Assembly: GCF_000303155.1 (NCBI RefSeq)
Contig: NC_018719.1
Location: 2,170,001 to 2,234,000, forward strand
Source of the DNA: Candidatus Nitrososphaera gargensis Ga9.2
Lineage (GTDB): Archaea; Thermoproteota; Nitrososphaeria; Nitrososphaerales; Nitrososphaeraceae
Direction: 5' to 3'
DNA length: 64,000 bases
Part shown: positions 1 through 64,000 of the stretch, piece after piece
Position numbering within the stretch: the stretch's first letter is position 1
Layout of the letters: each line of letters starts with the position of its first letter
Translations under genes and position numbers: made by a program
Notes under the pieces: generated by a model
Database searches by the model: none
The model's input: only the letters and a program-made list of their open reading frames with translations
What the model was told of the DNA's origin: nothing

Positions 1-766
1 CTAATGCCAGTACTGATGAAGGTCTGCCAAAAGAAGAAATGGCTATTGCCCAATGACAAAGCAGGGCCGAATGTCTGATCCCTTGTTGCTCGCATAGCTG
101 CTTACATTCGTCAGACTCTAGCCATCTTTCGGCTTTGTCAAATTCATCTTTAGTGAGCTTCAGATAACGATATTTGCCTTCATTAGGAGCTACAACTTTT
201 AGTCCAAGTATGGCAGAGTCGTACTTGGTTAATCTAACACCAAGACAGAGCTGAAGGAAGGTTCGTACTGCATCACGTATATGTGGCTTGAAAGGAGCTT
301 TGAAACGCTTCTCATAGGAATCTCTGAATTGCTTGGTCGTTTCTGGATGCCTCCAGTACACAGGATTAATCTTGAAGGTTGGAACAACCTTTCCATAGCA
401 CAGGTTCTTGAAGGTCCTTAAGTCATCCTTCTGACCTCTTGTTTGTGCATATCTGTACCAATCATGAATCAAGTGAATATTATAAAAGCAATAGGCAGGA
501 ATGGAATCAATGTCTGGTGACTCGTAATCAATATTGTATCGGTGATCCCTGAGTCCGATCCAAGCAGCCTTATCCTCATATACAACTTCAATCTGATTCA
601 TCCTTGTGAGCCATTCAAAGGTAGCAGTATAACTCAAGTCCAGTTTCTTGGCAAGCTCTGGAATTGTGTGTGGTCGTTGGCTAAGTATCCTTAGAATTGA
701 TGAGGTTATCTTTTCTCTATGCTTGGCCCAAAGATCAATGTGTTGTTCAAACTGAAGAGTTGACAC
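1..766 (-). CDS. HTH-fused tyrosine-recombinase-like protein, truncated by window edge
   Basis: An open frame runs off the left edge, so the C-terminus is missing. No ATG lies upstream in frame; the GTG at 766 is the best start, with a TTG and an internal ATG as alternatives. The first ~60 residues look like a winged-helix DNA-binding domain (around TIPELAKKLDLSYTATFEWL). The last visible residues, AISSFGRPSSVLAL, resemble the box around the first catalytic arginine of tyrosine recombinases. The rest of the catalytic domain, including the tyrosine, lies outside the window. It may be the integrase of a second element or an internal recombinase of the element that ends at tRNA-Lys. The open frame is certain; the function is inferred from one motif. 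Confidence 0.55.
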   Translation of the reverse strand, partial: MSTLQFEQHIDLWAKHREKITSSILRILSQRPHTIPELAKKLDLSYTATFEWLTRMNQIEVVYEDKAAWIGLRDHRYNIDYESPDIDSIPAYCFYNIHLIHDWYRYAQTRGQKDDLRTFKNLCYGKVVPTFKINPVYWRHPETTKQFRDSYEKRFKAPFKPHIRDAVRTFLQLCLGVRLTKYDSAILGLKVVAPNEGKYRYLKLTKDEFDKAERWLESDECKQLCEQQGIRHSALLCHWAIAISSFGRPSSVLAL

Positions 767-1526
767 TAATGAGAGTGTGTTAATTCCAAGCTTTAACTGT
801 GTCGTTCCAAAGTTGCAAGAAGAGAAAGATGATAAAGGTGTTTTCCGTACAAGGTTGAATTTGGTACTTTAATGAAAATGATGGTACATATAAAATCTAC
901 GTTCTGTTCAATAATAGAATATGAAAACGAGGAAGGAAGCGACTTTTAGAAACTTTGGCAAACGTCACAATATTCGAGCGAAAATCGATTTATACACACT
1001 TTCTCAGAGTGTATTTGTTTGACCGTCGATTCCCAAATTTTTTGCTAAGTGGTACTGCACCATATAGAGGGAGACTTTAGACTGCAAAACACAACTCTGC
1101 AGAATTGCCTTTTTCTGACCTGTACAGACTATCAAGACTTGAACCCCGTATGCCTAGGGTACCCGTCGTACGTACTAGGGGTAGGCGGCCATACTAGCCA
1201 AGGGCCATCTTTTCATGACTTGATAACCTCAATTTCCACTGGTAAAATGCTGGTCAAATCATGTTAACTAATATCAAAATGGAGTCAATTCGTCATTTTT
1301 TCAATGGTACTGTTCCTTATAGCTAAGTTATTTTGTGCTCAGTTTCAATGGTAACAACCATTCAAAAACAGCAATGCAAGTACGCTAGGTATTGCAGGTA
1401 CCACAGCACACTGTCAGAACACTGTAATAACAAGAATAAAGCGCTAGAGGATTGCGCTATCGCTTGGACGTTTGTATTATTTCGACTAAATGACGAGCAA
1501 AAAACGGTATCAGTGAGGGATATAGT
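767..1526. other. Gene-poor AT-rich stretch with repeats
   Basis: No convincing gene is seen; short open frames here lack family features and overlap one another. It contains an imperfect palindrome (ATACACACT/AGAGTGTAT, 992-1014), a GTAC-rich inverted-repeat segment around 1152-1186 (GCCTA...TAGGC), and two diverged copies of a ~30-bp sequence with the pattern ATTTTTT...TGGTACTG..CC.TATAG near 1036 and 1292. The hexamer TGGTAC occurs four times (862, 882, 1050, 1305). It probably holds promoters for the flanking divergent genes, and possibly a non-coding element. Confidence 0.4.
992..1014. promoter_or_regulatory. Candidate operator palindrome
   Basis: ATACACACT and AGAGTGTAT form an inverted repeat matching at 8 of 9 positions around a 5-nt spacer, just after a TATA-like GATTTATA. 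It lies between divergent genes, so it could be a repressor site. No cognate regulator can be named. Confidence 0.3.
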
Positions 1527-1796
1527 ATGAGCAAGTCCACAAGGCATTATCATGTACTGGCTGGTTTACATGGATGCATTCCAGACTCTGACGAATTATA
1601 CCGTACAAAGCAAGAAGCAAGGCAAGGCTTAAAGTGGATAGTTGGAGAGCTCAGGAGCTCGAATAATCGCTTACGTGGCAATTTGAAGCAAGGTTACTTC
1701 GAGCTCGTCAAAAAGACTGATGCCTTATGTGATTACTGCGAAATTTCAGACTGCTATGAGTCCGACTGTTTAAAGGAGCTTGATAGATTTGACTAG
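1527..1796 (+). CDS. Orphan protein, first gene of four-gene accessory operon
   Basis: An 89-residue soluble protein of unrecognised family. The C-terminal part carries three cysteines in CDYCEISDCYESDC, a possible small metal site. A purine-rich GAGGGAT lies a few bases before the ATG. The 3' end overlaps the start of the next gene by 17 nt, which supports translational coupling and a real gene. Its neighbours are all orphans on the same strand, as expected for the cargo of an integrated virus or plasmid. Function unknown. Confidence 0.6.
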   Translation: MSKSTRHYHVLAGLHGCIPDSDELYRTKQEARQGLKWIVGELRSSNNRLRGNLKQGYFELVKKTDALCDYCEISDCYESDCLKELDRFD

Positions 1797-2577
1797 ACAA
1801 AAACAGACTCTAGGGCCAGACTACAACGAAATAGAACAAGCAATTGCAGATATGCTTAAAGAAAACACTGGTATGCACTTTTTAGATAGCGGCGGCGCTT
1901 ATGGGAGACACTGGCAGAGAAATCAAGCAATAGCAGACTTTAGACAATTGCCAGAATTGAGCATCGAAATATGGGATGATAGAGATTTTTGTATATCTCT
2001 CGATGTGTTCCATTACCTAACCTCATTCCTAGAGCTTGATGGACTAGCAAAAGACTTGCAAAAACAATTCGATGACTATAGCGAATTACCAGACAATAAG
2101 GACAAAGGATGGTATGAGCTCATGCAGACTTTTGCAGAAGATATACTGCGTGATCAATATGGCTACAGAATCGAGGAGTCATTCAATACGTACAATTACG
2201 AAAATTTACTTGGTCAAGTACTGCAAGGGTTAACCTTCCATGTAGCAGATATAGACTATCCTGACTACATAATACTGCAAATACATGGCGGTTGTGATGT
2301 TAGAGGTGGATATACAAAGCCTAGAATCTTCAAAGTACCAGAATTTGATTATTTTACGATAGTGCAATTTGATCTATATGCTAGTTGCAAGTGTACAAAT
2401 TGCAGTAGTGATGATTCAGGCTATCACTGGTACATTGACGGAAGTACTGCCGATAAGAGCCATGAGTACAAATTTCCATCATATTGGATAAAGTCTGGAA
2501 CAAAAAATCCAAGCAATAGCCTGAAGTGTACTAGATGTAAAAGCAAGGTTTATTTCACTCCTTGCTTGGTGCACTAA
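1780..2577 (+). CDS. Conserved-looking accessory protein with DSGG..GRHWQRN motif and C-terminal zinc ribbon
   Basis: A 265-residue protein; the TTG start overlaps the upstream gene, with an internal ATG 23 codons later as an alternative. Near the N-terminus is FLDSGGAYGRHWQRN. From memory, similar strings occur in uncharacterised proteins of phages and other mobile elements, but this was not searched. The C-terminal third has two CxxC pairs (CKCTNC around residue 205 and CTRC near the end) that could form a zinc ribbon. The acidic middle part has no membrane segment. It is most likely a virus- or plasmid-derived protein of unknown function; the zinc ribbon is inference from cysteine spacing. 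Confidence 0.65.
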   Translation: MIDLTRQKQTLGPDYNEIEQAIADMLKENTGMHFLDSGGAYGRHWQRNQAIADFRQLPELSIEIWDDRDFCISLDVFHYLTSFLELDGLAKDLQKQFDDYSELPDNKDKGWYELMQTFAEDILRDQYGYRIEESFNTYNYENLLGQVLQGLTFHVADIDYPDYIILQIHGGCDVRGGYTKPRIFKVPEFDYFTIVQFDLYASCKCTNCSSDDSGYHWYIDGSTADKSHEYKFPSYWIKSGTKNPSNSLKCTRCKSKVYFTPCLVH

Positions 2578-2597
2578 GAAATTGAGAGTGATTAAAA

Positions 2598-2963
2598 ATG
2601 GAATATTCAAACGACATTATAATCTGTAGTAAAAGCAAGAGTCTGCTAGAGCTCGATTGTACCATTACTGCTAATGGACATTCTTTTACTGCTAACGGAT
2701 CATTTTTGGTACCAGATAAAAAAGGAAAATTGAGAGGGATATTATACGCATATCCAAACGAAAACAAAATAGGATCATGGAATGGTGAAATCAAGATAGA
2801 TGCCGAATACTTGCATGAATGGAAAAACGGATTTTATGATGTTACTGGCAGACCACAAATAAATCAGAAAATTAGGTTCAAGTACCAAGGTAGACAATTC
2901 GCTGGTATTTGGCATAACAAGAACTGGTCATCAATAGTCAGAGTACGAGAGGTTAAGCAGTGA
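2598..2963 (+). CDS. Orphan accessory protein
   Basis: A 121-residue protein with alternating hydrophobic residues suggesting a beta-rich fold (for example GSFLVPDKKGKLRGILYAY). No signal peptide, membrane segment or known motif is seen. It follows the preceding gene after 20 nt and precedes the next by 5 nt, so it is the third gene of the operon. Family not recognised. Confidence 0.55.
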   Translation: MEYSNDIIICSKSKSLLELDCTITANGHSFTANGSFLVPDKKGKLRGILYAYPNENKIGSWNGEIKIDAEYLHEWKNGFYDVTGRPQINQKIRFKYQGRQFAGIWHNKNWSSIVRVREVKQ

Positions 2964-2968
2964 TCTAA

Positions 2969-3277
2969 ATGCCAGAACTGATCTATAATGACAATTCAGA
3001 ACTAACAGCGATTACCGTTAATGAGAGTGATCAACCTCTCATTATTTGGTACTGCAAGGCATTCTTACAAGATGGCTTAACAGTCGTGATCAACTATAAA
3101 GACAAAAGCGGCCGAGCTCATGAGATCAGAACAAACAACATACAGAGTGATAATGCCGGATTTAGCCTAAGAATGAATAATGCTCAAGGCAGATCAAAAG
3201 CGGCTGGAGCTCGATGCACTTTGCAAGTTTCAAAAGGTAGAATTGATTTAATCGGTAAAGTCATCATCGAGAAATAA
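2969..3277 (+). CDS. Orphan accessory protein, last gene of operon
   Basis: A 102-residue beta-rich protein of unrecognised family. Its layout resembles that of the preceding gene product (short beta strands, basic C-terminus ending VIIEK). The start lies 5 nt after the previous stop, implying co-translation. No catalytic motif is visible. Confidence 0.5.
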   Translation: MPELIYNDNSELTAITVNESDQPLIIWYCKAFLQDGLTVVINYKDKSGRAHEIRTNNIQSDNAGFSLRMNNAQGRSKAAGARCTLQVSKGRIDLIGKVIIEK

Positions 3278-3401
3278 CACTCGCTTTTTACGAATTTTCC
3301 TATTTTCATTTTTCCAAGTACTCTCAAGAGCTCTGCGAGCTCTGCCAGCCGCACTTTGATCATGTAGAAATCGAATTTCGGCCTGAAATTTGTCAAGTCT
3401 G

Positions 3402-3423
3402 CAAGTGAAATAATCTTCACTTG
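3402..3423. terminator. Hairpin-forming inverted repeat downstream of the four-gene operon
   Basis: CAAGTGAA and TTCACTTG form a perfect 8-bp inverted repeat with a 6-nt loop, followed by a run of A. It lies about 125 bp after the last stop codon in a gene-free 297-bp gap. It could be a terminator on the minus strand (poly-T after the hairpin in that sense) or an operator for the next gene. Confidence 0.3.
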
Positions 3424-3574
3424 AAAAAAATGATCAAAAGTGATATTTGGCAAAGTCTACGGAGTGGAAATTGAGGTTTTTGGCTTCAATTGCCAAAGCA
3501 AGCAGACGATCAGCAGTCACTTTCTAGAATATTTTGTAAGGGGGTACCCATTACACTTTTAGCTTCACAAATCT

Positions 3575-4132
3575 ATGCTTGCATTGATGGCCCAACTGCT
3601 ACAGATGCATGGAAAGATTGATGATCGATATGCGCATTGTTTGATTCCTACGTCAGAAAAGGAAAAGATTATTCTTGGTGCAATAAAGGAGCAGGGAAAT
3701 AACGCTACTACTGAAAACATTGGCAAGCTCATCATATTCAGATATGCCAGCCCTGCACTTGCGGCTTCAGCAATGCGAAGGATGGAGCAGATGCGGAAGT
3801 GGGGCACGATTCAATTCCATAAACACAACTGGCGGATAGGGCCTAATGCCACAATACTATCCAAACGAAGGAATAGTGAAGAAGATCCTCTGCATGGTTT
3901 AGCAGGAGTTAGTCTCGGAACGGTACCCCAAGAGCTTGCAGAACATTTCTGTCAAGTATGCGATCAATTGATAGTTCAATATGCAGACGCAGAGATAATA
4001 ATGTACAAAGGCAGATTGTATATTTGTCATGCTGAATCCTGCTATGACCAACTCTACAAGAAGATCAATATGAGAGTCAAAAAGCGACGCACACTGAAGC
4101 CGTTAGAAAGCCAAAGAAGAAGGCAAAATTAA
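3575..4132 (+). CDS. Winged-helix-like protein with C-terminal zinc motif
   Basis: A 185-residue protein. Residues ~25-90 look like a helix-turn-helix or winged-helix region (EKEKIILGAIKEQGNNATTE, then AMRRMEQMRKWGTI). The C-terminal part carries CQVC and, about 25 residues later, CHAESC, a plausible zinc site. The extreme C-terminus is strongly basic (KKRRTLKPLESQRRRQN), consistent with nucleic-acid binding. Two later methionines are alternative starts. Role unknown; possibly a regulator of the accessory element. Confidence 0.55.
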   Translation: MLALMAQLLQMHGKIDDRYAHCLIPTSEKEKIILGAIKEQGNNATTENIGKLIIFRYASPALAASAMRRMEQMRKWGTIQFHKHNWRIGPNATILSKRRNSEEDPLHGLAGVSLGTVPQELAEHFCQVCDQLIVQYADAEIIMYKGRLYICHAESCYDQLYKKINMRVKKRRTLKPLESQRRRQN

Positions 4133-4248
4133 CTTCAGGTTTCCTCAGAAAAAGCGAGTGCATACAAACAAGATTTCATAGCATACCATCACCTAATGCA
4201 TAGATAGCAAGAAAAGGTTCAATACAACGATAATCTTGGCTTCAATTC

Positions 4249-4686
4249 ATGTCTGATGAGGTAGGCGTCACAATTCCAACAATAGCCGGTTTAGCTGTAG
4301 GCGTTGCGCTCATTGTAGCATTTGCTTCATTTGCCAAGCCTGCCTTTACTATGTCAGATGACGAAGTTAGGCAGAAAGTACGGAACCTTCCAGAAGTTCA
4401 AGCCTTCTATGAAAGATATACACCATTGGAACAGATCAGGCATCAAGGAACTACAACTTATGTAGAATATCAAATCGGTAAAACTTGGTATTTCAGCAAT
4501 GACCCTACGGCATTACAAGATGACGTGACTAAATCATTGCGTCTTTATGTAAAGGTTGATCCGTATGGAAAAACTAGCGTTGCATTGGATTGTATGAGTA
4601 TGTCAGGCGGCAATAGCTTGCCTGCTACCATAGAAATGATCAAAACGACCAGCTGTATAGAACAGCCAGAACAAGACGCATATTAA
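4249..4686 (+). CDS. Single-pass membrane-anchored orphan protein
   Basis: A 145-residue protein with one hydrophobic segment near the N-terminus (about residues 9-29, IPTIAGLAVGVALIVAFASF) and a soluble remainder, probably extracytoplasmic. Two cysteines in the C-terminal third could form a disulfide. The organisation resembles that of the anchored protein at 47876-48409, but sequence similarity is not obvious by eye. The stop codon lies about 25-30 bp from the left end of the insertion sequence. Confidence 0.55.
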   Translation: MSDEVGVTIPTIAGLAVGVALIVAFASFAKPAFTMSDDEVRQKVRNLPEVQAFYERYTPLEQIRHQGTTTYVEYQIGKTWYFSNDPTALQDDVTKSLRLYVKVDPYGKTSVALDCMSMSGGNSLPATIEMIKTTSCIEQPEQDAY

Positions 4687-4770
4687 CCGCCCACCACATC
4701 CTTACAAAGAACATAATCAGTACTTGGCAATAACGAGTTTGTGAGCAGCTTTTTAGTCGATTGTTGAAGG

Positions 4771-4808
4771 GCGTCCCTGGCAACAGCTAAAGCTGCCACC
4801 AGAGACGC
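4771..4808 (+). promoter_or_regulatory. Three-part hairpin in the IS leader
   Basis: Nested complementary segments GCGTC/GACGC, CTGG/CCAG and AGCT/AGCT surround a 2-nt centre and end 7 bp before the transposase GTG. In RNA this would be a long hairpin in the transposase leader. Such structures can block translation from read-through transcripts in other insertion sequences; that role here is inference. Confidence 0.5.
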
Positions 4809-4815
4809 ATGGTTT

Positions 4816-6033
4816 GTGAGAACCCTGCCAATCCAGTGCGGTACATTTACCCAAGAACCTACCGACAAACATTTTTTGACACATGAGAGAGTACTTGGTA
4901 ATGCAGTAAACGTACTGCTGCCAGTCTTCAGGCCAGCCGATTTCAGAAAAAGGCGGTATTCAGTAGTCGATATAGCAAATTCTGTGGTCTATGCCTGTAC
5001 CGGTGGGACATCCATAACACAAGCCTGCTGTACTCTGGCCAGCACCCCGTCCAGGAGGGATGTCCAGTACCACGTGTCCAAGATTGACATTTCGTGGATT
5101 CAGTCGGCCGCCAACAGGCTGCTGCAGAAAAGGGTGGCGGAGACCCTGCACAATCGAGCTGTCGACATAGCCATCGACATGACAGACGTTCCCTACCACG
5201 GCGAGCCTGAGAATGAGGGGGATGTCAGACGCGGCAGGGCCAGGAGCGGCACGACCCACTTTTTCACGTACGCCAGCGCCTACGTGATGCTCCATGGAAG
5301 GAGGTTCACCTTGGCCACCAGGTACATCCGGGAGGGGGAAGCACTGGTTGGAGTAGTCAGGTACCTGCTTGCAGAGGTACAGAAGGCGAGCATCGTGATA
5401 AAATGCCTGTTCCTTGACAAGGGGTTCTTTACAGCAGCTGTAATGAGCTACCTCAATTCCATGCGTATCCCGTACATCATAGCCGCTTTTCCAAGAGGCA
5501 GGAAAGGCGGCACGTTATCCAGACTGACCCGGAAAAGAAGGGATAGTTTCGTCGTACCGGACTGCGAAATGACAGATTCTGCCACCGGCGAGAAATGCAC
5601 ATTCAGGCTGTATGCCGTTGCCAAATACCGGAAGAAAAGGTACAGGAAGAAACGCGGCGTCCAGTACATGTACTATGCCGCAGGCCTTGTCAATATCCCG
5701 GTAGGGCGGATGTTTGACGAGTACCGGAGGAGATTTGGCATAGAATCGTCATACAGGGCGATGGGAAAGAGCAGGGCCAGGACGTCATCCAGGAGTCCAG
5801 CACTGCGCTTCCTCTATGTTCTGGCATCGCTTGTTATACAGAATGAGTGGGTGTACATCAAGTGGCAGTACCTCAGCAAGGCGACGCGCGGAAGGTACGG
5901 GAGAAGATACGATGCAGAATTTACGTACTTTCATATGCTGCTTTTTCTGCGGCTGGGACTGGAGCAGAAATACGGCGCGGTGTACTCGGTACAGATCAAA
6001 AACAGCAGGTCAGTTATAATTGATGGTGGCTAA
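4816..6033 (+). CDS. ISH3-type DDE transposase
   Basis: A 405-residue transposase. DDE residues are plausible at D121 (AIDMTDVPYHG), D201 (CLFLDKGFF) and E310 (RRFGIESSYR), the spacing and context of the ISH3 family and related IS4-like enzymes of archaea. A basic linker precedes the last beta strand. The GTG start follows the leader hairpin. The stop codon overlaps the right terminal repeat. Base composition is more GC-rich than the surrounding accessory DNA, fitting recent arrival. The frame is uninterrupted, so the enzyme could be active. The family name is from motif memory. Confidence 0.85.
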   Translation: MRTLPIQCGTFTQEPTDKHFLTHERVLGNAVNVLLPVFRPADFRKRRYSVVDIANSVVYACTGGTSITQACCTLASTPSRRDVQYHVSKIDISWIQSAANRLLQKRVAETLHNRAVDIAIDMTDVPYHGEPENEGDVRRGRARSGTTHFFTYASAYVMLHGRRFTLATRYIREGEALVGVVRYLLAEVQKASIVIKCLFLDKGFFTAAVMSYLNSMRIPYIIAAFPRGRKGGTLSRLTRKRRDSFVVPDCEMTDSATGEKCTFRLYAVAKYRKKRYRKKRGVQYMYYAAGLVNIPVGRMFDEYRRRFGIESSYRAMGKSRARTSSRSPALRFLYVLASLVIQNEWVYIKWQYLSKATRGRYGRRYDAEFTYFHMLLFLRLGLEQKYGAVYSVQIKNSRSVIIDGG

Positions 6034-6049
6034 TTGCCAGGTACTGATA

Positions 6050-6764
6050 ATGGATAATGATGAAATACGGTACAAGCTTTTGCTACCATTGTATAATAGG
6101 TTCTATGATGAAGGCTACTTTAGCCATAACATCGTTACCGATGGGATAATCAATGAGAGTGGTTTAACCTTAGATTCAAGGGTACTTAAGCACATTTTGA
6201 TTTCCTTGAAAGGAATCATTATGTAAAGGGGATCAGAGCTTTACATGCAAGTTATCCCATCAACGTAGGCATAGACGCAATGGGAATAAGATTTGTGGAA
6301 AGTCGTAATGCGGAACTGGCAAAATACCACAACGAGATAAGATTCAAAATGCTCACTCTCCTATACGATGAATACTTGGTAATTTCGGGAATTGGGTAAT
6401 TGTTGATGAAGCATTTGTAGAGGAATCCGGGCTTGTTGGTGTTGGCGAAAATATTGTTCGTGCCGATTTAATTTATCTTGAGAAAGTTGGCCTGATCAAA
6501 GGAACACATGTTTGGCAAGTACGGAGCTGGCCCGATGGTGTCAGAATATCTGAATCTGGAATCGGATTAGTTGAAAGCGTAATAGATAATGCTCTAAAGG
6601 AGTTTGAACAACTTGGTAAGCAACCCAAACAGAGAACGCAGGACATTATAAATGAACAGGATAAAAGAACAAAACTAAAGAAGTTCAAGGAAACCGTATC
6701 AGAGAACCATGAGTTAATCGAGCTAGCAGCAAAAATGGTCTATTTCGTATTCACAGGTCACTAG
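6050..6764 (+). pseudogene. Decayed tandem winged-helix gene beside the IS
   Basis: Three reading frames together spell one protein with two related halves. The first begins NDEIRYKLLLPLYNRFY and continues through NHYVKGIRALHASYP to GIRFVES. The second begins NEIRFKMLTLLYDEYL and continues through YLEKVGLIKG to GIGLVES, then a charged C-terminal tail. Frame changes are needed near 6205 and near 6390. The apparent start lies right at the IS end, so the original N-terminus may have been removed or replaced. Each half resembles a winged-helix domain. Two sequencing errors are a less likely alternative. Confidence 0.65.
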
Positions 6765-6882
6765 ACAGAATATAACGTAATGGGACTAGAAATTCAATCA
6801 TCTAGCACAGCTGAGGAAAGGCTGTCTGTTGGCCAAATATCCTGCCGTGCACACATTGTTAAATTCGGGTCATATACAAGCG

Positions 6883-7446
6883 TTAGTGCGGGTATTCCCA
6901 CAACTTTACATGATAACGCTTTTCGCCGACCTGATCGTATAGTCCGAGTTCAAACTCATTCTCTCCATATTTATAGACGGAGCTCTCAGTGCGTATTGTT
7001 GTCATGTCACTCAACTCGTACGGAAGAGTAAACTTGAAATTTGCAAGTTCATCATTATCAACTTCTCTCATAAATGGGGCAAAGAACTTTTCATAACATT
7101 GAGTATCAATATACCCATTTTTCCCCAAGTCACCACGAATTGCGCTATAGCAATACCTGTAGGTTGCAATTGGTGTCCTTGAAGCAGCACCACCACTTGG
7201 CAAAACAGAGACATCCTCATTAGTGGTACTTTTCAAAACGTTCTGGATAGTCGATATTCCCTCGCTGTTGAACAGAGCATAATATACTGCAACTAACCCT
7301 GCTATGCCGACAATGGCCGCTGCTACGATCTTGCCGGAGACTATTTTTCCTCTGGCTCCACACCGGGGGCAGATATTTCGCAAGTTAGATGAATATCGGT
7401 GTCCACACTTTCTGCAATTGCGCCAAGTGTAATTATCAATAGGCAT
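6883..7446 (-). CDS. Zinc-ribbon membrane protein
   Basis: A 187-residue protein. An N-terminal zinc ribbon (CRKCGHRY...CPRCG, residues ~11-31) is followed by one transmembrane helix (residues ~40-60, IVAAAIVGIAGLVAVYYALF) and a ~125-residue soluble domain, probably outside the cell. It is the second gene of a two-gene unit, 6 nt downstream of the small membrane protein. Function unknown; the architecture is common among uncharacterised thaumarchaeal proteins. Confidence 0.7.
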   Translation of the reverse strand: MPIDNYTWRNCRKCGHRYSSNLRNICPRCGARGKIVSGKIVAAAIVGIAGLVAVYYALFNSEGISTIQNVLKSTTNEDVSVLPSGGAASRTPIATYRYCYSAIRGDLGKNGYIDTQCYEKFFAPFMREVDNDELANFKFTLPYELSDMTTIRTESSVYKYGENEFELGLYDQVGEKRYHVKLWEYPH

Positions 7447-7452
7447 ATACTG

Positions 7453-7689
7453 TCAAGTTCCCTCAAAGAATTTCTTTCTATGTCTGCGTACTGCCCTGTC
7501 AACGTATGCGGCCATGATGAAAACTCCCGCCGCTATCATGAAGACGCCTGCCGTAAAGAACCACCCTAAACCAGTCCTATCGTTAGCATGAGGTATTCCA
7601 ATCGGCAAAGCAATAAGGACTCCAAATGCTATCATCCCAATCCCTACGAGCTTCCAGACATGCTTTGTAGCAATCTGTTTTGCTATCAA
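7453..7689 (-). CDS. Small two-helix membrane protein
   Basis: A 78-residue protein with two transmembrane helices (LVGIGMIAFGVLIALPIGI and WFFTAGVFMIAAGVFIMAAY) and a basic C-terminal tail. It starts with TTG; no better ATG is available. It directly precedes the zinc-ribbon membrane protein gene, so the two may act together at the membrane. Confidence 0.6.
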   Translation of the reverse strand: MIAKQIATKHVWKLVGIGMIAFGVLIALPIGIPHANDRTGLGWFFTAGVFMIAAGVFIMAAYVDRAVRRHRKKFFEGT

Positions 7690-7768
7690 ACCCTGCTTCC
7701 TTTGTTACCTTTGTATCCTTTGGACATCCTAAAGAACTTTCCTACTATACATTCTTTCAATCCCAAGT

Positions 7769-7942
7769 ATGTCCAGCAAGGAAAGTAAGCGTGAAATACT
7801 CAGTGTCAGCCCAATGAGTCACAAGTTTCAGATTACTATTGCAAAGAAGGTAAGAGAGAAACTAAAGCTGAAAGGCGGTGATTCTATAGCTTTCATTGAA
7901 GAAGGCGGCAGGATATACATCGCAAAAAGTACTGACGTTTGA
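7769..7942 (+). CDS. AbrB/MazE-type DNA-binding protein
   Basis: A 57-residue protein. From MSHKFQITIAKKVREKLKLK through GGDSIAFIEEGGRIYIAKS it matches the SpoVT/AbrB swapped-hairpin pattern: polar strand, basic helix (KKVREKLKLKGGD), then a glycine turn and a final strand. Such proteins act as transition-state regulators or as antitoxins of PIN-domain toxins. No PIN-like toxin is encoded next to it; the following gene is an orphan. It could regulate the accessory element or be an orphan antitoxin. Confidence 0.75.
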   Translation: MSSKESKREILSVSPMSHKFQITIAKKVREKLKLKGGDSIAFIEEGGRIYIAKSTDV

Positions 7943-8076
7943 CCTAATGAGAAGTGATCTCGATAATAATCACACTGATAATTCTTAGGATCATTTCGGT
8001 TGGCTGGTAAATTCAGGTGATAGAATGATAACTTAGAGAGATGCATTTAAGGATCATTTGCTGATACTAGGAAATA

Positions 8077-8535
8077 ATGGAAGAGACGAAACCCTCAGCA
8101 GCAGACTCAATTAAGGCTAAACCAGTTGAAATGGTAAACATCTCAACTACACAACCGACAACTATCACTAACAAAATTGCAAAGAAAAAGCCCTTGCCCC
8201 TGAAAAAGCAAATCGAGTATGTCAAGAAGAATTTCGAATCAGGTGATGGCTATCTGGTAACTATAGAAGCAAAAAGAATCAACCAGTCGCAGGCTATACT
8301 GCATGGCAAAGTGTACCAAATGAAAATCGGTCATGATGATCGTCTTGCTTATGAGGGCACAATGACATATACAATTAAAGACCCTAATTTTCAAGATCAA
8401 GAATTTGTAATAGCTGTAAATCTTGGTCAAGAATCGTTAATGCAGAGATTTGAGGGCATGTTGAAGGGAAATGCATCCAATGTTATGGGCACTATTGTGC
8501 AAATAATCGGCGGGATAGGTTTCAAGCTTGGCTAA
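8077..8535 (+). CDS. Orphan protein with disordered N-terminus
   Basis: A 152-residue protein. The first ~45 residues are rich in Thr, Lys, Ala and Pro and probably disordered. The rest looks like a mixed alpha/beta domain. The C-terminus has a glycine-rich hydrophobic stretch (VMGTIVQIIGGIGFKLG) too short for a clear membrane helix. It lies downstream of the AbrB-like gene on the same strand with a 134-bp gap. Family not recognised. Confidence 0.5.
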   Translation: MEETKPSAADSIKAKPVEMVNISTTQPTTITNKIAKKKPLPLKKQIEYVKKNFESGDGYLVTIEAKRINQSQAILHGKVYQMKIGHDDRLAYEGTMTYTIKDPNFQDQEFVIAVNLGQESLMQRFEGMLKGNASNVMGTIVQIIGGIGFKLG

Positions 8536-8551
8536 TCATCTTGATCCAGCA

Positions 8552-8573
8552 GCTATCCTTACCTTTCGATAGC
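8552..8573 (+). terminator. Putative hairpin after the 152-residue orphan gene
   Basis: GCTATC and GATAGC form a perfect 6-bp inverted repeat with a 10-nt loop, 16 bp after the stop codon. The rest of the gap up to 8864 has no gene. It holds a second weak palindrome around CTAGGAG...CCCTAG (8729-8753) and nothing else recognisable. Confidence 0.3.
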
Positions 8574-8864
8574 CAGCTAATCTCATTGATTCTAAGAAGT
8601 CATTCGTATAACACCTTTGTTGCCTTTTAATGCAAGTCTTTTGCTTTGACTTAATTCAGTCCTTTTCATTAATGACTGTCACTTTTCAAATACCTTCCCA
8701 GGTAAAGCTGGCTTGCTTGGATTACGCTAGGAGTTGAACCCTTTTTCCCCTAGAGCTTTGCGGCCTGATGAAGCCGTTGTCTGGCATGACAAGCAGTATT
8801 CATGAGCGGCTTGCCTGATCTGTTCTACCGTTGCCGTACTTGCATCTAAATCCGAATCACATAT

Positions 8865-9116
8865 TCAAAGACAAGTACGGGTTATTCCAGAGGCTGGGTC
8901 ATGAATTGACCTTTCGCATCTTTCGCAGATTCCTTTTCTTGGATCATTACCTGGCTTGGCACAATGCACGCACTTGTCTATTCTGATCCTGAGCTTGTTA
9001 TGCTTGATATGAGTGATGATGTTATAGCAGCGGCGACATCTGTTTTTAAGTTGTTTTGTTTGCTCCCTGCAAGAAGAGCAGAGTTTGGCAAAGAATTGTG
9101 TAAGGTCATATTCCAT
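8865..9116 (-). CDS. Double zinc-ribbon small protein, last gene of HNH cassette
   Basis: An 83-residue basic protein with four CxxC pairs (CSSC, CRRC, CVHC, CERC), enough for two zinc sites. The chosen ATG gives an 11-nt overlap with the HNH gene; an earlier methionine at 9146 would give 41 nt. Small proteins of this kind often bind nucleic acid or act as adaptors. It is the most downstream member of a five-gene chain with overlapping or near-touching start and stop codons. Confidence 0.65.
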   Translation of the reverse strand: MEYDLTQFFAKLCSSCREQTKQLKNRCRRCYNIITHIKHNKLRIRIDKCVHCAKPGNDPRKGICERCERSIHDPASGITRTCL

Positions 9117-9981
9117 GTGGTCTTTGACTTGTTGTCTTATCCTCATTATTCACTAGCACCTTTGTCATTCCCCCAAGTTCTTTCTGAATCTGCTCTTCAG
9201 TGAGTCCGTACTTTGTTTTCAGAAGTTTTTGGAGTAATTCAACCTCAAGGCATTTCTTGTTAAATGATTTTGTTAGTTTCTGCTGCTGCTCTTCAGTTTC
9301 TTTTAGCTGCTCTGCCTTTGCAAGTAATTCCTGTTCCTTCTGCCTTTTCTCTTCTTCTGCCTTTGCAATTCTTTCCTTCATTATCTGGGAGTCCAGCTGC
9401 CCCAACCTTGATTGTAGAGAAGGGCTATAGCCATCTCTCAAAAGTATGTAATCTTTGTTCTGAAACTCTTCAATCTTGAATGGCCCTGCTAGTGAACATG
9501 CTTTCATTATGTGTCTTCTTGATGTTACTGGGCTGCAATCCGCCTTCTCTGCCGATTCATTGACAGCATCTTCAACTGTCAAGCCTTCTGATCTTCCGAT
9601 ATTTTCCCATAGATAACGCCGTACTGTAGGTTCTGAATCCCTGTTGATTTCGATTTCAAGGGGTGCTTTTTTTATCCTTATTCTGTCTCTGTACTGCTCG
9701 CTGTCTGTTGCTTCTGCATTTGTATTCACACACACACTTTTACCACTTGACACCGAACCCTGTTGGCAATAATCAGGCCGCTTGCGCTGATTGCAGGAAT
9801 AGCAGACAAAGCCTATGTTCTCAGGGCTATAATCAGCTTTATCCCCGTTATGATGTTCTATGACTCCTCCATTCTCTGTCTTGTCCTTTTTGCAAATCTT
9901 ACATTTTCCGTCTTGCGATACCCATAGTAAATGCTTAATCAGTCTTTGCTGCTCTGCTCTGGTTGGGCTGTACTTTGCCAT
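9106..9981 (-). CDS. HNH-type zinc nuclease domain protein
   Basis: A 291-residue protein. Residues ~15-70 form a treble-clef/HNH-type domain: HLLWVSQDGKCKICKK, then GVIEHHNGDKADYSPENI, then CYSCNQRKR. The EHH and the later Asn sit where catalytic and metal residues are expected. The middle part may hold a winged helix (TVEDAVNESAEKADCSPVT). Residues ~200-260 are a long charged coiled coil rich in Lys, Glu and Gln. The chosen start lies 1 nt after the upstream stop; a GTG- or ATG-type start at 9996 would overlap it. It could be a homing-type endonuclease, a defence nuclease, or a packaging or replication protein of the element. The domain call is firm; the role is open. Confidence 0.75.
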   Translation of the reverse strand: MAKYSPTRAEQQRLIKHLLWVSQDGKCKICKKDKTENGGVIEHHNGDKADYSPENIGFVCYSCNQRKRPDYCQQGSVSSGKSVCVNTNAEATDSEQYRDRIRIKKAPLEIEINRDSEPTVRRYLWENIGRSEGLTVEDAVNESAEKADCSPVTSRRHIMKACSLAGPFKIEEFQNKDYILLRDGYSPSLQSRLGQLDSQIMKERIAKAEEEKRQKEQELLAKAEQLKETEEQQQKLTKSFNKKCLEVELLQKLLKTKYGLTEEQIQKELGGMTKVLVNNEDKTTSQRPHGI

Positions 9982-9982
9982 T

Positions 9983-10159
9983 TTACTCACGCTCACACAC
10001 TGTCAACATGTCAAGCGGTTCTACTGTTATCGCAATTTGCAAGAACCCTGCCAGTACCAGATTTAGAAATTCGTCTGATATTCTGTACTTGCCCTGAAGG
10101 ATTGCTGAGCGAATATCAGCAATCGTTTTATCGTTGGAAGTGGAATTCCCTTCAGTCAT
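9983..10159 (-). CDS. Small orphan protein in HNH cassette
   Basis: A 58-residue protein (begins MTEGNSTSNDKTIADIRSAI). It has a mid-length hydrophobic stretch around FLNLVLAGFLQIAITVE that could be a core helix pair or an amphipathic anchor. Its ATG overlaps the previous stop (ATGA), and its stop lies 1 nt from the HNH start. This coupling is the main evidence that it is real. Family not recognised. Confidence 0.55.
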   Translation of the reverse strand: MTEGNSTSNDKTIADIRSAILQGKYRISDEFLNLVLAGFLQIAITVEPLDMLTVCERE

Positions 10160-10284
10160 GAAGCAAAACCTCCTACGTCAGCCCATGACGTATGGTAGTA
10201 CCATCCTTGTTCATGACTGCGGCCGCTAGATTCAGTCCTGGCTTGGTAGGCAGGGATTGAATCTAGTGTGCTAAATCCTCTCAT
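10156..10284 (-). CDS. Very small protein in HNH cassette
   Basis: A 42-residue protein (begins MRGFSTLDSIPAYQAR), rich in aromatic and polar residues. ATGA overlaps occur at both its ends, with the 50-residue gene upstream and the 58-residue gene downstream, and a GGTGAG lies before its start. It contains the strong inverted repeat at 10226-10266, so selection on this stretch may be partly on structure. No known family. Confidence 0.45.
   Translation of the reverse strand: MRGFSTLDSIPAYQARTESSGRSHEQGWYYHTSWADVGGFAS
10226..10266. repeat. Inverted repeat inside the HNH cassette
   Basis: CTAGATTCAGTCCTG and CAGGGATTGAATCTAG are near-complementary arms (9 contiguous pairs, then 5-6 more with one bulge) around a 10-nt loop. 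As RNA it would form a long hairpin covering part of a tiny coding region. It could be a recombination or replication site, or an RNA element controlling the downstream nuclease gene. Confidence 0.5.
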
Positions 10285-10433
10285 CTTTTGCTCACCTTTC
10301 CTGCTGGTCTGATCAGCTTTACATTTTTCCGAAACATAGGGCAAGTCGCAAAAAATTGTGACTGCCCGATGTATTCCAACTCATTATCGCATGTTACTGA
10401 TCTTGGTGTCTTGACAAGTTGTTGACTTGCCAT
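10281..10433 (-). CDS. Small basic protein, first gene of HNH cassette
   Basis: A 50-residue basic protein (begins MASQQLVKTPRSVTCDNELE) with two cysteines. A start at 10463 would add an arginine-rich N-terminal extension. Its TGA overlaps the ATG of the next gene. It is the most upstream gene of the coupled chain. Function unknown. Confidence 0.45.
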   Translation of the reverse strand: MASQQLVKTPRSVTCDNELEYIGQSQFFATCPMFRKNVKLIRPAGKVSKR

Positions 10434-10638
10434 TATTCTTCGTCGTCGTCTTATCAGCCGCAAGATTTAACTCTACGATTGGGCTTTTATATTGGTAGAA
10501 GAATTTTCCAAGATAAAACTAATGGGCTGCTCAATTCAGTTCGTGAATGATCAGATGCAACAGATAAGACCGCAGCATGTACGACTTATACAAATATTTC
10601 TGGGATTAGTATTATGATTCAACTCTCTTTATGGTAGT

Positions 10639-10872
10639 ATGGAAGAACTGCAAGCATCACCCGTTGCAAATCTCAAAAAAGCTGTCCAACAGGAATTTAC
10701 AAGAATTGTTCCCAGTTTAGAAAAAGCAAGGAAGGGAGAGATAGAGGCAGCACTAAGCAAGGTTGCAGCAAAGCTGAAGATCGACAATAAGGTACTTGAC
10801 TATCGACTCAGCAAGGATGATCAAGGTGCGTTATACATCACAATAACGATCTGTGTGACATTGGAATTCTGA
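10639..10872 (+). CDS. Small orphan protein, divergent from HNH cassette
   Basis: A 77-residue protein with an amphipathic helical N-terminal half (KKAVQQEFTRIVPSLEKARK) and a beta-strand C-terminus (ALYITITICVTLEF). It faces away from the HNH cassette and towards the integrase gene. No motif recognised; composition is normal for a folded protein. Confidence 0.5.
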   Translation: MEELQASPVANLKKAVQQEFTRIVPSLEKARKGEIEAALSKVAAKLKIDNKVLDYRLSKDDQGALYITITICVTLEF

Positions 10873-10954
10873 TCCTGCTATTTCCTCTCTTATTTTTTAA
10901 ATAACTACATTCGGCGTGTAAAATGAAAAGAAGGATGTGGAAACGGCTTCCGCA

Positions 10955-12445
10955 TTATCTCTTAACCTTTGCTGCCTGATAAGCGAATTGTACTTTAACT
11001 TTTCCACCTGCCATTTTTGTTATGGTCATGTCCATATCTCGTTTCATGTCACTTGCAACTTTCTCAAGCTCAGAGCTTTTTAGGGCCATCATCAATTCAT
11101 CTATTGTCATACCGTCTGGGCTGGCAGATACCAATGAAGCAAATCTAGTAATATGATGCATACTGTTGAGCTCTGCTTCTATTTTCTGTTGCCTTTTTTG
11201 CATTTCCTCAAGCTGCTTCTTCATCGAATCCTCTTCTTCTTTTATTTGCTGGAATCCCCTTTCAGTGAGTGGATAACTGCATCTTGAACATATATCATAT
11301 TCGAGAGGATTCACTTCTTGACATCTTGGGCAATTGCTTATTACAGCTCTAGGTTTCGATTCTTGAACGACTATGCCATCATGAGCGAGAATGGTATTTA
11401 CAACATCCTTACTAAGTGTCTGTGCCATGTACTTTGATGCCTGTCTGGTATTAGGTACCCATCTGACTTTTTGTGTTAGTGCAAAATGTGAAAGATAGGT
11501 TGCATCCTCACGTATTGCAGAAGTCCTAAAGCAATACGGGTTCCATTTCTTTGTTCTAAGTAGAAACTCAAGCTTTTCCCTTTCCTTCTCGTCTTTGATG
11601 GCTCCCGTTTCAACCAGCTTCTTTATCCTCTTCTTGAGGTTGTCGGTTATTCGCCAGATGTAGTCAGGATCGAGGGGTTCGCCTAAATGATCGCTTCTCG
11701 TATTGCAGAATAATGGAGCTTCAGGATCGTTTCTGAATGGATGTTCAAGTTTCCACTTTAAAAGATAGGAGAAGGCCATCCTCAGTACAGCAGGGCCGCC
11801 GCCCGTCTTTGTCTGAAACGGTACCTCAGCCAAAGCGCATTTTTCTAAGTACCTAACGTTCTTGTTTTTCATCTTTGCTGCTTCATGATTCCTACCGTCT
11901 AAATCCCACAGAGTTGCAATTATGGCTTTGTTTCGCATCTTGATCTCATATGGCAGGATAGTTAGTATTTCGTCTCGCTCCCATGTCTCGCTGACAGAGT
12001 ATGTATTTTTTCGCTTTGTCTTTTGCTTCTTTATCCTTACAAAGTCTGGTGTTTCCCAATCCTCTATTGGAACTTCATCACTAGCCTTACCCTTCATCTT
12101 TGTGTTATGAAGCCACCTGAAAAAGTGGATCAGCCTGCTTCGATAATCGTTCCATGTTGTTACCCATTTCTCTTCAGGATCTTGCTTTGCTGTCTTTCTA
12201 TATTGGTTCAGGAAAGGCAGTATGTGAAGCTCTCTATTGTTTACTTTGTACAGCGTCATTGATGGATATTTGCTGGCTAACCACTTGGAATAATAGATAA
12301 TTCCCTTGAGGTTGTTCTTTCGTCTGCTCTCGGAAATCCTATTCAGCTCATGAAAGGCGTCGTATTCTTTAACTAGCCTTGCATTTATACGGCTTTGTAC
12401 TTCGCTCTGAATCTTTGATTGCAGAGTTGCAAGCGTTATCGGCAT
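10955..12445 (-). CDS. Tyrosine recombinase (integrase) with zinc ribbon and coiled coil
   Basis: A 496-residue integrase. An N-terminal SAM-like core-binding region is followed by a catalytic domain with likely R185 (DLDGRNHE), R307 (NPYCFRTSAIR, the HxxR box with a non-His residue) and nucleophile Y339 (RQASKYMAQTLSKD). A zinc ribbon follows (CPRC at 372, CSRC at 386), then a coiled coil (~397-435). This layout is seen in thaumarchaeal integrases. Its 5' end lies about 130 bp from the 3' end of tRNA-Lys, so this gene probably integrated the element to its left. The frame is intact; the atypical HxxR box deserves checking. Confidence 0.85.
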   Translation of the reverse strand: MPITLATLQSKIQSEVQSRINARLVKEYDAFHELNRISESRRKNNLKGIIYYSKWLASKYPSMTLYKVNNRELHILPFLNQYRKTAKQDPEEKWVTTWNDYRSRLIHFFRWLHNTKMKGKASDEVPIEDWETPDFVRIKKQKTKRKNTYSVSETWERDEILTILPYEIKMRNKAIIATLWDLDGRNHEAAKMKNKNVRYLEKCALAEVPFQTKTGGGPAVLRMAFSYLLKWKLEHPFRNDPEAPLFCNTRSDHLGEPLDPDYIWRITDNLKKRIKKLVETGAIKDEKEREKLEFLLRTKKWNPYCFRTSAIREDATYLSHFALTQKVRWVPNTRQASKYMAQTLSKDVVNTILAHDGIVVQESKPRAVISNCPRCQEVNPLEYDICSRCSYPLTERGFQQIKEEEDSMKKQLEEMQKRQQKIEAELNSMHHITRFASLVSASPDGMTIDELMMALKSSELEKVASDMKRDMDMTITKMAGGKVKVQFAYQAAKVKR

Positions 12446-12576
12446 GTGGTTGCAGCTCCTTTGAATGAAGTTTTCTTGCCTATAGCCTTGATCTGTCTCT
12501 TTTGGAAAGTTTTGCCGCCGCTAATATCCTTCTGGTGAAAAAATTTACCAGTGGTTATTAGAACCCGATAAGTGAG

Positions 12577-12666
12577 CGGGCCCGTCGGGATTCGAACCCG
12601 AGACAGCCGGATTTCTTTCTATTGCAGTTAAAAGTCCGGTACTCTACCTGGCTGAGCTACGGGCCC
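12577..12666 (-). tRNA. tRNA-Lys (TTT) with a 16-nt intron
   Basis: The acceptor arms GGGCCCG/CGGGCCC, D arm, anticodon stem CCGGA/TCCGG with loop CTTTTAA, and T arm TCGGG-TTCGAAT-CCCGA are all intact. Sixteen extra bases (CTGCAATAGAAAGAAA or a shifted equivalent) sit after the anticodon loop at the canonical 37/38 position, so this is an archaeal tRNA intron. The 3' end points at the integrase gene and is the likely attachment site. A TATA-like TTAAATTA lies about 25 bp upstream. Confidence 0.93.
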
Positions 12667-12759
12667 AGAGCAACTTACGCTCCTACAGAGCATAATTTAA
12701 TGGTATATCGTCATTAACAAAATGCTTCAGCATAAAAAGTACGGATTCTATTAATACAG

Positions 12760-13575
12760 GTGCAATCTACTCAAAAGAAGTCCTATTTCGCTATAATAGT
12801 CATTGCTTCAGTAGCCCTTGCTTGCGCGGTCGCCGCTCCAATCATGCTGCCGTTTGTAAAGGTGTCGCCTGCAAACCCGGAGAACTTGTACGTCATCTAC
12901 TATGGGCATCTGGTTGATGAAAACGGCGCGATGACTGATCAGGCATCAAGGATATTGGCAGCCAAGCCCGAGCTCGTGATAGTGCCGCACTCTTTTCCCG
13001 ATGGCGAGCTTAACCTGACACCGGACGTGCGCTGGCAGTTCAGCGAAGCAGACATCAAGGTGCTGACGTACACTTGGACGGATTACGGCGCGCGTGACTT
13101 GAACGCTGTCAGGGCCGACATTGACAGCCAGATGGCGTCAGGAGTTGACGGCATATTTGTGGATGAAGTGACCAACATCGAAACGGACGCCGAGCACAGC
13201 TACTATGCCGCAGTCTACCAGCATATCAAAAGTCACGGGCAGGACAAACTCGCCATAATGAATCCCGGCCACTACAAAGTGAATGAGAGCATAATGCAGA
13301 TCTCCGACATCGTCAGCCTAGAGGAAGAGTGGGTGTACCACGACCAGATATCGTGGATGGACAAGTACCTGCCGTCGCGCTTCATGGGGGTATCGAGCAA
13401 TGAATACTGCACAGCCTGTATCAGCGAGTCAAACGCCATGAGCAAGACTGCAGAGGCATGGAGCGCAGGCATAGGATACCACTTTTCCACAGACAAATAC
13501 ATCGACCTACCGGCATGGTTTGACAGCTATGCTTTGCAGGTGGAAGAGGAAAGAAAAGCTAGGCAGCAGTCATAG
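12760..13575 (+). CDS. Secreted spherulin-4-like (TIM-barrel glycosidase-like) protein
   Basis: A 271-residue protein with a GTG start and an N-terminal hydrophobic signal or anchor (residues ~9-30). The rest matches the spherulation-specific family 4 pattern: LYVIYYGHLVDENG at the first strand, GVDGIFVDEVTN with paired acidic residues at mid-barrel, IMNPGHY, then EEEWVYH. The family is related to glycosidases acting on alpha-1,4-linked galactosamine-type polymers; activity here is unproven. The gene at 50839 is a longer paralogue. It is probably extracellular and may act on surface glycans. Confidence 0.8.
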   Translation: MQSTQKKSYFAIIVIASVALACAVAAPIMLPFVKVSPANPENLYVIYYGHLVDENGAMTDQASRILAAKPELVIVPHSFPDGELNLTPDVRWQFSEADIKVLTYTWTDYGARDLNAVRADIDSQMASGVDGIFVDEVTNIETDAEHSYYAAVYQHIKSHGQDKLAIMNPGHYKVNESIMQISDIVSLEEEWVYHDQISWMDKYLPSRFMGVSSNEYCTACISESNAMSKTAEAWSAGIGYHFSTDKYIDLPAWFDSYALQVEEERKARQQS

Positions 13576-13771
13576 GCGGGACGGTAGCGCGATTTGCAGC
13601 TTGTCGCAAAAAGATCGTCAGCAGCTTGTCGCAAATGGTTGGCGCGTTCATCCTGACGTCGGCCGCAGCCAGCTTGTTTGATCCGAATAGAAAGACGACC
13701 TCGTCTACTGTCAGGGAATTTTCCCTCATGAGCCTCAGCAACTCTGACTTGGGCGTGTGCAGGAGCTCCAT
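13559..13771 (-). CDS. Possible small helical protein, convergent with spherulin gene
   Basis: About 70 residues (begins MELLHTPKSELLRLMRENSL), with a helix-turn-helix-like spacing in TVDEVVFLFGSNKLAAADV. It overlaps the 3' end of the spherulin gene by 17 nt. An upstream methionine at 13801 would extend it by ten residues. Coding evidence is only open frame and composition. Confidence 0.4.
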   Translation of the reverse strand: MELLHTPKSELLRLMRENSLTVDEVVFLFGSNKLAAADVRMNAPTICDKLLTIFLRQAANRATVPPMTAA

Positions 13772-14029
13772 TTTTCGTGGGCGTTCCAACTCCATGCGCA
13801 TGAGTTTAGCGCTTGCTCTAAAAAGGTTGTTGCAAGGTGGTTCTTGATGTTGTCTCTATATGACTGTATAGTAGTTTAACACCTTCAACTGGACGCAGCC
13901 AAAATTTAGTTGCCTGTTTTTTATGGCGTGCGCCTTCTGTCGAACACCAAGACAGTAGTCAAAATAATGACAGACTAATCTATATCATTCCAAGCAAACC
14001 ACATCGATCAAAGAAGAGATCGTTGACAG

Positions 14030-14161
14030 ATGAAAGCTGTATGCTATAATTGCAAATTCGAAGTCTCAGGAGCCAACCGACAAGAGCTGGACAATAACTA
14101 TAGACCTCATTCCCTGACCTTTGGCCATGCAGGGTTCTACATAGTCGACTATGATGACTAG
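14030..14161 (+). CDS. Very small protein with CxxC knuckle
   Basis: A 43-residue protein beginning MKAVCYNCKFEVSGANRQE, with one CxxC pair near the N-terminus and an aromatic, acidic C-terminus (FYIVDYDD). It may bind zinc as a dimer or be part of a complex. It lies in a region of small zinc proteins; function unknown. Confidence 0.45.
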   Translation: MKAVCYNCKFEVSGANRQELDNNYRPHSLTFGHAGFYIVDYDD

Positions 14162-14193
14162 AAGAGCTTGCATATAGCTTTTTGCCAGACCTG

Positions 14194-14358
14194 TCAGAAC
14201 AGGTCTAATTCTGTATGTCCGACATGCAGATATTCTTCTACAAGAAAGCAGGCTTCACACCAGACCATGCTGGGCTCGTTGCACTGCAGGCATACCCCCT
14301 TGGGCACAACCTTTTCTCCACATGAGCGGCATTGCTTCCTTTGGAACTGCTTCGTCAT
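14194..14358 (-). CDS. Small protein with three CxxC pairs
   Basis: A 54-residue protein with CRSC, CLQC and CEAC evenly spaced, plus a C-terminal histidine (EEYLHVGH). The pattern fits one or two zinc sites of a treble-clef or rubredoxin-like kind. Longer open frames on both strands here lack the regular cysteine spacing, so this frame was preferred. Such mini zinc proteins are abundant in Nitrososphaerales. Confidence 0.55.
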   Translation of the reverse strand: MTKQFQRKQCRSCGEKVVPKGVCLQCNEPSMVWCEACFLVEEYLHVGHTELDLF

Positions 14359-14470
14359 TTCTAATTGCGTAACAGATCATACATATTGGGATGTAGGCGG
14401 CTATTTTCGCTCTTTGTATGTAGTAGTCTCTATAGACATCATATAATAAATACGGCACTTGCCGATTAGC

Positions 14471-14713
14471 CTATTTTCCTTCGAGCCATGCCCTTCTTTT
14501 TGTTTTTATTGGAATCTGTGCTCTTGTCCTTGGCAGCGTTTCTATCATACTGTTTGTTGCTTCTCCTGTTTCTTGCCATGAATAAGCACGGCAAATATGA
14601 TATTTAGTAATTGGTAGAGTCGCATCACACTCTGCCAGAGCGTGGCACTTGCACGTAATAGCAGGGCTGTCGTAGTATCGACGATGTGTTGTTGCTACTG
14701 TGATCGTCAGCAT
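14471..14713 (-). CDS. Possible small Cys/His protein
   Basis: An 80-residue protein with CKCHALAEC and a later HIC, then a basic C-terminus. A TATATC lies about 32 bp before the ATG, compatible with a nearly leaderless transcript. The promoter also shows repeats of TGTGACA/TGTGATA. Family unknown. Confidence 0.4.
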   Translation of the reverse strand: MLTITVATTHRRYYDSPAITCKCHALAECDATLPITKYHICRAYSWQETGEATNSMIETLPRTRAQIPIKTKRRAWLEGK

Positions 14714-14818
14714 TTGACAAAAAATGTGACAGATGATGTGATAGATATACCCCTACTGGGCGTTTGATCTAGAACTGGCATTCATGCTTGCTAAATATCA
14801 TTTGGCACATTCCAGGGC

Positions 14819-15025
14819 ATGGCTAGGGCCAGATCGAATGTTTCGAACAGGACTGCAAGGAGGGCTGCTAAACGGATGAAAGGAAAGGCGGCTGGCAGGA
14901 GTGCGAAAGGCTCGGCTGCAAGAAGGACGGGCAAGAGTTCGCGGACAAGGATGAAGGACAGGCAACGCCATGTGAAGAATAGAGAAATCCTAGAGACAAG
15001 GAAAACGTCAATTGGAGACATATAA
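14819..15025 (+). CDS. Small highly basic protein, possible nucleic-acid binder
   Basis: A 68-residue protein dominated by Arg, Lys, Ala, Gly and Ser (for example NRTARRAAKRMKGKAAGRSA), resembling histone-tail or ribosome-associated sequences. An AAATATC motif about 26 bp before the ATG suggests a leaderless mRNA. It could compact DNA or bind RNA. It is low-complexity, so homology searches would be weak. Confidence 0.55.
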   Translation: MARARSNVSNRTARRAAKRMKGKAAGRSAKGSAARRTGKSSRTRMKDRQRHVKNREILETRKTSIGDI

Positions 15026-15084
15026 AGCAGGATAAAGTCGGACTTACTTTGCCACGCCAAAATAGTTAGCTAACTCTAACCTTT

Positions 15085-15717
15085 TTACACGAGTGCAAGT
15101 ACGCGTGCCGGCGACCCTGTCGCGCCGCCCAGCTTGAGTGGGCTGATAACCAACGTGAATCGTGTCATCGATATCTTGCTTACATTGCAAAGATTTTCTA
15201 CGACCAGTATGCTGCGCGGCAGTAGGATGTTGTGCGCAGTAAACTTGCTGTCAGCGCCTGCGTCGATGCTTGGTCCATCGATTGCAACAGCGTTGACCTT
15301 CTTCCTAGCAAGGTATCTTGCGGCCTGCTCTGACAGCCCCGGGTTTTCAGTCATATAGTTGCTCTTGGCCACACGCTTTTCCCAGCCTGTGGCGATCATC
15401 ACCACTTCTCCTTCTCTTACTGGCTCGTTCTCAAAATCTTCGCGCTCTATCAGCTGGTTTGCCCCCTTTGGCGCTTTTATCAGGACGGCGCTGCAGACGA
15501 GTCTGCTTGCAGGAACCATGTCGATGCTTGCGAGGCAGGGGGCAAAGTGGGAAGGGGCGTCGACATGCGTGCCCGTGTGGGTGCTCATGAAAACTGCCTC
15601 AGAGTCGTAGCCGTGGGAATCGAACCTAGACCATGGGATGAATGAAGGCTGAGGCGACCCGGGAAAGACCCTTATCGAGGGCGTAATCCTCATTGTTAGG
15701 TCGATCACTCTCACCAT
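15085..15717 (-). CDS. Cyclase-family metal-dependent hydrolase (kynurenine formamidase-like)
   Basis: A 210-residue protein with the family signature STHTGTHVDAPSHF near residue 45, whose His and Asp residues bind the metal. DLTMRITPSIRVFPG at the N-terminus and AVAIDGPSID in the middle also fit. Members hydrolyse cyclic amides or formyl-kynurenine, or make cyclised products; the substrate cannot be told from sequence. Its start lies about 90 bp from the RAM-domain gene, which is divergent. Confidence 0.85.
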   Translation of the reverse strand: MVRVIDLTMRITPSIRVFPGSPQPSFIPWSRFDSHGYDSEAVFMSTHTGTHVDAPSHFAPCLASIDMVPASRLVCSAVLIKAPKGANQLIEREDFENEPVREGEVVMIATGWEKRVAKSNYMTENPGLSEQAARYLARKKVNAVAIDGPSIDAGADSKFTAHNILLPRSILVVENLCNVSKISMTRFTLVISPLKLGGATGSPARVLALV

Positions 15718-15809
15718 ATGCCAACTTTTGGAGGCAGAATGTCATTAATAACTCTGCGTGAGAGAGAATAATACGATCTGTTTAATTACTCACAGCACCA
15801 TAATTCCAT

Positions 15810-16064
15810 ATGCCAACAGCATATGTGCTTATCAACTGCGACCTTGGTTCTGAAGAAGAAATTATCCGCGAAATCAAAAAGCTGCCAGAAGCTGTTGAGG
15901 TTTCCGGAGTCTATGGAGTGTACGACATCATCGCCAAAATCAGATCAGATTCGATGGACAAGCTCCGCGAAACTATAACGTGGCATGTCAGGCGCATTGA
16001 CAAAGTCAGGTCAACGCTGACAATGATTGTGATCGAAGGGCAGGGCGAGCAGAAGAAGAAATAA
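15810..16064 (+). CDS. Stand-alone Lrp/AsnC RAM-domain protein
   Basis: An 84-residue protein comprising only the effector-binding RAM domain of Lrp/AsnC regulators: AYVLINCDLGSEEEIIREIK, then GVYGVYDIIAKI, then STLTMIVIEGQ. No helix-turn-helix is present. Such proteins form oligomers that bind amino acids and may modulate full-length regulators. It is one of three copies in the window (also at 23469 and 60028). Confidence 0.9.
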   Translation: MPTAYVLINCDLGSEEEIIREIKKLPEAVEVSGVYGVYDIIAKIRSDSMDKLRETITWHVRRIDKVRSTLTMIVIEGQGEQKKK

Positions 16065-16067
16065 TGG

Positions 16068-17237
16068 TCATCGGAGCAGTCCCTTGACATAGCTCGCAGC
16101 AGTCGCCGCTTCCTCTTCGCTGTTGAAAAAGTGGGGCGCTGCCCTTACCGCTTTCTTTCCACCTCCGATATCCCTTGCGGCAAATATTATGTTGTCCTGT
16201 TCCAACTTTTTCACTATTGTTGACGAATCGGCTGCCGGCGTCATGAAAGTGACAATCGATGTCCGCTTGTTCTCGTCGCCCGGCCCATACAGCCTGACGC
16301 CGGGGATCTTGCCTATCTCGTCGCGAAGGGCGCCTGCCACCTTCATGTTCTTTTTCCTGATATTTTCTAGACCTATCCTGAGGATGTACCTCAGCGAGGC
16401 TTCAAGACCGGCGGCACCGGGAAAGTTGCGAAAGCCCGCCTGAAACTTGGTAGGCATATCAAAGTACGCAATGATGTTCTGCTCTGAAAGCATGGCCGAT
16501 TCGATCCCGATGGACGGCGGGGTCAGCATTTCAGACGCTTTTTTGCTGCAGTAGAACACCCCGATGCCAGTTGGGCCGCAGAGCCACTTGAAACCGGGAA
16601 ACGCCATAAAGTGGCAGCCGATCTTTTTCACGTCGATTGGAATTGTGCCGGCGCTCTGGGCCGCGTCAACGCAGAACAGCGCGTTATTTTCCTGCGCGAT
16701 CCTGCCAGCCTCTTCAAGCGGCATTATCGCGCCAGTGTTGTACAGCACGTGGCTCATGGTGACAAGCCTCGCGCCCTTGATCGATTTTTCAAGGTCTGCA
16801 AGGTCGAAGTAGCCGGTTTCTCCGTCTATGGCAAGCTCCCTCAGTTGTACGCCTTTTCTCTGCGACAGCGAGACCCACGGCAGGTAGTTGGCATAGTGCT
16901 CGTGCCTGCCGCCCCTCACTACTACTGCGTCGCCTGCCTGCCAACCGATGCCGTTTGCCACCATGTTGAGCCCTTCGGTAGTGCTCTGCACAAGCACCAC
17001 TTCGTCGCGCTCGCAGTTTATCAGGTGGGCCACCCTTGTGCGCAGCTCGTCAAGCAAGGACATGACATAGTCAAAAGTCTGGGGCGCGTCGGGTCCGGCC
17101 TCTGCGCATTTCAGCAGGAAATCCGTCACTGCCTTGATCGTGGACAGTGGCGTTGGGGCAATGGCCCCGTTGTTCATGTAGATGGTCTTTTTTGTTACTG
17201 CAAAGTCACGCCTTATCTGATCGTCAATGTCACTCAT
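16068..17237 (-). CDS. Class V PLP-dependent aminotransferase / cysteine desulfurase-like
   Basis: A 389-residue fold-type I enzyme. The schiff-base lysine is in FPGFKWLCGPTG, preceded by the cofactor-binding CVDAAQSAGTIPID. The N-terminal YMNNGAIAPTP is typical of the class. No conserved catalytic Cys loop of true SufS is obvious, so an isopenicillin-epimerase-like or aminotransferase role is as likely as desulfurase. A GGAGG 11 nt before the ATG decides the start; a TTG 21 nt upstream is the alternative. The neighbouring gene is divergent with only 32 bp between them. Confidence 0.85.
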   Translation of the reverse strand: MSDIDDQIRRDFAVTKKTIYMNNGAIAPTPLSTIKAVTDFLLKCAEAGPDAPQTFDYVMSLLDELRTRVAHLINCERDEVVLVQSTTEGLNMVANGIGWQAGDAVVVRGGRHEHYANYLPWVSLSQRKGVQLRELAIDGETGYFDLADLEKSIKGARLVTMSHVLYNTGAIMPLEEAGRIAQENNALFCVDAAQSAGTIPIDVKKIGCHFMAFPGFKWLCGPTGIGVFYCSKKASEMLTPPSIGIESAMLSEQNIIAYFDMPTKFQAGFRNFPGAAGLEASLRYILRIGLENIRKKNMKVAGALRDEIGKIPGVRLYGPGDENKRTSIVTFMTPAADSSTIVKKLEQDNIIFAARDIGGGKKAVRAAPHFFNSEEEAATAASYVKGLLR

Positions 17238-17269
17238 ATTATATCTAACCTCCTGCAATAGAGCAGCAA

Positions 17270-17863
17270 TTGTCTGATAATAGGATATTGAGCACGCGTG
17301 GCTTAAATACGCTAATGTTCGGCGACCCGTACGCCAAGCTGTGCTTTGCAGCGCACCTCGTGTCGCAGTTTGAGAAGGTGACCTATATCGACCTTGACAC
17401 GACGTTCACCGCATATTTCAACGCCGGGCTTGTTCAGGCAAAAAACAGTGTCGACATTTACCTGCCTTCTGAAGGCCGGCTCGTCCCAATGGTAAAGGAC
17501 GTCCTTGAATCAATGGGGACAAGCTCGCTTGTGATATTCGACTCTGTCAACAGCTTTTACAACCTCTTCCGCGCGCAGGAGCGGACGGGCGGCCTGAACC
17601 ACCTGCTTGCCGTGCTCTTGATGCTACTTGTTAGGCACGGCGTGAACCAAAATATCCCAGTGCTTGCGACAAGCATGCTGCGCTACAGGAAGGATGGCGG
17701 ATGGGTCCAGTCGCCGGCCAGCAGGAGGCTGCTTCAGCGCAAGAGCGCAGCCAAGCTGAGCATCGAGCGGATAGAGCGCGACCTTGCCGTGACGGTGATA
17801 GGGCACGAATCGATACCGGCAGGAACGCGGCTGGTTTATAAAGATAGCCTGATCACAATTTGA
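17270..17863 (+). CDS. RecA/KaiC-fold protein without a Walker A motif
   Basis: A 197-residue protein. VTYIDLDTTF and SLVIFDSVNSFYNLF resemble the strands of RecA-fold ATPases, the latter like a Walker B. The usual GxxGxGKT loop is absent (MFGDPYAKLCFAAHLV stands in its place), so ATP hydrolysis is doubtful. The start is a TTG. It shares a 32-bp promoter gap with the aminotransferase, suggesting joint control. It may be a degenerate RadA- or KaiC-like regulator. Confidence 0.7.
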   Translation: MSDNRILSTRGLNTLMFGDPYAKLCFAAHLVSQFEKVTYIDLDTTFTAYFNAGLVQAKNSVDIYLPSEGRLVPMVKDVLESMGTSSLVIFDSVNSFYNLFRAQERTGGLNHLLAVLLMLLVRHGVNQNIPVLATSMLRYRKDGGWVQSPASRRLLQRKSAAKLSIERIERDLAVTVIGHESIPAGTRLVYKDSLITI

Positions 17864-17998
17864 TATTTGCCGAAGGATGTGACCGCATAATGGGCATTGC
17901 ATCAAGAGTATGCTTGATGTCCATTCTCAGGTAGATCATTATAGAAGTACCCAATAGAAGATATTTATGCATCTTTCTCGCATAAAATAGAGACAAAA

Positions 17999-18160
17999 GT
18001 GAATCCAGGAATTTATCAATGCGACAGTTGTGACCTCTTGTTTACCCTAAATCTGACAGGGAATAACATAAAAAGCAAACAGGTCATTCTTGCTATCAAG
18101 AATATAGGATCCATAACCATGCTCTTGGAAGCCACATTAGCGAAACAGTACGCATCCTAG
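17999..18160 (+). CDS. Possible small CxxC protein
   Basis: A 53-residue protein with a GTG start and one CDSC motif near the N-terminus. It overlaps, in another frame, the region into which the next winged-helix gene might extend, so only one of the two readings may be real. A TATA-like ATAAAATAG lies about 15 bp upstream. Confidence 0.3.
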   Translation: MNPGIYQCDSCDLLFTLNLTGNNIKSKQVILAIKNIGSITMLLEATLAKQYAS

Positions 18161-18168
18161 AGTCGTCT

Positions 18169-18369
18169 ATGGGCGGGATTTCAAAAACGAAGTTAATGTA
18201 CAACACCTATGTTTCCTATAGCAAGCTCAAGCAGCATGTCAATTTACTCATTCTAAGCGGCCTGCTAGAGTATGACAGCATTGATCATGTCTATAGGACA
18301 ACAGAGAAGGGCATAAATTTTCTGAACACATACAAACAGATCCGCAGACTGCACATACATGACTTTTAG
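18169..18369 (+). CDS. Winged-helix transcriptional regulator, short
   Basis: A 66-residue reading whose body, KTKLMYNTYVSYSKLKQHVN through HVYRTTEKGINFL, matches the stand-alone winged-helix proteins common in Thaumarchaeota. The protein encoded at 63031-63297 aligns with it and has about 25 more N-terminal residues. In-frame sequence upstream (SETVRILESS) looks homologous to that extension but has no normal start codon. The gene may therefore be N-terminally truncated or use a rare start. Confidence 0.65.
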   Translation: MGGISKTKLMYNTYVSYSKLKQHVNLLILSGLLEYDSIDHVYRTTEKGINFLNTYKQIRRLHIHDF

Positions 18370-18428
18370 TACCTTTTCAGTTTTTGCCTATTGCACTTTT
18401 GAAAAGAAGAAAAGAATCAGATGTAGAT

Positions 18429-18758
18429 CTAGAGTTTGACGCCTACCAGTATGAACCCAAGAAGAAGGGCAATCCCAAGCACCCCAAAGCCTGCGATGAG
18501 GAGCGCCTTCTGCACCTGCGGGTTTACCGACCTTCCAGAGTGGTAGAGCATAAGGGTGCCGGCCATGCCGATGAAAAGTATCAGGGTGATGACCACAGTC
18601 TCGCCAATCGTCTGGACAGAGCGTGTTGGGAGTATAAAGCCACCAAAGTCCCTTCCCTCAATTATGGCGTTTATCATGCCTGACGCCAGGGCGAAAAAGA
18701 ACGCGAGGTACCCTACCGCAACGATCCATACAACTTTTGAAGGGGTAGTAGTAAGCAT
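18429..18758 (-). CDS. Three-helix membrane protein
   Basis: A 109-residue protein with three transmembrane helices (VVWIVAVGYLAFFFALASG, TVVITLILFIGMAGTLMLY, LLIAGFGVLGIALLLGFILV). No cofactor ligands or transport motif are evident. It resembles small helical subunits or assembly factors of membrane complexes, but this cannot be established from sequence. Confidence 0.75.
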   Translation of the reverse strand: MLTTTPSKVVWIVAVGYLAFFFALASGMINAIIEGRDFGGFILPTRSVQTIGETVVITLILFIGMAGTLMLYHSGRSVNPQVQKALLIAGFGVLGIALLLGFILVGVKL

Positions 18759-18803
18759 GATGTCTTTATAACCCTTAAAATCCAGACTCTAAATAAACCT
18801 TCC

Positions 18804-19025
18804 ATGACTACTCAGAAATGCGCCGCTTGCCACCGGACTACAATGTCTGGCAGTAGATATTGCTTGCACCACGGCAAAGCGTTAGAGAGTTTAACTAATC
18901 ACTACAAGGAGTGGGTTGACGCATATGGTGGCATTTCTTGGCAGGACTTTTTGGACAGACTGTCGAGAATGCAAGAGACAGGGAGCTGGGTAAAAGAAGT
19001 GATTGCGGTAGAACTGAAAAAGTGA
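18804..19025 (+). CDS. Small zinc protein
   Basis: A 73-residue protein. CAACHRTTMSGSRYCLHH gives a CxxC...CxxH zinc site in the first 25 residues, followed by a helical tail (NHYKEWVDAYGGISWQDFL). It is convergent with the thermosome gene. Possibly a nucleic-acid- or protein-binding adaptor. Confidence 0.65.
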   Translation: MTTQKCAACHRTTMSGSRYCLHHGKALESLTNHYKEWVDAYGGISWQDFLDRLSRMQETGSWVKEVIAVELKK

Positions 19026-19039
19026 GAGGGTTGGAGATC

Positions 19040-20716
19040 TTACATCTCCATACCGCCCATTCCGGGCATGCCGCCCATGCCACCCATACCTCCTCCGCCT
19101 GGAGGCGCGGGTGGCCCTCCGCCGGACTTGCTTGAAGCAATGACGTCGTCGATCCTCAGGATCATGGACGCTGCTTCTGTGGCGGACTTGATTATCTGCT
19201 CCTTGACTGCAAGCGGCTCTACCACGTCCAGCTTGCTCATATCGGCTATCTTGGCGTTCCTTGCATCGACGCCGGTCCACTTGCTTCCCTTGCTCTGCTT
19301 TGAGCGGAGCTCGGTGAGTGTGTCTATCGGGTCCATGCCGGCGTTCTCTGCAAGCGACAGCGGTATCACTTCAAGGGCTTCTGCGAACTTTTCTGCGGCC
19401 AGCTGTTCTCTGCCAGAGAGAGTGCTTGCCCATTCCCTGAGCTTGGATGCTGCATAGGCTTCTGGAGCGCCTCCGCCTGCCACTATGGCCGGCTTTTCAA
19501 GGACATCCTTTGACACCATCAATGCGTCATGCACTGAGCGCTCTGCCTCGTCGACGACCCTCTGAGAGCCACCCCTTATCAGGATGGTCACGGACTTGGG
19601 GTGCTTGCAGCCTTCGACAAAGACCCACTTGTCGGTCTCCACCTTGCGTTCTTCGACCAACTCGGCACTGCCAAGGTCTTTTGCGGTTAGGTCGTCAAGG
19701 TTGTTGACGACGCGGGCGCCGGTGGCGCGTGACATCTTGCTCATGTCGCTTTCCTTGACCCTTCTTACTGCAAGTATGTTGGCCTTGGCCAAGTAGTGCT
19801 GGGCGATGTCGTCCATGCCCTTCTGGCACACGACCACGTTTGCGCCGCTTGCAATGATCTTGTCTACCATCGATTTCAGCATGCGGTTTTCCTCCTCAAG
19901 GAACATCTTCATCTGGTCTGGAGAATTGATGTTTATCTTAGCGTCAAACTCGGTCTTTTCGATTTCAAGGGCAGAATTGATGAGGGCAATCTTGGCGTTC
20001 TCGATCCTCTTTGGCATGCCTCCGTGCACGACCTCTTTGTCAAGGACAATGCCCTTGATCAGCCTTGTGTCCCGGATGCTGCCGCCCGCCTTCTTTTCCA
20101 CCTTGATGTCGTCGATATCAAGTCTGTAGCCTGTATCTGTCTTCTCGGCTACAGAAGTAGCCGCGGTGACAACAATGTCTGCCAGATCGCCGGCTTCCTT
20201 TGACACCAGCTTTGTCTGCATCGATGTCCGGGCTATCCTTGCCAGCTCGGCCTTTTCATTGCCCTCTATCTTTTGAGCGATGCTGTTTAATACCTCTATT
20301 GCCTTTGTCGCGCTCTTTCTGTAGCCGTCGACGATAATAGTCGGGTGCACATCCTTGTTGATCAGCTCCTCAGCCTTTTCAATGAGCGCGCCGGCAAGCA
20401 CCACCACAGAGGTCGTGCCATCTCCAACTTCATTGTCGGTTGCCTTGCTTATCTCTACCATCATCTTGGCTGCAGGATGCTGAACATCGATTTCTTTTAG
20501 AATTGTAGCACCATCATTTGTTATTGTAACGTCGCCAAGAGTGTCTACAAGCATCTTATCCATGCCCCTTGGACCAAGCGAACTCCTGACTATCTCGGCT
20601 ATCAGCTTTGCAGCAGTGATGTTATTCTTTTGCGCGTCACGACCCTTTGTCTGCGATGCCCCTTCCTTCAAGATTAGCACTGGGACGCCTCCAGCTGATC
20701 CCTGTTGTATTGACAT
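19040..20716 (-). CDS. thsA: Thermosome subunit (group II chaperonin)
   Basis: A 558-residue chaperonin that folds proteins in a double-ring ATPase complex in the cytoplasm. Signatures include [35 protein letters not shown] and IVAGGGAPE in order, and the C-terminus is the typical flexible Gly-Met tail. Length is normal. AGGAGGA lies about 10 nt before the ATG and a TTTAAAATA box further upstream. Whether this is the alpha or another subunit type cannot be decided without a tree. Confidence 0.97.
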
Positions 20717-20764
20717 TTTCTCATATTCCTCCTAAAATTGTAAATTTAATGGGCCTTTGCGGGA

Positions 20765-20773
20765 TATTTTAAA
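20765..20773 (-). promoter_or_regulatory. TATA box of the thermosome gene
   Basis: TTTAAAATA, about 50 bp before the start codon. With an AGGAGGA ribosome binding site also present, this gene probably has a short 5' leader, unlike many leaderless genes nearby. Confidence 0.5.
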
Positions 20774-20796
20774 TTTGCTGCAACGTTGTTATTTTA

Positions 20797-21822
20797 TTAT
20801 TTCGTGAGCCTGATCCGGGCAATTCCGTTGAGGTACTGGATGTATTTCACCACGGGGTTGACCGCCGTCGCAGGGAGCTTGGCAGACATTTCGTATTTTC
20901 TTGTGCCGTGCGCGACTATCCTCACCTGCCGGCTGTCGGCGTCGTAGCTTGCTGTAATATCAGAGGCGTCCGACACGCCGCGGATCTCGGCAATCACTTC
21001 GTAATAGTCCGGACCCTCAATGACCTCTGGCGCAGCCGTAGCTACGTCCTCTATTCTGGGCCGGGTCTTTCTAAACATCGGGCCCCTGAATGCCGGCTTG
21101 GCACCTCCTGCTGCGGCCGCGATGCCTTCCTTGTATTTTATCGAGTCTGGGAGCGCCTTCCATGCAAGGCCGACTGCTACGCCGGCTACAAAGCCACCAA
21201 TGTGCGCTAGGTATGCCACTCCGGCTGTGCCGGCTGGTCCCAGCTGACCTATCACAGCAAATATCACCTGCATTGCGAACCATAGCGGGATGTAAATAAG
21301 GACAGGTATCCTCACGGTATAGAGGAAGAATGCTGCAATTACAGTAAAGATCCTCGCCCTTGGGAACATGACCATGTAGGCTCCAAGGATGCCGGAAATC
21401 GCGCCCGACGCGCCGACTGCAGGAATTTCTCCTTCGCCTGTCGATACTGCATAGGCGCTATGGGCAAGGGCCGCGGCCACTCCCCATCCGATGTATATCA
21501 GGATGTACTTTATCCTGCCGTACTTGTCCTCGATATTGTCGCCAAAGACGAACAGAAACACCATGTTGCCAATGATGTGGGCAATGCCGCCGTGCATGAA
21601 CATTGATGTGAGAATGGTGGGCGCGCTGGCCGGAAAGTCGTTGAAAAGCCTGTCGGGCACCGCGCCATAGGTCATAAACATTTCCTCCGTTGCGCGCTGG
21701 TCTGTAAAGAAACTGGTGACCGACGCCTCCCAGATAAAGACGATGACGTTTATCGCAATCATGCCGTAGTTCAGGTACGGTCTTCCATGCACGCGCTCTG
21801 TGTCATCATGGATTGGAAACAT
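20797..21822 (-). CDS. Rhomboid protease with C-terminal Hsp20-like domain
   Basis: A 341-residue protein. Residues ~20-225 are a rhomboid intramembrane serine protease with six or more helices: MFMHGGIAHIIGN, the catalytic GASGAISG (S139) and AHIGGF (H207). A ~45-residue linker leads to a soluble domain (~270-341) with beta strands DYYEVIAEIRGVSDASDI and RQVRIVAHGTRKYEMSAKLP, resembling an alpha-crystallin/Hsp20 or CS domain. It cleaves membrane proteins; the extra domain may bind unfolded cytoplasmic segments. The protease call is firm and the Hsp20-like call is by pattern only. The thermosome is next door. Confidence 0.9.
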   Translation of the reverse strand: MFPIHDDTERVHGRPYLNYGMIAINVIVFIWEASVTSFFTDQRATEEMFMTYGAVPDRLFNDFPASAPTILTSMFMHGGIAHIIGNMVFLFVFGDNIEDKYGRIKYILIYIGWGVAAALAHSAYAVSTGEGEIPAVGASGAISGILGAYMVMFPRARIFTVIAAFFLYTVRIPVLIYIPLWFAMQVIFAVIGQLGPAGTAGVAYLAHIGGFVAGVAVGLAWKALPDSIKYKEGIAAAAGGAKPAFRGPMFRKTRPRIEDVATAAPEVIEGPDYYEVIAEIRGVSDASDITASYDADSRQVRIVAHGTRKYEMSAKLPATAVNPVVKYIQYLNGIARIRLTK

Positions 21823-21879
21823 GTTTTTCCCTATGTCTCTAATTGTAGGATGTGTACTGACAAGAAATAAGTCTTTGCG

Positions 21880-22098
21880 CTATGAAAAGCCAAAAGGGTT
21901 CATGTTGGGCATGTCGCCGCCACCCTTTTCGCCGTGGGCCTTTCTTACATGGCGCTTCATCCTCTCCTTTTCGTCAAAGGTCATGTTGCAATGCGGGCAC
22001 TTCCACACCTTCTGCTCATCGGCTTTTTTTCGAAAGAGTCCCAATGCTGTTGTTGTGTGTGATTGCTTAAGGGATTGATTAAAGTTGCGTTTTGGCAA
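21880..22098 (-). CDS. Single C2H2 zinc-finger protein
   Basis: A 72-residue protein with one classical finger, CPHCNMTFDEKERMKRHVRK followed by AH, in the middle. The flanks are basic at the N-terminus and Gly/Met/Pro-rich at the C-terminus. Single C2H2 fingers are a recurrent small-protein class in Thaumarchaeota, probably DNA-binding regulators. Two more occur in this window (38300 and 58658). Confidence 0.8.
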   Translation of the reverse strand: MPKRNFNQSLKQSHTTTALGLFRKKADEQKVWKCPHCNMTFDEKERMKRHVRKAHGEKGGGDMPNMNPFGFS

Positions 22099-22180
22099 AT
22101 AATGTATAAAGCCTATATAATATTCTACCAGATGAATTTTATAAATGAATTTCGTCAGGCACTGTTAAGTAGATTCCTAT

Positions 22181-23455
22181 TTGCAAGTTTCAGAGCCTCT
22201 AACTAGCCGCAAGTGGTCATGGTACCTTTTGCCAATGAACGCGAGCTCGTCAGGCTTATCGACAATCATTCCGATCTACATGCTTGGGCTCGGCGGTCAG
22301 GTAAGGGACGTGGCGATCGCGCTGTTCCTTTCAAATCTGGCAGTAACGCTTGGAGCAGTTTTCTGGGGTAGGCTGATTGACGCGATGCAATGGCGCAAGA
22401 CCATAATCGCCGCCTGCTCGGCCGCCATTGCAATAACATGCGGAGCGATGTATTTTGTCTCAAGCATCCCAGTCCTCATGGTCCTGTCCGCGCTGGTCGG
22501 GTTCTTTTCCGTCGGGCCGGCGCCTGTCACAAACTTGCTTGTCATGGAAAAGTCAAGGAAGGAGGACTGGCTCAAGACATTCAGCTGGACGTCGTTTATC
22601 AGCGCCGCCGGACTTGTCGTCGCGATGGTGGCTGGATACCTGTGGCTCATGAAGTACGATGCCCAGTCATACGCGGTCATATGCTCTGCGATAGCGATCT
22701 CTTCTCTTGCCCTGACTATTGTATTTGTCAGGGATCCGCCGGCGACGCTGAAGCGCAGGGCAATAGCCATGTCGCCTGCCGCCCTTGTCGACCGGCTAAG
22801 ACAGGTGCCTGTCATGTTCTTAAAGCCGGTGGCCGACCTGTCACTTTCAAAGCTGCAGGCAAGCGTGTCGAGAAAAGAATTCCTGTTCTTTGCCGGCACT
22901 GGCCTGTACTTTCTATCGGGCAACCTGCTGTTCACACCCTACACGCCGTTTCTGAAGGACAGCGGGGTCACAGACTCGCAGGTGTTCCTTGCATATACCA
23001 TACTGCACATGTCAAGGGTCTTTTTCCTCCCATTCAACCACCGGCTCGTGGCAAGGGGCGGCGAGGAGACGATGGGCAGGCTCGCATACCTCCCAAGGAT
23101 GTTTGGCATAGTGCTTGCAGTCGTGGCGGCGTTTCTCTTTGCCAATAACCCTGCATCAATACTAGCCATGACGGTCGTCGCGTTTGTTGCCGTCGAAGTC
23201 GGCTTTAGCATATGGAGCACCACCACTACCTCGTCGCTCTTCAAAATGATCCCGGACGGCAGGGCGGGAAGCGTGCTTGGGGTCAACAGCGCGATAATAG
23301 GCTCAGGTCTTTTGATAGGATCGATCGCCGCCGGAGAAGTTGCGGCGACATTTGGTTATGGAGCCACGTTCACCCTTGCGATAGCGTTCCTAGGCGCGTC
23401 GTTTGCGCTCGTGAGCAAACACTTCAAGCGGATCGTGGTTAAAGCCGCAGCCTGA
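22181..23455 (+). CDS. Major facilitator superfamily transporter
   Basis: A 424-residue protein with about twelve transmembrane helices in two halves joined by a cytoplasmic loop around residues 195-230. FWGRLIDAMQWRKT between helices 2 and 3 fits the MFS loop signature. The start is a TTG. The substrate is unknown; drug or small-metabolite efflux is likely from the overall type. It is not obviously in an operon. Confidence 0.85.
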   Translation: MQVSEPLTSRKWSWYLLPMNASSSGLSTIIPIYMLGLGGQVRDVAIALFLSNLAVTLGAVFWGRLIDAMQWRKTIIAACSAAIAITCGAMYFVSSIPVLMVLSALVGFFSVGPAPVTNLLVMEKSRKEDWLKTFSWTSFISAAGLVVAMVAGYLWLMKYDAQSYAVICSAIAISSLALTIVFVRDPPATLKRRAIAMSPAALVDRLRQVPVMFLKPVADLSLSKLQASVSRKEFLFFAGTGLYFLSGNLLFTPYTPFLKDSGVTDSQVFLAYTILHMSRVFFLPFNHRLVARGGEETMGRLAYLPRMFGIVLAVVAAFLFANNPASILAMTVVAFVAVEVGFSIWSTTTTSSLFKMIPDGRAGSVLGVNSAIIGSGLLIGSIAAGEVAATFGYGATFTLAIAFLGASFALVSKHFKRIVVKAAA

Positions 23456-23468
23456 CTCTACTGTGTTT

Positions 23469-23699
23469 TTATTCCATCACAATCATCGTCAGGGTGGACT
23501 TGACGCCATTGAGCTTTCGGAGCTTCCAAGTGATCGTTTCTTTTACTTTTTCCATCGTGTCTGCTTCGACCTGCGCCACAATGTCATAAACGCCGTAAAC
23601 CTGATAGACCTCCTTGACGCTGTCAAGTTTCTTCAGGTCATTAACAAGTGAATCCTCGCTTCCAAGTTCAGCATTCATGAGAACAAAAGCTTTTGGCAT
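23469..23699 (-). CDS. Stand-alone Lrp/AsnC RAM-domain protein
   Basis: A 76-residue RAM domain (AFVLMNAELGSEDSLVNDLK, then QVYGVYDIVAQVE, then STLTMIVME). It has no DNA-binding part. Convergent with the MFS transporter gene, with stops only ~14 bp apart. It is the second of three paralogues in the window. Confidence 0.9.
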   Translation of the reverse strand: MPKAFVLMNAELGSEDSLVNDLKKLDSVKEVYQVYGVYDIVAQVEADTMEKVKETITWKLRKLNGVKSTLTMIVME

Positions 23700-23797
23700 A
23701 GCATTGAATAATGTCTGGCGTATAAAAACCTGATCTAAAAAGGTCTTGTACAGTTAATCGCTGCTGCCAGCAGCTATCAGCTCACGCCAGTTCAACC

Positions 23798-24043
23798 CTA
23801 CAAGTACCGCTCCAACTGAACCTGCAGCCAATCCTGCCAAAAGGTATGCATCGATGCTTCAAAATACAGCTGCGGAAAAAGTGCTCTTCCGCCAAAACAT
23901 ATCGTGTCTGCATATTCAAGCGCCCGGCGCTCTGCTTCTGCCTGCTGCTCAAGATACTGGCCATAGTTGTCAAGGCTGAACTGCACAAGCGGTATGGCGG
24001 CAAGCATCAACACAAGACCTACAAAAGCAAGTTTTTTGTTCAT
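23798..24043 (-). CDS. Small anchored or secreted orphan protein
   Basis: An 81-residue protein with an N-terminal hydrophobic helix (LAFVGLVLMLAAIPLVQF) serving as signal or anchor, then a helical soluble part with one cysteine. The ATG is preferred to a TTG 12 nt upstream. It follows the FilR1-like regulator by about 20 nt on the same strand and may be cotranscribed. Confidence 0.55.
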   Translation of the reverse strand: MNKKLAFVGLVLMLAAIPLVQFSLDNYGQYLEQQAEAERRALEYADTICFGGRALFPQLYFEASMHTFWQDWLQVQLERYL

Positions 24044-24062
24044 GTGCCGTCCCAATGATGGC

Positions 24063-24875
24063 CTAGACTTCGTGCTTTAGCTTGCTCTCGTCAAACGGGC
24101 CGGCCTTTTCCCACTGGTAATTGAACAGGTCGGCGCACCATTCAAGGAATTCCTTGTCCTCGCCGTAAAACATCACGTTGAGGTCTGGCTCGCCCTTCAT
24201 GTTAGGGAACAAGACGCACCCCTGCTTTTCGTTAAAGATCATCATCACCTTGACTTCTGGAAGCATCCTACGCTCAACCAGACCCTTGCTGATAAAGTTG
24301 CGCCAGCCGACTTTCTGCAATAGCTGCGTCCTGCCCTTTGGCACGACCGAGTTGCTCGCAAAAATGTAGTGGAATTTCACGCCTGCTTCCACCCTGCTGC
24401 TGACGGTCTCGATGAGGTCAAGGGGCACCTGAGCCATTATCTCCCTGATGTATTTTTCAGATTCAGAGTAAAGGTTCTTCCAGCGCTGCAGGATCGCCAT
24501 CACGCCGTGCACTATTTCGCAGTTCTGCAACGCGCCCATCCTCTGGATGAATTTTGGCGGGAGGTCGCCCAAGCTGTGGTCTAGGAAAAAGTCCCTGTTG
24601 CGGTACAAAAAGTCATAGCCAGAGATCATGGTGACGACCGTCCTGCCGTAGGCAGTAAGCACCAGCTCGCCCTCCTTGTCCTTTGCGACGAGCCCCGAGT
24701 CTACAAGGCGAGTCATGTTCCGGTGGGCCTCCTGCATCGTGGCGTCCAGCTCTGACGCAAGCTGGGACAACCGATAGTTCTTTTGGCTCAGCTTTGTCAG
24801 CATAGAGAGGCGGAGGTCGCCGGCAAGCTCGAAGAATAAAGACCCAACTCCCTCGTTGGGCTGCTGATCAGACAT
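24063..24875 (-). CDS. ArsR-like winged-helix regulator with FilR1 (DUF1724)-type domain
   Basis: A 270-residue regulator. Residues ~10-80 form a winged helix (LRLSMLTKLSQKNYRLSQLA through GLVAKDKEGELVLTAYG). The rest resembles the FilR1 middle domain known from methanogen regulators (KFHYIFASNSVVP and RMLPEVKVMMIFNEKQGCVL). A TTTAAAAA box centred ~30 bp before the ATG marks a leaderless transcript and argues against the earlier GTG at 24899. The ligand is unknown. Confidence 0.8.
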   Translation of the reverse strand: MSDQQPNEGVGSLFFELAGDLRLSMLTKLSQKNYRLSQLASELDATMQEAHRNMTRLVDSGLVAKDKEGELVLTAYGRTVVTMISGYDFLYRNRDFFLDHSLGDLPPKFIQRMGALQNCEIVHGVMAILQRWKNLYSESEKYIREIMAQVPLDLIETVSSRVEAGVKFHYIFASNSVVPKGRTQLLQKVGWRNFISKGLVERRMLPEVKVMMIFNEKQGCVLFPNMKGEPDLNVMFYGEDKEFLEWCADLFNYQWEKAGPFDESKLKHEV

Positions 24876-24902
24876 CCCTGCTGCATTTACACACGCCACG
24901 GG

Positions 24903-24910
24903 TTTAAAAA
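24903..24910 (-). promoter_or_regulatory. TATA box of the FilR1-like regulator
   Basis: TTTTTAAA sits about 30 bp upstream of the ATG at 24875, the spacing expected when transcription begins at or next to the start codon. Confidence 0.5.
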
Positions 24911-25082
24911 CGTGTCAAGCATGATGAAGAGATGATACAAAAGGATACTATTGCATTAGCACAGTATACCCTCCCTCTCCGTTTGATATTCTATGTCTTA
25001 AATACATGCATAATTATTGAACGCCATTAACCTGTGTCAATAACAGCAATCAAGTCTATCAAACAGCCCTACATCCCAACTC

Positions 25083-25286
25083 ATGGAGACATTTAGACGC
25101 ATGACTAATGATTGTATTCGCATAGGATTATAGAATGACATTACTTCAATGAAGAAGCTCTGTCAATTCTCGTACAAAGAAACCGCGAAATATAATATTG
25201 TAAACTATTACCAATTATGCGCAATTTCTAAAGCTGCTGGCATATTGACAAGTACATTATCTTTTCAAGATACATACACATTTTGA
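25083..25286 (+). pseudogene. TnpB (IS605 OrfB) N-terminal relic
   Basis: An ATG-initiated frame reads TNDCIRIGL, then a TAG, then NDITSMKKLCQFSYKETAKY and YYQLCAISKAAGILT. This is the N-terminal region typical of archaeal TnpB proteins (from family memory). The remaining catalytic part is absent, so the copy is dead and partly deleted. The 180 bp upstream of it and the stretch from 24911 hold no other gene. Confidence 0.6.
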
Positions 25287-25831
25287 AATATAAATCCCAG
25301 TATCTTTCTAAGAACTTGCCGTCTATATCGCGGTATTGCTCCTCAAGAAAACCCGAATCTTTTGTCAATCGCTCAGCCGCCTGAACTATTCTTTCAGGTC
25401 ATTTTTGGAACCTTGAAATATAGTTTCTTTACTTCTTGTATCTGCTTGGCATCTTGTATTTGTTTTGCGATTGCAAACTGCATCTTTGTTTTGCTAAGGA
25501 CTGATCCTTGACTTGGGGATCAAAGGGAGAATAAACGAATCTAATTAGAAAGTCCGTGGGATGAATTTGCATATTTTGAAATTTATCATTGAGCCCCATA
25601 GCAGCTTCGAATAGCTCATTTGCTCGAGCTTTAATTGAGTGGGATCAGCTTTTCAAAGTTAATCAGCTTCCATTCTCCAAGTAATTTGAGAAGATGTCGA
25701 TATTGCGGCTCCTTATCTTTAGAAATTCTATATCGAGTTGTACCAGTTATTTCCTCAACCTTCATATTTATGTGCGGTACAATGTTCACGATAGTATGTT
25801 TCATACGTTCGTCTTCAGCCGTCTGTTCCAT
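25228..25831 (-). pseudogene. Decayed orphan gene, several frameshifts
   Basis: Four minus-strand segments in different frames join into one protein. They run from MEQTAEDERMKHTIVNIVPH to EKLIPL, then ARANELFEAAMGLNDKFQNM, then KTKMQFAIAKQIQDAKQIQE, and after a TGA, PERIVQAAERLTKDSGFLEE to the end. Frame changes near 25635 and 25500 and the stop near 25404 all fall at points where the protein sense continues. The 3' end overlaps the TnpB relic. The original protein was helical and of unknown family. Confidence 0.6.
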
Positions 25832-25924
25832 TTCAGTCTGAGAATGAGGTATAAACTGTCGTAACTAAATAACTAAACCATAAAAACACATATAATTTGG
25901 CTAAAACCTCTGCTTGGCTGTCAT

Positions 25925-26407
25925 ATGGGAGACAAGAAATCCATTTCCGCGCTGGTAAACGGCGGCGAAGCCAATGCAGGTCCGCCTCTGGGTCCGGCGC
26001 TGGGTCCGATGGGCGTAAACGTGTTGCAGGTTGTAAATACCATTAATGAAAAGACTAAAGACTTTCCAGGCATGAAGGTGCCAGTCAAAGTAGAGGTAGA
26101 CTCTGAGACCAAAAAGTTCACGGTCGAAGTGGGCATTCCGCCGACTGCAGCTCTGGTTGCCAAGGAGGCAGGCATACCAAAGGGCTCCGGGACGGCAGGC
26201 ACCAACTATGCCGGCGACCTGACGATGGCCAGCGCAGTCAAGATAGCCAAGATGAAGATCGATGGCTCGTATGCCTTTGACGTCAGGGGCGCGGTCAAAG
26301 AAGTCATTGGCTCATGCGTCAGCATGGGGGTCAAGGTAGAAGGCAAGCCTGCCAAGGAGGTCTATGCAGACATTGCCGCAGGCAAGTACGACGACCTCCT
26401 AAAGTGA
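25925..26407 (+). CDS. rpl11: 50S ribosomal protein L11
   Basis: A 160-residue ribosomal protein of the GTPase-associated centre; binds 23S rRNA and helps factor recruitment. The start of the domain reads VNGGEANAGPPLGPALGPMG with the expected proline-rich turn, followed by the KVPVKVEVDSETKKFTVEVG strand and the C-terminal rRNA-binding helices. It stands alone here, without L1 or L10. A CATATAAT box precedes the gene. Confidence 0.97.
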   Translation: MGDKKSISALVNGGEANAGPPLGPALGPMGVNVLQVVNTINEKTKDFPGMKVPVKVEVDSETKKFTVEVGIPPTAALVAKEAGIPKGSGTAGTNYAGDLTMASAVKIAKMKIDGSYAFDVRGAVKEVIGSCVSMGVKVEGKPAKEVYADIAAGKYDDLLK

Positions 26408-26521
26408 CCTAGAACGGCACAGCAACTACCAACCGACAACTGTAAAGCTGAGCCGACATCCAACTTTTACCATAGAAATCATAATAACAGAGAATAATCC
26501 TCTATAACAATAGCGTATTAC

Positions 26522-29500
26522 ATGCCTCGGAGCGCTTTTTGTCTTGTTTTACTATTCCTGATAACAACCGCTTCCTTGGCAGTGCCGGCAGCATACTCGC
26601 TGCCAATCAGAGAATCCGGCCCGCTCACCTCGCTTTTCAGCAAGTCGCTGCCATATCTAAAGGGCGACGACATTGTAACCGTCAACGGCCTGCCGGTCGA
26701 CAAGAACGCGATCAAGACGGATTTTGGAGCTATCGACCTCGGCAGGATGGAATACAATGGTAATGTCGGCAGGACGCTTGTCTATGGCTCTGGCAACATC
26801 GCGGCTCTTGGCAAGAGCGCGCACGTCGTAAGCTTTGGAGGATCGACGCAGCAGTATAGCCAGCAGCGGCTCCTTGGCGTGGCAGTATCGCAATCGCCAT
26901 TACCCCAAAATCTGGGCTTTTCGTACGCGGCCGACTCGCCGCTTCAGTTCGACTATAGAGAAGATCAGATAGGAAGCCCCGGCAGGCTTTCTGGCTCGTC
27001 GATAATTGGCTCTGACAAGGTGGCCGACACGTACGACATCACCGGCGAAGGGGTGACGGTGGCCATAGTTGATACCGGTACAGACTTTTCAAACCCTGAC
27101 ATGATGCATGCCCTTGCAAGGGACGAAAACGGTGTTCCCATAATGCTGGACGCAGACGGACAGGGGATCGTGCTGACAAGGGCGACGTATGTGGCCAAGA
27201 CAGACCCATCTGGGGCAATAGTGGACGGCGACTATACAGAAGACAGCCCGCCGGAAGGCTATACTTCATGGGCCTATGCCAACGAGACTGGCACTGTCTT
27301 TCTCAAGACGACGTTTGGCAACATACCCACCTACAACCCGCTCTACCCGATATTCGGCCAGCCTGTTGTCAATGCGACAGCAAGGGTTGACTGGATAATA
27401 GGGCGCAGTCCTACTGACTATATCCGGTCTGCAAGCGGCGTCTACCACTTTGGCATAATTTACCAGCTCCAGCAGCAGTTTGGCACGCTCACGTTTGGGC
27501 TCGTGCCGGTGCTTGTAGTTGACAGCAAAGAGCCAGGTGTGTACGACACGATAATCCCCGACATGTACTCTGGGTGGTATTTCTACACCCATAACGAGCT
27601 TGCGCGGCTGGCGCATGTGGAGCACCTTTTTAGCGAGCCCTCGTATGATTTTACAGATGATGTTCCCATCAAGCTTGGTGACGGCAATGAATTTCTGACA
27701 TACGATTACAACGACGACGGCTTTCCAGACTTTAGCGCTGGGACTGCTGGTGCAAGGGTGGTCGATCTGTGGCAGGTGGTGGCAAGCAGCAACAAGACCA
27801 AGCCTGTCTTGGGCGAAGAGACTGGCTACGGTGGCGTGGTCGTTGCAGACCTGCTCGAGCCGCTCGACCCTGCCGGCAACTACTTTGGAGTAATGTACGA
27901 CATCGCCGGCCACGGGACCGGCACCGCCGCGACAGTGGCTTCAAAGGGCGAGCAGCAGTACAACATTTACGATGACGGCACGATGTACGGCCTTGCAGGC
28001 ATTGCTCCGGGCGCAAAGATAATTCCTGTCAAGGCGCTGTGGGCCGGCGATTCGCTGTACGGCTGGCTCTACTCATCAGGCTTTGATCTGGGCGAGGACG
28101 GCGTGTGGCGCTACAGCGGCGATCACAAGGCCGACATTATCAGCAACAGCTGGGGCGTCGCATCGTTCCCGCTTTTGCAGTACGGGCCAGGGTACGACGT
28201 GCTGTCGGTGATCTCGTCGCTCCTAGTGGTTCCCGGCCTGCTTGATGACGATTATCCCGGCACGCTGTTTGTCAACAGCCTTGGCAACAACGGCCTTGGG
28301 TACGGGTCAGTGGGCGCGCCAAACGCTTCGCCTCTTGCTATCTCTGTCGGGGCAACGACCAACAACGTGCACGTTGGCTACAACGGCTTTGAGAATGTCA
28401 CGCGGTTTGGCAACTGGGCGACTTACTTTGACGACGTGGCAGACTTTTCAAGCAGAGGGCCGGGGCTTTTAGGCGACCCCAAGCCTGAGCTGATGGCCAT
28501 AGGATCGTACGCGTTCACGCCGACCATAGTGAACCTGAAGAACTTGAAGACCACTGCCGATGACTCGAACAACGATGGTGCGTTCGCGCTTTTTGGCGGC
28601 ACCAGCATGGCCGCGCCGATGGTCGCCGGGGCGGCGGCGCTTGTGATCGAGGACATGAGGTCGCAAGGGAAGGAACCCGACCCGTTTGAAATCAAGACGA
28701 TACTGATGTCGTCGGCTGTTGACCTGAAGAACGATCCGTTTGTTCAGGGCTCTGGCAGGGTTGACGCACTGGCTGCAATCAGGCTTGCAAAAGGTGAAAA
28801 CGACCAACTCATGGCATACACTGAAGACACTGTTCCAAACGTGCTGTCCGCAATGTCCAAATCAATCCACTCATACAGCGACGTGCTTGGCATAATCGAG
28901 GGCGGACAGGGAGTAGCAGAGAAGAAGCTTGGCGCAGAATTCAGGGACGGCAGGTGGTTCGCCGGTCACATAAGTCAGGGCGGATCTGCCTCCGCGCAGA
29001 TCGTAATTGAGAACCCGTCGGCAGAGGACATGGAGGTAGAGGTCACCGGCGCAATAGAAAAGCTCGTCAGCAGGTACCAACTGCACAACACGACGCGGCT
29101 GTTTGAAAAAGATCCACTGTACAGCTCGGTAGATTTTGGATACGACCCGAACTATTTCAGCATTGACGAAATGGGCGGCGTGCCGGACAACGCGGACCTC
29201 ATGGTCGCAAGAGTCACTTTTCCGTTTGAAAGTTTCATGAACACGACAGAGTTTTACGCCGACCACTTGCGCATCGCTTCGGTTTACGCCTACGACTGGT
29301 CCGACAGCAATCTGGACGGCAAAGTGTCATACGCTGAAACCTCGATGATAAACAGGGGCGGCTCGTGGGGCACCGTGCAAGAGCTCAGAATATCAGATCC
29401 GAATGAAAAATTCAAGAACACCCCTCTGATAGGAGTGTATCCCGTCCCGACGGTGTTTTCGTTCTGGCAGGGCGACAGGCGGATAAACTCGACTGCGATG

Positions 29501-31246
29501 AACTACACGCTCACGATCGAGTTTTACGAAAGGCAGCCAAACCCCGCAATCACGCTTGACGGAGCGGAAGGAGACGGCAAGCTCACCCTGAATGTCAACT
29601 CCAACAACAAGGAAGTGGTCACGGCGACCATACATGTCGCCGAAGAAACACTGCCGGGCATTTACTACAGCTCGATACTGATCAAGCCAGCAGCAGGTGA
29701 AAGTAGTAGCAGCAGTAGCAGTCACCAGATTGTGATGCCGGTGAGCTATGTTGTCACGAGCAAGCCGGTGCCAAAGGACGTGCCAGTGGTGGTGGTGCCT
29801 GACGCCAGCATTGGCGAGCAGGACCTTGGCCTGCGGCCAAACGGCTATGTGGGCGGCCTGTTTGACATGACTTCGAGGTATTCTGCCGGCGATTGGAGGT
29901 CATACCACTTTATGGTGGACGACAGCACGATAACATCAATGACGCTAAAGATATCGTGGCCGCACAACTCTACTAGCATCAGCGCGATGGCCTTTGGCCC
30001 GGACGGCAGGATGGTGGCGACAAGCGTACCCTCTGGCGTGTTTGAGATCTTTTCTGGGTGGCCCAGCAACGACTGGCTCGGGACGACCTCCTACAGCGAG
30101 GGCGGCGCATTCTATTTCAGCCAGAATGCCGGCGAGAACTCGACGCTGCTTCATGTTCCGGTGAACGGCACAGGCGTGTACTCTGTTCTCTTGCACAATA
30201 CTCTGTTCCACGGAAACAGCCTATACGAGCCCCTGCAGGTAGAGGCCAAGTTCTCTACGATACTGCCAGACGGCGCTGCGCCGGCGATAGGCATAGACCT
30301 TCCAAAATACTTGCGCGCAGGAGAGCATAGGATTCCGGTGACAATCACAGAAGAGAACCTAGCCAGCTATGAATACGCGATAGACTTTGGCGACCCGGTC
30401 ATACCAGACAAGGTCATTATTAGTACTGGAAGCAACAACAGTACCTTTGATCTGGTTGTTGATACCACCGTGCTGGCAGAAGGTACTCACAGGCTACGTA
30501 TAGATTCGATGGATCTTGTAGGCCACACCACCTCGTTCGTATCCACATTTGAGGTTGATAGGACGCCGCCAGTAGTAAATATCTACATGCAGGAAGATGC
30601 TGGCATACGCAATGCAGAGAACTATACGATAGTGACTGCAAGAGGCGGCGCCCTGATGTGGAATATTTCTGATAATAATGGCATAGTGTCGCCGGTAAGC
30701 ATCACCGCTTATGATGGCAGCAAGATTCAATCGGAAACATTATCGTCTTCTTTTACGATACTCAATTCGACCTTGCCTGAAGGCGAATACCTCTACACAA
30801 TAGATGTTCAGGATGTTGCAGGAAACAGGGTGGTTCAGGACATCAGAGTGGTGATCGACAGGACGCCCCCAGCAACGTCGCTGTCCTTTATCAACGCAAA
30901 CCCACAGGACCTGAGAGACATGGTCACAGTAGTCTTGGGAACCGACGATCCAAACATCCGCAGCGTGACCCTGCAGGTGGGCGACAGGAAGAGCATAGAC
31001 GTTACAGGGATGCCCGAATACCAGCTTGACACTACAGAGCTTCCAGACGGCGAGTATGAGCTAAAGCTTGTAGCGACTGACATTGCGGGCAACGAAGGGA
31101 CAATAAGCATGCCCATAATAGTGGCAAACGCGGCTCCCCGGATCATGTCTGCCATCCTTGTCGGCCTTGCGGCCGGCGGTGGGATTGCAAGCGTGGCATG
31201 GTTTATTATTTTTACAAGACGCCGGGCCTCTGACTACCATCAATAA
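26522..31246 (+). CDS. Giant secreted subtilisin-like protease, C-terminally membrane-anchored
   Basis: A 1574-residue S8 peptidase with an N-terminal signal peptide (~residues 5-25). The triad is D184 (VAIVDTGTD), H464 (AGHGTGTAA) and S695 (GGTSMAAP), with the oxyanion Asn in LGNNG (589-590). The 280-residue gap between D and H is a large insertion. Residues 928-939 (DSNLDGKVSYAE) form a calcium loop of EF-hand/dockerin type. The C-terminal third has Ig-like repeats beginning DRTPPV and DRTPPA. One transmembrane helix near 1545-1567 and a short basic tail anchor it. It probably degrades extracellular protein or processes surface proteins. Confidence 0.93.
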   Translation: MPRSAFCLVLLFLITTASLAVPAAYSLPIRESGPLTSLFSKSLPYLKGDDIVTVNGLPVDKNAIKTDFGAIDLGRMEYNGNVGRTLVYGSGNIAALGKSAHVVSFGGSTQQYSQQRLLGVAVSQSPLPQNLGFSYAADSPLQFDYREDQIGSPGRLSGSSIIGSDKVADTYDITGEGVTVAIVDTGTDFSNPDMMHALARDENGVPIMLDADGQGIVLTRATYVAKTDPSGAIVDGDYTEDSPPEGYTSWAYANETGTVFLKTTFGNIPTYNPLYPIFGQPVVNATARVDWIIGRSPTDYIRSASGVYHFGIIYQLQQQFGTLTFGLVPVLVVDSKEPGVYDTIIPDMYSGWYFYTHNELARLAHVEHLFSEPSYDFTDDVPIKLGDGNEFLTYDYNDDGFPDFSAGTAGARVVDLWQVVASSNKTKPVLGEETGYGGVVVADLLEPLDPAGNYFGVMYDIAGHGTGTAATVASKGEQQYNIYDDGTMYGLAGIAPGAKIIPVKALWAGDSLYGWLYSSGFDLGEDGVWRYSGDHKADIISNSWGVASFPLLQYGPGYDVLSVISSLLVVPGLLDDDYPGTLFVNSLGNNGLGYGSVGAPNASPLAISVGATTNNVHVGYNGFENVTRFGNWATYFDDVADFSSRGPGLLGDPKPELMAIGSYAFTPTIVNLKNLKTTADDSNNDGAFALFGGTSMAAPMVAGAAALVIEDMRSQGKEPDPFEIKTILMSSAVDLKNDPFVQGSGRVDALAAIRLAKGENDQLMAYTEDTVPNVLSAMSKSIHSYSDVLGIIEGGQGVAEKKLGAEFRDGRWFAGHISQGGSASAQIVIENPSAEDMEVEVTGAIEKLVSRYQLHNTTRLFEKDPLYSSVDFGYDPNYFSIDEMGGVPDNADLMVARVTFPFESFMNTTEFYADHLRIASVYAYDWSDSNLDGKVSYAETSMINRGGSWGTVQELRISDPNEKFKNTPLIGVYPVPTVFSFWQGDRRINSTAMNYTLTIEFYERQPNPAITLDGAEGDGKLTLNVNSNNKEVVTATIHVAEETLPGIYYSSILIKPAAGESSSSSSSHQIVMPVSYVVTSKPVPKDVPVVVVPDASIGEQDLGLRPNGYVGGLFDMTSRYSAGDWRSYHFMVDDSTITSMTLKISWPHNSTSISAMAFGPDGRMVATSVPSGVFEIFSGWPSNDWLGTTSYSEGGAFYFSQNAGENSTLLHVPVNGTGVYSVLLHNTLFHGNSLYEPLQVEAKFSTILPDGAAPAIGIDLPKYLRAGEHRIPVTITEENLASYEYAIDFGDPVIPDKVIISTGSNNSTFDLVVDTTVLAEGTHRLRIDSMDLVGHTTSFVSTFEVDRTPPVVNIYMQEDAGIRNAENYTIVTARGGALMWNISDNNGIVSPVSITAYDGSKIQSETLSSSFTILNSTLPEGEYLYTIDVQDVAGNRVVQDIRVVIDRTPPATSLSFINANPQDLRDMVTVVLGTDDPNIRSVTLQVGDRKSIDVTGMPEYQLDTTELPDGEYELKLVATDIAGNEGTISMPIIVANAAPRIMSAILVGLAAGGGIASVAWFIIFTRRRASDYHQ

Positions 31247-31289
31247 ATCTTAAATAGTAAATAACTCACTTTTAATACCAGAGAGACAC

Positions 31290-31649
31290 ATGAGTGAGGA
31301 CAAAAAGACTGCAAGCATGCACGCCGCCAGCAACAACCTGATCGAACTTGGAGAAAAGAACTTTGACGAGGTGGTAGGAGGCAGCAAGCCAGTCTTGGTA
31401 GATTTCTGGGCAACATGGTGCGGTCCCTGCCAGTTCATGCTTCCCATATTTGACAAGCTGTCCAAGAAATACGGCAACAAGGTGTCATTTGGAAGGCTGA
31501 ACGTTGACGACAACCAAGGTGTCGCGATGCGCTACGACGTCTACGCAATCCCGACGTTCATCATGTTCATGAACGGCAAGGCTGTCGACAGGGCGGTCGG
31601 TGCAGTCGGCGAGAAGGGTCTGGAAGGGCTGCTCCAGAAGTACCAGTAG
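31290..31649 (+). CDS. trxA: Thioredoxin
   Basis: A 119-residue cytoplasmic disulfide oxidoreductase with the active site WCGPCQ (C44, C47), preceded by VLVDFWAT and followed by the cis-proline in AIPTF. A ~20-residue N-terminal extension precedes the domain. It is convergent with the aIF5B gene, with stops 4 bp apart. Confidence 0.95.
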   Translation: MSEDKKTASMHAASNNLIELGEKNFDEVVGGSKPVLVDFWATWCGPCQFMLPIFDKLSKKYGNKVSFGRLNVDDNQGVAMRYDVYAIPTFIMFMNGKAVDRAVGAVGEKGLEGLLQKYQ

Positions 31650-31652
31650 TGA

Positions 31653-33446
31653 TTACAGGTACCCAAACGTCGGGTCGTTCTTTCTTTTCATAGCAACGAG
31701 CATGTCCAAGACCTCCTTTTCCTTTTCATTCAGCCGGTGGTTGAACCTCTCTAGCAGCTGCTTTGCCTGTCTGCTGTTGATGTCCGTATAGAATATATCG
31801 CCCTCGTTTATCTGCCGGCCAATGGTCGGCTCTTTTATCGACACTGCCACCTGCATACCTGTGGTAGCCTCTTCAATCGCCTTGCCGCTTTCTTGGATCT
31901 GGTGCACGGTGCCTACCTTCTTACCCTCTTCGTTGATGACCTGAACTTTTTGCCTCAGCCTGCCTATCTGGATCTCAGCTCCGAAGACTGCAGGGTCATT
32001 GCGCCTAAAGATGAACCCCTTCATGAACTGGAACTTGCATATAGGCGGCAGCTCGTTGAACAGTATCAACTCTTCGTGTTCGCGCTGGTACGCCACCCAG
32101 TCAGTGTAACTTCTGACAAGGTTGTAGATTATCTGCTCGTTGAAAATTTTGACTTCCCTGTCCTGAGCCTCTTTCTGCGCGTCGTCAAGCACCCTGACGC
32201 TAAAGCCCAGCACGACTCCAAGGTAGCGGTCGTTCTCCTTTACCGCGGACGCCTCGACGATGTCCCTCCTCGTGATGTTGCCGATGTCTGCCATCCTGAT
32301 TGGCACGTTTTCCTTTCTCAGCAGGTCTGTTATTGCCTCAAGCGAGCCTATCGTATCGCATTTCAGAATAACGCCGGTGGTCTCGGTGTTGCTCACTATG
32401 GCAGTCTTGATCTCTGATTCGACAAGTGACTTTAGGTGCTCAAGCTCTTCCTTACCTTTTTTCTGATCGTAGACATAAAGCGGGCTGCCTGCAAGCACCC
32501 CTTCAAGATCGGGCGATGTGATCTTTAATCCTGCAGCCGCAACGACTTCGGTGACAGGCTTGAACTTGTCACGAGGATCGCGCATTTCATCAAGCGGCTT
32601 TGGAAGCAAAAGCGCCTTTGTCTTGGTAGCGACTGCACCGTCGCGCTTGCCTACAACCACGATGTCGCCATGCCGCAGGGTGCCGTCAAGCAATATGATG
32701 TTTGCCGACGGGCCGAGGCCGACCTCTTCGCTAGATTCGAGCACGATACCCTTTGCTGGCCCTTCATGCCGCTCGAGCTTTTTTGCCATGTATTGCTGAG
32801 TCAGGCCCACCAGCACGGCCAGCAGTTCGGGTATCCCGACGCCGGTCCTTGCACTGATAGGCACTATGGCCACTTCCTTTGTGAAATCCCTGACGCGCCA
32901 GAACACTTCAGACAGGAACCCCAGCCTTGAGAGCGTTCCTACTACGGCGTATGCCTTTTCGTCAAGCAGCATCTGGACGCTTGGATCCTGCTTTTTCACC
33001 TCTTCAGAAATGAACCTGCCAGAGGCCCTCCAGCCGGTGACCATGTCGACCTTGTTGAGCGCCACGACAAAGGGCACCTTGCGCTTTTTCAAAATATCGA
33101 TGCTTTCAATCGTCTGCGCTTCAAACCCCTTGTTTACGTCTACTACAACTATGGCAATGTCAGCTGCAGATCCGCCGCGTGCGCGCAGGTTGGCAAAAAC
33201 TTCGTGCCCCGGCGTGTCAATCACGAGCAGTCCTGGTATCGGAGTTTCAGCTTTTGCAAGCTTTGCATAGAGGGGCCCAGTCATCTCCTTGATGGTTTCA
33301 ACTGGGAAAAAGCTGGCGCCGATATGCTGCGTGATCCCTCCGACTTCGCGGGCCTGGACCGCTGTTCCGCGAATCTTGTCCAGTAGCGAAGTCTTGCCCG
33401 AGTCTACGTGACCAAGAACAACTACAACAGGCTGACGAAGTTCCAC
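31653..33446 (-). CDS. infB: Translation initiation factor aIF5B (IF-2 like)
   Basis: A 597-residue GTPase that promotes ribosomal subunit joining. G motifs are GHVDSGKTSLLD, DTPGHE and NKVD; beta-barrel and C-terminal domains follow, with the RPGxF-like region near KFQFMKGFIFRRNDPAVFGA. It is the last gene of the L7Ae-S28e-L24e-Ndk-aIF5B operon, starting 3 bp after the Ndk stop. Confidence 0.97.
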   Translation of the reverse strand: MELRQPVVVVLGHVDSGKTSLLDKIRGTAVQAREVGGITQHIGASFFPVETIKEMTGPLYAKLAKAETPIPGLLVIDTPGHEVFANLRARGGSAADIAIVVVDVNKGFEAQTIESIDILKKRKVPFVVALNKVDMVTGWRASGRFISEEVKKQDPSVQMLLDEKAYAVVGTLSRLGFLSEVFWRVRDFTKEVAIVPISARTGVGIPELLAVLVGLTQQYMAKKLERHEGPAKGIVLESSEEVGLGPSANIILLDGTLRHGDIVVVGKRDGAVATKTKALLLPKPLDEMRDPRDKFKPVTEVVAAAGLKITSPDLEGVLAGSPLYVYDQKKGKEELEHLKSLVESEIKTAIVSNTETTGVILKCDTIGSLEAITDLLRKENVPIRMADIGNITRRDIVEASAVKENDRYLGVVLGFSVRVLDDAQKEAQDREVKIFNEQIIYNLVRSYTDWVAYQREHEELILFNELPPICKFQFMKGFIFRRNDPAVFGAEIQIGRLRQKVQVINEEGKKVGTVHQIQESGKAIEEATTGMQVAVSIKEPTIGRQINEGDIFYTDINSRQAKQLLERFNHRLNEKEKEVLDMLVAMKRKNDPTFGYL

Positions 33447-33449
33447 GTG

Positions 33450-33854
33450 TCAACCGAAAATGACTCGCGACTCTTTTATGAAGCTTTCAGGGGAGTCGGA
33501 GGCATGAATGATGTTGTCAGTAAAGCCAAGTCCAAAGTCGCCTCTTATTGTGCCCGGCGCCGCTTCAAACGACTTGGTGGCTCCTATCATGAGCCTGACA
33601 GTATTAACCGCGTTATTGCCTTCCAAGATGCACGCGACTACCGTGCCAGAGCTGATAAAAGAGACCAGCTCGCCAAAGAACGGCTTGTCCTTGTGCACAG
33701 AGTAGAACTCTTGCGCCTTTTCCTTGGTAAAGTTATACGACTTTAGGTTCTTTATCTGGAAGCCCTTTTCTTCAAACCTTGCCAATATCTTGCCCGTCAG
33801 CTGGCGCTTGAACCCGTCCGGCTTGACTACAATAAGAGTCTGCTCGACTGCCAT
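33450..33854 (-). CDS. ndk: Nucleoside diphosphate kinase
   Basis: A 134-residue enzyme equilibrating NTP and NDP pools. The phospho-histidine is H117 in NIIHASDS, preceded by [15 protein letters not shown] at the N-terminus also fits. Length is normal. It sits in the classical archaeal ribosomal-protein cluster. Confidence 0.97.
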
Positions 33855-33882
33855 ATTTTTTTCATCTACTACTATTATTATT

Positions 33883-34098
33883 CTACTTTTTCATGCGTAG
33901 GCCGCCCTTTACATATCGGCTTGTCCACTTTAGCTTCCGTGCGTCGCGCTGAAGAACGCGCAGGTTTTTCTTGCACTTGCTAGAGCACGTCCACTGGACT
34001 TGGCCGTCGTTCCTTACAAGCATGACTCCGTGGCCGGTGGTGATGTGCCTGCCGCAGAAGAAACAATTGCGTAGCGATGTTGCTGTCGTCTTGCTCAT
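33883..34098 (-). CDS. rpl24e: 50S ribosomal protein L24e
   Basis: A 71-residue zinc ribosomal protein. CFFCGRHI and CSSKCKKN supply the four zinc cysteines. [20 protein letters not shown] is the family core. It lies between S28e and Ndk in the operon. Confidence 0.95.
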
Positions 34099-34113
34099 GA
34101 TAACAATATCACC

Positions 34114-34329
34114 TTACCTTATCTTGCGGGCCTCCCGCTCCGTTTCCCTCAACATCAGGACGTCGTTCATCCTGACAGAGCCCTTGACGTTCCTTGTGAG
34201 GATGCGGCCCCTGTCCTTGCCTTCGAGAACTTTGACCCTAACCTGAATAACTTCACCTGCGATGCCGGTCCTGCCCACTATTTGAATGACTTCAGCAGGA
34301 ACGACCTTTTCTTCAGCTGCCTTGCTCAT
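34114..34329 (-). CDS. rps28e: 30S ribosomal protein S28e
   Basis: A 71-residue protein with the S28e signature [20 protein letters not shown] and the conserved C-terminal [12 protein letters not shown]. It is spaced 15-21 bp from its neighbours in the ribosomal operon. Confidence 0.96.
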
Positions 34330-34350
34330 CTTCTGTCAGCCACCGTTTCT

Positions 34351-34737
34351 CTACCCTTTCTTGGCCGCGCCCTTCAGGTTGCCAATTGAAGTGACTACCT
34401 GCTCCACGATATGCTGGGCCTCGCCAGGATCAATGATCGTCGCAGCTGCAGAGCCGACGTCGATTCCAAGTGACATGCCAAGCTGCTGCTTGCTTGGGAC
34501 AAAGATGAACGGCGCGTTCCTTTCTTCGCAGAGGATCGGAAGGTGTGCCACCACTTCTGGAGGCTCGACATCCTCGGCAATTACAACAAGCTTTGAAATG
34601 CCGCGCTCGACGGCCTTTGTGGTCTCATTGGTGCCCTTGCGGACCTTGCCACTCTGCTTTGCTACGCGCACTGCCTCATAAACCGCGTTTACCAGATCCT
34701 TAGAAACTTCCATCTTGACGTAATATGGTTTACTCAT
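34351..34737 (-). CDS. rpl7ae: 50S ribosomal protein L7Ae
   Basis: A 128-residue kink-turn RNA-binding protein of the ribosome and of C/D and H/ACA RNPs and RNase [21 protein letters not shown] and [20 protein letters not shown] are the RNA-binding core. The ATG is chosen over a GTG 12 nt upstream because GGTGAT then sits at ribosome-binding distance. It is the first gene of the operon. Confidence 0.97.
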
Positions 34738-34807
34738 TTTTGGTATCACCCATTGGGATCATCTTTCTTCTGTAGGATAGTAAGCGTATTAAAAACGTTG
34801 TCCATGC

Positions 34808-36181
34808 TTACATTTTAGACTGGACCAGCCTGCAGTACTCGTCAACCTTCGAATCAAGCAACGACTTGTCGGTCGATTCTGCATACATCCTGATAAGGGG
34901 CTCAGTCCCGCTCGGCCTCACCATGACCCAGGTCTCCTCGTCTATCCATATCTTGGCACCGTCCAGCGTCTCGACCTTTTTCGGGCTCCCATGGTCTTTG
35001 CAGGCTTGGATAACCTTGTCGACCACCTCCCTTGAAGGGCACGCAAATTTGCTCTTGTACTGGAACGTCTGTGGCAGCTGCGCAATGTGCTGCGAAAACG
35101 ACATATCGACGGCAGACGCGGCAAGCATGTCAAGCGCAAGCGCGGTGGCCATCACCCCGTCCCTCACTTCGTTGAGTGCGCCGTACATAAAGCCGCCGTT
35201 TTCTTCAAGCCCGAGCGGAGATCTGCGCCTCACCATCTCCCTTGATACTTCGACGCTTCCAACCTTTGTGTAGACTACCTTGGAGCCGGCCTGCTCTGCC
35301 ACCTTTTCCAAAATCATTGAAGTGTTTATAGGGCAGACGACTTCAGATCCCTTATGTCGGCCTGCTAGCAGGTGCCTGATAAAGAGCGCGCCGGTCTTGT
35401 CGCCCATGTATATAGCGCCCGTGTCGTCGCAAAAGATGCTCCTGTCGCCGTCGCCGTCGTACGCGACTCCAAAGTCGGCCCTTGCAGACCTAACAGTCTC
35501 TGCAAGCACCCCAAGGTTGTCAGGGGTCGGCTCTGACCCGCGCGCCGGGAACTCGCCGTCGATGTTGCCGTTTATCACGATCACCTTGCAGCCCAGCTTT
35601 TTGGCTACAAGCGGCGCGACGGCGGCCTGCGCGCCATTGCCCGTATCCATTGCCACCGTGAGTTTTTTCTGCCTTATCTTGTCAGCATCGACCAGCAAAA
35701 GCACCGCGTCGATGTACTTGCTTATGACACTGTCGTCAATGGAATCACGGCCAGTGCCGTCTATTTTTGCAAACTTTTTTGAATAGTAAATGTCCTCGAC
35801 TCTCAACTCGTCTTCCCGGGAAATCTCAACTCCGTCAGAAGCGGTAGGCTTGATCCCGTTATACTGGGGTGGGTTATGGGACGCGGTTATCATAATGCCC
35901 CCGCGGTACCCAAGGCGCTTTGCAGCATACTGCAGGCACGGAGTTGGCACCAAGCCGGCGTTGGCTGTGTCAAGTCCGGCAGAGTTGAGAGTTGCCCTGA
36001 CGAGCCTTGACAGGACTGGGCTTGACTTGCGCCCGTCGTGCCCAACTACGATCGGGCCCCTGCCAAAGTAGGTGCCCAGTGCGTAGCATAGGTCGATTAC
36101 CAGATCGTGAGTGAGCTCCTGCCCGTAGACCCCGCGTACGCCGTTTGTCCCAAATAGCCGTTGCCTGGCCGCTGCTTGCAT
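34808..36181 (-). CDS. glmM: Phosphoglucosamine / phosphomannomutase
   Basis: A 457-residue alpha-D-phosphohexomutase. The phosphoserine is S101 in MITASHNPPQYNG, the metal loop is DGDGDRS, the sugar-binding loop is GLEENGGF, and the phosphate site is RPSGTEP. It would interconvert sugar-6-P and sugar-1-P. The presence of GlmS in the window suggests glucosamine-6-P as a substrate, but archaeal enzymes are often broad. Confidence 0.93.
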   Translation of the reverse strand: MQAAARQRLFGTNGVRGVYGQELTHDLVIDLCYALGTYFGRGPIVVGHDGRKSSPVLSRLVRATLNSAGLDTANAGLVPTPCLQYAAKRLGYRGGIMITASHNPPQYNGIKPTASDGVEISREDELRVEDIYYSKKFAKIDGTGRDSIDDSVISKYIDAVLLLVDADKIRQKKLTVAMDTGNGAQAAVAPLVAKKLGCKVIVINGNIDGEFPARGSEPTPDNLGVLAETVRSARADFGVAYDGDGDRSIFCDDTGAIYMGDKTGALFIRHLLAGRHKGSEVVCPINTSMILEKVAEQAGSKVVYTKVGSVEVSREMVRRRSPLGLEENGGFMYGALNEVRDGVMATALALDMLAASAVDMSFSQHIAQLPQTFQYKSKFACPSREVVDKVIQACKDHGSPKKVETLDGAKIWIDEETWVMVRPSGTEPLIRMYAESTDKSLLDSKVDEYCRLVQSKM

Positions 36182-36332
36182 CTAGTTTTCAAATGCCGCT
36201 ATACTATATAATCAATATTAGTTAGTCTGTGTCATAGCCGTCAGCGGGCTGCGACTCACTCCACGTCACGCCGCGAATCGTCAATTTATATTAATAATAG
36301 ATAAATTTGGCTTGCCAGCTCTTGCAGCTTGG

Positions 36333-36479
36333 GCGGGGGTTGCCAAGCCCGGTCAACGGCGCAGGTCTCTTTTTCTTTTACAGCAAAAGAGAAGAAGAGT
36401 GCGAAGCTTAGAATGAGCCGGACTGGTTCCTACAACCCTGTTCCTTAGGGATTCGTGGGTTCAAATCCCACCCCCCGCA
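36333..36479 (+). tRNA. tRNA-Leu with a long intron
   Basis: The acceptor GCGGGGG pairs with CCCCCGC, the D arm (GCC...GGC), the long variable arm (TTCC-TTA-GGGA) and T arm GTGGG-TTCAAAT-CCCAC identify a type II leucine tRNA. Total length is 147 nt, about 60 nt more than normal, all of it in the anticodon arm. The intron boundaries, and hence the anticodon, were not resolved by hand, and more than one intron is possible. The 3' end abuts an integrase gene. Confidence 0.85.
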
Positions 36480-36492
36480 CTTTTACACTAGT

Positions 36493-37844
36493 ATGGTGCG
36501 GTATGAACAAGATCAAATACCTGCCTTAAAGCCTGTTCAGAGCTTTTTTAATGGCAAAAGAATGGACAGCGATTCCATATACAACTATACAACCAAGATA
36601 CTTTCTATCAAGAGGCGGCTAGAGCAGTTTGACGATGATGATAAAACAGGAAATGGTAAAGTTGCATCAGAGTTCCTAGACGCACTTGGCGACCACGGCC
36701 TATCCAAGGGCAGGGTCGTCTATTATGCCGCAAGGCTACCAATTATCATGCAATGGTTTGCGAGCCGCCGAATAATATTAAAAATGCTACTAAAGACGAT
36801 TGCAAAGATTGCGTGAGGAGCATAATATCTGATAAAAAATATGCCGGCAAGACAAACAGGGCTTTTGCAGAGGCGATAAAGAGGCTTGTACATTTTGCCA
36901 AGGCGGGGGAGATAGGGGAAAAGAGGGATGGAAGAGACTATGTCCCCGAAGTATCGTGGATAAGGCCAGAAGTATATGTCAAGAACGGCCGGAAGAGGGA
37001 GATAAGGCCCGGGGACCTACTCACCGGGGAGGAGATCGAAGCTTTGCTGGATGCCATACCAAAGATAAGCAGGTTTCCCGGCAGGGACAGGGCCATGGTG
37101 ATGTGCCTCTATGAAGGGGCGTTCAGGCCCGGCGAGCTTTTGAACATGACTGTTGGCGGAGTACTATTCAAAGACAAGGTCGCCGTGGTAACGACGGTAG
37201 GCAAGACAGGCGAAAAGACGGTGCCTCTGTTGCTGTCGTACAGGCTGCTGCTTGACTGGATAGAGCAGCACCCCTTCAAGGACAACTTGGACGCTCCCTT
37301 GTGGTGGTCATTTGCAACAGGCAAGGGCGTTGGCTACGGGTACCTCCGCAAAGTGGTAAAGAAGGCGGCTTTAGAGGCAGGGATAAAGAAAAAGGTCTGG
37401 AACTATCTGCTGAGGCATACCAAGCTTACAGACGTTGCAAAAAAGCATCCTGACCAGATACTCAAGAGGTTTGGCAACTGGAAGAAAGGAACGGAGATGA
37501 TGGACGTATACATCCACCTCAGCGAATCGGACCTTGAGGAAGCCGTTTTGAAGGAGCATGGCCTGCTTCCAGAAGGCGGGAAAAAGAACGGGCTGGCCCT
37601 CAAGACATGTCCAAGGTGCGGCGAACAGAATGCAGGGGCAAAGAGGTGTACCAAATGCGGCTACATAATCGACGAGAAGCTGGCAATCAAAATAACACAG
37701 AGGGAGCAGAGCACGCTTGAAGGACTGACTAGAACGGTAAAGGAGCACGAACACGTACAGAAAAAGATATTTCGGATGCTGGAAGAGCTGATGATGACCG
37801 GAACAACGACAAAGAAGGCAGTCATCAGCTCTCCTTCTGCCTGA
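36493..37844 (+). pseudogene. Frameshifted tyrosine recombinase at tRNA-Leu
   Basis: Two overlapping frames together encode one integrase with zinc ribbon. The N-terminal SAM-like part runs from MVRYEQDQIPALKPVQSFF to PIIMQW, and a frame change near 36755 leads into EPPNNIKNATKDD and the catalytic part. The latter keeps all key residues: R in AFRPGELL, YLLRHTKLTD, and the tyrosine in MMDVYIHLS. A C-terminal CPRCGEQ...CTKCGY ribbon and coiled coil match the integrase at 10955. The gene begins 14 bp after tRNA-Leu, its probable attachment site. Programmed frameshifting is possible but unproven. Confidence 0.8.
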
Positions 37845-37983
37845 TCTCCTTTATCTTCTCCAGGTCATTTCTCAGCCTCTCAAGAAGAAGCCTGTATTCG
37901 TCCATAGCTTGCTTTAGCTCCAGAAGCTTGCTCTTTCTGACAATGACATACTCGTCCTCCTCTCCCTCCACTTCTTCTTCCAC
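37825..37983 (-). CDS. Small acidic coiled-coil protein
   Basis: A 52-residue protein with a GTG start and an acidic N-terminus (EEEVEGEEDEY). A heptad-like helix rich in Leu, Lys and Glu follows (KLLELKQAMDEYRLLLERLR). It overlaps the integrase 3' end by 20 nt in convergent orientation. It could pair with the coiled coil of the integrase. Confidence 0.45.
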   Translation of the reverse strand: MEEEVEGEEDEYVIVRKSKLLELKQAMDEYRLLLERLRNDLEKIKEIRQKES

Positions 37984-38299
37984 GATGGCAAATATTACAC
38001 ACGGCTAAAAAGCGGTAAAACAGGACGTTGGCAAATCTACATCTGACTTTTTGGCAGGCGTCCATATTTGTCGGATGGATCGTTACATTTGGCGACTGAT
38101 GATGCCTTACTACCTCTATGTCTCGTTATTGTCCATGAAGTCAACAGAGCTCTGTACTAAATGCAGAGAGCTTCGTCGCTCTAATATTGATGGCATAGAG
38201 CGCGCGCACATACATACACCGTTCGATCACAGGGGCTTAAAAATGACGGCGACCGATATCAATTCATTCGGTGCAGAGTTAGTCGGGTTGATTCGAATT
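37984..38299. other. 316-bp stretch without a firm gene
   Basis: An open plus-strand frame from about 38075 encodes CTKCREL and a basic segment but runs on opposite to the zinc-finger gene, so its reality is doubtful. A GGGCTTAAAAATG sequence near 38233 looks like a TATA box or start. Nothing else is recognised. Confidence 0.3.
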
Positions 38300-38752
38300 C
38301 TATTTCATCTTTTCAGCGTGCCAGGTCACTTCGTGCTCATGCCTTTCCTTTTCAGAATTGTAGGACAGCATGCAGTACCGGCACTTCAGAAGGGGTTTGG
38401 GCTTTTCTCTTTTTGCTCCCCGCCCATTGGGTTTCTTGACTGCAGAAACATCATTATCCACGTCGGGCAGGTCAAATGCAGCAGGGCGTAGTGGCCTCCT
38501 TCCACCACGCCCGTCGTCGTCCAACAGCCTGACACTTCCATTTTTTACACCCATCCAGTGTTCCAGCAAGAAGTTCCAGTCATAGTCCATGTCGCTGAAA
38601 TAACCCGCTTCTTCAACCAGCTTGGTATATTTTACAGAAGGGTTCGAGACTGCTCTAAAGTCGTAATCACTTGAAAGGCGGACGGCAAACTCTTTTCCCT
38701 GCATATCGGACCAGAATTGTATCTTGCGTATGTTGGGGCCGGAAGAGAACAC
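38300..38752 (-). CDS. C2H2 zinc-finger protein with orphan N-terminal domain
   Basis: A 150-residue protein. The C-terminus has one C2H2 finger (CRYCMLSYNSEKERHEHE followed by VTWH). The first ~90 residues form an unknown domain (IRKIQFWSDMQGKEFAVRL...YDWNFLLEHWMG), and a disordered basic linker lies between. It may be a DNA-binding regulator of the element at tRNA-Leu. Confidence 0.7.
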   Translation of the reverse strand: MFSSGPNIRKIQFWSDMQGKEFAVRLSSDYDFRAVSNPSVKYTKLVEEAGYFSDMDYDWNFLLEHWMGVKNGSVRLLDDDGRGGRRPLRPAAFDLPDVDNDVSAVKKPNGRGAKREKPKPLLKCRYCMLSYNSEKERHEHEVTWHAEKMK

Positions 38753-38851
38753 GCTCAGTTCACGCCTTCACAGTCTCCCATTTATAGAGATTGTTTCTAG
38801 TACTTGCCATATTTGGGTCTTCATAACATAGCTGCATAACTGGCATGATTA

Positions 38852-39010
38852 TTACCTGGAGCCATAACACGCTTCACGATGTCCTCTCAGCAAGAACTTC
38901 AAAATGCCTTCCCTTTCAGCTTCGCAGTTTGTACGGGTTTTCTCCATCTCCTTCTCCAATGCAGAGCAGAGGCGGCGTGGCTGTGAAACAGTTCCTTCAG
39001 CGTCCGTCAT
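38852..39010 (-). CDS. Small helical protein coupled to an RHH gene
   Basis: A 52-residue protein (begins MTDAEGTVSQPRRLCSALEK). Its ATG overlaps the stop of the ribbon-helix-helix gene as ATGA. It is charged and helical with three cysteines. The position downstream of a small DNA-binding protein is like a toxin in a type II module, but there is no sequence match to a known toxin. Confidence 0.45.
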   Translation of the reverse strand: MTDAEGTVSQPRRLCSALEKEMEKTRTNCEAEREGILKFLLRGHREACYGSR

Positions 39011-39186
39011 CCTTCGTCAAACCTCCTCTTGTTTTCCCCGTCCCTGCTTTTTCGTGCAACCGACTTTCGATATTCCTGTATGGCCAGCCTCACAGCATGG
39101 CTCAGCGAAGCGGCCCTGCCGGAATCTTTCATCTGTTTGAGGAATTGATAGTTATCGTCGTTTACTGTGAGATTGATTCTGGGCAT
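39007..39186 (-). CDS. Ribbon-helix-helix (CopG/Arc-like) regulator
   Basis: A 59-residue protein. PRINLTVNDDNYQFLKQMKD gives the N-terminal DNA-reading strand and first helix, and SLSHAVRLAIQEYRKS the second helix. The tail is basic. The start is the internal ATG; the long hydrophobic upstream frame is the promoter read as protein. It is divergent from a second RHH gene across a promoter with repeated TACACAA boxes. Confidence 0.75.
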   Translation of the reverse strand: MPRINLTVNDDNYQFLKQMKDSGRAASLSHAVRLAIQEYRKSVARKSRDGENKRRFDEG

Positions 39187-39194
39187 ATGTGCTA

Positions 39195-39279
39195 TACACA
39201 ATCCTACACAATAGCTGTATAATATAAAGATTGTGTAGAACAATGCCTTTATGATACATTCATACACAAACATACACAA
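39195..39279. promoter_or_regulatory. TACACAA box array between divergent RHH genes
   Basis: TACACAA occurs at 39195, 39205, 39263 and 39273, with one inverted copy (TTGTGTA) at 39231. Each direct pair is spaced exactly 10 bp, one helical turn. RHH dimers usually bind such tandem short boxes cooperatively. Each cluster lies next to one of the two start codons, consistent with autoregulation of both genes. Confidence 0.7.
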
Positions 39280-39283
39280 ACAA

Positions 39284-39442
39284 ATGAAAAGATTGCAGAT
39301 AACGCTGGAAGACGATCTGTACCAATGGGTCACAAAAGAGATCGAAAGATTGAGGTTTGGAAGCTACTCGCATACGATAAATTTTGCACTGAAACAATTG
39401 AAGGAAGCAGAAACGACATCCAAGGATGGCAACAGAAAATAG
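39284..39442 (+). CDS. Ribbon-helix-helix regulator, divergent partner
   Basis: A 52-residue protein with KRLQITLEDDLYQWVTKEIE and then SYSHTINFALKQLKEAE, the strand-helix-helix pattern of Arc/CopG proteins. The ATG right after the TACACAA cluster is chosen. A small open frame overlaps its 3' end. It may compete or cooperate with the divergent RHH protein at the shared operators. Confidence 0.7.
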   Translation: MKRLQITLEDDLYQWVTKEIERLRFGSYSHTINFALKQLKEAETTSKDGNRK

Positions 39443-39557
39443 AATTCCAGATTTTTCACCATCGGTACACTTGGAGAATGCACGCTCACTAGCAAGAACG
39501 AGGAAAGGAGAGGCACGACTGCCGCGCCGGCTCTGCTCCAAGACTGTCTGTCCTTGA
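39426..39557 (+). CDS. Possible small basic protein overlapping RHH gene
   Basis: A 43-residue protein (begins MATENRIPDFSPSVHLENAR), basic with two cysteines near the end. It overlaps the RHH gene by 17 nt in another frame. The arrangement mirrors the opposite side, where a small gene also overlaps the RHH stop. Coding status is uncertain. Confidence 0.3.
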   Translation: MATENRIPDFSPSVHLENARSLARTRKGEARLPRRLCSKTVCP

Positions 39558-39697
39558 TGAAGCGCACCAAAAGAAAAAAGTGGTGATGCCTGGCGCCGGT
39601 CAGTCTACGCAGACTTGGTCAGCACGGCATAACTGCCGGATTTATCTCCACCTTGCCATGTTCTACATACACCACAAAAGGAGTGATAGATTATCAT

Positions 39698-39898
39698 ATG
39701 GCAAGACTAGTGAGAAAAGAAGACAAAGGACCGATGGCTGTCAAGGTAGGAAGCGAGACAAAATGGATCTGCATGTGCGGGCTTTCTGCAAACCAGCCGT
39801 TCTGCGATGGTTCGCACAAAAAGACACTGGACGAGCAGGAAGGCAAGGTATACATCTACAACAAGGACGGTACAAGGACAGAGGCCAAGATGACCTAG
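39698..39898 (+). CDS. CDGSH iron-sulfur domain protein
   Basis: A 66-residue protein with the [2Fe-2S] motif CMCGLSANQPFCDGSH, three Cys and one His ligands as in mitoNEET-type proteins. GGAGTGATAG before the ATG and the absence of family features upstream decide the start. It probably acts in electron transfer or Fe-S cluster delivery in the cytoplasm. Confidence 0.92.
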   Translation: MARLVRKEDKGPMAVKVGSETKWICMCGLSANQPFCDGSHKKTLDEQEGKVYIYNKDGTRTEAKMT

Positions 39899-39950
39899 TA
39901 GTATAGATTGGTAGTGGCTGTTCTAAAATACCATATTATTTTCTATCTAT

Positions 39951-40078
39951 AGAGGGCTGGAATAATTGGCTTTAAAAGCTCTTTTCGACGTCTCTGTCCT
40001 GTCAGTACTATACTGAGCACCGTTCCAGATCACCTACGTTGACATTTGCCGTAACAATGGAGTTATTCACAGCCCTCT
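39951..40078. mobile_element. 128-bp MITE-like element with target duplication
   Basis: Inverted ends AGAGGGCTG-GAATAA and, from the other side, AGAGGGCTGTGAATAA enclose a 128-bp non-coding sequence. The hexamer ATCTAT sits immediately outside both ends (39945-39950 and 40079-40084), a textbook target-site duplication. The element encodes nothing and would need a transposase in trans. Its ends do not match those of the ISH3-like element in this window. Confidence 0.75.
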
Positions 40079-40104
40079 ATCTATATTGAAAAAAAGCACA
40101 CTCT

Positions 40105-40647
40105 CTAGCTCTTTTTCAGATATGTAGAGATGTATGCAAGGCCACCTGCCAACACCCCTATGCTGAGCAAGCCCGCAGAAGTTGCGATTGGAACGATAAA
40201 CTGATCCATGATGGCAGGGTTGGGCCGTAGTTCTTCTCCGCCTGCAACAACATCGAGCATCCCCGAACCTGCAAGGCCGGCAAATATCATGCCAATTGTT
40301 GCCGCAGCTCCGCCAGCATTCATCCCAATAAGATGTACCCATGCCAGAACAGACCTAAAGCCATGTATGCCCTTTCCCAGGTTCGCTTCAAGATGATTGT
40401 AAAAAACCGCAGTTACTGCTATCGCTATAACTAGAATCAGGTACAAGATGTATCCTAAAAAGAACCACTTGGCAGGTCCTTCAAAGGAGAGAGACAGAAA
40501 CTGGATAATGTTGATGTTAGAAACGAGCATCTGGGCGACTACTATGGATATGGTCAGTCCCATTACAACTGCGCCCTGAACTATGGCAGCTATTATGAAT
40601 CTGCTGGACCATACGCCGGTCTTCTTGACAGTTTCGCGGGCTGTCAT
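40105..40647 (-). CDS. Polytopic membrane protein, third gene of membrane operon
   Basis: A 180-residue protein with about five transmembrane helices (for example FIIAAIVQGAVVMGLTISIV and FLGYILYLILVIAIAVTAVF). Two histidines occur near helices, in NHLEAN and AWVHLIG. The ATG overlaps the previous stop as ATGA, deciding this start over one 30 nt upstream. It resembles cofactor-binding or structural subunits of respiratory-type complexes, but no known family is recognised. Confidence 0.7.
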   Translation of the reverse strand: MTARETVKKTGVWSSRFIIAAIVQGAVVMGLTISIVVAQMLVSNINIIQFLSLSFEGPAKWFFLGYILYLILVIAIAVTAVFYNHLEANLGKGIHGFRSVLAWVHLIGMNAGGAAATIGMIFAGLAGSGMLDVVAGGEELRPNPAIMDQFIVPIATSAGLLSIGVLAGGLAYISTYLKKS

Positions 40648-40808
40648 ACAGGCATCTCTACCTTCAGCTTTTGCCACTTGCTGTCAACTGCAGAGACGAC
40701 CTGTCTACCTTCATGCCGCCTCCTTGCACCGTTGATAGCCACCAAGGTTAACAATCCAAGCAGAATTGTAGACCCGAGAACGACGGAGACAGTGTCTACG
40801 ATGTTCAT
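40644..40808 (-). CDS. Single-helix small membrane protein, second gene of membrane operon
   Basis: A 54-residue protein with one transmembrane helix (VSVVLGSTILLGLLTLVAIN) and a basic cytoplasmic tail. GAGGTGA lies 12 nt before the ATG and overlaps the upstream gene's end. It overlaps the next gene by 4 nt. Confidence 0.65.
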   Translation of the reverse strand: MNIVDTVSVVLGSTILLGLLTLVAINGARRRHEGRQVVSAVDSKWQKLKVEMPV

Positions 40809-40818
40809 CGCGGAATAT

Positions 40819-40965
40819 TCACCTCTCACCTTTCACCTCTCCGACCAGCTCTCCGTGGCCGTGCATCTTCTTCTTTTGCGCAAGCCTCAAAGCTACTTCC
40901 ATGGCTACAAGTGTCGGTACGAAACCAAGTGCTATCCAAACAACAGATTCGAAAGCGTTGTTCAT
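40819..40965 (-). CDS. Single-helix small membrane protein, first gene of membrane operon
   Basis: A 48-residue protein. One helix (VVWIALGFVPTLVAMEVALR) precedes a Lys/His-rich tail (KKKMHGHGE). Tight spacing with the next two genes defines a three-gene unit of membrane proteins. Too short for a family call. Confidence 0.55.
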   Translation of the reverse strand: MNNAFESVVWIALGFVPTLVAMEVALRLAQKKKMHGHGELVGEVKGER

Positions 40966-41505
40966 CATGGAAGTAAAGTTGCAAAAATTAATGATTAATT
41001 GTTCTGTATTTTGCTTTTTACTGCTCAGAACTGTTTTAGAGTAGTCATAAGCGATTAGTGTTGTAGCAAAGAGCTAATAACAAACAATTTGAAACCGTGC
41101 AGGAAATGTCAAAACAACTAAACTTGACATTATTTCTTCTTCGTCATCATCCATCTATCTATTCTTGATAGAAGGCGATATTGTATGTGTTCTACATAGG
41201 ATATGTTTTTGTCCCGGTCTATTCAGTGTTGTATTACATGCCTCGTTCACAGGTTGACTGGAAACCTCGACAGCAGAGCAAGAATCAAAGATGACGCTAT
41301 GGGGCCACACCATCAACCTGCCTGTTTGCGATCAGAACATGTAACTCGACACATGGCTGCTTCTCCTCTTTTGCCCTAACTGCGTGCCGCCTTTTCTTTC
41401 TTGTGTCCGTCTAATATCCCTCTTTTTTCTCTATCAGAGAATGATGAACAAGCCGTTATCCCGAAAAAAATAAACCCCTACAGGCGATACTTTGCCGACC
41501 GAACT
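40966..41505. other. 540-bp gene-free stretch
   Basis: No coding frame with family features is seen. A perfect 8-bp inverted repeat AATGTCAA/TTGACATT (41105-41131, 11-nt spacer) could be an operator or a hairpin. The left part is AT-rich and includes the promoter of the membrane operon. Confidence 0.35.
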
Positions 41506-42131
41506 ATGGTTCCAGATAGCTTTGGAAACAGCATGACGTCGGACAGAAGAAAGAAAAAGTTGGTGACGGTCGTCGGCGTGGCTGCAGCTGCAGCGCTATT
41601 GCTGGGCTTTGTTTTTGCCACGACAGCCACTGCCAACACAAACAACATAGCAGCATATGCGACGACGACAGCAGAAACAACAAGTACAGGAAAATTGACC
41701 AAGGCTGATGCAGCTAGAATAGTCCCACCAATAGAAGATCCGCCCTTCTTGGTGCCGTTCTCCCAGGCTGCTGCAACCGTTGAAAAAGAGTTCCCGATAG
41801 CAAAATTGCAAGCGGTGAGAGGCAGTACATTGTAATCAGGGATAAGAGTCATCCATCAGGGAGTCCTTGGCATAAAGAAGCAGGTGTAGATAACAGTACG
41901 GAACAGGATCAGGTAACACCTGCCTACATATTCCAGCTGACCAAGACCGACGACAAGGCCCTATACCAGATGACGGTGGTGGTGAACGGGACTTCCGGAG
42001 AGATAATTCCGCCACAAGCATTCCTCAATAATGATGGGATATGTGGTCCACATGAGCATCCGCCGGGTATGGGAACGCATTGGCATGTCTGTTCATTAGA
42101 TAATGTATGGAGATGGGATCCTCCTCAATGA
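41506..42131 (+). pseudogene. Frameshifted anchored protein with His/Cys-rich C-terminus
   Basis: The first frame encodes a basic start, one transmembrane helix (VVGVAAAAALLLGFVFAT) and an Ala/Thr-rich linker and ends soon after KEFPIAKLQAV. The next frame continues with ERQYIVIRDKSHPSG and runs to CGPHEHPPGMGTHWHVC and WRWDPPQ. One base shift near 41815 restores a single protein of about 208 residues. The C-terminal His, Cys and Met cluster looks like a metal (perhaps copper) site. It may be a recent pseudogene or a sequencing error. Confidence 0.6.
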
Positions 42132-42304
42132 ACTAGTCACAGCCAACAACCCTATACCCATCCATTTTTTACTTGATAATGACGGTAACAGAACTTAGAA
42201 TTCCGGATAACCCGGCATTTTCCACATCTACACATCCATATCCTTTTAACCCTCATTTTTGAAACCGGGGCTGCCCTTCGGGCAAGAGGTGAAAACCAAC
42301 AGGG

Positions 42305-42550
42305 ATGTTTTCATCGCCATCACCATCTCCTGAAAATACGACAGGGACAGATCAGGCGGCAGCAGCACCAACAGTAACAACAACAGCAGCGGCCCAGCAA
42401 CAGGCCCAGGCGGCAGGAGGACAGGCGACAACGCCAAAAGAAGCAACACGGACATCGCCATCGTCAACACCACCAGCACAACCACAAGAACAGCAGAAGA
42501 AGCCGCAACAGGAGAAAAAGAAGAAACGGCCGGCAAGCAAGAAGAAGTAG
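42305..42550 (+). CDS. Low-complexity disordered protein with Lys-rich tail
   Basis: An 81-residue protein made mostly of Ala, Thr, Gln, Pro and Ser with a strongly basic end (KKKKRPASKKK). A GAGGTG and a small TGCC-CTTCG-GGCA hairpin (42269-42281) lie upstream. The opposite strand is also open, a side effect of composition; the plus strand is preferred for the ribosome site. Possibly a nucleic-acid-associated protein. Confidence 0.45.
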   Translation: MFSSPSPSPENTTGTDQAAAAPTVTTTAAAQQQAQAAGGQATTPKEATRTSPSSTPPAQPQEQQKKPQQEKKKKRPASKKK

Positions 42551-42681
42551 AAAGAGTGATTATTGTGGCCTAGCCTTCATACAGGCCAGTCACTCGACTA
42601 TTTTTTCTCTTCTTTCTCTGACTCATAATACACCAAGCCAAGCTTTATCAAATAGCCATGATAGATAGTATTGAACGCTAG

Positions 42682-42909
42682 CTAGTGCTGCAGCACTCGC
42701 AATAACATGTCTCCAGACAATATGACAACCAAGAATCCTGTAAGCATGAATACCAAGAACGGCAGATTTTGGGACAGCCACATCCGACCGCCTGCAGAAG
42801 ACCCTGCACAGCAGTATCCTTTGCTGTCACTATCATCTTCATCACCATAGTTTAAGCGGAAAGAAAACTTCTTCTTTTTCCCTTCGCCTGCCGAGCACTC
42901 GATCACCAA
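42682..42909 (-). CDS. Tail-anchored small membrane protein
   Basis: A 75-residue protein. A charged, Cys-containing soluble N-terminal part (DDSDSKGYCCAGSS) is followed by one C-terminal transmembrane helix (FLVFMLTGFLVVILSGDMLL). Function unknown. The following ~280 bp up to 43189 hold no gene that can be supported. Confidence 0.5.
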   Translation of the reverse strand: MVIECSAGEGKKKKFSFRLNYGDEDDSDSKGYCCAGSSAGGRMWLSQNLPFLVFMLTGFLVVILSGDMLLRVLQH

Positions 42910-43189
42910 ATGATGACGTATTGGTCTGTTTGGTTTACAATGCGGCTATAGCTGTTGTTTTTAAACTTCCCATGTATTTCATTTACCGTCTTTCGCCTCT
43001 TTGTCTCGTCAATGAAGAATGCTAGCGCGTATAAAATCAGCCTGCTCACCTGCTGTGCATTGAATATAGTACTCTTGAGCGTATCATTCTTTGCAGTCTG
43101 TTGTTTATTGTAGGAAGTGTTAGACCCAGCTCTTCAGATATCCTCTTTGAAGGTTTCAAAGCACCGTATCTTATTGATTTTATTATGTG

Positions 43190-43685
43190 CTAATCTGTTT
43201 CTGAGAGCTTTAGCTTTGGATCTGGTAACGATAGGTCATAGAGCTTCAGCGGTTCTTTGGGAATTGCTAATAGTTCCTTTATCAAAGCTAGCTTTTTTTC
43301 GAGATCTTGCTTTGTCTTGTAGAGAACAGAAAAGACCATTGAATAAAAATTCTCGTCTATCCTAACGATCTCATCCAAGAGTTGGACTTTTCTGATGGCC
43401 TCCTTTTTCGCAGCCATCTCAGAGAAGTACACTACAAATGTTGTGCATTCATAGCCAACATTAACGGTAATTTGGAACTGCTTGGTAATACTTGATAAAG
43501 CCATCTTGCTCAAGACGCTTTATTCTTGCCTTAACTGTACTGGCATCAATATCTAGGTACTTGGCGATGCTGCCGATACTTGGTCGGCGATCCGGTAGGC
43601 CGCCAGGTGGATGATATTTGAATCCCATTTCGCAAAATATTCTGATGTCAAATATATCCATACATAGGTAAGCGCACTCTATCAT
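43190..43685 (-). pseudogene. Lrp/AsnC-like HTH regulator, frameshifted
   Basis: The upstream frame encodes a HTH domain of Lrp type (SIGSIAKYLDIDASTVKARI, then KRLEQDGFIKYYQAVPNYR) and stops. The next frame, after a shift near 43465, continues VNVGYECTTFVVYFSEMAAK with a helical C-terminal part. Together they form an ordinary-sized winged-helix regulator of the kind abundant in Thaumarchaeota. One indel accounts for the break. Confidence 0.65.
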
Positions 43686-43840
43686 TAATGCACCCTGTGT
43701 AACTTCTTGAAGGTTATTTTGAAAATAGCAATTGCAATGTATAAAATGAAAAACTAGCTCTATCGGTTTTTCTTAATGTACACTTCGATTGAGCCATTCA
43801 TTTTATCATACGAAAGAAGGAAATTGTTTTGTTAATCAAC

Positions 43841-44239
43841 ATGTTAGGAGAAATAATTGGAGAACTAAAAGGAAAGGTGACAGGTCAGAGAGTAGCATCC
43901 TCAGAAGTAAGAATTGAGACTTCAGTGCAAGAAACAGGCAAGTTGCTTGGAGTAGAAGTCAACCAGACAGTAACATTCTGGGTCGAGGCAAGAAAAAATG
44001 GGCTGCCCTATGGAGAAGGTCTTGGCAACATAATGACCAGAGATGGCGAAATGGCAACATAGACTGCACAAGCCGTATTCAAGCCTTTAGACCAAGGCGC
44101 CACTACAGGAGTTGGAAGCTTGTTTGTCCAGACTTCTTCTTCCCACAAGCTTGAGAGGCTCAATAGCATTGTAGTGCTGTTTGAAGTAAATGTTGATGGC
44201 AACGGCAATACTCACGCAAAGTTCTGGGAATGGAAGTAA
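43841..44239 (+). pseudogene. Conserved orphan interrupted by one amber codon
   Basis: One continuous frame of 132 codons with a single TAG at 44060. Before it: MLGEIIGELKGKVTGQRVAS to RDGEMAT. After it: TAQAVFKPLDQGATTGVGSL to HAKFWEWK. The protein sense is uninterrupted, and a single TGG-to-TAG change would explain the stop; family memory of a Trp at this place supports that but was not checked. It is probably a fresh nonsense mutation. The start at the ATG rather than the TTG 12 nt upstream is assumed. Confidence 0.7.
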
Positions 44240-44366
44240 GGAATGACGGATTTGCCAGCCAAACGGGCGTAAAAATCTCTCCTTCGCTTTCACACCTTCT
44301 TTTTACTAATGAGCGCTTGCAATTACTCAGCAGCGCTTTGTAAAAACAATTAAAGCATGCTGGACA

Positions 44367-45497
44367 TTGGTTTGTGAAAGGACGCATTTGCTCAAATCGG
44401 TCAAGATATCAAAGTCATCGGCCATCTATTTTCTGCTCATATTTGTACCGATAGCAATCGCACTTGAATTTGTCCACGCCGACCACATTGTCTTGTTTAT
44501 CATAGCTGCAATCGCGCTCATTCCGCTGGCAAAACTGATAGGCGACTCTACGGAGCATCTTGCGACTCACTATGGAGCCACTACGGGATCGCTTCTGAAT
44601 GTCACTTTTGGCAACGCGGCAGAGATAATTATCGCGGTGGTAGCCATAAACGCGGGCCTTCTCGATCTCGTCAAAGCGTCGATCACAGGCGCGATTATCG
44701 GCAATATTCTCCTCATATTTGGCCTGAGCGTTGTCGCCGGCGGCTTTAGGTTCAAGGAGCAGCGCTTTAGCAGAGAGAATATTGGCATCCAGTCGTCGAT
44801 GCTGCTGATCGCGATTATTGGTCTTGCAGTTCCGACGATACTTACAGCCACTGTGCTGTCAGGTGCAGAAAACGAAGGCTCGGTACAGCTGCTAAGCGAC
44901 TCGCTTGCAATCATACTGATAATTGTCTATGCACTGGGCATAGTGTTCACATTCTTTACGCACAAGCACCTGTTTGTCACTCCAGAAGAGCCGACGACTG
45001 CCGAAGGCGCACATCAGGAAGATGTTCATGTGGGGCACTGGAGCAAGAAAAAGTCATTCCTGCTGCTGGCAGCCAGCATGGCCGGCGTAATAGTGGTGAG
45101 CGAGATACTAGTAGCCTCTGTAGAGCAGACTGGCGAAGAGCTTGGCTTTGGCGAGCTCTTTGTCGGTGCGATCATTGTCGGAATCGTAGGCAACGCGGCG
45201 GAGCACAGTAGCGCGATATTGCTTGCAAGGAAGGGCAAGATCGACCTATCAATTGGAATCGCTGCCGGCTCGGGCACGCAGATAGCGCTCTTTGTGGTTC
45301 CGATCCTGGTATTTGCCGGCATTGCGCTGGGCCAACCCTTCACACTAGTATTCACGCTCCTAGAGCTTGCTGTGCTTTTCCTCGCCGCGATAATCCTAAA
45401 CCTCATAGTGCATGATGGCAGAAGCAACTGGTTTGAGGGTGTGATGCTGACGGCAGTCTATATCATAATCGCGATAGCGTTCTTTTTCGCTGGCTAG
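44367..45497 (+). CDS. cax: Calcium/proton antiporter of the CaCA superfamily
   Basis: A 376-residue membrane protein with ~11 helices in two homologous halves. Each half has its ion-binding alpha repeat, TFGNAAEIIIAVVA and GIVGNAAEHSSAI, with the essential Glu residues. Acidic/His loop sequence (EEPTTAEGAHQEDVHVGHW) joins the halves. It exports Ca2+ against protons. The start is a TTG; a second TTG slightly downstream is possible. Confidence 0.93.
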   Translation: MVCERTHLLKSVKISKSSAIYFLLIFVPIAIALEFVHADHIVLFIIAAIALIPLAKLIGDSTEHLATHYGATTGSLLNVTFGNAAEIIIAVVAINAGLLDLVKASITGAIIGNILLIFGLSVVAGGFRFKEQRFSRENIGIQSSMLLIAIIGLAVPTILTATVLSGAENEGSVQLLSDSLAIILIIVYALGIVFTFFTHKHLFVTPEEPTTAEGAHQEDVHVGHWSKKKSFLLLAASMAGVIVVSEILVASVEQTGEELGFGELFVGAIIVGIVGNAAEHSSAILLARKGKIDLSIGIAAGSGTQIALFVVPILVFAGIALGQPFTLVFTLLELAVLFLAAIILNLIVHDGRSNWFEGVMLTAVYIIIAIAFFFAG

Positions 45498-45859
45498 TCC
45501 TTCGCCCCGTTCAGGTAATTTGTGATTTTTTCCACGATGTCTTCGTGGTCGTAGGGCTGCTTGGCTGCTACTGCCATGATCCGGAGCTTGCGGCCCCGGC
45601 TCATAGGGAAGAGGAACATGTCAAGGTGCCGGCTGTGGAACATCAGGTAACCCAGCTCGCCGAAAAAATCCTCGTTGTTCTTTGCCATAGAGACCATCAG
45701 CTCTGTCTGGATGCGGAGAACCTTGAAGCGGCGCTCGTTTGGAGGGGCCATCGGCTTTTTGGAATACATTCCAAGCAGGTTTGCATTTTCAATGATTGCA
45801 ACCAGCAGGATGCGGTCGTCTAGCATGCACACCTTCCTGCACTGGTCGGTCCCTTCCAT
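45494..45859 (-). CDS. Thaumarchaeal conserved protein, possibly roadblock-like
   Basis: A 121-residue protein with a helix-strand-strand-helix-strand pattern around CMLDDRILLVAIIENANLLG and DMFLFPMSRGRKLRIMAVAA. The layout recalls roadblock/LC7 or profilin-like folds that regulate small GTPases. From memory it belongs to a lineage-specific family, but this was not searched. It overlaps the antiporter 3' end by 4 nt in convergent orientation. Confidence 0.65.
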   Translation of the reverse strand: MEGTDQCRKVCMLDDRILLVAIIENANLLGMYSKKPMAPPNERRFKVLRIQTELMVSMAKNNEDFFGELGYLMFHSRHLDMFLFPMSRGRKLRIMAVAAKQPYDHEDIVEKITNYLNGAKD

Positions 45860-45914
45860 CAACCCAAGAGTTTCCCTGTTGCAGCCGATAAAAATAGGTT
45901 TAGATGGGATATTA

Positions 45915-46157
45915 CTATTCCGTCATGCTCTGCAGCTCTTTGTACATCCGCTTGGTGATTATCGCAGAGCCCGAACCAAGGACGCTCCTTAGGGCTGACT
46001 CGATCTCGGCGAGGGAGCATTTTCTGTCGAACGATATGCCGCAATGCTCGGCCATGTAGAACAAGAGGATTTGCTTTGAAGATTCTCCCAGAACGCTCAG
46101 CGCCCGTTCAAGTGATATCCTGAGCAGGTTGTAGTTGTAGCCGTTTCTGGGCATCAT
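45915..46157 (-). CDS. Small helical protein of unknown function
   Basis: An 80-residue all-helical protein (NLLRISLERALSVLGESSKQ, then SLAEIESALRSVLGSGSAII). The pattern of two helix pairs resembles thaumarchaeal small proteins often found near regulators. It lies upstream of the roadblock-like gene on the same strand with a ~55-bp gap. Confidence 0.6.
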   Translation of the reverse strand: MMPRNGYNYNLLRISLERALSVLGESSKQILLFYMAEHCGISFDRKCSLAEIESALRSVLGSGSAIITKRMYKELQSMTE

Positions 46158-46229
46158 TTTGTATCGTTACTATAGACGTAACTACTATAAGAAAGTATCT
46201 ATTTTTGGGAACTCGTCATATAAATGCTG

Positions 46230-46880
46230 CTAGGAGCTGTTCTTGTGCTTAAAGTCGATGGCCATCTTGACGAGGTGCCTGTGCATCCTCGAGTCGCCTG
46301 AGAGCTCTGGGTGGAATGCTGTCCCAATGATGTTCTTTTGCCTGACCGCCACCACCTTGTTGTTAAGCTTTGCAAGCACCTCTACATCCTTGCCAACCTC
46401 GCTTACAGCAGGAGCCCTGATGAATACTCCCTTGAATGCCTCCTTGCCAAGCATGCCTATTGAAAGGTCTGCCTCAAACGAGTCGTTCTGCCTGCCAAAG
46501 GCGTTGCGCTCGATGACGATATCGAGGTTGCCTATCAGCTTTTGCTTTGTGTCGCCTACCACTCTATCAAACGCTCTGCGTGAGAGCATTATCATGCCAG
46601 CGCAGGTGCCCATCACAGGCATGCCTTCCGATATGCGCTTCTTTATGACTGGCAGCGACCGCTGGATGGCTGCAAGTGTGCTCTGGACGGTGCTCTCGCC
46701 CCCCGGCAAAATGAGGCCATCTACCTTTTCCACCTCTTCAGGGTAGCGCACCAGCTCAACGTTTCCCTCCACCTGCATCTCCTGCAGCGCCTGCTTTGTA
46801 GCGGCAATGTTTTCCTCAATGTCGCCCTGAAAGCCGAGGACTCCGATTGTAACTACCGGTTTCTTTTTGCTGCTGCTCAA
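46230..46880 (-). CDS. pdxT: Pyridoxal 5'-phosphate synthase glutaminase subunit
   Basis: A 216-residue class I glutaminase. It releases ammonia from glutamine for PdxS. Catalytic C93 (GTCAGM), H190 and E192 (AFHPELS) are present, as is LILPGGEST. It overlaps pdxS by 4 nt, so the two are translationally coupled. Confidence 0.96.
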
Positions 46881-47848
46881 GCGTGCTGGCCCCTTTCCTG
46901 CATACGAAGCTCTAGGTTCTTGGTGTCCATGCCAAGGAGCGACTTTTTCTCATCGACCATCTTTTGCGCCTCCATGACTATCTTGGGGTCGTCATGGAAA
47001 GTCGTTGCAAGCACAACCGCCCTTGCCCTCTGCGCCGGGTCGTCTGATTTGAATATGCCAGAGCCGACGAACACGCCATCGCAGCCAAGGTTCATGAGCA
47101 GTGCTGCGTCGGCCGGCGTGGTGATACCACCAGCTGCGAAATTGACAACCGGCAGCCGTCCAAGGCGCGCTGTTTCTTCAACAATCGCGTACGATACTTT
47201 TAGCTCGCGTGCAGCCTTCATGAGCTCCTGCTTGTCGTTATCCTCATAGAGCGAGCGCAATTTGCGTATCTCGCCGTTGACCATGCGGATGTGGGTGACT
47301 GCCTCTGCCACGTTGCCCGTCCCCGGCTCGCCCTTTGTCCTTATCATCGCGCAGCCCTCCTCGATCCTGCGAAGGGCCTCGCCAAGGTTCTTGCCGCCGT
47401 TAACAAACGGAGTAGTGAAATCCCACTTCCAGATGTGACGCTCTTCGTCCGCTGGCGTCAGCACTTCGCTTTCGTCGATCATGTCGACACCGGTCGCTTC
47501 GAGCACCTTTGCCTCGTCGATGTGGCCGATTCTGCACTTGGCCATTATCGGGATCGTGACTGCATCCATTATTTCTTGGATTACCTTGATGCTGGCAGTC
47601 CTTGCAACGCCGCCTGCCTTTCTGACGTCGTATGGCAGCTTGTCAAGCACCATCACTGCTACTGCGCCTGCTTCCTCTGCTATCACTGCCTGTTCGACGT
47701 TTGTCACGTCCATTACCACGCCGTGCTTGCACATGTGCGCAAAGCCGCGCTTTAACAAAGTAGTGCCGCGAACCGTGCGGGCATTCTCTACAATTTCTAC
47801 CTTGACGCCCTTTGGTTTTGGCTCAGTGGCCACGAGGGATATCGTCAT
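46877..47848 (-). CDS. pdxS: Pyridoxal 5'-phosphate synthase lyase subunit
   Basis: A 323-residue TIM-barrel enzyme that makes PLP from ribose-5-P, glyceraldehyde-3-P and ammonia. Signatures include [32 protein letters not shown] and [17 protein letters not shown]. Products supply PLP enzymes such as the class V aminotransferase nearby. The ATG is preferred to a TTG 9 nt upstream. Confidence 0.97.
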
Positions 47849-47875
47849 TATATACAACTCGTACGCTCAAATGCT

Positions 47876-48409
47876 CTATATATTTTCTGTCAGACGTATG
47901 TGCCTTTCAATGATGGCGTCCAGTTGCGAGCCGATGTTGGTTATTATGGATGGAACTGGGACTTGGGAGGCTTCCTGATTAAACCAAGTGATAGGCTTTT
48001 GATCATTGTCGTCACCCTGATGCACTACGATCTGGTACCTTGTATAGTTGGCAAGCCCTTCTCTTTCATCGTATTTTGATACCGGTATCTGCATAAAGCC
48101 TGTTTCAAATATCAGAGCCTTCAGACGCTTTATTTCGTCGCTGTTTAAAGAAAATCTGCGTTCATCCGTTGTTATCATGGTAGGGTAAGAATCAGTCCTG
48201 CTATAAGTTGCCGAGCCGTCATTTTCAATACGAAGAACCTCGCTGGTCGTTACATCAAGTATGCCGCTTTCCATCTTGGCGATGTGATCTCTTACATATT
48301 TAATTCTGAGCTCGGTCGCGTCTTGGTTGCTTCCAATGCTGGGCATGGCTACGAGCACGGCCATTACTACAACGATGCCTGCTATTGCTATCAGGAACTT
48401 GTTGACCAT
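47876..48409 (-). CDS. Membrane-anchored orphan protein
   Basis: A 177-residue protein with an N-terminal signal anchor (FLIAIAGIVVVMAVLVAMPS) and a beta-rich extracytoplasmic part (DGSATYSRTDSYPTMITTDE, YTRYQIVVHQGDD). It follows aconitase by 11 bp on the same strand but is functionally unrelated. Possibly a lineage-specific surface protein. Confidence 0.65.
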   Translation of the reverse strand: MVNKFLIAIAGIVVVMAVLVAMPSIGSNQDATELRIKYVRDHIAKMESGILDVTTSEVLRIENDGSATYSRTDSYPTMITTDERRFSLNSDEIKRLKALIFETGFMQIPVSKYDEREGLANYTRYQIVVHQGDDNDQKPITWFNQEASQVPVPSIITNIGSQLDAIIERHIRLTENI

Positions 48410-48420
48410 TATTATGATCT

Positions 48421-50361
48421 CTATTGCGTAGTAGTAGACCGGATGTAGTTCAAGAGCCCGCCGGCTACAAGCACGTCCCTCTGCCTTGGCGTCAGATCAA
48501 CCTTGAGCGTGATCTTTTTGTCCTTGTCTGTTGTTGCCTCCATGGTCTTGCTTCCCTGCTTCAGGTTGCCAACAATGTTTTCTATCGTCACTGGCGTTCC
48601 CTGCGCGAGCAGGTCAAAGTCTGAGGCGTTCTGGAACTCGAACGGGATTATGCCAAAGTTGATGAGGTTCGCCCGGTGGATCCTTGCAAACGACTTTGCG
48701 ATGACTCCCTTGACCCCAAGGTACATCGGTGCAAGCGCCGCGTGCTCCCTGCTCGAGCCCTGTCCATAGTTCTCGCCACCGACGATAAAGCCGCCGTGCT
48801 TTTCCTTGGCTCTCTTTGCAAAGTCAGGGTCGAGCCAGTAGAACACGTACTCGCTTATCGCCGGCACATTGCTCCTGAGAGGCAGTATCTTGGCACCCGC
48901 CGGCATTATCGCGTCGGTGCTGATGTTGTCGCCGACCCTGATGAGCACTTCGCCCTGCAATATAGCCTCCATCGGCTGGCGTAGCGGAAGCGGCCGTATG
49001 TTGGGGCCTCTTGAAATTTCAAGAGTGTCAGCGTACTGTGCGGGCGCTGGCGGCACAATGCCCGAGTCGTCGATCACAAACTTGTCCGGCCATGGGATGT
49101 TCGGATACTCGCCAAGGTCGCGCGGGTCAGTTATCTTGCCAGTGATTGCGCATGCGACGCACACTTCGGGCGATGTGAGATATACCTTGTCATCTTTTGT
49201 GCCGCTCCTTCCCGGCCAGTTGCGGTTGAATGATCTTATCGAGACCCAGTCGGTGCCCGGCGCAGATCCCATGCCGATACAGCCCTGGCAGCCGCTCTCA
49301 AGCAGGCGGGCGCCGGACGCAATTATGTTGTAGATAGAGCCGTCGCGGGCCACTGTCTCTAGCACCTGCTTTGAGCCGGGGTTTATGGCCATTGTGACAT
49401 TTGGGTGCACCTTCTTGCCCTTGAGCACATGCGCGACCGTCATTATTTCTATATAGCTGGAATTCGTACAGGAACCGATGAGCACTTGATGGACATCTTG
49501 GCCCTGCACATCGCGCACCTTGTGCACTGCATCTGGCGAGCCGGGCAGCGCGATCATGGGCTCAAGCTCGCTCAGGTTGATCTCCATGTTTTCGTCATAC
49601 GAACAACCCGGATCTGCGGCAATGCGCTTGTAGTCCTGCGGCCTACCCTGCCTGGTCATGTAGTCCTGTGTGATCTCGTCAGACTCAAAAAGCGATGTGG
49701 TGGCGCCAAGCTCGGCTCCCATATTACATATCGTGCCTCTCTGCGGCACGCCCAAGCTCTTGATGCCCTCGCCATAGTATTCAAAGATTTTGCCGACCCC
49801 TCCCTTGACTGTCAGCCTGCGGAGCATCTCCAGTATGACATCCTTGGCTGTGACCCACGGCCTGAGCCTGCCAGTCAGCTTCACGCCCACGATCTTGGGC
49901 ATCTTTGTGTAGAACGGCGCGCCAGCCATTGCTACCGCGACGTCGAGGCCACCTACACCTATGGCCATCATGCCAGCGCCGCCGGCAGTCGGGGTGTGGC
50001 TGTCAGAGCCGATCAGCAGCTTGCCGGGTATCGAAAAGCGCTCAAGGTTCACCTGATGGCAGATGCCATTGCCCGGCTTGCTGTAATGGATGCCATACTT
50101 TGCCGCAAAAGTCTGTAAGAACCGATGATCGTCGCCGTTTTCAAACCCTGTCTGCAGAATGTTGTGATCGACATAGATTGCTGCATGTTCTACCTTGACT
50201 CGCGGTATGCCCATCGCCTCGAACTGGAGGCACGCCATCGTCCCGGTGGCGTCCTGCATGAGCACGCGGTCTACTTTCAAGCCTATCTCTTGGCCCGGCT
50301 CCATCTTGCCGTCCGCCAAGTGTGCCGATATTATCTTCTGAGCGAGATTTAGGGAAGCCAT
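48421..50361 (-). CDS. acnA: Aconitate hydratase
   Basis: A 646-residue [4Fe-4S] enzyme isomerising citrate and isocitrate. Cluster cysteines are in GSCTNSSYIE and GCQGCIGMGS. DSHTPTAGGAGMMAIGVGGL and the C-terminal swivel domain motif ENYGQGSSREHAAL are typical. Length fits the short aconitase/IPM-isomerase-like type of archaea. It serves central carbon metabolism with KorAB encoded downstream. Confidence 0.95.
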   Translation of the reverse strand: MASLNLAQKIISAHLADGKMEPGQEIGLKVDRVLMQDATGTMACLQFEAMGIPRVKVEHAAIYVDHNILQTGFENGDDHRFLQTFAAKYGIHYSKPGNGICHQVNLERFSIPGKLLIGSDSHTPTAGGAGMMAIGVGGLDVAVAMAGAPFYTKMPKIVGVKLTGRLRPWVTAKDVILEMLRRLTVKGGVGKIFEYYGEGIKSLGVPQRGTICNMGAELGATTSLFESDEITQDYMTRQGRPQDYKRIAADPGCSYDENMEINLSELEPMIALPGSPDAVHKVRDVQGQDVHQVLIGSCTNSSYIEIMTVAHVLKGKKVHPNVTMAINPGSKQVLETVARDGSIYNIIASGARLLESGCQGCIGMGSAPGTDWVSIRSFNRNWPGRSGTKDDKVYLTSPEVCVACAITGKITDPRDLGEYPNIPWPDKFVIDDSGIVPPAPAQYADTLEISRGPNIRPLPLRQPMEAILQGEVLIRVGDNISTDAIMPAGAKILPLRSNVPAISEYVFYWLDPDFAKRAKEKHGGFIVGGENYGQGSSREHAALAPMYLGVKGVIAKSFARIHRANLINFGIIPFEFQNASDFDLLAQGTPVTIENIVGNLKQGSKTMEATTDKDKKITLKVDLTPRQRDVLVAGGLLNYIRSTTTQ

Positions 50362-50405
50362 TATTATTACCAGAGGTTTCTAGCAAGGATTGGATATTTA
50401 ATACC

Positions 50406-50720
50406 TTATTCTGCAGAAGTGTCTGCCGTGGCAAGCGGCTTGATCTCTTCAATCTCCAGCTCTTTGCCGCAGCGGGGGCATTTCGTCTGCCTTGGGTCTT
50501 GTACCTCCTCAAGATCGGTTCCATCAGATGGGCACTTACCGTCAAAATGTACATCCAGCATGTCGGCGTGAACAAACTTTTTCTCCTTCTTGCACACAAA
50601 CAGCCGGTACTGGGCAAACTCGGTGTTGACATCGGTCAGGATCTGGTCCATGTCCGGCGTCCCAAGCTGATGCCTTGACCCGTACCCGCACGTAGGGCAC
50701 TTGAAGCTGTAGACTCTCAC
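50406..50720 (-). CDS. Zinc-ribbon protein, two CxxC pairs
   Basis: A 104-residue protein. CPTCGYGSRH at the N-terminus and CPRCGKELEIEEI near the C-terminus could build one or two zinc sites, with an intervening domain (LFVCKKEKKFVHADMLDVHF). It precedes aconitase on the same strand with a 44-bp gap. Function unknown; electron-transfer or RNA-related roles are both possible. Confidence 0.7.
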   Translation of the reverse strand: MRVYSFKCPTCGYGSRHQLGTPDMDQILTDVNTEFAQYRLFVCKKEKKFVHADMLDVHFDGKCPSDGTDLEEVQDPRQTKCPRCGKELEIEEIKPLATADTSAE

Positions 50721-50838
50721 ATGCGCTCTCTAGTTATGGGAGCGCTCTGAATAAAAACATGTCAGGCTGTTGATAATTTTTTCTGCAAGACAATACCTTC
50801 CGCCTTAAATGAGCTCAAAAAGTTGAAGCTACCAGTAG

Positions 50839-52317
50839 TTGAAGCTAAAAGGATTCCTAGCTATGCTATTCCTGTCGTTTCTTTCATCTTCTACTGTAAT
50901 TGCTGCTGCCCCGGAGCAGGGAACGACGACGACCGCGTATAGAAAATTTGTCGTCTATTATGGATGGTACACTGATGGCAGGGGACAGATTGGCCCTGAA
51001 ATAGAAAGGATAATCGCGGCCAAGCCTGAGTTTGTCATAAGCCCCTACTATACCTCTACAGGGCAGGTAAATCTCACGCCGCAAGTGATGGACAGGTTCC
51101 ATGAGAACGGCATCAAGGTCTTGGTCTACGTCGCCACTGGCAACGCGGACAAAAAGCTTGAAAGCGTGCTGCAAGAGATCAAGATCGGCCTTGACAACGG
51201 GGCAGACGGCGTGATGCTAGACGAAGTCGCGATGCTTCACTCTGACTGGCAGGTGGATTATTACAAAAGGATCTATGACTACACAAAGTCGTTTGGCAGC
51301 GAAAAGGTGGTCATTGCCAACCCCGGCAGCGTGCTGGTCAACGAAAAGGTGATGTCAGTGAGCGACATTGTGTCGTTTGAGCACCAGTGGCGCTTTGCGT
51401 CCCATATTGACTGGTTCTCGAAATACCCGGCCACGCGCTTTATGGGGATCTCGAGCAACGACATTACAAACGTGATGGGGTACACAGTTGACAGTGAGTC
51501 ATCTGCAAGGGACACAATTGAAGCGTGGCAGGCAGGGGTCAGCTACCACTTTTCAACCAACACCTACACCACCCTCGCGCCTTGGTTCGAGGAATACCAG
51601 AAGGCGCTTGAAGATTATGCCGTTTCAGGCAGCAAGCTGGGCGAGCTGCGCGTCAGGACAATTGACTCTGAAGGCGGTGAGATAAACGGGCTTTGGATCG
51701 AAGTCAGAAAAAATGATAGAGTGGTCATGACCGGCTTTAGCCCTACTAGGTTCCTGCTCCCAGAGGGCGAATATCAGGTAGGAGCAGGCAATTATCAGAG
51801 CTTTATCTTTGACAGGTGGCAGGACGGCGAAACGTCGCCCTATCATAGCACGACGCTTGCAGATTCCTCCACCGCCGAGCTTGTCGCAGTGTACAGGAGC
51901 GAGCTTGCAAACCTTCGAGTGGAAAGCTACGACAACCTCGGCAACAGCATCAGAGAAATGCGGGTGACTGTCAGCGGTAGCGACGGAGGCGTGGTGGCAG
52001 AGGGCGTTACGCCGCTTAACCTGCGGTTGACCCTAGGTCAATATTCAGTCGTCGCCTCGGATTCTGAGCATTACCAATTTGCCCGGTGGGATGATGGCTC
52101 GCAAGTGCGGACGACCAGCCTAGCTGGTGACGCCAAGATAACAGCCTATTACGACAACATGCTTGCAGATAAGCTTGGCGCTGAAATCTTTAGCTGCCCC
52201 CCCAAGTATCAGCAGCAGGTGGCCGACTCGATGCTCAAATCCGGGCCCTTTGCCGGCCTGCTTGAACTTCAGATGAGAAAGAGCGCGATGGCTTTGGCAG
52301 GCTGCCCCGTCCAGTAG
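50839..52317 (+). CDS. Secreted spherulin-4-like protein with two C-terminal repeats
   Basis: A 492-residue protein with a signal peptide (~residues 3-22) and a spherulin-4 TIM-barrel domain (to ~265): VVYYGWYTDGRGQIGPEIER, GADGVMLDEVAM, VIANPGS. Two ~85-residue beta repeats follow, each with a turn FDRWQDGETSP or FARWDDGSQVR, similar to PEGA-type surface domains. It is the longer paralogue of the gene at 12760. Probably cell-surface glycan related. Confidence 0.82.
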   Translation: MKLKGFLAMLFLSFLSSSTVIAAAPEQGTTTTAYRKFVVYYGWYTDGRGQIGPEIERIIAAKPEFVISPYYTSTGQVNLTPQVMDRFHENGIKVLVYVATGNADKKLESVLQEIKIGLDNGADGVMLDEVAMLHSDWQVDYYKRIYDYTKSFGSEKVVIANPGSVLVNEKVMSVSDIVSFEHQWRFASHIDWFSKYPATRFMGISSNDITNVMGYTVDSESSARDTIEAWQAGVSYHFSTNTYTTLAPWFEEYQKALEDYAVSGSKLGELRVRTIDSEGGEINGLWIEVRKNDRVVMTGFSPTRFLLPEGEYQVGAGNYQSFIFDRWQDGETSPYHSTTLADSSTAELVAVYRSELANLRVESYDNLGNSIREMRVTVSGSDGGVVAEGVTPLNLRLTLGQYSVVASDSEHYQFARWDDGSQVRTTSLAGDAKITAYYDNMLADKLGAEIFSCPPKYQQQVADSMLKSGPFAGLLELQMRKSAMALAGCPVQ

Positions 52318-52360
52318 AATCTTCTGTAGTTGTTAAAAGGGGAATTTGCGTCGCTTGGAC

Positions 52361-52480
52361 ATGAAGAACCTGCTTCAGATGACAGAAGAGGAGAATCGCA
52401 TCCAGCTCTTGTTTTTACTGCCCGTCCTGACCCTGCTTGCAGTGTTCCTTCTTGCCCGGGCCGGCCTTATCTCCGACTGA
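52361..52480 (+). CDS. Tiny single-helix membrane protein
   Basis: A 39-residue protein with a charged start (MKNLLQMTEEENR) and one transmembrane helix (LLFLLPVLTLLAVFLLARAG). A GTTAAAAG sits 25-30 bp before the ATG, the spacing of a leaderless promoter. Its end overlaps the TFB gene 3' end by 14 nt. Confidence 0.5.
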   Translation: MKNLLQMTEEENRIQLLFLLPVLTLLAVFLLARAGLISD

Positions 52481-53450
52481 GGTCTTCAAGCGCACAGGTA
52501 ATGTCCGCAAGCCTCTTGCGGAGCGAAATCGTGCTGACCTCTGCCGCGTCGGCTATCATTGTCTTGGTCATGTTGAGCTTGTGCTCTACCGTTGCAAGGT
52601 ACAGCGCGGCCGCGGCCAGGACAAGCGGGTTCTTGCCCATTATCGTGGTGTGGCTTGTGACGGATGATAGGATCTCCATCGCCCTCCTTGACACTCGCTC
52701 CTCGATGCCGGCCCTTGTAGAAATCTTGGCAATGTTCCTGAACGGATCTGTGATAGGAGGGGGCTCGATGTGCATCTCGCTTACCAGAATCTTGTAACAG
52801 CGGGTTGCAAAAGGCCTGTCGACGCCCGTGGCCCGGCAAACTTCGTCTATGGTCCGGGGTATCATCCTCTCCTTGCATGCAAGGTACACAGAAGCGGCGA
52901 CAAACCCCGAGATCGATCTCCCCTTTATCAGGTTCTTTTGTAGTGCTTTTCGGTAAAAATACGCGGACCTCTCGGCCACCTGCCACGCAAGCCCGAGACT
53001 GCTGCATATCCTGTTTATCTCCCAGGTCGCCTTCTTGAGGTTCCTTGAAACAGGCGCGCTTGAAACAGACATGGCGTTCAGTTTGCGCAGTCTGTTCACC
53101 GGAATCGGACAGGAGGCGCGGTGCACATAGACGGAGCCGCCTTCATTTTTGTTGTTATTATTGTTTTCCTGATCGCCTCCTTGTTGCTTCTGATCCTGCA
53201 CGAACGTAGTGCCTATGTAGGTGGAAAGTCCCGTGTCATATATCAGAAGCGACGATGGAAAGCCTCCCCTTGCCCTGTTGTCGGCCGAAGAGAACGACCT
53301 CCACTCTGGCGACAGCGTCTCGACTCTCTCCTTGAGGACCACGCCGCACGAGCTGCAGACAAGCTCGCCGGTAAAGTTATCTGTGATTGGCGGGCTGCCG
53401 CATGCTGAGCACTGCTCGTCGTCCGGCCTACTAGAATGTTTTGACAACAT
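52467..53450 (-). CDS. tfb: Transcription initiation factor TFB
   Basis: A 327-residue TFIIB homologue that bridges TBP and RNA polymerase. The zinc ribbon is CSACGSPPITDNFTGELVCSSC, followed by the B-reader SPEWRSF and two cyclin folds (ISGFVAASVYLACKER and KNPLVLAAAALYLATVE). An unusual Gln/Asn-rich insert (QQGGDQENNNNNKNEGG) separates the reader and first fold. The ATG at 53450 avoids a 16-residue extension. Nitrososphaera genomes carry many TFBs; this is one. Confidence 0.95.
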   Translation of the reverse strand: MLSKHSSRPDDEQCSACGSPPITDNFTGELVCSSCGVVLKERVETLSPEWRSFSSADNRARGGFPSSLLIYDTGLSTYIGTTFVQDQKQQGGDQENNNNNKNEGGSVYVHRASCPIPVNRLRKLNAMSVSSAPVSRNLKKATWEINRICSSLGLAWQVAERSAYFYRKALQKNLIKGRSISGFVAASVYLACKERMIPRTIDEVCRATGVDRPFATRCYKILVSEMHIEPPPITDPFRNIAKISTRAGIEERVSRRAMEILSSVTSHTTIMGKNPLVLAAAALYLATVEHKLNMTKTMIADAAEVSTISLRKRLADITCALEDLSRR

Positions 53451-53463
53451 ATTAACCAAATAT

Positions 53464-53481
53464 CCGGGCGTAATAACCCGG
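53464..53481. promoter_or_regulatory. Palindrome upstream of TFB start
   Basis: CCGGGCGTAATAACCCGG has perfect 5-bp outer arms (CCGGG/CCCGG) and a partly symmetric centre. It lies 14 bp before the TFB ATG, where a bound repressor or an RNA hairpin could control the gene. Confidence 0.4.
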
Positions 53482-53675
53482 AAGCAAGAATTGTGCAATG
53501 GCGTCTTACGTTTGATTCTAAGAAAAAGAGATTCTGGATTTGCGCTACATTTCGCAGGTCGAAAAATCTTATGCTCGATACAACGTAGAAAAAATGTCTT
53601 TTGATTCTTCAGTCATTTAGAGCCAGAGTACAACTACTCAATTGATAAAAACTCTCCGTCCAGACATTGACTTAG

Positions 53676-55451
53676 ATGTGTTGTTCTATCATCGGCATCA
53701 TTAGCAGCAAGAATGTTGTAGCGCCAGCGCTGGTTGACAGCCTCAAGAGGATGGAGTACAGGGGCTACGATAGCGTCGGGGTCGCCACGCTTGCAACTAC
53801 TAATAGGATTTCAGTAAGAAAAGGCATCGGCAAGGTGAATCAGGTGAATAGCAGTCTTAACCTGACCGAAATGGAGGGTTTCGTCGGGATCGGCCATTCC
53901 CGGTGGGCCACGCATGGGGGCGTCACAGACTACAACGCCCACCCGCACCCCTGCTGCACCGAGGACATTGCAGTTGTCCATAACGGCATCATTGAAAATT
54001 ACCTGCCGCTCAAGGAAGAGCTAGTGAAAAAGGGTCACCGATTCAGGAGCGAAACAGACACCGAAGTTATTGCGCATCTGCTTGAAGACCATTACAACGC
54101 GAGCAGAGACATCAAGGCGGCGATGCTGGAAACGGTGAGTCAGCTTGAAGGGTCGTACGCATTTGTGGCCATGTTTGCAAACGGGAGCCTTGCCTGTGCC
54201 CGCCTTGACGAGCCGCTCGTGATCGGAGTTTCAGACAATGCATACTATGCCTCAAGCGACGTGTTGGGCTTTCTGCAGTACACCGATCAGGCGATGTTCC
54301 TTGACAACCGCGATATTGCGATAATCGACAGGGACGGCGCCCACATTTTCACTTTTGCAGGCGAGCCTGTAACAAGGGGCGTCACAAAGGTCGCATGGGA
54401 GCTTGCCGACGTCAACAAGGGCGAGTTTGCGCATTACACCATCAAGGAGATATTCGAGCAGAGGACAAGCGTCAAGGCCGCGACGTACCAGGAAGAGCAC
54501 AAGATAAAAGTGTTCTGCGACACCATAGCGGCCGCCGGCAACATCATTGTCACTGGCAGCGGCACGAGCTACCATACGTCACTTATCACGTCGATGGCAG
54601 GCTGCCGCGCCCTCAAAAAGCGGTTTGAGCCGGTGATGGCTAGCGAATTCAAGTACAACATGGACTCGATCGACAAAGACACGGTTGTCCTCGCGATTTC
54701 GCAGAGTGGCGAGACGGCAGACGTGCTCTCGGCCACCAAGCTGGCAAGGGCGGCAGGCGCAAAGATACTGTCAATAGTCAACGTCTCGACGTCGTCGCTC
54801 GCAAGGGCTGCAGACGTTTCACTTGCAATCAACTCCGGCCCCGAGATAGGCGTCGCGGCTACAAAGAGCTTTACTGGGCAGGTGTCGCTTGCATACTCTG
54901 TACTTGACCGCATAAGCGGAGGCAGGATCGGCTTTGACAGGGACGCCGTTTCAGACAAGATAACAAAAATGCTTGCAGGCAGCGCTGCCATTGAGCGGCT
55001 GGTTAACGTTACCATGCCAAAGGTGAACGACATCTACCTCCTTGGCAGGTCCATCCATTTCCCGATCGCGCTGGAAGGCGCGCTCAAGATGAAAGAGCTT
55101 GCCTATGTTCATGCTGAAGGCATCGCGGCAGGCGAGCTAAAGCATGGGCCGCTTGCGCTCATGGACAAGAACGCGGTGGTCTTTGTGCTTAACCCGGACG
55201 ACAAGACGTACGGGGACACGCTCTCTAGTGCGCACGAGGTAAAGACAAGGGGAGCCAAGATAATTGGCATTTCCAACGTGTCAAACGATATCTATGACGC
55301 CATGATCGAGATCCCCAAGATGGAAAACGAGCTGCTGTACCCGCTTGTCGAGGTCATACCTCTCCAGCTCTTCTCGTACTACCTTGCGCTGCGCAACAAC
55401 GTAGACCCGGACTTTCCGCGCAACTTGGCAAAGTCGGTCACAGTCAAATAA
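53676..55451 (+). CDS. glmS: Glutamine-fructose-6-phosphate aminotransferase
   Basis: A 591-residue enzyme making glucosamine-6-phosphate. The N-terminal glutaminase uses Cys2 (MCCSIIGII) after Met removal, with GHSRWATHG and HNGIIENY. Two SIS sugar-isomerase domains follow (TGSGTSYHTSLI, AISQSGETADV, and SQSG-type sites), ending NLAKSVTVK. GlmM is in the same window. Length normal. Confidence 0.96.
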   Translation: MCCSIIGIISSKNVVAPALVDSLKRMEYRGYDSVGVATLATTNRISVRKGIGKVNQVNSSLNLTEMEGFVGIGHSRWATHGGVTDYNAHPHPCCTEDIAVVHNGIIENYLPLKEELVKKGHRFRSETDTEVIAHLLEDHYNASRDIKAAMLETVSQLEGSYAFVAMFANGSLACARLDEPLVIGVSDNAYYASSDVLGFLQYTDQAMFLDNRDIAIIDRDGAHIFTFAGEPVTRGVTKVAWELADVNKGEFAHYTIKEIFEQRTSVKAATYQEEHKIKVFCDTIAAAGNIIVTGSGTSYHTSLITSMAGCRALKKRFEPVMASEFKYNMDSIDKDTVVLAISQSGETADVLSATKLARAAGAKILSIVNVSTSSLARAADVSLAINSGPEIGVAATKSFTGQVSLAYSVLDRISGGRIGFDRDAVSDKITKMLAGSAAIERLVNVTMPKVNDIYLLGRSIHFPIALEGALKMKELAYVHAEGIAAGELKHGPLALMDKNAVVFVLNPDDKTYGDTLSSAHEVKTRGAKIIGISNVSNDIYDAMIEIPKMENELLYPLVEVIPLQLFSYYLALRNNVDPDFPRNLAKSVTVK

Positions 55452-55489
55452 AAGTATAATTAGTTTGGCTGCATGAACATCTCCCAAGA

Positions 55490-55633
55490 ATGGCAGCAGG
55501 CACCGCTACCGAAGAAGAAACGACTTGCGAGAACTGCGGCAACCCAATCGATGCCTGCATGTGCGTCTGCCCCTACTGCGGCCAGAAGGACGCGTGTGAG
55601 TGCTGCCTCTACGACGCGGCAACGGGTGGCTAG
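55490..55633 (+). CDS. Cysteine-rich mini-protein
   Basis: A 47-residue protein with nine cysteines in about 30 residues (CENCGNPIDACMCVCPYC, then CECC). It could bind two or more metal ions or an Fe-S cluster. It sits between GlmS and KorA on the same strand, 43 bp before korA. Perhaps a metal carrier for the oxidoreductase; the pairing is inference from position. Confidence 0.55.
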   Translation: MAAGTATEEETTCENCGNPIDACMCVCPYCGQKDACECCLYDAATGG

Positions 55634-55676
55634 TTTTTGGTTCTAAAGCATTAAAAGAAGGACAGGTGAAGAATCC

Positions 55677-58605
<2,929 letters not shown>

Positions 58606-58657
58606 GGGGAGGAAATTACAGGGACGCACAACACGTAAGCGCCCGCTGCAATTTATC

Positions 58658-58783
58658 TTATCTCTGCTGCGTGGTTGCTTCGCCGGGGTGCGCCTGCTGG
58701 TTGTGCTGGGTAAGGTCGTCCTGAGTGCTAAATATCATGCCGCATGCGTTGCACTTGAACGGCGCAGTTGTAGTTGACGACAT
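58658..58783 (-). CDS. Mini C2H2 zinc-finger protein
   Basis: A 41-residue protein that is little more than one finger: CNACGMIFSTQDDLTQH, then NQQAH. The spacing is C-x2-C-x12-H-x4-H. It is convergent with korB. Like the others in the window it is probably DNA-binding, though one finger alone binds weakly and it may need a partner. Confidence 0.7.
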   Translation of the reverse strand: MSSTTTAPFKCNACGMIFSTQDDLTQHNQQAHPGEATTQQR

Positions 58784-59253
58784 GCACAGAGGTTATCCCG
58801 GCATTTGATTTAATGGGCTAACCAGATTGTTACATAACATTATTGGGCGCAAGCATGGAAGACTTTTTCGCTTAATGCAGAACTAGGACAGTTGCAGCTC
58901 CAGCAATGTTATATGTCGCTTCGCCCAATATCATCCTGAAGAGAAAAAGAAGATGATGGAGTATGCAGTCTTTTTCCGCATTGGCCATGCCCATTGTGAA
59001 TTCGCTAGGAGCATCTGGCTACCCTGCGCTGCAGACCTTCCTATCGCATGTATTGGATAGCAAGAGTCGATTCTTCTTACTTTCTAGCAAGAAGATGTTC
59101 TTTGTCCTGCTGGCTGCAGCAATGGTAGAGATGCTAGAGGAAGTATTCTAAAAAGAGAGCTTGGGCACACATACACAACAGTTGCCCATGCCGTCTCTAC
59201 ACACTATTTTTTATTATTTATCCTGAAGGAAATGCCTATCCACGGACTAGCTT
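58784..59253. other. 470-bp stretch without a firm gene
   Basis: A plus-strand frame at 58963-59151 (62 codons, hydrophobic middle) is open but has no family feature and no clear ribosome site. The rest is AT-rich and probably holds promoters of the mini-finger gene and of unknown transcripts. Confidence 0.3.
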
Positions 59254-59400
59254 TTACGCTTCTTCTAACTGCTCACGAGCGTTTATCTTTGTAAAGCAGT
59301 CCAGGCAGAGCATTGCATTGTTGTACATATAGATCTTTTTGCCCGGGCTGAACAGCGCAAATTTAGAGAGCTCTTTTGAGCAGTTGTCGCAGCTCTTCAT
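59254..59400 (-). CDS. Small two-knuckle zinc protein
   Basis: A 48-residue protein with CDNCSKEL near the start and CLDCFTK further on, 25-30 residues apart, a complete zinc ribbon. It ends with a short helix. Role unknown; the class is abundant in this lineage. Confidence 0.6.
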   Translation of the reverse strand: MKSCDNCSKELSKFALFSPGKKIYMYNNAMLCLDCFTKINAREQLEEA

Positions 59401-59474
59401 CGCTTTTCATAATGCGAATAATGATATTTAAAATAGATGGATTTATGATCTATGTCATAATCATAAGACAAAAG

Positions 59475-59549
59475 CGGGCCCGAAGGGCTTCGATCCCTTG
59501 GCCTGCGGTTCCGAAGACCGCCGCGATATCCTGACTACGCTACGGGCCC
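59475..59549 (-). tRNA. tRNA-Arg (TCG)
   Basis: The acceptor GGGCCCG/CGGGCCC, anticodon stem GCGGT/ACCGC with loop CTTCGGA (anticodon TCG), and T arm AAGGG-ATCGAAG-CCCTT fold well. No intron. A GATATAGAG upstream may be its TATA box. The flanking sequence shows no integrase. Confidence 0.92.
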
Positions 59550-59656
59550 CCGTACGGTTGTGTTGTTAATCGGGATTCCTCTATATCAAACAAGCCCTCA
59601 TGCGAATAGCGAAATAGTAAAGAAGCCCAGCATCCTACCAATATATAGCATATAAC

Positions 59657-59812
59657 ATGCTCAGAGCGGTACGCCAGATGTTCTGCAGCCACAAAGAGTC
59701 GTTTGCATACCGCAAGTATGGCGAGTTCTATTTTGTAGAGTTCAGCAATTGTGCCAAATGCGGCAAGACCCTCAAGCGCCTTCAGGGCTTTGATGAGGAT
59801 ATGAGGGGCTAA
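59657..59812 (+). CDS. Small Cys/His protein
   Basis: A 51-residue protein. CSH near the N-terminus and CAKCGK near residue 33 may bind one zinc. Its stop overlaps the start of the next gene (TAATG), so the two are coupled. Confidence 0.6.
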   Translation: MLRAVRQMFCSHKESFAYRKYGEFYFVEFSNCAKCGKTLKRLQGFDEDMRG

Positions 59813-60006
59813 TGCACATCTACATCCTTATTGCGATCTGGTTTGTCGGCATTGCAACCGCCGCAGTCGCCCTTTTCATGCCCGTATACTCTGATTATGT
59901 GATCGTGGGGGTCGTGGGCTGGATAACGGTCGGCGCAAGCACTGGCCTGATACTGTATGAAATAAAGAGAATCAGGGCAGAAGACAGAAAGAAAGAGCTG
60001 GCCTAG
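59812..60006 (+). CDS. Two-helix small membrane protein
   Basis: A 64-residue protein with two transmembrane helices (IYILIAIWFVGIATAAVALF and VIVGVVGWITVGASTGLILY) and a basic tail. It is coupled to the small Cys/His protein upstream. Function unknown. Confidence 0.65.
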   Translation: MHIYILIAIWFVGIATAAVALFMPVYSDYVIVGVVGWITVGASTGLILYEIKRIRAEDRKKELA

Positions 60007-60027
60007 TCTACTACCTAACCTACTTAT

Positions 60028-60276
60028 CTAACCCTTGCCGCCCTGCTCTTCAATGACTACGAGAGTCACCGTCGAAGTAATGCCGGGCACTTTGCGTATC
60101 TTGTTTGTGATCGTGTGGTTCATTGCTTCAGTGTTTTCTGACTTTACCTTGACAAATATGTCGTGAACGCCGTAGGTGCCGCGCACTTCCTTGACGTCGG
60201 TCAGTTTGGCTATTTCGTTGATTATCTTTTCTTCGGAACCCAGCGTGCAGTTCACGAGGATGTATGCAGTTGGCAT
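60028..60276 (-). CDS. Stand-alone Lrp/AsnC RAM-domain protein
   Basis: An 82-residue RAM domain (AYILVNCTLGSEEKIINEIA, then GTYGVHDIFVKV, then STVTLVVIEEQ). It is closest in layout to the copy at 15810. Convergent with the small membrane protein gene. Confidence 0.9.
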   Translation of the reverse strand: MPTAYILVNCTLGSEEKIINEIAKLTDVKEVRGTYGVHDIFVKVKSENTEAMNHTITNKIRKVPGITSTVTLVVIEEQGGKG

Positions 60277-60359
60277 GGTTGATGAAGGCGAAAGTTGGTA
60301 TTTAGTCTTTGCTAAGAGTCCCCTCTCCTAGAGGTGCCTCAGCTGTTAAATGATACTGG

Positions 60360-61522
60360 TTGTTTTGTTTCACAAAGGATTTGCAAACATACAAGTTCAG
60401 ACTGTATCCAACAGAACAGCAAATCAAAGTCATGAATGAAACCATTGAAATTTGTAGGCATCTATATAATGATTCACTTGGGGAAAGAAGTAGCAATTGG
60501 AGTGTTGGATTCTACGAACAGAAACAACTATTGACTTTGAGGAGGCAGGATAACAAATACTACAAGCAGGTACATAGCCAAGTACTGCAAGATATCGTAC
60601 TTAGACTTGACAAGGCATATCAGGCGTTTTTCAAAAAATATCTGGGTATCCAAGATTCAAGCGAAAAGAGAGGTACATTCTTCCACATACCCACAATATA
60701 GAGGTTTTAGAATTAGAGATAACAAGCTAGCACTATCCCACATAGGCGCAATAAAGTTCAAGATGCACAGAATACCAATTGGTAAGCTGAAAACATGCAC
60801 CATAATTATAGATATAGACCAATGGTACTGCTACATAGCTACAGATGATGGTATTGAAGAGATTGATGTCAAAGCAGATACGAACAAGCCTGTCAGAATA
60901 GATGTTGGTTTACTGAACTCGCTCACTCTGAGTAATGGCAAAGTAATACAGAATTCACTTGATTTTGAAGCTCAAGTAACGAAAATTAAGCATCTGCAAA
61001 AGAGTCTATCTCGAAAGCAAAAGGATTCCAAGAACAGAGAGAAGGTAAAGATATCTCTTGCAAAAGCATGTAGAAAAATCAGGCGGCAAAGAGATGATTT
61101 TGTACACAAAGCATCAAAGCTGCTAGCAGACGAATACACGCTCATTGTATTTGAAAAACTGAACATCAATAACATGGTCAAGAACCATTCTCTAGCATCA
61201 GCAATAATGGATATATGCCACTTGGGGAAAAAGCTGCGCGAATATACACTGCCTACAACGTAGAAAAGCGCGGCGGACAAGTTATTCTTGTCAATCCAAA
61301 TGGTACTCGCAGAAATGCTCAAGATGCGGGACAGTTGCTAAAGAAAAGCTTGACCTTGACGAACGTATCTTTGAATGTCATAGCTGCGGTCTAGTCATTG
61401 ATAGGGACTGGAATGCAGCTATTAATATTCTGAAATTGGGTCTGGAACAGGCCTATGCTGAGAAGCAGCAGAGCGCCTCTACTTGTCAAACGGATAAGCA
61501 AGTTTGCTTTGAGGAGGTATGA
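60360..61522 (+). pseudogene. TnpB (IS605-family OrfB) with frameshifts
   Basis: Three frames together spell a full-length TnpB. Segment one is YKFRLYPTEQQIKVMNETIE to the region of KKYLGIQDS; segment two has RIDVGLLNSLTLSNG and VFEKLNINNMVKN (catalytic Asp and Glu regions); segment three has the zinc finger CSRCGTVAKEK...CHSCGL and the last Asp in DRDWNAAINIL. Breaks fall near 60660, 61250 and 61300. No TnpA gene is present. It is a recently inactivated RNA-guided-nuclease-type transposon gene; the guide RNA usually lies over its 3' end. Confidence 0.85.
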
Positions 61523-61551
61523 AGCTCACAGCCTGAGCAGTTCACTCTTTG

Positions 61552-61722
61552 CTACCTCTTTGTAACATCGCGCCTATCAGGCGCAATATAGTGCTCGGTG
61601 AGCTTTTTATCGTAGCACTGGCCGCAAATGATTCCTGAAATGTTCCATTGCGGCATAGGCCTGTACGTAAAGGCCCCAAGGTCGCTGCCGCACAGCGCGC
61701 ATTTCGAAGGTTTGTTGCCCAT
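61552..61722 (-). CDS. Small zinc protein
   Basis: A 56-residue protein starting MGNKPSKCALCGSDLG, with a second pair CGQC (about 27 residues later). The upstream in-frame extension lacks features, so the ATG at 61722 is used. A TCTTT-rich leader follows the next gene. Function unknown. Confidence 0.6.
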   Translation of the reverse strand: MGNKPSKCALCGSDLGAFTYRPMPQWNISGIICGQCYDKKLTEHYIAPDRRDVTKR

Positions 61723-61756
61723 CCTCACACACGTGTGCCAATGTCTGGAATAAAAG

Positions 61757-61927
61757 TTATTCCAAGTCCTTTGCGGTGTAGAGCGCGTGAGCCATGCAAA
61801 AGGGGCAAATGAGGGCAAACGCTGCGCTTTCGTCAATGTCAGATGATATCTCCTGCCTGCCAGTGTCGACTGCCGGGGCAAGGAACTTGCGCTTGCAGCT
61901 CTTGCAGATCACCGATTTTTGCGCCAC
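61757..61927 (-). CDS. Small zinc protein with GTG start
   Basis: A 56-residue protein beginning MAQKSVICKSCKRKFLAPAV, with a second CPFC pair near the end. An AATAAATAG-type box about 28 bp before the GTG indicates a leaderless mRNA and supports this start over a longer hydrophobic reading. It is divergent from the cupredoxin gene. Confidence 0.6.
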   Translation of the reverse strand: MAQKSVICKSCKRKFLAPAVDTGRQEISSDIDESAAFALICPFCMAHALYTAKDLE

Positions 61928-62009
61928 TAGGGTGTTGTTGCAATAGACCAGAATAAATAGCGTTAATCCAGAATGGATTATTAAGGGGAAACAGGCAAAC
62001 GAGTAGCGA

Positions 62010-62513
62010 ATGGGTAAACCCGGAATAATCGCTTTTCCCGTACTCCTCGTGCTGGGTGCAATCACGGGCTACCTGACGTACACATATTTCACCGCTGCAA
62101 TCCCGCAGGCAGGGATCGTGGAATCGCCGTACCGTAAAGAGCTGTCGGCATCTGCAACAGACGAAGGCACCGGCCAAGCCGCTGGCGACCAGGTCGACAA
62201 AACCAAGTTCTCAAACGTGGTGACTATCAGGATCCTTCAAGGAGCAGCTGCGCAGGGAAGCCCGGACTATGATCCGGACGCGGCAGTAGTGCCGTCTGAC
62301 GCCCTGATAACATGGGTGAACGAGGACACCACCCTCCACACGGCAACAAGCGGCAAAGACATGAGCGACCCTGACAAGGGCAAGCTGTTTGATACCTCGT
62401 ACCTGCAGCCAGGCGGCGAGTACAGCATACCGGCAGCAGACATTGGCAGTGGCGAACACGTATACTTTTGCGAGCTCCACCCATACATGGTGAGCACAGT
62501 AACCGTACAATAA
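62010..62513 (+). CDS. Membrane-anchored cupredoxin (plastocyanin-like)
   Basis: A 167-residue protein with an N-terminal transmembrane anchor (IIAFPVLLVLGAITGYLTYT) and a blue-copper domain. Ligands are H110 (TTLHTATSG), C154 and H157 (YFCELHPYM) and M160, a type 1 site. It probably carries electrons outside the membrane, as many such proteins do in ammonia oxidisers. The exact partner is unknown. Confidence 0.93.
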   Translation: MGKPGIIAFPVLLVLGAITGYLTYTYFTAAIPQAGIVESPYRKELSASATDEGTGQAAGDQVDKTKFSNVVTIRILQGAAAQGSPDYDPDAAVVPSDALITWVNEDTTLHTATSGKDMSDPDKGKLFDTSYLQPGGEYSIPAADIGSGEHVYFCELHPYMVSTVTVQ

Positions 62514-62583
62514 TAGTAACAATAGTAAAGCAATAGCCGCCGCGATCTCTTTAATTTTAGTTTTATCTAGTTTTGGACAAAGC

Positions 62584-62718
62584 GTGAATCAAGATAAGAC
62601 AGACATATTCTTCAAGAAAACCGATCTGCAAAAGTCAAGGCGCGCTAGGGCGTTGAGCAGCAAAAGTCGCCAGAAGTCTCAAGGGCAAGAAAAAGGTCGA
62701 GCAAAGCAAAGGATTTAG
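62584..62718 (+). CDS. Possible small basic protein
   Basis: A 44-residue protein with a GTG start, rich in Lys, Arg, Gln and Ser (LQKSRRARALSSKSRQKSQG). A TTTAATTTTAG stretch lies upstream. It may bind nucleic acid; coding status rests on composition only. Confidence 0.35.
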   Translation: MNQDKTDIFFKKTDLQKSRRARALSSKSRQKSQGQEKGRAKQRI

Positions 62719-62749
62719 AAAAAGCGCTAGGGCAGCGGCAACAACAGCA

Positions 62750-63034
62750 TCATTGCTTGTTGTTGTCGTCTGAAACAGGCTTGTCGCCAATGTTAAAGAG
62801 CGACTTGTAAATTTCAACGAGCGCTTCGTGATACCTTGCGCCTACGTCGTCGCCCACCCTCCGGCATTCTTCGGCCGTGCTCTTTTGCTGCGCGATCCTC
62901 TCGGCAAGGCGCTGCCTAAAGCCGGCAAATGCTGCAGCCAGTGACGTCTCTGCCCTGTCTTTTGTCCTCCTGTCCAGCTCTTCGGTGTCCTGGAGGTCTG
63001 CCATGAATTTGTCTAGATCTTTCTTGGTAATCAA
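62750..63034 (-). CDS. Helical protein coupled to a winged-helix regulator
   Basis: A 94-residue, mostly helical, charged protein (KKDLDKFMADLQDTEELDRR, then RIAQQKSTAEECRRVGDDVG). It overlaps the upstream regulator gene by 4 nt. It could be a partner that modulates the regulator. Family not recognised. Confidence 0.65.
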   Translation of the reverse strand: MITKKDLDKFMADLQDTEELDRRTKDRAETSLAAAFAGFRQRLAERIAQQKSTAEECRRVGDDVGARYHEALVEIYKSLFNIGDKPVSDDNNKQ

Positions 63035-63297
63035 GTGGGAGCTTCTCTTCCAACCAATTGGTTCATTGTATTGCAGGTTTCAAGCATCTTGATGCCTTTG
63101 TCAGTCGTCCTGTAGGTGTTCCTTTCCGGAATGTGCTCAAGCAGCCCGCTGTCCATCAGCAGTTTAAGGTATTCCCTGAGCTGCGTAAATGAAAGATATG
63201 CCTTGTACATGATCTTTGTCTTGGCGACGCCGTCGATCTCCCTTGCCGTGACCAGAATTTGACAAACGATCTCTGTCCTGCTTCTGTATTTGCCCAA
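63031..63297 (-). CDS. Winged-helix transcriptional regulator
   Basis: An 88-residue winged helix (RTEIVCQILVTAREIDGVAK, then YLSFTQLREYLKLLMDSGLL, then YRTTDKGIKML). It is a full-length paralogue of the short protein encoded at 18169. Probably binds promoters as a dimer. Confidence 0.8.
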   Translation of the reverse strand: MGKYRSRTEIVCQILVTAREIDGVAKTKIMYKAYLSFTQLREYLKLLMDSGLLEHIPERNTYRTTDKGIKMLETCNTMNQLVGREAPT

Positions 63298-63891
63298 GAC
63301 TGGGAGCTAGAACAGTCCTCTAGTATAAAAGAACTTGAAGAAGATTGTTATAGAACTTTTCTATACTCCAAGCCAAAGAACTCGTTCTTACAAGACCAGA
63401 TAGACAGCCACTCATAGCAAGATTTCTAGGTCCGAATTAAATAACACAGTAACTACTATAGCGATGAAGCTAGCCAGAAGGCGAGGAGTCTGTTGTAGAC
63501 GACGAGTCTGGCATACTTATAGTTATAAAGCAAGCGCAGGTTTGAGCAGGGCGGTACCAGGTTGAGCGTTAATACGTTCAGCAGGCCTGAGTAGGCGCTA
63601 CATCATTTCAAATCAAACCACTATGACGTTATGATGTGATACTTGACATCAAGATGCCCAAGATGAACGAGTTCCAGCTGTACCGGAAATAAGGAAGAAG
63701 AACAGAAGTGACGGGTCTGCTTCATGACTGTGTTTAAAATTTACGTACTTTGGGTGCGTGTTTCCGTACTACGACTCAAAATGTTTCAAAGCTCGCATCG
63801 ATGAAGGATCTGAACAGGACAGTGAAGTTACAACTGGAAGAGAGACAGAGAAACAGAGTATGTTCTTTTTAATGTACGAGCTGTATCATAA
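63298..63891. other. 594-bp stretch without a gene
   Basis: No protein-coding frame with recognisable features is seen on either strand. The segment 63520-63620 has several short complementary pieces (for example GAGCGTTAATACGTTC) and might fold as RNA. A TTTTTAATG near 63865 lies about 25 bp before the next ATG and is probably its TATA box. Confidence 0.35.
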
Positions 63892-64000
63892 ATGAATCTT
63901 GTCGTGCGGTGCAACTGTTCAGAGTGCAAATCACATACGCTGACAGATTGCATCAGCAGGAAATGCAGCTGCTGTGATCTGGAAGACACATTTATAATAC
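63892..64000 (+). CDS. Cysteine-rich protein, truncated by window edge
   Basis: The first 36 codons of a gene that runs off the right edge. They encode CNCSEC and CSCCDL among six or more cysteines, suggesting one or more metal sites. The promoter spacing implies a leaderless mRNA. Confidence 0.45.
   Translation, partial: MNLVVRCNCSECKSHTLTDCISRKCSCCDLEDTFII

Follow-up and report, generated by a model that had tools for sequence, protein, structure and literature searches.

An integrase-linked HNH–winged-helix protein family in Nitrososphaeria mobile elements, with a DNA motif on either side of the HNH-coding segment

The cassette described here occupies positions 8865–10433 of the window, which is a stretch of 64,000 nucleotides from the genome of Candidatus Nitrososphaera gargensis Ga9.2 and to which all coordinates refer unless they are given as genome positions. 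All five ORFs of the cassette lie on the minus strand, and their tiny-to-middle sizes as well as the overlapping start and stop codons which join them were confirmed by coordinates as given in the original prediction: ORF A (10281–10433, 50 aa), ORF B (10156–10284, 42 aa), ORF C (9983–10159, 58 aa), the HNH gene (9106–9981, 291 aa) and ORF E (8865–9116, 83 aa). The A/B and B/C junctions are ATGA overlaps, ORF C is separated from the HNH gene by a 1-nt gap, and the HNH gene overlaps ORF E by 11 nt. Shine–Dalgarno (SD)-like sequences can be read upstream of ORF B (GGTGAG) and ORF C (GGAGGT), and a TATA-like AATATAAAAG is found about 50 nt upstream of ORF A. The true start of ORF E may be an in-frame ATG further upstream at 9146, preceded by a weak SD-like AAAGGTG, in which case the protein would contain 93 aa (8865..9146) and the overlap with the HNH gene would reach 41 nt. 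Several homologues of the HNH gene start with GTG (GTGAGTAAAATG, encoding VSKM) behind the SD sequence GGAGGTG, and the gene in the window also has an in-frame GTG upstream, so it is possible that the protein starts a few codons before the annotated position, which would turn the C/HNH junction into an overlap.

The frequency of such chains by chance was estimated from 3000 dinucleotide shuffles of the A–C region with 300 nt added, a chain being defined as three ORFs, each 40 aa or longer, which follow one another within 20 nt. Chains appeared in 5 shuffles (0.2%) when only ATG was accepted as a start and in 41 (1.4%) when ATG, GTG and TTG were accepted, which makes the arrangement mildly surprising and not extreme for a feature chosen from the whole window. 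With regard to codon bias, the annotated frame is clearly the best one for ORF A and weakly so for ORFs B and C, with ORF E being uninformative. The four small ORFs probably share a transcript with the HNH gene and are probably coupled to it in translation.

Judging from its sequence, ORF A belongs in decayed form to a family of small zinc-ribbon proteins that is common in Nitrososphaera genomes (E values from 3e-5 to 1e-2) and has the pattern CPxxxC..HEWxYxGxSKFYASCPxC, in which the second knuckle has been lost (CPMF) and the metal site is partly gone. ORF E is Cys-rich, and its double zinc-ribbon nature, originally predicted, is supported at a sub-threshold level (DZR_2, E=4e-4). No relatives of ORFs B, C and E were detected among the 400 genomes of the class; the class-wide matches to ORF E were weak (E>5e-4), most of them running across stop codons, and were dropped. 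Neither were orthologues found for ORF E in viral contigs or for ORF C in genome contigs. ORF B may not be a functional protein. It houses a 13-nt inverted repeat (CTAGATTCAGTCC/GGATTGAATCTAG, 10226–10266) with an ordinary RNA fold energy, and a structured RNA was rejected for this ORF (z=-1.55, without a match in Rfam).

The location of the cassette in an integrated element was borne out by attachment repeats and an integrase. The element is a low-GC stretch of 25.2 kb integrated in a tRNA-Lys gene and bounded by the 3′ part of this intron-bearing gene beside the integrase. The attachment repeat GAGCGGGCCCGTCGGGATT lies at 12574..12592 in the 3′ end of the tRNA-Lys gene, and the second copy of this 19-bp tRNA end, found at genome position 2157393, sets the element size. 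The integrase-like gene (10955..12445, minus strand) is located upstream of the HNH gene on the same strand. Beyond the att-like repeat at 2157393 there is a broken second copy of the integrase (genome 2156338–2157255), which is probably a remnant of tandem integration with the left element decayed. The element carries genes coding for a family B DNA polymerase (PF00136, E=1e-35), a Rad51/RadA-like protein (Rad51, E=2e-5) and an N6/N4 methyltransferase, and a pair of small paralogous ORFs (genome 2162995–2163529) separates the polymerase gene from the Rad51/RadA-like one. A cryptic element of N. gargensis, NitGar-E5, has been described as possessing PolB, two small paralogues and an inactivated RadA in one operon together with an integrase (Krupovic et al. 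2019, PMC6563490), and by gene content, namely the PolB operon with its two paralogous small genes and RadA/Rad51-like gene in an integrase-bearing element of this same genome, the element described here matches it. The difference is that the main-text passages compared are silent on the HNH–winged-helix gene and on the motif described below.

Several other features were observed in the window. Within the element, a 57-aa MazE/AbrB-like antitoxin is encoded at 7769–7942 on the plus strand (PHROG 10557, E=1e-7; MazE, E=2e-4), for which no toxin gene partner was identified, and a DDE transposase gene with a GC content of 54% (4816–6033, plus strand; DDE_Tnp_1, E=1e-4) is inserted in the surrounding sequence of 40% GC. 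A second tyrosine integrase gene (36753–37844, plus strand; PF00589, E=6e-15) indicates another possible integrated element. A TnpB/OrfB-like gene (60360–61263, plus strand; OrfB_IS605, E=9e-19) is split between two overlapping frames and is possibly frameshifted. Two related predicted secreted proteins are encoded at 12760–13575 and 50839–52317 on the plus strand, the first matching Spherulin4 and the second resembling it by eye.

According to the AlphaFold model, the product of the HNH gene consists of an HNH domain (residues 8–74), a disordered linker (74–105), a winged helix (108–181) and a coiled coil (190–284), the last corresponding to the long coiled coil that had been predicted from the sequence. 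The pLDDT values exceed 90 across most of the HNH domain and are also high for the winged helix. Foldseek placed the HNH part next to the HNH domain of Nme1Cas9 and the Gme HNH nickase (E 0.03–0.07, probability about 1) and the winged helix next to Fur, MecI and Cdt1-C, with no PDB match to the protein at E≤0.001. The beta-beta-alpha metal fold of the HNH superfamily is recognizable in both the model and the Foldseek matches, and there is a weak profile match to 1u3e. The window protein taken alone falls below the cut-off for PF01844 (E=0.029), while 15 of 18 family members match this profile, with the best E value of 6e-6. In the alignment of the 18 members C27, C30, N55, C63 and N64 are invariant and H43 is nearly so, in agreement with the superfamily signature CxxC ... 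[ED]H ... N ... CxxCN. The PF01844 matches and the conserved C-C-H-N-C-N residues support the HNH nuclease identity proposed originally; the domain is predicted to be Zn-stabilised and of the H-N-N type, and it would be expected to be catalytically active.

The family is scattered over about 39 of the 400 class genomes (profile search, E≤1e-8), and no relatives of the HNH protein were found among phages, plasmids and IMG/VR sequences. The closest relative, with 43% identity, comes from a genome of this genus (G137), and the element encoding it has several further genes in common with the one in the window. Among the 40 loci compared, L186, L191 and L199 lack the catalytic His, while L200, L201, L202, L203 and L206 have no HNH domain and keep the winged helix. 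By alignment inspection, both the HNH and the winged-helix domains divide into the same two groups. Two variant arrangements were also seen: L190 (7697–8994) carries a tandem pair of family HNH genes, of which the upstream member has no winged helix, and a 183-aa ORF on the minus strand of L200 codes for a winged-helix relative joined to an N-terminal part resembling an integrase core-binding domain and not HNH.

The conserved neighbour of the family gene is an integrase: an integrase-like gene lies upstream on the same strand, ending less than about 1.6 kb away, in 20 of the 40 loci, and a convergent integrase gene is situated downstream in four more. Neither this linkage nor the motif described below figured in the original prediction. 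HNH nucleases are also carried by thaumarchaeal casposons, which are mobile elements reported from this group of archaea in PMC6563490; casposons, however, possess Cas1 and terminal inverted repeats, whereas the HNH–winged-helix family goes with tyrosine integrases, and the element in the window ends with the tRNA att repeat and the integrase. A literature search that covered few subscription journals returned no paper on this family or its motif. The HNH–winged-helix proteins, to which the window member adds a coiled coil, constitute an undescribed, integrase-linked family in Nitrososphaeria mobile elements.

At the homologous loci, a TG/AG-rich motif (TGTGTGAGAGAGAAA or TGTGTGTGAGTAATA) is located directly 5′ of the HNH start and occurs again in the linker-coding stretch, with the two sites being about 260–380 bp apart. 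In the window, the 5′ copy TGTGTGAGCGTGAGTAAAA (9981..9999, minus strand) abuts the HNH start from upstream and doubles as the coding sequence for the C-terminus of ORF C, and the linker copy TGTGTGTGTGAATACAA (9720..9736, minus strand) lies between the HNH- and winged-helix-coding parts. A single occurrence of the core TGTGTGAGNGNGAG was counted in the genome of 2,833,868 bp, and the two copies of the window are the only group I sites in the 25.2-kb element. The loci form two subgroups with respect to the motif. In group I, to which the window locus belongs, both copies are direct, with the consensus TGTGTGTGAGTAATA; in group II the upstream copy is inverted and the linker copy is direct. When 12 or more of the 15 positions had to match TGTGTGAGAGAGAAA, 50 sites were counted in the 39.8 kb made up of the family genes and the 400 nt preceding each (1.26/kb) versus 30 in 531 kb of surroundings (0.056/kb), which is an approximately 22-fold enrichment. 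Genome-wide, TGTGAGNGAGA is near chance (0–7 per genome, with controls often giving 0–2), so the motif is not a general repeat, and none of the 61 viral-contig matches to a 22-nt pattern of the motif carried the family.

Since the consensus had been picked after seeing the data, a leave-one-out test was used, in which upstream copies were scored with a position weight matrix for which only the other loci's linker copies were used, and linker copies with a matrix built from the upstream copies of other loci against synonymous-codon shuffles. The upstream copy was detected in the inverted orientation in group II (Fisher p=5e-15; other orientation, 0.53), in the direct orientation in group I (p=3e-7; other orientation, 0.34) and at the window locus itself (p=0.007), and the linker copy exceeded the synonymous-codon expectation in group II (p=1e-10), group I (p=1e-3) and the window (p=0.03), the group II values being strong and not exact, given the limit of 300 shuffles for each locus and the relatedness of the loci. 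The motif is read in different frames in different linkers, giving LSCERES in one case and NFVRERN in the other (TGT GAG AGA versus GTG AGA GAG). It is retained in the linker of L199, where the HNH domain is dead, and in the HNH-less L203; this links the motif with the winged helix and favours binding over cleavage.

The motif is not uniform across the family, and copies have no clear presence in a sizeable minority of loci, for example L175, L184, L188, L191, L192 and L194. The upstream copy of group I overlaps the conserved GTG start and the VSKM N-terminus, so its conservation could be partly translational or at the protein level. Coevolution of the two copies within a locus was set aside as weak, the copies being slightly more alike within than between loci in group II (p=0.019) and not in group I (p=0.59). 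Pairing of the two copies at the RNA level was rejected as well: it fits the inverted arrangement of group II and fails for the direct one of group I, for which reason binding at the DNA level is preferred. The winged-helix-only gene of L201 begins with GTGAGCGAAC, in a similar SD context, at the place where the 5′ and linker copies of group I would join; its start looks as if left by deletion between direct repeats.

The family, its domain layout, its linkage to integrases and the position of a motif conserved at the DNA level are computational observations, and self-binding is suggested by a winged helix being encoded beside a conserved motif of the same gene. Our preferred, still tentative reading, to which we assign a probability of about 0.45, is that the protein attaches through its winged helix to the motif sites of the gene encoding it, as a means of autoregulation of a nuclease residing in an integrated element. 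The winged helix would recognise the short TG/AG motif both near the HNH start and in the stretch coding for the permissive linker. Occupation of the two sites would most likely enable the protein to repress its gene or keep its output down, possibly by looping, so that the integrated element would contain little of a DNA-cutting enzyme. Nicking or cutting of DNA by the HNH domain might then occur in mobility, in replication or in competition with related elements. We infer the motif binding, the autoregulatory outcome and this role of the nuclease alike. The upstream copy is sometimes located within the preceding ORF of a coupled operon, namely in the window and at L170, and not in an obvious promoter, so a classic promoter operator misfits some loci, and a single operator mode leaves the difference between the inverted upstream orientation of group II and the direct one of group I unexplained.

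As the main rival, the motif pair could instead be a cis-acting nick, cleavage or origin site in the gene of an initiator, at which nicking by the HNH domain would set off replication of the element or its excision. The precedent is ori-lambda, which sits within the lambda O gene and consists of initiator-binding repeats in the initiator's own gene (PMC5043065); the likeness lies in a DNA-binding protein having its sites inside its own gene, although lambda O is an unrelated protein with no nuclease and its repeats form an array, whereas the window gene has two dispersed sites. The confinement of the motif to the HNH gene within the element and the integrase-adjacent position of this gene would fit such a role, as would the description of many small cryptic elements without an obvious replication protein, for which winged helix-turn-helix proteins have been proposed as initiators (PMC6563490). 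On the other hand, there are just two sites and no iteron array with an AT-rich unwinding region, the element carries a PolB operon of its own, and the motif is retained where the HNH domain is dead (L199) or absent (L203); we regard an origin or nick site as doubtful. We hold in similar doubt the suggestion that the HNH segment is a self-recognised DNA module, with the winged helix binding identical signals on its two sides and with this cis arrangement, inverted in one of the lineages and direct in the other, serving as the protein's own substrate for cleavage, recombination or origin firing.

The motif copies might also bound a mobile or deletable HNH module which is inserted, inverted or removed by recombination or homing, the winged-helix-only variants being its products. 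The copies flank exactly the HNH-coding segment, HNH-less winged-helix genes do exist (L200, L201, L202/L203 and L206), and the L201 gene begins at the expected junction of the two copies; nevertheless, no inverted or excised allele was seen, the copies are short and divergent among loci, and the division of both domains into the same two groups gives no sign of independent swapping; we find a module of this kind quite unlikely. Homing endonucleases of the I-HmuI type, to which the weak profile match to 1u3e relates, combine HNH with C-terminal DNA-binding domains. The window protein resembles them in having HNH followed by a helix-turn-helix-type specificity domain and in residing on a mobile element, but no intron or intein was seen in the HNH gene, and the motif is found at both ends of the HNH part, not as the half-sites of one interrupted target.

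Another possibility is a nuclease for superinfection exclusion or restriction, similar to the wH-HNH type IV enzymes SruGXI and HHPV4I or to PtuB of Septu. Modification-dependent nucleases of 224–283 aa composed of a winged helix and HNH are described as encoded by archaeal genomes and viruses (PMC10101028, PMC11037411), and the window protein shares with them the two domains within one chain and a similar length. The element's methyltransferase and weak PADLOC matches to PtuB and ZorE through the HNH domain point in the same direction. In those enzymes, however, the winged helix is N-terminal and HNH follows, which is the opposite of the order found here; the window protein has an extra coiled coil, no PUA/SRA domain and no DpnI_C match, and several family members with a degenerate or lost HNH domain still keep the winged helix. 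Neither does the available text of the two reports mention a motif within the enzymes' own genes. In comparison with Septu, the resemblance extends to PtuB-type HNH matches, and the neighbours are small ORFs and an integrase, with no adjacent PtuA ATPase. We consider restriction or exclusion improbable, and the defence module offered as one option in the original prediction found no evidence at this locus, the PtuB matches being weak and the PtuA partner missing.

The least probable reading is the one originally favoured, that the five-gene operon is a single functional unit with the small proteins as obligate partners of the nuclease: the overlapping chain is somewhat improbable by chance, ORF A is a recognisable zinc-ribbon relative and at L177 and L178 a small zinc-ribbon ORF is tightly coupled to the family gene, but ORFs B, C and E have no relatives, no gene set is common to the other loci, and dozens of loci, that of the closest relative in G137 among them, have the HNH gene but not these small genes, an outcome which the original prediction had itself named as refuting and which largely refutes such a system. 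The small neighbours differ from locus to locus, some being zinc-ribbon genes and some being joined by ATGA (L177, L178), and small double-CxxC genes stand beside the family gene in 9 of the 40 loci versus 16% of background windows, with no enrichment; the five-gene arrangement is thus local. From comparison of sequences, ORFs A, B, C and E appear to be element-specific passengers and not parts of a conserved machine.

Most integrated elements in ammonia-oxidising archaea are cryptic as to their replication and control genes, and a recurrent integrase-linked HNH–winged-helix family with a DNA signal in its own gene provides a concrete handle on how such elements are regulated or start replication. 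It also illustrates that a linker-encoding stretch can bear a conserved DNA signal besides its coding role. If the HNH segment did prove to be a self-recognised module, it would add, for archaea, a novel type of mobility or replication signal that lies within a gene.
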